From a virus: a stretch of DNA of 21,722 nt. The DNA lies in IMG/VR virus record IMGVR_UViG_3300030103_002572, positions 1-21,722 of that record; one strand, written 5' to 3'. Within the stretch, counting starts at the first letter, position 1, and the number at the start of each line of letters is the position of its first letter. A program made the translations under genes and the position numbers. Shown here piece after piece: positions 1 through 21,722 of the stretch. The notes under the pieces were generated by a model that was not told where the DNA came from, made no database searches, and worked only from the letters and a program-made list of their open reading frames with translations.

Positions 1-65
1 ATATAAGTAGTACCCTAATGTCACACTTTGTAAGTTTCTCGCTTTATATGTAAGTATATATTAAT
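1..65 (+). promoter_or_regulatory. Leader before first gene, possible promoter
   Basis: This short non-coding stretch precedes the first gene. It contains TTTG at 27-30 and a TA-rich element about 20 bases further on (51-58), which is a loose fit to the Bacteroidota TTTG / TAnnTTTG promoter pattern; the second box is poor. The heptamer TGTAAGT occurs twice (29-35 and 49-55), 20 bases apart, which could be an operator or chance. There is no Shine-Dalgarno site before the ATG at 66. Confidence 0.2.
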
Positions 66-317
66 ATGGAAACAACTAGATTCACAGGACCCGGGGAGCT
101 TATTCCTAGATTAATAGCGCAAGTTGGAGGAAATAAAGAGTTTGCTATGAAATTAATGAAGAAAAACGGGTTTTTAAACCCAAATGGCACCTTTACCGAT
201 AAATTCCATAAAAGAAACAACATGAGTGCGGCTCATAGAGCTCTAACGCGTGGCAATGCGTCTATATTAACTCATGATTACGACTTATTAACTAATACAG
301 CTACACAAAACAAATAA
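66..317 (+). CDS. Small hypothetical protein, 83 aa
   Basis: I do not recognise this protein. It is basic and apparently soluble, with no membrane segment or signal peptide. The first half contains a likely helix with Lys-rich text (residues 25-35), followed by several Asn and His residues. It ends in TAA one base before the next ATG, so the two genes are probably co-transcribed and translationally linked. The ATG at 66 is the first in frame after the AT-rich leader. Its place beside a probable virion-surface protein suggests a virion or late-gene context, but nothing in the sequence gives a function. Confidence 0.7.
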   Translation: METTRFTGPGELIPRLIAQVGGNKEFAMKLMKKNGFLNPNGTFTDKFHKRNNMSAAHRALTRGNASILTHDYDLLTNTATQNK

Positions 318-318
318 T

Positions 319-801
319 ATGGCAATAATAAATTCATATCCTACAGTAACTCCACAAGATGGCGACTTAGTTGTACTAACAGACGTATCGACTACACCTA
401 ATTCAACTAAAACAGCTACAGTAGGAAGCATAGCTAGTCAAGTAACATTAGGCTACAATTCATATGTAGCTAATTGGACTCAAGCAGGTCAAGCAGCAGA
501 TAGTCATCCGGTACCAGTCGAACTATATAACAACACAGGGCTTACATGGACGGCTACTAGATTTTCAAAAGGAGTTTATAGATTTACAGCAAGTGAAAAC
601 CTTGGAACTAAAGTATATGCAGTAGCGAGTGATAGAGGTATTAACTCTGGAGGAACTTTACCAGCATCTACTGGTACTAATGTAGTAGCTGTAAATGAAG
701 TAGGATCTACTTTTGTTTCTGTTGAAAACAGAGATTCAGCAAATAAAACACTAGTTGACAATGTTCAGACTGGTATGATTGAAATAAGAATATACTCATA
801 G
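319..801 (+). CDS. Probable virion surface protein (fibre or decoration), 160 aa
   Basis: The protein is rich in Thr, Ser, Val, Gly and Asn and almost free of long helices, so it should be mostly beta. Its first 40 residues follow a pattern seen at the start of many phage fibre and head-attachment proteins: a Pro-x-x-x-Asp-Leu-Val segment, a Thr-Asp-Val-Ser turn, then Thr-Lys-Thr-Ala-Thr-Val leading into a short helix. That pattern often marks a trimeric anchoring domain. The remaining 120 residues look like one beta domain (aromatic Trp/Tyr at 48, 53 and 76; Gly and Asn turns). It ends with TAG inside an inverted repeat (see 790-856). A role as head fibre or decoration protein is inference; no enzyme motif is visible. 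Confidence 0.7.
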   Translation: MAIINSYPTVTPQDGDLVVLTDVSTTPNSTKTATVGSIASQVTLGYNSYVANWTQAGQAADSHPVPVELYNNTGLTWTATRFSKGVYRFTASENLGTKVYAVASDRGINSGGTLPASTGTNVVAVNEVGSTFVSVENRDSANKTLVDNVQTGMIEIRIYS

Positions 802-856
802 TAAAATTCACTAAAACCAAGTGAGTATATAAAATATACCCGGCACGGGAAAGTGC
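790..856 (+). promoter_or_regulatory. Cluster of overlapping inverted repeats (candidate structured RNA or terminator)
   Basis: Several mutually exclusive stems overlap in this spacer. A 9-bp repeat pairs 790-798 with 822-830 and spans the stop codon of the upstream gene. CACT 809-812 pairs with AGTG 820-823. GTATAT 825-830 pairs with ATATAC 834-839 across a 3-base loop. CCCG 839-842 pairs with CGGG 846-849, and alternatively GCAC 843-846 pairs with GTGC 853-856. No T-tract follows, so a simple intrinsic terminator is unlikely. The rest of the spacer to 887 is an A-rich leader. Confidence 0.35.
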
Positions 857-887
857 AAACCAATAATAACAATTAAAACCGAAACCA

Positions 888-1172
888 ATGACATTTTATT
901 ATCAGACTCAAACGTGGTCTAGTCAACCACAAGTATCCGATGAAACCAGACAATTATGGGAGCATGTCGCTCAGAAGAAAAACTGGCGCATAGTACAACT
1001 ACCAAATGGCTTTTATCAAACCGAACACCAGACCCTTGACGAACAATGGGTTGATGTTACAAGACGTGAAACTATTGAAGGCGCTGAACAAGCAATTGAT
1101 AGCTCTGTAGAACACTACACTAAAAAGCTAGAATACTTAAAAGGACCTAAAGTAGTAAAAACTTTTGAATAA
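888..1172 (+). CDS. Conserved-looking hypothetical protein, 94 aa
   Basis: This is a small soluble protein with aromatic residues throughout (Tyr4-Tyr5, Trp10, Trp24, Trp33, Tyr43, Trp54). Residues 20-60 look like a compact alpha/beta domain, and the C-terminal 35 residues form a charged helix ending in a Lys/Val stretch. I recall similar small proteins in marine phages without a known role; I cannot name the family. GC content (about 43% over 901-1080 by hand count) is higher than in its neighbours, so it may have a separate history. The ATG at 888 follows an A-rich leader with no Shine-Dalgarno site, and the upstream hairpin spacer may give it its own control. Confidence 0.75.
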   Translation: MTFYYQTQTWSSQPQVSDETRQLWEHVAQKKNWRIVQLPNGFYQTEHQTLDEQWVDVTRRETIEGAEQAIDSSVEHYTKKLEYLKGPKVVKTFE

Positions 1173-1186
1173 CATTTTTATAATAT

Positions 1187-1204
1187 AATTTAATCTAATC
1201 TAAT
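1187..1204 (+). repeat. Tandem TAATC/TAAT leader before groEL
   Basis: The groEL start codon is preceded by the pentamer TAATC twice (1191-1195 and 1196-1200) and then TAAT directly against the ATG at 1205. The leader has no purine-rich ribosome site. It belongs to a group of AT-only short-repeat leaders found before several genes in this window. Confidence 0.6.
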
Positions 1205-2761
1205 ATGTCAGACTTAATAGTCAAGAATCTTAACTTTGGTGATCAAGCCAGAGATAATGTATTTAAAGGAATTGAAAAACTAACGCACGCTGTTAGCTCT
1301 ACACTCGGAGCTAGCGGCAAATGCGTTATGTTAGAAGATCATACTGGAAGACCAATAATAACTAAAGATGGTGTAACAGTCGCAGATTCAATAATCTTGC
1401 GAGATCCAGTAGAAAATATGGGTGCAACGCTTTTAAAAGAAGCAGCACGTAAAACTGTACAAGAAGCAGGCGATGGAACTACAACAGCTACAGTGTTAGC
1501 ACATGCTATACTACTCGAAGCTTATAAAGTAGTAGATAAAACAAACTCAAGAGAGTTAAAAGACGGTATTAACGAATCAGTTAAAAAAGTAGTTAAATAT
1601 TTAAAATCATTATCAGTTGATGTAAAAGGTCAAATGATAGATCAAATAGCTACAATATCGACTAACAACGAACCTGCACTTGGTAAAATAATAGCAGATG
1701 CTTTCAGAGCAGTTGACAACACAGGCGTTGTTATGATGGAAACCTCATCAGATGGTAAAACACATGTAGAGGTTGTTGATGGTGTTCAATATGAAAAAGG
1801 GCTAAAAAATTCTCATTTTATTACTAACAAAGTTAGTAAGACTGCAGAACTTGAAAAGCCACTTATATTATTATTAGAATCACCAGTAGATACTATCAGA
1901 CAAATACAGTCTGTGCTAGAGCACGTAATAAAAAACAATAAACCTTTGCTTATTATAGGCGATTTAGAACAAGGTGTTTTATCAGCTCTAGCTATGAATA
2001 AAACAAAAGGCAATATTAAAGTTAATGTAATTGACGCGCCTACGTATGGTATAAACAAACAGCAAATGTTACAAGATTTATCTATACTTACTGGCGCTAC
2101 TATTATAAATGAAGATTTAGGTGACGACATGAACATGATACAACCAGATCATTTGGGTACATGTTTAAAAAGCGTAACATCGCATGAAGACACAATATTG
2201 CAAATAAATGAAAGCACAGAAGAAGTTAATCAAGTTATACAAGATATAAAAGAAAAACTTTTAAAAGAAAAAAATCCTAACAAGCTTATTAAGCTTGAAA
2301 AAAGATTAGCAATGCTATCAGCTAAAATAGCTATTGTAAAAGTAGGTGCTAATTCAGAAATAGAATTAAAAGAAAAGACAGATAGAGTTGAAGACGCTAT
2401 CTGTGCTACTAAAGCTGCTATTAAAGAAGGGATTGTTCCTGGTGGTGGTATTGCTCTATTGAATGCTGCTACAAATATTAATGCTAAGTCTATTGGTGAA
2501 ACAGTTTTACTAGAAGCTATCAAGGCGCCTTATAAAACAATAATTGAAAATGCAGGTGTAAACAACGTAGAAACACCGAACAGAAAAGGACAAGGCTACA
2601 ATGTGGTTACAGGAAAAATGGTAAATATGATTAAGTCAGGTATTATAGATCCATTACTTGTCACCAAGAGCGCTCTTCAAAACGCAGCTTCTGTAGCAAC
2701 AACAATATTATCTACTGATTGTGTAATCAATAATTTAAGAATAGATGAAGGCAATAGGTAG
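1205..2761 (+). CDS. groEL: Phage-encoded GroEL-type (group I) chaperonin
   Basis: GroEL assembles into a double ring that folds proteins with ATP and a GroES lid. This 518-residue copy aligns along its whole length with bacterial GroEL (about 548 aa). It retains the nucleotide-site motifs TKDGVTVA (52-60, Asp55 equivalent to E. coli Asp52) and GDGTTTATVLA (89-99, Asp90 equivalent to Asp87), and Asp397 (equivalent to Asp398) before the GGG at 413-415. The apical substrate-binding helices are present around 226-262. Differences: TLGPKG reads TLGASG (33-38), the conserved Gly-Gly at the upper hinge reads Ala-Lys (373-374), the lower-hinge Pro is Asp139, and the Gly-Gly-Met tail is missing. It overlaps groES by 17 bases. 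It probably folds phage virion proteins, alone or in mixed use with host GroES. Confidence 0.96.
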   Translation: MSDLIVKNLNFGDQARDNVFKGIEKLTHAVSSTLGASGKCVMLEDHTGRPIITKDGVTVADSIILRDPVENMGATLLKEAARKTVQEAGDGTTTATVLAHAILLEAYKVVDKTNSRELKDGINESVKKVVKYLKSLSVDVKGQMIDQIATISTNNEPALGKIIADAFRAVDNTGVVMMETSSDGKTHVEVVDGVQYEKGLKNSHFITNKVSKTAELEKPLILLLESPVDTIRQIQSVLEHVIKNNKPLLIIGDLEQGVLSALAMNKTKGNIKVNVIDAPTYGINKQQMLQDLSILTGATIINEDLGDDMNMIQPDHLGTCLKSVTSHEDTILQINESTEEVNQVIQDIKEKLLKEKNPNKLIKLEKRLAMLSAKIAIVKVGANSEIELKEKTDRVEDAICATKAAIKEGIVPGGGIALLNAATNINAKSIGETVLLEAIKAPYKTIIENAGVNNVETPNRKGQGYNVVTGKMVNMIKSGIIDPLLVTKSALQNAASVATTILSTDCVINNLRIDEGNR

Positions 2762-3005
2762 AAACTTAATAATAAATAAAACAAAAGAAGGAACTACAAA
2801 AACAAAAGGTGGTTTGCTTCTTGCAGAAAAACAACGTGAAGATATAAGATATGTAAAAGCAGACGTAGTGTCTGTTGGAACAGAAGTAGTTGGTATTAAA
2901 AACAATGATATTATATACTTTGATCGTCACGCTGGTCATAAAATTGAAGTTGGTGATAATTCATATCACGTAATTAAATCTGCAGACGTCGTTGTTGTAG
3001 TATGA
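2745..3005 (+). CDS. groES: GroES-type co-chaperonin (Cpn10), 86 aa
   Basis: GroES caps the GroEL ring as a heptamer. The protein is slightly shorter than bacterial GroES (about 97 aa) but has its layout: a first strand with an Arg-Asn-Leu-Ile-Ile core (6-10), a mobile loop (about 13-32) carrying Gly-Gly-Leu-Leu-Leu (22-26) in place of the usual Gly-Gly-Ile-Val-Leu that docks in GroEL, the barrel strands with VVSVG (41-45), an IIYFDRHAG turn in place of the usual roof-loop region (56-64), and a closing Val-rich strand. The ATG at 2745 lies inside the end of groEL, so the two are translationally coupled; the order groEL then groES is opposite to most bacterial operons. It ends in an ATGA overlap with the next gene. 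Confidence 0.93.
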   Translation: MKAIGRNLIINKTKEGTTKTKGGLLLAEKQREDIRYVKADVVSVGTEVVGIKNNDIIYFDRHAGHKIEVGDNSYHVIKSADVVVVV

Positions 3006-3442
3006 GATTAGATGCTAGTGACATTAGAGAACTAAACCTAATGAAGCACTATCGCATCATAAGAAAGTGGGCTTGTAAAAACAACAATTTAAATGATGCA
3101 GATCTAGAACTTTTAATATATCTTGACTGTATAGATTTTTTTACTAAAAAAGATTTTGAAATGGGTGTATACTCATACAGCTGGGATAACCGCAGATGGA
3201 ACAGGCTGCTAAAAGAAGGTTGGATAGTTGTATGGAGACATAGAAACAGGTCCACTCAGAAATACCATATATATAAAGTATCTTTCAAAGGTAAGCAATT
3301 AATAAGTAGAATATACAGAATAATGCTAGGTGAAGAAGATATAAATACTGGTAGACGTAATAAAATAATTAATGGCGATACGTATACTGATAAAGTTATG
3401 ACAAAAGCCATTTATAACGTAAATAACGATAAAGATAGATAA
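3002..3442 (+). CDS. Predicted winged-helix DNA-binding protein, 146 aa
   Basis: The protein is basic and mostly helical, with a pattern that fits a MarR-like winged helix: helices at about 5-25 and 33-49, a possible recognition helix with an aromatic/Arg-rich segment (Ser-Trp-Asp-Asn-Arg-Arg-Trp at 60-66, then Leu-Leu-Lys-Glu-Gly-Trp), and a beta wing with Val-Val-Trp-Arg-His-Arg-Asn-Arg (75-82) leading to Tyr-His-Ile-Tyr-Lys-Val. I recall similar proteins in marine flavophages annotated as MarR-like, but no ligand or operator is known to me. The start overlaps the groES stop by four bases (ATGA), so it is made with the chaperonins. A transcriptional role is inference from the fold pattern; it could also be a structural or packaging helper with the same fold. 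Confidence 0.75.
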   Translation: MRLDASDIRELNLMKHYRIIRKWACKNNNLNDADLELLIYLDCIDFFTKKDFEMGVYSYSWDNRRWNRLLKEGWIVVWRHRNRSTQKYHIYKVSFKGKQLISRIYRIMLGEEDINTGRRNKIINGDTYTDKVMTKAIYNVNNDKDR

Positions 3443-3443
3443 C

Positions 3444-3785
3444 ATGGAAACACCGTTAGACAAAGCACTTGTAGGTAATCAAAAAAACTTACCTAAGCAT
3501 TTAAGAGACGCTATTGAAGCCGCGCCAGAAACTCCAGTTAAAATGATAAGCACTGGTATGCCCGGCGTAGATCCAATGACTGGTACGCTTCAACAAAACC
3601 AACTCACACCATCACCTATAAATCCAACAGCTTTAGGTAGTTTTCAAAATCAAATACCAAACATGGTAGGACAACCAGTTACAGGCACTTTTGATAGAGT
3701 GTTACCTGCTGGCATGATGAATACCGCTCAAGAAGCTGTTGCATCAAAAACAAACGATGCAATGAGAAAAGCTTTAGGTTATTAA
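3444..3785 (+). CDS. Hypothetical Pro/Gln/Met-rich protein, 113 aa
   Basis: I do not recognise a family. The first 30 residues look helical; the middle (35-85) is rich in Pro, Thr, Gln, Asn and Gly and should be extended or disordered; the last 25 residues form a short Ala-rich helix ending in Gly-Tyr. There is no membrane segment and no Cys. It begins one base after the preceding stop codon, so it belongs to the same transcript as groEL-groES. The composition resembles small linker or internal virion proteins, but this is only an impression. Confidence 0.7.
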   Translation: METPLDKALVGNQKNLPKHLRDAIEAAPETPVKMISTGMPGVDPMTGTLQQNQLTPSPINPTALGSFQNQIPNMVGQPVTGTFDRVLPAGMMNTAQEAVASKTNDAMRKALGY

Positions 3786-3814
3786 AATTATTTAATAAAA
3801 ATAAAAACAAAAAC

Positions 3815-4024
3815 ATGAATCACGATATTGATAAAATACGCAAAAACCCTAAGTTGTCAGGGCAAATAGGTGAAAACGCTATATGGGACGGGCCTTTAAG
3901 TAAAGAAGGTTTCCCAATGGGTGTAGGATCTAGTTCAGGTATAACAGGTATGCAAGTTTCTAAATTTCCATGTAAATGTGCACCAGGCGTGCCAATTACT
4001 TCAAGAGCTAAAGTTTATAAGTAA
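3815..4024 (+). CDS. Small hypothetical protein with Cys pair, 69 aa
   Basis: This is a short, Gly/Ser/Lys-rich protein of unknown role. It carries a Phe-Pro-Cys-Lys-Cys segment near the C-terminus (52-56), a spacing similar to the Pro-Cys-Gly-Cys of the 51-residue protein at 5757-5912, which might bind metal or form a disulfide. The centre (35-48) is a Gly/Ser turn region. It is preceded by an A-rich leader (3786-3814) made of AAATAAAAA-like text without a Shine-Dalgarno site. Its stop codon overlaps the next start by one base (TAATG). Confidence 0.65.
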   Translation: MNHDIDKIRKNPKLSGQIGENAIWDGPLSKEGFPMGVGSSSGITGMQVSKFPCKCAPGVPITSRAKVYK

Positions 4025-4632
4025 TGAGTTCAAAATTTTCTTCTTCTTTTTTTAAAAAATCTCCGTTAAACGTAGAAGTAGCTACAGGCTATGTTTCTAC
4101 AAGAGAATCACTGCAGCGTATGTTTGATGATATATCTGAAGGAACTGCTAAAGCTATAGAGGGCGCAGCTGATCCACAGATTCAAGCTGATCGTCTTGAT
4201 AGAAGAATAACAAGCAGAAATAAAAGAGCTGCTAAGAAGCAGAAAAAAGCCAACAAACTAAAAGGAGTATCAAAAGATCCAAAATCAGGAGAAATTAATG
4301 CTATTAATCCTTATAAAAAAATAACATCTAAGGAAAGAAAAAAAATTAAAAGACTTGAAAAAAGAGCTGAAAAAATAGAAGATAAAAACATAAACACACT
4401 TACTCCTAGATACAATAAAGCTCAAGAAAAAGCTGATTCTGAAATGAATAGAAAACTTGAACAGTATGAAGCTTTATACGATTTAAAAAATCCTAAAGGC
4501 ACAACATACAGTGAAAAAATGAATCAAGTTATAAATGACTATGATGAAAGAAACGGTAGTGGTGCATTTTCTGCATTAGATAAAGAAGAACGAAAAAAAA
4601 TAATAGCACAACGACTACCTTATACTGATTAA
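4024..4632 (+). CDS. Lys/Glu-rich coiled-coil hypothetical protein, 202 aa
   Basis: The protein is very highly charged. Residues 55-80 and 98-150 are dense in Lys, Arg and Glu with regularly spaced Leu/Ile/Ala, which predicts long helices or coiled coil with nucleic-acid-binding potential. The N-terminus (1-20) is Ser/Phe-rich with Ser-Ser-Phe-Phe-Lys-Lys. There is no recognisable enzymatic motif. The start codon overlaps the previous stop by one base, so translation is coupled. It could be an internal virion protein or a DNA-associated protein; I have no stronger evidence. Confidence 0.7.
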   Translation: MSSKFSSSFFKKSPLNVEVATGYVSTRESLQRMFDDISEGTAKAIEGAADPQIQADRLDRRITSRNKRAAKKQKKANKLKGVSKDPKSGEINAINPYKKITSKERKKIKRLEKRAEKIEDKNINTLTPRYNKAQEKADSEMNRKLEQYEALYDLKNPKGTTYSEKMNQVINDYDERNGSGAFSALDKEERKKIIAQRLPYTD

Positions 4633-4634
4633 AT

Positions 4635-4943
4635 ATGAAACTACATAAAGGACACTACGGAAAATACACAGGAAACGCTAAATGGTCTATGGATCATGCG
4701 CATACTCATGTAACAAAAGAAAATTATAAAGCGTCTGAAAAAGACGATGCTGCTCATATCGATTATTTAAAGCGTGATATTATATATGACGATCACCACG
4801 GTCATAGCGACGAGAAAATGACTGCTGATGAAAAACATATTTCTAAACTAGCAGGCGATATGAAATACGACAAAAAACATCACGGATCTGCAATGCGTTT
4901 ACATGATGAATTTACTAGAAAAAACAACATAGATCACAAATAA
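4635..4943 (+). CDS. His-rich small protein, 102 aa
   Basis: Fourteen of 102 residues are histidine, in pairs and short clusters: three alternate His at 21-25, the run Asp-Asp-His-His-Gly-His (52-57), and Lys-Lys-His-His (82-83). The rest is Lys/Asp/Glu-rich and probably helical. Such density suggests divalent metal binding (zinc, nickel or copper) or a pH-sensitive surface, but no known metalloprotein fold is apparent. It starts two bases after the preceding stop and is followed by the Met/His/Pro-rich protein, so the two may act together. Function is unknown. Confidence 0.7.
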   Translation: MKLHKGHYGKYTGNAKWSMDHAHTHVTKENYKASEKDDAAHIDYLKRDIIYDDHHGHSDEKMTADEKHISKLAGDMKYDKKHHGSAMRLHDEFTRKNNIDHK

Positions 4944-4954
4944 AAACAAATATT

Positions 4955-5380
4955 ATGCCTTACGGAGAAAAAAAAGGAGGACCTCAAATGGGTCACTCAC
5001 CAGCTGAAATGGGACATAGCCCAATGCAAAACCATCATTATGGTATGAGAAAGGGAGAGTCAGTAAAACAAGAAAGAAAAAATTTAATGCAAGATATGCC
5101 TATAGATAACAGAGCTACTTCTTGGATGTCAAAACATTCAAAATCTGCAATGATGATGAAAGGACCTATGGAAATGGGGCACAGTCCAGCTGAAATGGGG
5201 CATGAAGGATCACCAGCTAAGCACGATGGAGATCCTTCAAAAGGAACTCATTGGCATGCTGAAGATGGTACTATAGTTACAGAATTTGATTCTCCTAGAC
5301 GCGGTAAACAAAAGAAAAAACTTCCTACAGGACCCAACGTTCCAAAAAAGGGTTCACCAGCAGGAAAGCACTGCATGTAA
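4955..5380 (+). CDS. Met/His/Ser-Pro repeat protein, 141 aa
   Basis: This is a low-complexity protein built around the hexapeptide Glu-Met-Gly-His-Ser-Pro. The motif pair MGHSPAEMGHSP occurs at 12-23 and a near copy, MGHSPAEMGHEGSP, at 73-86. The C-terminal third is Lys/Pro/Gly-rich and ends in Lys-His-Cys-Met. Met and His at this density suggest copper or other soft-metal binding; alternatively the Ser-Pro repeats are a flexible virion linker, as I recall in other marine flavophages. The ATG at 4955 is taken as the start; an alternative ATG at 4988 has a GGAGG seven bases upstream (4976-4980), the only good Shine-Dalgarno match seen in this region, and would remove 11 residues. Confidence 0.7.
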   Translation: MPYGEKKGGPQMGHSPAEMGHSPMQNHHYGMRKGESVKQERKNLMQDMPIDNRATSWMSKHSKSAMMMKGPMEMGHSPAEMGHEGSPAKHDGDPSKGTHWHAEDGTIVTEFDSPRRGKQKKKLPTGPNVPKKGSPAGKHCM

Positions 5381-5414
5381 AATAAACAGATTAGGACTGT
5401 ATAAACCTAGCCAA

Positions 5415-5451
5415 ACATTAACATTAACATTAACATTAAACATTAAACAAA
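5415..5451 (+). repeat. ACATTA tandem repeat leader
   Basis: Four perfect tandem copies of ACATTA (5415-5438) and a fifth offset by one base (5440-5445) run up to the ATG at 5452. The 71-base gap that contains them has no other clear signal besides a weak 4-bp stem (5392-5395 with 5406-5409). The repeat is unstructured AT-rich RNA directly upstream of a start codon, as before other genes here. Confidence 0.7.
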
Positions 5452-5754
5452 ATGGCAAAGTACATTAAAATTAGAAAAGAAAATATCAACATTGCAAACA
5501 ATGCTGGTGTAGCTGATATTTTACTAGGAGACATTGTGTCTGTTCACATGGGTATTGCAAATGGAACTACAGCTAATAATAATTCAGTTACTCTTTACAA
5601 TAGTATTGGTAAAAGTATATTATTAACTGTTGCCGCAGCTGCTTCAGACTGGACCAAGGATTTACAGTCTGCTTTAACAGCTAATCCAGGAGGAGTTATG
5701 GCTATCGTTATACCATCTTCAACTGTGAAAGTAACAGCAATGGCTATCGCATAA
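5452..5754 (+). CDS. Small probable structural protein, 100 aa
   Basis: The protein is compact and Ala/Val/Asn/Thr-rich, likely alternating beta strands and one short helix. It has no signal peptide; the Ala-rich stretch at 60-66 and the end around 80-100 are hydrophobic but look like strands rather than membrane helices. There is no Cys or catalytic motif. The strong tandem-repeat leader suggests high-level production, which fits a decoration or minor capsid protein. The family is not recognised, so the structural role is inferred from composition, size and leader only. Confidence 0.7.
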   Translation: MAKYIKIRKENINIANNAGVADILLGDIVSVHMGIANGTTANNNSVTLYNSIGKSILLTVAAAASDWTKDLQSALTANPGGVMAIVIPSSTVKVTAMAIA

Positions 5755-5756
5755 TT

Positions 5757-5912
5757 ATGAAGTCCACAGGTTTAGGAGATTCTATAGAAAAATTTACTAA
5801 AGCTACAGGCATTAAGAAAATGGTTGACACAATGAGCAAGGGACTAAACATCCCTTGCGGTTGTGAAGCCAGAAAAGGAGCATTAAATAAAATGTTTCCG
5901 TATAAAAACTAA
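5757..5912 (+). CDS. 51-residue Cys-Gly-Cys mini-protein
   Basis: This is a complete short gene from the ATG at 5757 to TAA at 5910-5912, two bases after the previous stop and one base before the next ATG, so it fits the gene packing exactly. The protein starts with an amphipathic helix (7-30) and continues with the signature Ile-Pro-Cys-Gly-Cys-Glu-Ala-Arg-Lys-Gly-Ala-Leu-Asn (32-44), then Lys-Met-Phe-Pro-Tyr. I recall the CGCxxRKxxLNxxFPY pattern from other marine and Bacteroidota phages, where it is uncharacterised. The cysteine pair could bind a metal as a dimer or form a redox pair. It is too small for most gene callers at a default cut-off. Confidence 0.8.
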   Translation: MKSTGLGDSIEKFTKATGIKKMVDTMSKGLNIPCGCEARKGALNKMFPYKN

Positions 5913-5913
5913 T

Positions 5914-6222
5914 ATGGCTTTTAAATTAAATAATCCTCCATATAAAATTGATAATACTCCAATATATCATGTAGATATGGAAGATGATGTTATGGGTAAA
6001 GCTAATAATAATGGAACAATTATTATAAATAAAAATGTTTGTCCTTCTAAAATAAAAGATGTTGTAAATCACGAAATGGTTCATATAGATCAAATGAAAC
6101 GTGGTGACTTAGATTATGACAATGATTATGTATACTGGAAAGGCAAAAAATATTCACGAGCTAAAATGGACGAAGGCAACGCCAAGTTACCATGGGAAGA
6201 TGAAGCTTATAAAAACGCATAA
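5914..6222 (+). CDS. Mini-protein with HExxH zinc-peptidase motif, 102 aa
   Basis: The sequence has His-Glu-Met-Val-His at 53-57 in a helix (Val-Val-Asn before, Ile-Asp-Gln after), the zinc-binding and catalytic motif of gluzincin-type metallopeptidases. A possible third ligand is a Glu in Pro-Trp-Glu-Asp-Glu-Ala-Tyr (93-99), the PxExEA arrangement seen in minimal HExxH domains. Strands before the helix (32-39) fit the edge-strand of that fold. The protein is short and has no signal peptide. In phages such proteins could act in virion maturation, lysis or as host-directed effectors, or be inactive. It sits in a run of small genes with 1-2 base gaps. Confidence 0.75.
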   Translation: MAFKLNNPPYKIDNTPIYHVDMEDDVMGKANNNGTIIINKNVCPSKIKDVVNHEMVHIDQMKRGDLDYDNDYVYWKGKKYSRAKMDEGNAKLPWEDEAYKNA

Positions 6223-6224
6223 TT

Positions 6225-6962
6225 ATGCCACATAAAAAAGATCATTTTGATAAATACGCATTTAAAAGAATTCAAAACAAACTTACTGAAGAAGATTTAA
6301 AAAACGAGTTTAGACCAAGAGGTATTGATGCTTTTAAAAAATCTTTGATAGAAGGCGATAATCAAAACTTTATCGAACGATCGTTCAGTAAAACAGGAGA
6401 CGAAAGAAAATACCCTTATCTAAGTTCTAGATATTTAATAAATCCTAGAGTTGAAAACATTAACAAAGATTATGCGCCTAGACCTAATAGAAGCAGCATA
6501 AAAGAAGATATAGATAGAAAACAACAGGCTAGAGCTAGAAGAGGTGTTTCTGGTAATCCAGAATACTTAAAAAGCTTAGAAGAGTCTGCTAAAAAAGTTT
6601 CTGAAATACAAGATAACTTGCAAAATGCAATGATGTTAAGTTCACAAGGTAACACAAGTGCAGATACTGAGCAAGCTATGAGTAATGCAATATATGATGC
6701 TCAAAAACAATTTCAAAATGTTGGATTACTTGGTCAACGACCACCTATAGATCCAAGAACAGGTGAATACATAACTGATGATCCTAGATATGTTTCAGCA
6801 AAAATGATTGATAATTACAATGAAGCTAGAAAAAAAGCAGTAGACGCCCAAGACGCTGCAGAGTATTATAAAGATTATTTTAGATCAAAAGCTAAAGAAG
6901 CAGAAAATAGAATAGGTCAATTTGAAATAAACCCTATGTTTGATGAAAGATCCGGTTCATAA
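6225..6962 (+). CDS. Hypothetical helical protein, 245 aa
   Basis: I do not recognise a family. The protein is charged and Arg/Lys/Asn/Asp-rich with little hydrophobic core. Residues 85-150 and 180-230 look like long helices with Ala, Gln and Glu at coiled-coil spacing. The N-terminal 80 residues contain several Asn-Pro, Tyr-Pro and Arg-Pro turns. There is no Cys, membrane segment or catalytic motif. It starts two bases after the stop of the HExxH gene and is the last gene before a 55-base spacer. It may be a virion-internal or scaffold-like protein; the evidence is weak. Confidence 0.7.
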   Translation: MPHKKDHFDKYAFKRIQNKLTEEDLKNEFRPRGIDAFKKSLIEGDNQNFIERSFSKTGDERKYPYLSSRYLINPRVENINKDYAPRPNRSSIKEDIDRKQQARARRGVSGNPEYLKSLEESAKKVSEIQDNLQNAMMLSSQGNTSADTEQAMSNAIYDAQKQFQNVGLLGQRPPIDPRTGEYITDDPRYVSAKMIDNYNEARKKAVDAQDAAEYYKDYFRSKAKEAENRIGQFEINPMFDERSGS

Positions 6963-6981
6963 AAACTGTTAAAACCATGTA

Positions 6982-7019
6982 ATAATATTAGTATACAATT
7001 AAATTAAATCTAATATTAT
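6982..7019 (+). promoter_or_regulatory. Leader with inverted repeat over start codon
   Basis: A 10-bp inverted repeat pairs 6982-6991 with 7010-7019, so the A and T of the ATG at 7018 would be in the stem. Its loop carries TATACAATT followed by AAATTAAAT (6992-7009), which is almost the same as the leader at 8133-8154. In DNA this AT-rich such repeats arise often by chance, so the hairpin is tentative. Confidence 0.3.
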
Positions 7020-7356
7020 GAAAAATTTTTTAACAACACTATTATTTATTTCAGCAGCATTAACTGCTACAGCTCAAAAACAATTTGAAGGTACTTGGAA
7101 AAGTAAAACTTCTAGTTACAAAACAACAATAATTGCTAGCGAATACGCTATACTAAAAGTATTTGATTATAGTTTTGAAGACGATCACTTTATGAAAGAA
7201 GAAATATTAAGTCAAAGTGACAATGAATTTACTACAAAACTATATAATCCAAGAAATGGATACGAAGTAATTATAAAATATTATTTTTTAAAAGACGAAT
7301 TATACTGTCAATTTTTTGGAGACTTTGACGGATTAATAAGATTATATAGAAATTAA
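7018..7356 (+). CDS. Secreted small protein with signal peptide, 112 aa
   Basis: The first 20 residues form a classic Sec signal peptide: Lys2, a hydrophobic core (Phe-Leu-Thr-Thr-Leu-Leu-Phe-Ile), then Thr-Ala-Thr-Ala before Gln20, giving predicted signal peptidase I cleavage after Ala19 and a mature N-terminal Gln, as in many Bacteroidota exports. The remaining 92 residues look like a single beta barrel with Phe-Glu-Gly-Thr-Trp-Lys (23-28), an opening common in lipocalin-like proteins. There is no lipobox Cys. It is preceded by its own leader and abuts the holin gene with no gap. It may be a moron that alters the host envelope, a superinfection-exclusion factor, or a lysis helper; none of these is proven. 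Confidence 0.75.
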   Translation: MKNFLTTLLFISAALTATAQKQFEGTWKSKTSSYKTTIIASEYAILKVFDYSFEDDHFMKEEILSQSDNEFTTKLYNPRNGYEVIIKYYFLKDELYCQFFGDFDGLIRLYRN

Positions 7357-7809
7357 ATGCCTAAAAAAAAATTTAAAAATACCAAAGTCGGTCAATTTCT
7401 GCTAGGAAAATCTGGAGTATTAGATTCACTAGCAGAAGTTTTACCAGACAAAGGTTTGTTGGGTGTTGTAAAGAACTTAATCGATAGAGATGACACTTTA
7501 CCTCCACCTGACAAAGAAATGGCTTTAAAACTATTAGAACAAGATATAGCTGAAGCCCAGGAAATATCAAATCGCTGGGCTAGCGACATGACATCAGATT
7601 CTTGGCTTAGTAAAAATACTAGGCCTATGAGTTTGATATTTTTAACTATAATGACTATAGCTTTTATCTGGGTAGATAGTCATGGTTATATAGATTTTAC
7701 AGTAGAACAAGAATGGATAAATCTATTAAAGACATTAACAACAACCGTGTATGTAGCTTATTTTGGTTCGCGCGGTGCAGAAAAATTTAAATCAATAAGT
7801 AATAAATAA
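7357..7809 (+). CDS. Holin, 3TM gene-transfer-agent type, 150 aa
   Basis: Holins permeabilise the inner membrane for phage release. The layout matches the GTA_holin_3TM family (PF11351 as I know it): a soluble N-terminal half with a helix rich in Asp/Glu/Lys (50-72), the signature Arg-Trp-x-Ser-Asp-Met-x-Ser-Asp-Ser-Trp-Leu-Ser-Lys-Asn-x-Arg-Pro (73-90), a first transmembrane helix at about 91-107, an aromatic turn, and a second at about 119-136 followed by Gly-Ser-Arg-Gly-Ala-Glu-Lys. The gene starts directly at the stop codon of the secreted protein, which suggests co-expression. No endolysin gene is visible next to it in this window. Confidence 0.85.
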   Translation: MPKKKFKNTKVGQFLLGKSGVLDSLAEVLPDKGLLGVVKNLIDRDDTLPPPDKEMALKLLEQDIAEAQEISNRWASDMTSDSWLSKNTRPMSLIFLTIMTIAFIWVDSHGYIDFTVEQEWINLLKTLTTTVYVAYFGSRGAEKFKSISNK

Positions 7810-7813
7810 AAAA

Positions 7814-8119
7814 ATGGGACAATACGCAAATCAACCTGATTTTATAACAAACGATATTAAAACTGTAACACCTGTAGCACTAAACGCTTTAACAGCTGCT
7901 GATTCTTTAAATGGATCAATAATATATGTAGGTACAAGTTCTAGTGCAGATCTTCAAGTTATACCAGCTGGAGCAACAGGCTCAAGTGGATCAGGATTAC
8001 CAGGCGCTGCTCAGGCAATTACATTTAAAAACGTACCTGAAGGAGAGTGGTTTCCAGTAGTTGTAGATTATGTTTTGTCTAACGCTACAACGGCAACAGA
8101 CTTGGTAGCAGGAAAATAA
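7814..8119 (+). CDS. Spike-base-like small virion protein, 101 aa
   Basis: The protein has the pattern of the spike base family related to Rcc01079 of the Rhodobacter gene transfer agent and common in marine phages: an initial Thr-Pro turn (19-20), a strand with Ile-Ile-Tyr-Val-Gly-Thr (35-40), an Asp-Leu-Gln-Val-Ile strand, a Gly/Ser loop (55-65), Ile-Thr-Phe-Lys-Asn-Val-Pro-Glu-Gly (69-77), and the closing Phe-Pro-Val-Val-Val-Asp-Tyr-Val-Leu with Thr-Thr-Ala-Thr-Asp-Leu-Val-Ala-Gly. In the transfer agent this protein anchors head spikes to the capsid. The N-terminal Met-Gly-Gln-Tyr-Ala-Asn-Gln-Pro-Asp-Phe also looks familiar from flavophages. The family assignment is from memory of motifs; the head-spike role is transferred by analogy. 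Confidence 0.75.
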   Translation: MGQYANQPDFITNDIKTVTPVALNALTAADSLNGSIIYVGTSSSADLQVIPAGATGSSGSGLPGAAQAITFKNVPEGEWFPVVVDYVLSNATTATDLVAGK

Positions 8120-8120
8120 A

Positions 8121-8168
8121 GTATAGATAAACTATACAATTATAAATTAAATTAAATTAAATTAAATT
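8121..8168 (+). promoter_or_regulatory. GTATAG hairpin plus TAAAT tandem leader
   Basis: A perfect 6-bp stem (GTATAG 8121-8126 with CTATAC 8132-8137, loop of five bases) is followed by five tandem copies of TAAAT (8143-8167) running into the ATG at 8169. There is no Shine-Dalgarno site. The TATACAATT text at 8133-8141 recurs at 6992-7000. Confidence 0.55.
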
Positions 8169-8417
8169 ATGGCAAAAGCTAAAAAAATTACAAAAAAAGA
8201 ATTAGAAGAAGTAAAATCTACTAAACAAGAATTAGACAACGTTATTAATAACGTAGGTGTATTAGAAACTCAAAAACACTCTTTGTTACATAGAGTTGCT
8301 GAAATTAATGAAAAGCTTTCTAAAACTAAAGAAAAGCTTGAAGAAAAATATGGAAGCATAAACATTGATCTTGTTACAGGCGAGTACACTCAAATAGAAC
8401 AAGAAAATGCAGAATAA
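8169..8417 (+). CDS. Coiled-coil small protein, 82 aa
   Basis: Residues 1-62 are almost entirely charged helix: Lys-rich at 1-13, then a heptad-like pattern with Leu/Val/Ile at regular spacing (residues 23-60), predicting a coiled coil. The last 20 residues (from Tyr-Gly-Ser) are a short strand and tail. There is no Cys or Trp. Similar small coiled-coil proteins lie upstream of packaging genes in flavophages I recall, with no known function. It overlaps the next gene by 11 bases and follows a strong repeat leader, so it may be the first gene of the transcript running into terL. Confidence 0.75.
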   Translation: MAKAKKITKKELEEVKSTKQELDNVINNVGVLETQKHSLLHRVAEINEKLSKTKEKLEEKYGSINIDLVTGEYTQIEQENAE

Positions 8418-8634
8418 CATTAGAAAAATCAGTATTGGATCTGATTATAAAAATGACGCTATGCATTACTCTATTGGTCAATTAGTATACGGTGGTCATG
8501 AAATTTCTCATATACTTTTTAATGACTTAGATAATTCTTATAATATACATATAAAGAAAAACAACGAAGTATTGCCATGGAAAAAATTTAATTCTAACAT
8601 GGCTATTTCTGTTGAGTATGATTTAGAATATTAA
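8407..8634 (+). CDS. Small conserved-looking hypothetical protein, 75 aa
   Basis: The protein has a short amphipathic N-terminus (Arg6-Lys7-Ile-Ser-Ile-Gly-Ser-Asp-Tyr), then a beta-rich body with Ile-Gly-Gln-Leu-Val-Tyr-Gly-Gly and a Tyr-Asn-Ile-His-Ile-Lys-Lys strand (45-51), a Trp-Lys-Lys-Phe-Asn turn (58-62) and a closing Ile-Ser-Val-Glu-Tyr strand. I recall a similar protein in marine phage genomes without a function. The ATG at 8407 lies inside the end of the coiled-coil gene, and the stop overlaps the next start by one base. A small beta-barrel or OB-like fold is possible but not proven. Confidence 0.75.
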   Translation: MQNNIRKISIGSDYKNDAMHYSIGQLVYGGHEISHILFNDLDNSYNIHIKKNNEVLPWKKFNSNMAISVEYDLEY

Positions 8635-9260
8635 TGAAAAGTCTTTATGATTTTATCGTTGAACCAGTTGGCGATAAATACAGTAATACTGTTAATGTAG
8701 GTGATAAAAAATTAGTTGTAAATACTAAAATAGAAAACTGGAAGTTTGTTAATAGAGTTGCTAAAGTTATTGAAACACCAGCAGCTTTTTCTACGCCTAT
8801 TAAGAAAGGTGCTTTAATAATCATACATCAAAACGTATTTAGAACGTTTTATGATATGAGGGGTGAAAAGAAAAAAAGCAGATCTTATTTTAAAGAAGAT
8901 TATTATTTCTGCGCAATTGACCAAATTTATTTATATAAAAACAAAAACAATTGGAAGACTATAAATAATAGATGCTTTGTAACACCTATAAAAAGCAAAC
9001 AAGATCTAACGCTTGATAAAGAAGCAAGCCTTATTGGTATATTAAAATATGGTAATAGTTCATTAGAACAGCTTAATATCAACCCAGGTGATCTTGTAGG
9101 ATTTACTCCTAACAGCGAATGGGAGTTTTTAGTCGATAATAAACGACTTTATTGTATGAAATCAAATGATATTGTAATTAAGTATGAATACCAAGGAGAC
9201 GAAGAAGAATATAATCCAAGCTGGGCAGAAAGCAGTAGAGGAATTAATCAAAGTAGCTAA
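8634..9260 (+). CDS. Tandem Cpn10-fold (GroES-like) protein, 208 aa
   Basis: The protein appears to consist of two GroES-like barrels in a row. Domain 1 (about 2-101): a Leu-Tyr-Asp-Phe-Ile-Val-Glu-Pro start in place of the GroES first strand, a loop (13-36) where the mobile loop would be, Arg-Val-Ala-Lys-Val-Ile-Glu-Thr, then Ile-Lys-Lys-Gly-Ala-Leu-Ile-Ile-Ile-His and Tyr-Phe-Cys-Ala-Ile-Asp-Gln-Ile-Tyr-Leu. Domain 2 (about 112-184) repeats the order: Cys-Phe-Val-Thr-Pro-Ile, Ile-Gly-Ile-Leu-Lys-Tyr-Gly, Asn-Pro-Gly-Asp-Leu-Val-Gly-Phe, and Leu-Tyr-Cys-Met-Lys-Ser-Asn-Asp-Ile-Val-Ile-Lys. Neither has the Gly-Gly-hydrophobic docking tripeptide. The last 25 residues overlap the next gene. It could be a second co-chaperonin for capsid protein or a virion component with the fold; the fold is inferred by eye. 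Confidence 0.8.
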   Translation: MKSLYDFIVEPVGDKYSNTVNVGDKKLVVNTKIENWKFVNRVAKVIETPAAFSTPIKKGALIIIHQNVFRTFYDMRGEKKKSRSYFKEDYYFCAIDQIYLYKNKNNWKTINNRCFVTPIKSKQDLTLDKEASLIGILKYGNSSLEQLNINPGDLVGFTPNSEWEFLVDNKRLYCMKSNDIVIKYEYQGDEEEYNPSWAESSRGINQSS

Positions 9261-9459
9261 AGAAGCTATTGTTGATTCAGACGATGATATATCAGCTGAT
9301 AGACTTAAAAATGCTGCGGCTACAAAAAAGCTTGCTATATTTGATGCTTTTGAAATACTTAGCCGCATCGAAGAAGAAGAAAACTTATTAAACGAAAAAC
9401 CAAAAGAAGTTAAAGAAGAAAGAGCTTTTAAAGGTTTTGCAGAAGGTAGATCTAAGTAA
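9184..9459 (+). CDS. Candidate small terminase subunit, 91 aa
   Basis: The protein is predicted all-helical: a Lys/Ala/Glu helix (1-30), an acidic turn with Asp-Ser-Asp-Asp-Asp, an Ala-rich helix (41-62, with Leu-Lys-Asn-Ala-Ala-Ala-Thr-Lys-Lys) and a charged C-terminal tail. Small terminase subunits usually sit just before the large one and are helical DNA-binding ring proteins; position and shape are the only support here, and no clear helix-turn-helix is visible. The ATG at 9184 overlaps the preceding gene by 77 bases, long for this genome, but no later Met keeps the first helix. The stop codon overlaps the terL start by one base. Confidence 0.65.
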   Translation: MNTKETKKNIIQAGQKAVEELIKVAKEAIVDSDDDISADRLKNAAATKKLAIFDAFEILSRIEEEENLLNEKPKEVKEERAFKGFAEGRSK

Positions 9460-11669
9460 TGTACGAGCAAAGTTTATATAAAGTTTTAAAAGACCATATT
9501 AAACCTAAAATTCTTAAACGAATGAATAGGTATAGTAAATGGGAATATGGGTATAATAAAGAACACGATATTATTGTTATAAGTAAGACAGGCAAAATAG
9601 GCGAAATATATGAAATACAAAACCTAAAAATAGCCTTACCTGTAGAAAACAAAATACACAAGTTTGAAACAAATACTTGGGAACACACTGAATATCCAAA
9701 AGTATTAAAAAAAATAAAGTCTGTTTTTGACTGGGAACAATACCCGTTAGACTTCAAAGAAAAATGGTATGATTACATCGATAATGAGTTCGTCCGCAGG
9801 GAAGAAGGCTTTTGGTTCTATAATAAGGATGTGGCTACTTACATTACTGGTACTCACTATATGTACTTGCAGTGGTCCAAGATTGATGTTGGGCAACCAG
9901 ATTTTAGGGAATCAAACAGATTATTCTACATATTCTGGGAAGCTTGCAAGGCCGACCATAGATCATATGGGATGTGCTATCTTAAGAACAGACGTTCTGG
10001 GTTTTCCTTTATGGCGTCCGGGGAGTGTGTTAATATGGCAACCATATCAAGCGATTCTAGGTTTGGAATATTATCAAAATCTGGTCCTGATGCAAAGAAG
10101 ATGTTTACAGACAAGGTGGTACCGATATCAGTTAACTACCCCTTCTTTTTCAAACCAATTCAAGACGGAATGGACAGGCCAAAGACAGAGCTTGCGTATA
10201 GAGTACCCGCAACAAAATACACGCGTAAGAAACTTGAAACAAACGCACAATTACAAGAGATCGATGGGCTCGACACCACGATCGACTGGAAAAACACGGG
10301 CGACAACTCGTATGACGGTGAAAAGCTCAAACTCCTCGTCCACGATGAAAGCGGCAAGTGGGAGCGTCCGACGAACATCCTCAACAACTGGAGGGTTACG
10401 AAAACCTGCTTACGATTAGGTAGTAGAATTATAGGTAAATGCATGATGGGTTCAACTAGTAACTCATTAGACAAAGGCGGCGACAACTTTAAAAAACTAT
10501 ATAATGACTCAGATGTTACACAACGAAACGCGAATGGACAAACTCGCTCTGGATTATATAGCTTGTTCATACCTATGGAATGGAATTACGAAGGATATAT
10601 TGATTCTTATGGCATACCTGTCTTCCAAACACCAGACGAACCTGTTAAAGGACCACAAGGTGAAATTATAGATTTAGGTGTAATAGAATATTGGGATAAC
10701 GAAGTTGCTGGATTGAAGCAAGATCAAGACGCTTTAAATGAGTTTTATAGACAATTTCCTAGAACAGAGAAGCACGCGTTTAGAGACGAATCAAAAGAAT
10801 CTTTGTTTAATTTAACTAAAATTTACGAACAAATAGATTTTAACGAAGACATGCGTAATTCTATAAATATTACTCAAGGTAGTTTTCAGTGGCAAAACGC
10901 AGAAAAAGACACAAACGTTATATTTGTTCCAAATAAAAACGGTAGATTTAAAATAAGTTGGGTGCCGCCGTCTCATATACAAAATAAAAGATATAAAAAA
11001 AATAACACATATTATCCAGGTAATGATTTTATGGGTGCTTTTGGATGTGATCCATATGATATATCAGGAACTGTAGATAAAAGAGGTTCAAAAGGATCTT
11101 TACACGGCTTAACAAAGTTTTGTATGGAAGATGTGCCTCCTAATCATTTTTTTCTAGAATATATAGCTAGACCACAAACAGCTGAAATATTTTTTGAAGA
11201 TGTTTTAATGGCTTGCGTTTTTTATGGTATGCCAATATTAATTGAAAACAACAAACCTAGGCTTTTATATTATTTAAAAAAACGTGGTTATAGAGGTTTT
11301 TCTATGAATAGGCCAGATAGAAAATATAATAAATTATCTATAACTGAAAGAGAATTAGGTGGAATACCAAACTCTAGTGAAGATATTAAACAAGCGCATG
11401 CTTCAGCTATAGAAACATATATAGAAACATTTGTAGGTTTAAAAGAAACTGGATACGGAGATATGTATTTTCAAAAAACACTAGAAGATTGGGCTAAATT
11501 TAATATTAATAATAGAACAAAGCACGATGCTTCTATTAGTTCTGGACTAGCTTTAATGGCTTGTAATAAACATAGATATTCGCCTGTAAACAAAATTAAA
11601 CTAGAGCCTGTTGATCTTGGTATAAAAAGATACGACAATAGAGGAACTACATCAAAAATAATAAGTTAA
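9459..11669 (+). CDS. terL: Terminase large subunit
   Basis: TerL pumps DNA into the prohead with its ATPase and cuts it with its nuclease. The 736-residue protein has a deviant Walker A, Lys-Asn-Arg-Arg-Ser-Gly-Phe-Ser (176-183), a Walker B strand Leu-Leu-Val-His-Asp-Glu-Ser (292-298, Asp296/Glu297), and the coupling motif Gly-Ser-Thr-Ser-Asn (331-335). The RNase-H-like nuclease acids are Asp531 (Phe-Gly-Cys-Asp-Pro-Tyr-Asp), Glu596 (Ile-Leu-Ile-Glu-Asn-Asn) and Asp690 (Lys-His-Asp-Ala-Ser). Bases 9780-10410 (residues 108-317) are clearly GC-richer than the rest of the gene, peaking near 56% at 10261-10380, while the reading frame is intact. The start overlaps the previous stop and the stop overlaps the portal start. 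Confidence 0.95.
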   Translation: MYEQSLYKVLKDHIKPKILKRMNRYSKWEYGYNKEHDIIVISKTGKIGEIYEIQNLKIALPVENKIHKFETNTWEHTEYPKVLKKIKSVFDWEQYPLDFKEKWYDYIDNEFVRREEGFWFYNKDVATYITGTHYMYLQWSKIDVGQPDFRESNRLFYIFWEACKADHRSYGMCYLKNRRSGFSFMASGECVNMATISSDSRFGILSKSGPDAKKMFTDKVVPISVNYPFFFKPIQDGMDRPKTELAYRVPATKYTRKKLETNAQLQEIDGLDTTIDWKNTGDNSYDGEKLKLLVHDESGKWERPTNILNNWRVTKTCLRLGSRIIGKCMMGSTSNSLDKGGDNFKKLYNDSDVTQRNANGQTRSGLYSLFIPMEWNYEGYIDSYGIPVFQTPDEPVKGPQGEIIDLGVIEYWDNEVAGLKQDQDALNEFYRQFPRTEKHAFRDESKESLFNLTKIYEQIDFNEDMRNSINITQGSFQWQNAEKDTNVIFVPNKNGRFKISWVPPSHIQNKRYKKNNTYYPGNDFMGAFGCDPYDISGTVDKRGSKGSLHGLTKFCMEDVPPNHFFLEYIARPQTAEIFFEDVLMACVFYGMPILIENNKPRLLYYLKKRGYRGFSMNRPDRKYNKLSITERELGGIPNSSEDIKQAHASAIETYIETFVGLKETGYGDMYFQKTLEDWAKFNINNRTKHDASISSGLALMACNKHRYSPVNKIKLEPVDLGIKRYDNRGTTSKIIS

Positions 11670-14056
11670 TGAATATATACACTAACTCAAATAGCGCTTT
11701 TCCAAGTCAAGTAGTAAGTAATGCTGAGAAAAGTAGTTTAGAATACGGTAGTCAAGTAGCAATGGCTATTGAGTACGAGTGGTTTAGATCTGGTAGAACT
11801 AACGGTAATAGGTATTTAACAAACTGGAACAATTTCCACGAGTTGCGTTTATATGCCAGAGGAGAGCAGTCTATACAAAAATATAAAGATGAATTGTCAA
11901 TTAACGGTGATTTATCTTATTTAAATTTAGACTGGAAACCAGTGCCTATTTTATCTAAGTTTGTAGACATAGTTGTAAATGGTATATCACAAAAGGCTTA
12001 TGAAATTAAAGCTTACGCACAAGATCCTAATTCAATAAAGAAAAGAACTTCATATGCTTCTAAAATATATGAAGATATGATTTCTAAAGAATATATAGAA
12101 AATATAAAGCAGGTTTTAGGTATTGATTTATATCAAACTTCTAATACATATTTAATACCAGAATCAGAAGAAGAGCTAGAGCTTCACATGCAATTAAAAT
12201 ACAAGCAGTCAATTGAAATAGCTGAAGAAGAAGCTATATCTACAATTATGGCTAAAAACAAATACAATTTAACTAGACGTAGAATAAATATGGATTTAGT
12301 TACAATTGGTATTGCAGCTTGTAAAACTAATTTTAACACCGCAAATGGTATAACAGTTGATTACGTAGATCCCGCTTACATGGTTTACTCATATACTGAA
12401 GATCCTAATTTTGAAGACATATATTATGTTGGCGAAATAAAATCAATAACAATACCTGAACTTAAAAAAGAATTTCCTAATATTTCTAATAAAGAGTTAG
12501 AGCGTATACAAAAAATGCCTGGCAACAGGCAGTATATTACTGGTTGGGGAGGTTATGATGAAAATACTGTACAAGTTTTATATTTTGATTATAAAACATA
12601 TAACGATCAGGTGTTTAAAATAAAACAAACAGATCAAGGATTAATGAAGGCTATTGAAAAGCCAGACACTTTTAATCCGCCAGAAAGCGATATGTTTGAA
12701 AGAGTATCTAGATCTATTGAAGTATTATATAGCGGTGCTAAAGTTTTAGGAACTGACACTATGTTAAAGTGGGAACTTGCTGAAAATATGTCAAGGCCAT
12801 ATGCTGATACTACAAAAGTTGAAATGAATTATTCTATATGCGCGCCGCGTATGTATAAAGGTAGAATAGAGTCTTTAGTAAGCAAGTGTGTAGGCTTTGC
12901 AGACATGATACAATTAACACATTTAAAACTACAACAAGTGTTATCTCGCATGGTACCAGATGGCGTGTATTTAGATATGGACGGACTTGCTGAAGTTGAT
13001 CTTGGTAATGGCACTAATTATAATCCAGCTGAAGCATTAAACATGTATTTTCAAACAGGTTCTATTGTTGGTAGATCATTGACACAAGATGGTGATTTAA
13101 ATAGAGGTAAAGTGCCAATTCAAGAACTACAAAGTAGTAGTGGAGGCGCTAAAATACAAAGTTTAATTACTACGTATCAATATTATTTACAAATGATACG
13201 CGACGTAACCGGACTTAATGAAGCTAGAGATGGTAGCTTGCCTGATAGAAATACATTGGTTGGATTACAAAAACTAGCAGCTAATGCTTCAAATACAGCT
13301 ACAAGACATATAAATCAATCTGGATTATATATAACATTAAGAATAGCAGAGAATATTTCATTAAAAATAGCAGACGCTTTAAGCTTTCCTTTAACAGCTA
13401 ATTCTTTACAAAACTCTATATCTACATTTAATGTTAAAACTTTAGAGAATTTAATTGATTTAAACTTACATGATTTTGGTATATTCTTAGAACTAGAACC
13501 AGATGAAGAAGAACAAGCTAAACTAGAGGCTAATATTCAAGTTGCTTTACAGGCAGGTAATATTGATTTAGATGACGCTATAGATTTACGTCAAATAAAA
13601 AATATTAAACTTGCTAATCAAATGCTTAAAATAAAACGTAAGCGTAAACAACAGCAAGATATTAAAATACAACAATCTAATATACAGGCTCAAGCTGACG
13701 CTCAAGCTTCTACTGCTGAAAAAACAGCTATGGCTGAAGTTCAAAAACAAGAAGCTATTTCAGGTTCTAAAGTTCAATATGAACAAGCTAGAACTCAAAT
13801 GGAAATACAAAAAATGGAAATACAAGCAAAGCTTGATCAACAAAAATTGCAGATAAAACATCAGTTTGACATGCAGTTAAAGCAGCTTGAAGTTCAAGCT
13901 ATGCAGCAAAAAGAAAACGCAATAGAAGATCGTAAAGATAAAAGAACAAAATTGCAAGCAACGCAGCAAAGTGAAATGATAAGCCAAAGAAAAAACGACG
14001 GTTTACCAATAGATTTTGAAAATCAACAATCAACAGGAATAGAGCAATTTTTATAA
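11669..14056 (+). CDS. Portal protein
   Basis: The portal is a dodecameric ring at the packaging vertex. This 795-residue protein follows terL directly (1-base overlap) and precedes the scaffold candidate and capsid genes, the classic position. The N-terminal part (50-130) has an aromatic helix-rich start and a Trp-Lys-Pro-Val-Pro-Ile-Leu-Ser segment typical of long phage portals; the central wing/stem region carries a possible stem helix near 400-430 (Lys-Cys-Val-Gly-Phe-Ala-Asp-Met). Residues about 640-780 are a Gln/Lys/Glu-rich coiled coil, probably the crown or barrel. Length fits podovirus-type or crAss-like portals. Identification rests on position, length and overall pattern rather than a single catalytic motif. 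Confidence 0.87.
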   Translation: MNIYTNSNSAFPSQVVSNAEKSSLEYGSQVAMAIEYEWFRSGRTNGNRYLTNWNNFHELRLYARGEQSIQKYKDELSINGDLSYLNLDWKPVPILSKFVDIVVNGISQKAYEIKAYAQDPNSIKKRTSYASKIYEDMISKEYIENIKQVLGIDLYQTSNTYLIPESEEELELHMQLKYKQSIEIAEEEAISTIMAKNKYNLTRRRINMDLVTIGIAACKTNFNTANGITVDYVDPAYMVYSYTEDPNFEDIYYVGEIKSITIPELKKEFPNISNKELERIQKMPGNRQYITGWGGYDENTVQVLYFDYKTYNDQVFKIKQTDQGLMKAIEKPDTFNPPESDMFERVSRSIEVLYSGAKVLGTDTMLKWELAENMSRPYADTTKVEMNYSICAPRMYKGRIESLVSKCVGFADMIQLTHLKLQQVLSRMVPDGVYLDMDGLAEVDLGNGTNYNPAEALNMYFQTGSIVGRSLTQDGDLNRGKVPIQELQSSSGGAKIQSLITTYQYYLQMIRDVTGLNEARDGSLPDRNTLVGLQKLAANASNTATRHINQSGLYITLRIAENISLKIADALSFPLTANSLQNSISTFNVKTLENLIDLNLHDFGIFLELEPDEEEQAKLEANIQVALQAGNIDLDDAIDLRQIKNIKLANQMLKIKRKRKQQQDIKIQQSNIQAQADAQASTAEKTAMAEVQKQEAISGSKVQYEQARTQMEIQKMEIQAKLDQQKLQIKHQFDMQLKQLEVQAMQQKENAIEDRKDKRTKLQATQQSEMISQRKNDGLPIDFENQQSTGIEQFL

Positions 14057-14061
14057 GCTTT

Positions 14062-14087
14062 ATTTAATTATTTAATTATATTATATT
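14062..14087 (+). repeat. ATTTAATT/ATATT repeat leader
   Basis: The octamer ATTTAATT occurs twice in tandem (14062-14077) and is followed by ATATT-like repeats up to the ATG at 14088. It is AT-only with no Shine-Dalgarno site, as in the other repeat leaders of this window. Confidence 0.55.
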
Positions 14088-15305
14088 ATGTCAGAAGAAA
14101 TAAAAACAAATGAACCTGTTAAGCAGGAAGGTGACTTTAAATTAAAAACAAAAAAGAAGACACCAAAAAAATTAAATGAAACTAAGGATAATGTTACTAA
14201 AGTAAACATAAATCCAAAAGAACCTTTAGTTGAATTAGAAGCTAAGGTTAAAAAAGTAGTAATTCCAAAACAAGAAGAAAAAGAAGATGCCATTCAAATC
14301 GGAGAAACAAAGGAGGTATCTGTGGAAGAACCATCCGGAGATAGCGCAAAGGTGGGAGAACCTGTACAAGAGTCCAACGAGACTGCTGAAGGGTTTTCTC
14401 CGATCCAAGAAGTAACAGAAGCTGAAGTTAAACAAGTTGAAGCAGAAGTTAAAGAAGCTGTAAGAGATGAAAAAATATTAGGTAAACCATTACCTGAAAA
14501 TATTGAAAAGCTAGTTGCTTTTATGGAAGAAACTGGTGGTACAATAGAAGATTATACTCGTTTAAATGCTGACTATTCTAGCATTGACGATGTTACACTA
14601 TTAAAAGAATATTACAAAAAAAATAAACCTTATTTAGATAATTCAGACGTAGATCTTTTATTAGAAGATTTTGTATTTGATGAAGAAGTAGATGAGGAAA
14701 GAGATATACGCAAAAAGAAACTTGCGTTTAAAGAAGAAGTTGCAAAAGCCAAAAACTTTTTAGAGCAAACAAAGAAAAAATATTACGACGAAATCAAGTT
14801 GAGACCCGGCGTAACTCAAGAGCAACAAAAAGCTATGGACTTTTTCAATAGATATAACAAGGAGCAAGAACAAGCTAAGCAACAACATGAGTTGTTTAAG
14901 AATAATACTAAAAAACTTTTTAGCGATGATTTCAAAGGTTTTGATATCACTGTAGGTGAAAAGAAATATAAGTATAATATTCAAAACAAAGATAAAGTTG
15001 CAGAAAACCAATCTAACATAACAAACCTCGTCAAGAAGTTCTTAGACGATAAAGGCAACGTTTCAGATGTTAATGGTTATCATAAAGCTATGTATGCTGC
15101 TGAAAACGTAGATAAAATAGCAGCTCATTTTTATGAGCAAGGAAAAGCCGACGCTGTTAAAGACGTTGTAAACAAATCAAAAAACTTAAGTGATACTAAA
15201 GCTAGATCACAACAAGGTGAGGTTTTCTTAAACGGATTTAAAGTTAAAGCTATTTCTGGTGCTGACTCTACAAAATTAAAAATAAAAACTAGAAAATTTA
15301 ACTAA
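14088..15305 (+). CDS. Candidate scaffold protein, acidic, 405 aa
   Basis: The protein lies between portal and major capsid genes, the usual place for the scaffold that directs prohead assembly and is later removed. It is highly charged and low in hydrophobic residues: Lys/Thr/Glu-rich at 1-60, a Glu/Val-rich linker at 60-130, a mixed domain with Leu-Pro-Glu-Asn-Ile-Glu-Lys-Leu-Val-Ala-Phe-Met (139-150), and long helical coiled-coil stretches at 200-290. The C-terminus (370-405) is basic, as scaffolds that contact capsid protein often are. No protease motif is visible. Bases 14291-14410 (residues 68-108) are near 48% GC against 27% in the preceding line, hinting at a recent linker insertion. 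Confidence 0.7.
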   Translation: MSEEIKTNEPVKQEGDFKLKTKKKTPKKLNETKDNVTKVNINPKEPLVELEAKVKKVVIPKQEEKEDAIQIGETKEVSVEEPSGDSAKVGEPVQESNETAEGFSPIQEVTEAEVKQVEAEVKEAVRDEKILGKPLPENIEKLVAFMEETGGTIEDYTRLNADYSSIDDVTLLKEYYKKNKPYLDNSDVDLLLEDFVFDEEVDEERDIRKKKLAFKEEVAKAKNFLEQTKKKYYDEIKLRPGVTQEQQKAMDFFNRYNKEQEQAKQQHELFKNNTKKLFSDDFKGFDITVGEKKYKYNIQNKDKVAENQSNITNLVKKFLDDKGNVSDVNGYHKAMYAAENVDKIAAHFYEQGKADAVKDVVNKSKNLSDTKARSQQGEVFLNGFKVKAISGADSTKLKIKTRKFN

Positions 15306-15319
15306 TAAAAATTAAAATT
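15306..15319 (+). promoter_or_regulatory. A/T leader before capsid gene
   Basis: The short spacer between the scaffold candidate and the capsid gene is only A and T with TAAAA/ATTAAAATT text, and has no Shine-Dalgarno site. It resembles the A/T-rich initiation regions of highly expressed Bacteroidota genes. Confidence 0.4.
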
Positions 15320-16777
15320 ATGAGTTTAACTCCTCAATTTGGTAGTATTATTCCATCTCAAACACAAGAGATTTTAAATAGTAACTACTTAAAATTTAAT
15401 GACGGTGGTGCTGGAAACACTGACACATTTGCTCAGCAGTATTTACCTGAAATTTATGAACAAGAAGTAGAGCGTTATGGAAACAGAACGTTATCTGGAT
15501 TCTTACGAATGGTTGGCGCTGAAATGCCAATGACATCTGATCAAGTAATTTGGTCTGAGCAAAACAGATTACACATTGCCTATGACGGCTGTTCTGCCAC
15601 TGCTGGTGGTGCTGGTGCAGCTCCTGCTAATGGTAACGTTGTTACTATACCAGCAGGTGTAGATAATGTTATTTCTGTAAATGATACTGTAGTTGTTTTA
15701 GATACTGTAACAGGTGGTGAAGCAAAGTGTCTTGTAACTGCTTCTGCTGTAGGCGCTGGTCCTAAGGCTATTACTGTAGAGCCTTTTAATAATCTTGCAT
15801 TAGAAAACGCTGCAAATGGATGTACTACTGGTGCAACTCAATTGAAAGTATTTGTATACGGTTCTGCTTATGAAAAAGGTGTAGAAATGACAGGTGGTAA
15901 TTCTAGAGTTTCTGTAGAACCACAGTTTACACAATTTTCAAACACTCCAATTATTATTAGAAGCCAATACGTAGTTAATGGTTCTGATATGGCTCAAATT
16001 GGTTGGGTTGAAGTTGCTACTGAAGACGGAACATCTGGATATTTATGGTACTTAAAAGCTGAGTCTGAAACAAGACTACGTTTTGAAGATTACTTAGAAA
16101 TGTCTATGGTAGAAGGTGAGAAAAACGCAGGCATAAACGCTGTAACAACTGCAAAACTAGCTGGAACTGAAGGTTTATTTGCTGCTATTGAAGATAGAGG
16201 TAATGTACAAGTAGGATTTACTGCTGCTGCTGGAATAGATGACTTTGATGGTATTTTGAAAAATTTAGATACTCAAGGTGCAATTGAAGAAAACATGTTA
16301 TTTTTACAAAGACAAACTGCTTTGGATTTTGACGACATGTTAGCTGCAATTTCTGGTGGCGCTGCTGGAGGTACTGCATTTGGATTATTTGAAAACTCAG
16401 AAGAAATGGCATTAAACTTAGGGTTTAGCGGTTTCAGAAGAGGATCTTATGATTTCTACAAAACTGATTGGAAATACTTAAATGATGCTTCAACTCGTGG
16501 CGCTATCAGTGGAATTAATTCTATTGAAGGTGTATTAATACCTGCTGGAACATCAACTGTATACGATCAAGTATTAGGAACTAACATCCGTAGACCTTTC
16601 TTACATGTACGTTATAGAGCTTCACAAGCTGACGACAGAAGAATGAAGTCTTGGTTAACTGGTTCTGCTGGTGGTGCATTTACATCTACATTGGATGCTA
16701 TGGAAGTAAACTTCCTATCTGAAAGATGTTTAGTAACACAAGCTGCTAATAACTTTGTATTATTCAAAGGAGTGTAA
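15320..16777 (+). CDS. Major capsid protein
   Basis: The 485-residue protein follows the scaffold candidate and precedes a strong terminator, as expected for the most abundant virion protein. It is rich in Gly, Ala, Thr and Asn with a balanced alpha/beta pattern compatible with the HK97 fold: an N-terminal arm (1-60), a Thr/Val/Gly-rich insertion (95-190) resembling an inserted or E-loop domain, a long helix region with Glu-Ser-Glu-Thr-Arg-Leu-Arg-Phe-Glu-Asp-Tyr-Leu-Glu-Met (248-261) as spine helix candidate, and a closing strand Glu-Arg-Cys-Leu-Val-Thr-Gln-Ala-Ala-Asn-Asn-Phe-Val-Leu-Phe, which I recall at the end of many marine phage capsid proteins. No maturation protease gene lies nearby, so cleavage cannot be judged. 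Confidence 0.87.
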   Translation: MSLTPQFGSIIPSQTQEILNSNYLKFNDGGAGNTDTFAQQYLPEIYEQEVERYGNRTLSGFLRMVGAEMPMTSDQVIWSEQNRLHIAYDGCSATAGGAGAAPANGNVVTIPAGVDNVISVNDTVVVLDTVTGGEAKCLVTASAVGAGPKAITVEPFNNLALENAANGCTTGATQLKVFVYGSAYEKGVEMTGGNSRVSVEPQFTQFSNTPIIIRSQYVVNGSDMAQIGWVEVATEDGTSGYLWYLKAESETRLRFEDYLEMSMVEGEKNAGINAVTTAKLAGTEGLFAAIEDRGNVQVGFTAAAGIDDFDGILKNLDTQGAIEENMLFLQRQTALDFDDMLAAISGGAAGGTAFGLFENSEEMALNLGFSGFRRGSYDFYKTDWKYLNDASTRGAISGINSIEGVLIPAGTSTVYDQVLGTNIRRPFLHVRYRASQADDRRMKSWLTGSAGGAFTSTLDAMEVNFLSERCLVTQAANNFVLFKGV

Positions 16778-16794
16778 TCACTTCAAATTAATAT

Positions 16795-16828
16795 ACATCC
16801 CGTCTTCGGGCGGGGTGTTTATTTTATT
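16795..16828 (+). terminator. Intrinsic terminator after capsid gene
   Basis: Bases 16795-16804 pair with 16809-16818 in a 10-bp stem (two G-U pairs) closed by a C-TTCG-G tetraloop, one of the most stable RNA loops, and a T-rich run follows (16818-16828). It sits 17 bases after the capsid stop codon. It should end or limit the capsid transcript, or stabilise its 3' end. Confidence 0.88.
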
Positions 16829-16850
16829 AACTATTTAATTTTATTATATT

Positions 16851-17666
16851 ATGGCTAAAAAAGCTAAAGCAGAAACTGTTGAGGTTGCACCTCAAGAGGT
16901 TGCGGTAAAAACCGCTCCTAAACCTACAAAACCAACGTGGGAAATTAAAGATAGGGTTTATTATTTAACAGGTAAAAAAAACCCATTAACATTAACAATA
17001 CCTAGTAAGCATACTAAGAAACATTCTTTATTGTATTTTGATAAAGAAACAGGTAAACAAAGAGAAATTAGATATGCTACTAATCACGATTCACCGTTTG
17101 TAGATGAACAAAAAGGTGAAGCAACTTTAGGTCATATTGTATTTAAAGATGGTGATTTAAAAGTACCAAAAGAAAAACAAAATTTACAAAAATTACTTTC
17201 TTTATATCACCCTTTAAAAGGTAGATTATATCAAGAATTTAGCCCTGTTGAAGAAGCTGTTGATCAATTAGAAGTATTAGATCTTCAAATTGATGCTATG
17301 AACGCTGCTAGAAACATTGATATAGATCAAGCCGAAGCTATTCTTAGAGTTGAAATAGGCTCAAAAGTTAATTCTATGAGTTCTAAAGAAATTAAAAGAG
17401 ATTTACTTTTATTTGCTAGAACTAACCCGTCATTGTTTATTAATTTAGCAAACGATGATAATGTTCAATTAAGAAATATAGCTATTAGAGCTACTGAAGC
17501 TGGTATAATTAATTTATCAGGTGATCAAAGAACATTTACTTGGGGATCAAATGGTAGAAAACTAATGAATGTGCCTTTTGATGAAAATCCATACTCTGCT
17601 TTCGCTGCTTTCTTAAAAACAGATGAAGGTGTTGAGATCTATAAATCTATAGATAAAAAACTATAA
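16851..17666 (+). CDS. Hypothetical virion-module protein, 271 aa
   Basis: I do not know its family by name, although similar proteins occur after the capsid gene in marine flavophages as I recall. The N-terminus (1-28) is Lys/Ala/Pro-rich and likely disordered. Residues 29-110 look like a beta domain (Trp-Glu-Ile-Lys, Val-Tyr-Tyr-Leu-Thr-Gly, Ser-Leu-Leu-Tyr-Phe-Asp), followed by helices (138-215) and a C-terminal region (217-271) with the Asn-Ile-Ala-Ile-Arg-Ala-Thr-Glu-Ala-Gly-Ile-Ile segment, possibly a small winged-helix-like domain. It lies between two terminators and has its own AT-only leader, so it may be expressed separately. A head-completion or virion-internal role is a guess from position. 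Confidence 0.75.
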   Translation: MAKKAKAETVEVAPQEVAVKTAPKPTKPTWEIKDRVYYLTGKKNPLTLTIPSKHTKKHSLLYFDKETGKQREIRYATNHDSPFVDEQKGEATLGHIVFKDGDLKVPKEKQNLQKLLSLYHPLKGRLYQEFSPVEEAVDQLEVLDLQIDAMNAARNIDIDQAEAILRVEIGSKVNSMSSKEIKRDLLLFARTNPSLFINLANDDNVQLRNIAIRATEAGIINLSGDQRTFTWGSNGRKLMNVPFDENPYSAFAAFLKTDEGVEIYKSIDKKL

Positions 17667-17675
17667 AAACAAGTG

Positions 17676-17713
17676 ATACTAATACAAGGCGGTTTAGGCC
17701 GCCTTTTTAGTAT
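17676..17713 (+). terminator. Intrinsic terminator before ring-protein genes
   Basis: AAGGCGG (17686-17692) pairs with CCGCCTT (17699-17705) across a six-base loop, giving a GC-rich stem followed by TTTTT (17704-17708). An outer AT stem, 17676-17682 with 17707-17713, could extend it. The A-run on the 5' side means it could work in both directions, but no minus-strand gene is present. Confidence 0.87.
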
Positions 17714-17727
17714 AAAAAAATTATAAC

Positions 17728-18942
17728 ATGGCGATAAACGTAAATACTGTTTACAACACGGTGTTGTCTATACTTAATAAAGAACAAAGAGGTTATATAA
17801 CACCAGATGAGTTTAATAAGTTGGCTACACAGGTACAATTAGAAATCTTTGAAAATTATTTTGAAGATATGAACCAACAATTACGCGTGCCACAGACTAC
17901 TAATGAATATGCAAATCGACAAAAAAATGTTGATGATTGCATTTCTATTTTTAAAACTATTGCAAAACCAACTTTAGTAGGCGTAGGTAGCGTTGAAAGC
18001 GTTTCATTAACAGCTCCTGGCTCAGGTTACACAAGCTCTTCAAACGTTGCTACTACTCTTGGCAGCGGATCTAATTTAACTTTAAACACTACTACGTTAA
18101 TACCTCAGTTTAGCATATCACAAGCTGGCACTAACTACAATATTGCAACAAATGTATCTACAAGCACTAGTGGCTCTGGAACTGGGTTAACAGTTAATAT
18201 AACCGCTGTAGATCCTGTAGGTGGAGGTATTGTAGGTTTAAATATAAATAATCCCGGTTTAAACTACGGTGGAAGCGCTGTTGTAACAATATCTGGAGGC
18301 GGTGGAAATGCTCAAATAACATTAAGCAGTGGAAGTAATGGTGTTCTATCAACTGTTGAAGTTAATAGCGGCGGATCAGGTTATGTAGTTGGTGATGTTG
18401 TTAATATTGGTGGCGCTGCTCCTGCTGCAGGCGCTACAGCAACAGTAAACTCAATAAATGATGTTTTGTATTTTCTTCCTCCAAGTAATCTACATAGAAT
18501 AGGTACTGTAATATATAAAGATGAAAAAGAGATAGAAAGAATAGAGCGAAATGATTTATTGCAAGTAAACATGTCTAATCTTACAAAACCTACAACTACT
18601 TATCCTGTTTATTTATACGAGCAAGCTACTCAGCAGCCTGAAGGAATTAACACAGGACAGTCGCATATATATGTTTATCCTACTACAATTACATCTGCTT
18701 CAGACATATCTATATCTTACATTAGAAAACCTGCAGACGTTGTTTGGGGTTTTACAGTAGGAACACTGGGTCAATATATTTATAATACATCTCTTTCTAC
18801 TCAATTTGAGTTATTAAACACTGAACAAGACGAGGTTATATTAAGAATATTAGCATATTCTGGAGTTGTAATTAATGATCCTCAAATAATACAAGCGGCA
18901 GCATCAGCTGTTCAAGGAAATGAAGTTAATTCAAAAAGTTAA
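17728..18942 (+). CDS. Neck/ring-type virion protein with inserted Gly-rich repeat domain, 404 aa
   Basis: The first 80 residues are a helical domain that I recall at the start of a conserved head-tail connector-like protein of marine flavophages (Asn-Lys-Glu-Gln-Arg-Gly-Tyr-Ile-Thr-Pro-Asp-Glu-Phe-Asn-Lys, 17-31). From about 244 the conserved part resumes with Asp-Val-Leu-Tyr-Phe-Leu-Pro-Pro, and includes Ile-Tyr-Val-Tyr-Pro-Thr-Thr-Ile and Tyr-Ile-Arg-Lys-Pro-Ala-Asp-Val. Between them lies a 160-residue Gly/Ser/Thr/Asn/Val-rich segment (84-242) with repeats centred on Gly-Ser-Gly-Tyr, Gly-Thr-Asn-Tyr and Gly-Leu-Asn-Tyr, like the GSGY repeats of surface-exposed marine phage proteins. The gene starts 15 bases after the terminator and is followed after 3 bases by the next gene. 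Confidence 0.8.
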   Translation: MAINVNTVYNTVLSILNKEQRGYITPDEFNKLATQVQLEIFENYFEDMNQQLRVPQTTNEYANRQKNVDDCISIFKTIAKPTLVGVGSVESVSLTAPGSGYTSSSNVATTLGSGSNLTLNTTTLIPQFSISQAGTNYNIATNVSTSTSGSGTGLTVNITAVDPVGGGIVGLNINNPGLNYGGSAVVTISGGGGNAQITLSSGSNGVLSTVEVNSGGSGYVVGDVVNIGGAAPAAGATATVNSINDVLYFLPPSNLHRIGTVIYKDEKEIERIERNDLLQVNMSNLTKPTTTYPVYLYEQATQQPEGINTGQSHIYVYPTTITSASDISISYIRKPADVVWGFTVGTLGQYIYNTSLSTQFELLNTEQDEVILRILAYSGVVINDPQIIQAAASAVQGNEVNSKS

Positions 18943-18945
18943 TAA

Positions 18946-20184
18946 ATGGCATCAATAACAGAAACTAACGAACAATATTACCAAGGTGTACAAGCTTTTA
19001 GAGGATTAGGAAGTGGAACTCTTAGCGGTCAAAGGTTTACAACTACTTTTAACACAGATTTAGTTTTTGGCAATTATGATCCTAATAATGTAAACTATAC
19101 TTTAAATAACTTTAAAATATACACAAGCACTACAGGCATGCCAAATCCTGGTAGCTGGACAGAATATACTTCACCATACGAAGTTAAAGATAATGTAATA
19201 ACTATAACAAACAATTTACCTGCTAACGTATATTTAGTTGTGCAGCTAAAAAGGTTAGATGGTGGTAAATATGGGCAAACAGAAGCTGAAAAAGCGTATG
19301 GAGATACTGTAGAAGAAAACTATGGAGGCTATGAATATATAAAAATAAGTGATATAGTTAACAACTTTTTAATAGCTTATGTTGGTGCGGGTAAATTAAT
19401 TTCAAATGTTCAAAGAACAGATGTAATATTTCATGCTAAAAGAGGTTTACAAGAGTTTAGTTACGACACCTTAAAAAGTATTAAATCTCAAGAACTTACT
19501 ATACCGCCTAGCTTAAGTGTTATACTACCTCAAGATTATGTAAATTATGTTAGAGTTTCTTGGATAGACGAGTTAGGAGTAAAAAGAATAATATATCCAG
19601 CTAACAACTTAACCATAAGCCCTTACGAAACACCGACTCAAGATGACTTAGGAGTACCTACACAAGATAATTTTGGAGACAATACAGAAGGAACATCTAT
19701 AACTAGTGAAAGATGGAAAGAAGCTAATACAACGCTTATAAGCCAAGATTTATTTAGAAATTTTGATGAATTTGCTTATTGGGCTAATGTATACGGTTGG
19801 CCTACTAAATATGGCTTAGGTGAACAATATGGTATAAATCCTCAGTACTCTCAAGTAAACGGATGGTTTAATCCTAATTACAGAGATGGGAAAATGTCTT
19901 TTTCAAGTAATTTAGTTGGTAAACTAATTGTATTAGAATATATTTCTGATGGTTTAGCTTACGACTTAGACTGTAAAGTGCCTAAGATGGCAGAAGATGC
20001 TTTATACGCTCACATATTACACTCTATAATATCTACAAGATCAGGGCAACAAGAGTATTTAGTGCAAAGACTTAAAAAAGAAAGAAGCGCTAAACTTAGA
20101 AATGCTAAAATAAGATTATCTAATATAAAGCTTGACGAGTTTGTTCAGGTTATGCGTGGTAAATCTAAATGGATAAAACATTAA
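18946..20184 (+). CDS. Ring/adaptor-type tail protein with N-terminal beta domain, 412 aa
   Basis: The protein has two parts. Residues 1-125 form a beta domain (Thr-Glu-Thr-Asn-Glu-Gln-Tyr-Tyr, then Phe-Thr-Thr-Thr-Phe-Asn-Thr-Asp-Leu-Val-Phe-Gly and Asn-Asn-Phe-Lys-Ile-Tyr-Thr-Ser), a module I recall as a shared start in flavophage virion proteins. Residues 130-412 hold the conserved ring-protein-like region, including Asp-Val-Ile-Phe-His-Ala-Lys-Arg-Gly-Leu-Gln-Glu-Phe-Ser-Tyr-Asp-Thr-Leu (about 157-174) and Leu-Pro-Gln-Asp-Tyr-Val-Asn-Tyr-Val-Arg-Val-Ser-Trp, and a Lys/Arg-rich helix near the end. It follows the previous stop by three bases and precedes the long tail gene. Assignment as a connector or tail-ring protein is by context and memory of such genomes. 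Confidence 0.8.
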   Translation: MASITETNEQYYQGVQAFRGLGSGTLSGQRFTTTFNTDLVFGNYDPNNVNYTLNNFKIYTSTTGMPNPGSWTEYTSPYEVKDNVITITNNLPANVYLVVQLKRLDGGKYGQTEAEKAYGDTVEENYGGYEYIKISDIVNNFLIAYVGAGKLISNVQRTDVIFHAKRGLQEFSYDTLKSIKSQELTIPPSLSVILPQDYVNYVRVSWIDELGVKRIIYPANNLTISPYETPTQDDLGVPTQDNFGDNTEGTSITSERWKEANTTLISQDLFRNFDEFAYWANVYGWPTKYGLGEQYGINPQYSQVNGWFNPNYRDGKMSFSSNLVGKLIVLEYISDGLAYDLDCKVPKMAEDALYAHILHSIISTRSGQQEYLVQRLKKERSAKLRNAKIRLSNIKLDEFVQVMRGKSKWIKH

Positions 20185-20190
20185 AATTTA

Positions 20191-21722
20191 ATGGCAGAAG
20201 TTAAAAATAATTTTATAAAATCCAAAATGAATAAGGATCTTGATAAGAGACTTATTCCAAGTGGTGAATATATAGATGCTAAAAACGCTCAGATAAGCAT
20301 GTCTGAAGGTGACGGTGTTGGAACTTTAGAAAACGTACTAGGTAATGAATTAGTTTCTACTTTGGTATTTCCTGTAGTTTCTGATTTAGTTTCTATAGGT
20401 TATTTTGTAGATCAAATAAATAATTTTATTTATGTGTTTTTAACAGATAATTATACGTCGTCTTATGTAGAAGAAGGTGGCGGAGTAGGATCTAAACATT
20501 TTATATGCAGATATAGTCCAGATACTGAAACTTCAACAATACTTGTAACAGGCGCTTTTCTTAATTTTTCTACTTTAAATCCTATATACGGTGTTAACTT
20601 AATAGAAAACTTATTGTTTTTTACAGATAATAGAAATCAACCTAGAAAAATAAACGTAACAAACGCGGCTAACAATGTAAACCATTATCAAACAGAAGAT
20701 CAAATATCTGTAGCTAAATACAACCCTTATAACTCTATATATTTATATGAAGCAAGTGCGGCTTCTGCGGGTGACTTTGAGTGCACTATGAAAGATGTAG
20801 TGTCTAAGTTTATGCCTGGTGGCGGTTCAGCAACAACATCAGGAGGCGCAAATACTAATTCTTTTGCTTTAGCTAACGGCATTTTTCCTTTTTATCCTAA
20901 CAAACCTATTGTTGGACAAACAGTAGGTAAAATACCAGCTACTGATCCAGAAGGCCCTATAACAATGCTAGCTGTTACGGTAACTGGTTCTACACTTACA
21001 AGCGTCACTTTTAATAGCAATATAACTCTAGCCGCAAATGATCAATTAATATTTTTTCCAAATCCTTATTATAATAATACATATGCTGGAGATTCTACTT
21101 TTTTAGAAGATAAATTTGTTAGATTTTCTTATAGATTTAAATTTGAAGATAATGAATATTCTTTAGTAGCTCCATTTACTCAACCTTGTTTTATACCTAA
21201 ACAAGATGGATATTTTATGTCAAAAGACACTGATTCTACTGGAATAGTAATAGGAGATCAAACAGAAGCATCAGAATCTAGTATTGTTAGCTTTATGGAA
21301 AATAAAGTTAATTCTATAGATTTGCAAATACCACTTCCTTCTGCTCAAAATACTTTAGCAAGTGATTTTAAAATAACAGAAATAGAAGTTTTACTTAAAG
21401 AGTCTGATGGTTTAGTTATAAAAGCTGTAGACACTATAAAAGTATCTACATTAACAACTACTGATAATTTTGTAGAATATAATTATGAAGGTAAAAAACC
21501 TTTTAAAACTTTATTAGAAAAAGAAACAGCAAGGGTTTTTGATAAAGTTCCAGTAAGATCTCTTGCGCAGGAAGTTTCTGGTAATAGAGTTATTTATTCT
21601 AATTTTCAAAACAGACACACGCCTCCTGCAAGTTTAGATTATAATGTAAACGCCACTTCTAAAGCTGAGTTTAATTTAAGAACTGGTACTGCTTTAGCTA
21701 GCGCCCCTGTTAACAACGGTAA
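20191..21722 (+). CDS. Tail tube/stabilisation (muzzle-like) protein, 5' part only
   Basis: An uninterrupted frame runs from the ATG at 20191, six bases after the previous stop, to the window edge: 510 codons plus two bases, with no stop. The start includes Met-Asn-Lys-Asp-Leu-Asp-Lys-Arg-Leu-Ile-Pro-Ser-Gly-Glu-Tyr (13-27) and Glu-Gly-Asp-Gly-Val-Gly-Thr-Leu-Glu-Asn (42-51), which I recall as the opening of long tail stabilisation or muzzle proteins in podovirus-type marine phages. The body is beta-rich, with Thr/Ser/Asn/Val and Leu-Phe-Phe-Thr-Asp-Asn-Arg-Asn-Gln-Pro-Arg-Lys-Ile, the usual propeller-blade-like motif. It probably forms the tail nozzle through which DNA leaves. The C-terminal part lies beyond the window. 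Confidence 0.85.
   Translation, partial: MAEVKNNFIKSKMNKDLDKRLIPSGEYIDAKNAQISMSEGDGVGTLENVLGNELVSTLVFPVVSDLVSIGYFVDQINNFIYVFLTDNYTSSYVEEGGGVGSKHFICRYSPDTETSTILVTGAFLNFSTLNPIYGVNLIENLLFFTDNRNQPRKINVTNAANNVNHYQTEDQISVAKYNPYNSIYLYEASAASAGDFECTMKDVVSKFMPGGGSATTSGGANTNSFALANGIFPFYPNKPIVGQTVGKIPATDPEGPITMLAVTVTGSTLTSVTFNSNITLAANDQLIFFPNPYYNNTYAGDSTFLEDKFVRFSYRFKFEDNEYSLVAPFTQPCFIPKQDGYFMSKDTDSTGIVIGDQTEASESSIVSFMENKVNSIDLQIPLPSAQNTLASDFKITEIEVLLKESDGLVIKAVDTIKVSTLTTTDNFVEYNYEGKKPFKTLLEKETARVFDKVPVRSLAQEVSGNRVIYSNFQNRHTPPASLDYNVNATSKAEFNLRTGTALASAPVNNG

Follow-up and report, generated by a model that had tools for sequence, protein, structure and literature searches.

Bacteriophage T4 gp31 has the GroEL of its host as its partner. 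It is a roofless phage co-chaperonin whose cage, more open and larger, is believed to be suited to the 56-kDa capsid protein (PMC6318259). The chaperonins of bacteriophages EL and OBP reportedly have no need for a co-chaperonin (PMC5934643), and chloroplasts assemble Cpn20 and Cpn10 into mixed seven-domain rings (PMC5780408). With respect to marine viruses, gene order in the virioplankton has been tied to GroEL phylogeny (Marine et al. 2017, ISME J, doi 10.1038/ismej.2017.102, as cited in PMC9611531). Marine phage chaperonins are common, and their lids, clients and control have been little studied.

The DNA analysed here (the window, by which the whole stretch is meant) is a virus record of 21,722 bases whose terminase, portal and capsid are assigned to head and packaging PHROGs. 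Since the phages with a related terminase have flavobacterial hosts throughout, or a host that is not named, the host of this virus is probably a flavobacterium. One of the late genes, at 5914-6222, encodes a small protein that weakly resembles metalloproteases (SprT/M76, below the cut-offs). The features on which the analysis is centred are the following.

1179 to 1203, + strand: 5-base tandem repeat leader (TATAA TATAA TTTAA TCTAA TCTAA), just before the start of groEL
1205 to 2761, + strand: groEL, group I chaperonin of 518 aa (Pfam Cpn60_TCP1, 7.7e-59; PHROG 5725, 3e-133)
2745 to 3005, + strand: groES, single-domain co-chaperonin of 86 aa (Pfam Cpn10, 7.5e-12), starting within groEL
3002 to 3442, + strand: predicted winged-helix gene, 146 aa, pI 9.7 (AlphaFold2 pLDDT 92.9), joined to groES by an ATGA overlap
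8634 to 9260, + strand: predicted tandem-Cpn10 (Cpn20-like) gene, 208 aa (PHROG 13932), two genes upstream of terL
9459 to 11669, + strand: terL, terminase large subunit (PHROG 6681, 2e-162), the landmark beside the tandem co-chaperonin and the control for phylogeny

The explanation that we favour, with moderate confidence, is that GroEL and its lid or lids, all of them owned by the phage, fold virion proteins, and that the winged helix is a separate regulator of the late module. What the analysis shows directly are the genes and their overlaps, the predicted folds, the catalytic residues, the conserved order and the covariation; the clients, the composition of the lid, the DNA target and the regulatory role are the parts of it that we infer.

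The overlaps of 17 bases between groEL and groES and of 4 bases between groES and the third gene, reported in the first-pass annotation, were both confirmed. Among 149 distinct loci with the three genes on the same strand, the second overlap measured 4 bases in 135 loci and a single base in another 5; that of groEL with groES was 17, 20, 23, 26 or 4 bases in every such locus measured. As the same few lengths recur over so many distinct loci, the overlaps are not due to chance. Comparison with ten relatives gave dN/dS values of about 0.10 for groEL, 0.19 for groES and 0.04 for the third gene, which is under the strongest constraint of the three; therefore, all three genes are real and constrained. 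The pair groEL-groES would then represent a group I chaperonin with its lid, both belonging to the phage and translated as a coupled pair. It must be noted that groEL lies in two frames in seven contigs (L029, L053, L072, L134, L156, L251 and L258), as does the third gene in L088, and these split frames reflect either sequencing error or a real interruption.

Viral contigs were searched with the third protein and with GroEL, yielding 545 and 176 confirmed relatives, respectively, of which the best 80 each were kept, and three isolate homologues, together with an alignment, gave access to the more distant members. Iterated HMMs applied to 260 sequences, the window included, detected the third gene in 259, GroES in 250 and GroEL in 247. 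The distinct loci comprised the 149 with all genes on the same strand, 67 in which the third gene lies 3' of groES but on the other strand, and nine with the third gene only, two of these being Cellulophaga genomes with groEL elsewhere and the rest pieces of 3.7-6.5 kb; as the loci were gathered by matching these very genes, such counts are not population frequencies. In the opposite-strand loci the 3' ends of groES and the third gene overlap, most commonly by 35 bases (28 loci), and in nine same-strand loci an insert of 0.1-2.2 kb separates the two genes. A third arrangement was observed in L284, where the winged-helix homologue is divergent and upstream of groEL. The set fetched with GroEL, which served as an independent check, had the third gene downstream of groES wherever the contig extended that far. 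A full chaperonin pair with a coupled regulator had been regarded as uncommon, and the hundreds of viral contigs with this layout do not bear that out. Nor is joint translation of the three genes a fixed feature, given the opposite-strand third gene of the sister clade and the nine loci with inserts. The idea that the three are kept as a unit holds for their order, which is conserved over very divergent phages, but not for the fixed overlap. In short, the observation itself is correct, and the layout is a widespread and partly known arrangement.

In the GroEL tree, rooted with Bacteroidota and Salmonella GroEL, the phages of the group form one virus-only clade (SH-aLRT 98) apart from Bacteroidota GroEL, and within it each orientation class occupies one side of a branch (same-strand 99, opposite-strand 81). 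The cellular loci fetched run groES then groEL and the phages groEL then groES, so that the reversal noted in the first-pass annotation is upheld; from the tree and these cellular loci, the groEL-first order is a property of the viral clade, which agrees with the connection of order and phylogeny already reported for the virioplankton. A common history of groEL and groES is likewise supported by their pairwise divergences, which covary (partial rho 0.58 given terL).

That common descent alone explains the order, the three genes occupying a common position at the border of the late module with a functional link only between groEL and groES, is a minority reading, although the best placed of the alternatives. 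A single deep rearrangement suffices for it, since each orientation class lies on one side of a branch, and relative order is also kept by several late genes. However, among 34 representatives the only near-universal families were these three; the flanks vary by lineage, and the immediate neighbours are replaced while the three genes remain. Additionally, in the elemoviruses the block is inverted relative to the late genes with its internal arrangement unchanged.

With regard to the chaperonin itself, the Pfam Cpn60 domain spans residues 26-509 of 518 in the phage GroEL, and the residues for ATP/Mg binding and catalysis are kept (K51, D52, D87, T89-91, D398, G414-416 and D495 in E. coli numbering), apart from small changes at P33, A480 and A481. 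The apical groove is altered (Y199L, Y203H, L234Q, V263A and V264M), as are the inter-ring contacts (R452K, E461N, S463V and V464E), and the GGM tail is absent from all group members aligned. Because the inter-ring residues differ, a single ring is possible for the phage GroEL. The GroES of the window has a Cpn10 domain and the hydrophobic tripeptide of the mobile loop (GGLLL), a loop that is mostly retained in the group, and about nine residues are missing at the roof in all GroES proteins aligned, which leaves them without the roof hairpin. From these alignments the folding chamber may be larger and perhaps built of a single ring, with a lid matched to it. In the explanation we favour, the clients would be proteins of the phage particle, the capsid protein encoded at 15320-16777 being the probable one; the roofless lid, as in T4 gp31, and the GroEL devoid of a C-terminal tail would be adaptations to large clients, and GroEL and GroES would have drifted from the host versions at the groove where both meet.

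The block had been described as a complete cassette, which overlooks the second co-chaperonin gene at 8634-9260. Its 208-aa product matches PHROG 13932 (co-chaperonin GroES) over its full length (8.4e-26), and Pfam gave a sub-threshold Cpn10 match in the C-terminal half. The AlphaFold2 model (pLDDT 85.9) retrieved by Foldseek, at full length, 7ekq_R and 7ekq_Q as top matches, followed by many single GroES chains; the match to 7ekq_R, titled as a Cpn20 co-chaperonin subunit in the PDB sequence records, had an E value of 3.2e-5 over 204 columns. The GroES profile matches the C-terminal half in 61 of 75 homologues, HHalign gave 7e-6, and for the N-terminal half the Cpn10 support comes from structure and PHROG. 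The protein is thus modelled as two Cpn10 domains head to tail. No plastid Cpn20 was found among its PDB sequence matches. The family was matched in 47 of the 47 group records tested, in a frame mostly of 184-234 aa that is broken in G005; in the same test the 43-kb fragment G033 showed the small GroES alone. Among isolates, the gene is present in the elemoviruses, Callevirus, Panino, MW202828 and phi19:3. Single records already label it 'co-chaperonin GroES', and a partial literature search found no paper on a tandem phage co-chaperonin.

We consider it rather improbable that the tandem protein is a structural or packaging protein with a borrowed Cpn10 barrel instead of a co-chaperonin. In 77 of 82 loci its gene precedes terL by about 200 bases, the gene is present in phi19:3, which has no phage groEL, and the N-terminal half of the protein is barely recognisable by sequence, all of which would suit such a role. 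Nevertheless, although the gene stands beside terL and 3-6 kb from groES, its product covaries more with GroES than with the adjacent terL: the correlation of groES and tandem-gene distances (rho 0.78) is 0.72 given terL (0.61-0.77), the highest of all pairs tested, and two genes lying between them correlate weakly with groES (0.14 and 0.28). The fold match to Cpn20-type chains also extends over the full length, and in phi19:3 the protein could work with the host GroEL, like T4 gp31. The tandem protein would fit as a second co-chaperonin of the same machine. A lid composed of the single GroES and the tandem co-chaperonin, on a phage-owned and possibly single-ring GroEL, is put forward tentatively, as a proposal that stands at somewhat worse than even; one single and three doubles, for example, would give seven domains, in a design that so far is known from chloroplasts.

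The control regions differ between the two orientation classes. Of 104 distinct same-strand loci, 94 have the leader repeat (W-N-W-A-A, 4-7 units) before groEL, the mean in dinucleotide shuffles of the window being 0.22 matches per strand. A second 5-base repeat leader of this pattern was observed at 8141-8165, and such a leader often stands before the small coiled-coil gene at 8169. The motif TAnnTTTG, which we take to be the Bacteroidota -7 promoter element, was found before groEL in 43 of 54 opposite-strand loci (L170-L255), nearly always at 20-40 bases, vs. 2 of 100 same-strand loci. In the latter class GTAATRATA looks like a phage-specific promoter element, with a bias to the late strand (133 vs. 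16) and a position mostly 20-70 bases before gene starts. It is found at 6979-6987 in the window, and its placement pattern is absent from the sister clade. From this split between TAnnTTTG and the repeat leader or GTAATRATA, groEL appears to be expressed from different promoters in the two classes, it being understood that the counts for these regions overstate the number of events because related sequences are not independent. The k-mer search for an operator upstream of groEL gave promoter-like and leader motifs only, with no shared palindrome, and the Sigma-70 scan was near shuffle level.

The winged-helix fold predicted for the third protein was upheld by AlphaFold2, whose model (mean pLDDT 92.9) consists of helices and wing strands. 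The protein belongs to PHROG 17028, of unknown function, and received no Pfam or NCBIfam assignment. The leading PDB matches in Foldseek were MarR-family proteins (best E value 5.5e-3, TM about 0.45), PDB profiles gave weak MarR hints (E values of 0.04-0.6), and the NCBIfam model TcaR reached at best 0.003 in 6 of 81 members, the window protein not being among these. A MarR assignment by sequence was not sustained, there being no significant match; a MarR-like winged helix is confidently predicted from the model, and MarR membership is not provable. Conserved basic and aromatic residues map to the predicted recognition helix and wing. A cellular origin was also considered and discarded: the 19 genome-collection matches are all MAG contigs, and they are probably viral contigs in bins, since nearly all carry the same viral gene block.

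The first-pass annotation had suggested that this protein may regulate, or be functionally tied to, the chaperonins. A dedicated regulator of the chaperonin operon, acting by autoregulation, is unlikely in our opinion. In two orientation clades the winged-helix gene adjoins groES, the distance hardly ever exceeding a few kb, the trio persists while neighbouring genes change, and the host-type TAnnTTTG element that groEL has of its own in the convergent loci is a possible regulator target. Nevertheless, in Cellulophaga phage phi19:3, in which no groEL was found and where the host GroEL is presumably used for this reason, the winged-helix homologue (1.2e-16) immediately precedes the structural module, and on its other side, at a distance of one gene, is a groES-family gene that is annotated groES. 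In phi38:1 the gene lies about 38 kb from the groES-groEL pair and beside structural genes, and in Calle_1 it is likewise far from groEL. Additionally, covariation of groES and the winged helix does not exceed phage phylogeny (partial rho given terL 0.11, bootstrap 5-95% -0.04 to 0.27), the value for groEL and the winged helix being 0.38. In phi19:3 (L300 and L301; gp082, gp084 and gp101) we also observed a small GroES, a winged helix and a tandem co-chaperonin occurring together without groEL.

The placement in phi19:3 and phi38:1 and the lack of covariation with groES given terL favour a regulator encoded at the border of the late module; that the third gene regulates the chaperonins specifically is improbable, and control of the adjoining late module by its product is the likelier role. 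As a separately conserved DNA-binding regulator, it would control late transcription, the chaperonin genes included when they are in the same transcript. In the convergent loci, genes 5' of the winged-helix gene mostly run in the opposite direction (323 of 437), which fits a divergent regulator, and the protein itself is basic (pI 9.7). A link to groES itself is possible, as the adjacency is very persistent and groES is one gene away even in phi19:3. That the third protein is instead a winged helix outside transcription, such as an RNA-binding, packaging or assembly factor, is also improbable, for although its gene stands beside structural genes in all lineages, its MarR match is marginal and the operator search was negative, the conserved residues of the predicted recognition helix and wing, basic and aromatic, fit DNA binding.

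The tandem co-chaperonin in particular deserves further work, as do the winged-helix family and the adjacency of the three genes. The cultured relatives (Flavobacterium elemoviruses, phi38:1, phi19:3 and Panino) make the GroEL, the roofless GroES and the tandem lid testable. If the lids mix, lid mixing of the chloroplast type would have arisen independently in viruses, and late-gene control in Bacteroidota phages has a highly conserved candidate in the winged-helix gene.

Several cultured phages share most of the elements described. The elemoviruses (Flavobacterium phages, NC_062741) have, like the window, groEL then groES, a tandem co-chaperonin adjoining terL and an adjacent winged helix, but their winged-helix gene is on the opposite strand and encodes 230 aa, and their block is inverted with respect to the late genes. 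Podoviridae sp. ctfjg026 (MW202828) and Maribacter phage Panino also carry groEL, groES and the winged helix, with the tandem gene near terL; unlike the window, the winged-helix gene is convergent with groES in both, the 3' ends overlapping by 35 bases in MW202828 and lying about 1 kb apart in Panino. Cellulophaga phages phi38:1 (Callevirus) and phi19:3 (Baltivirus) have homologues of the winged helix and of the tandem co-chaperonin, but phi38:1 has the order groES-groEL, in the replication module, and phi19:3 is devoid of groEL.

The GroEL and GroES of the virioplankton (Marine et al. 2017) are likewise marine viral group I chaperonins whose gene order is tied to phylogeny; the part of the citing text that deals with that work mentions neither a winged-helix partner, nor orientation classes, nor a tandem co-chaperonin. 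The chaperonins of the EL, OBP and PBS1 type are GroEL-like and phage-encoded, as here, but far more divergent (21-27% identity over partial length). In chloroplasts, as in the window, tandem Cpn10 domains coexist with a single-domain Cpn10, and Cpn20-type chains (7ekq) are the best fold match of the viral tandem protein; however, the two have no significant sequence similarity, and a mixed oligomer in the virus is a proposal only. T4 gp31 resembles the GroES of the window in being devoid of roof loops, but it uses the host GroEL, whereas the phage studied here brings its own GroEL, with groove residues unlike those of the host GroEL.
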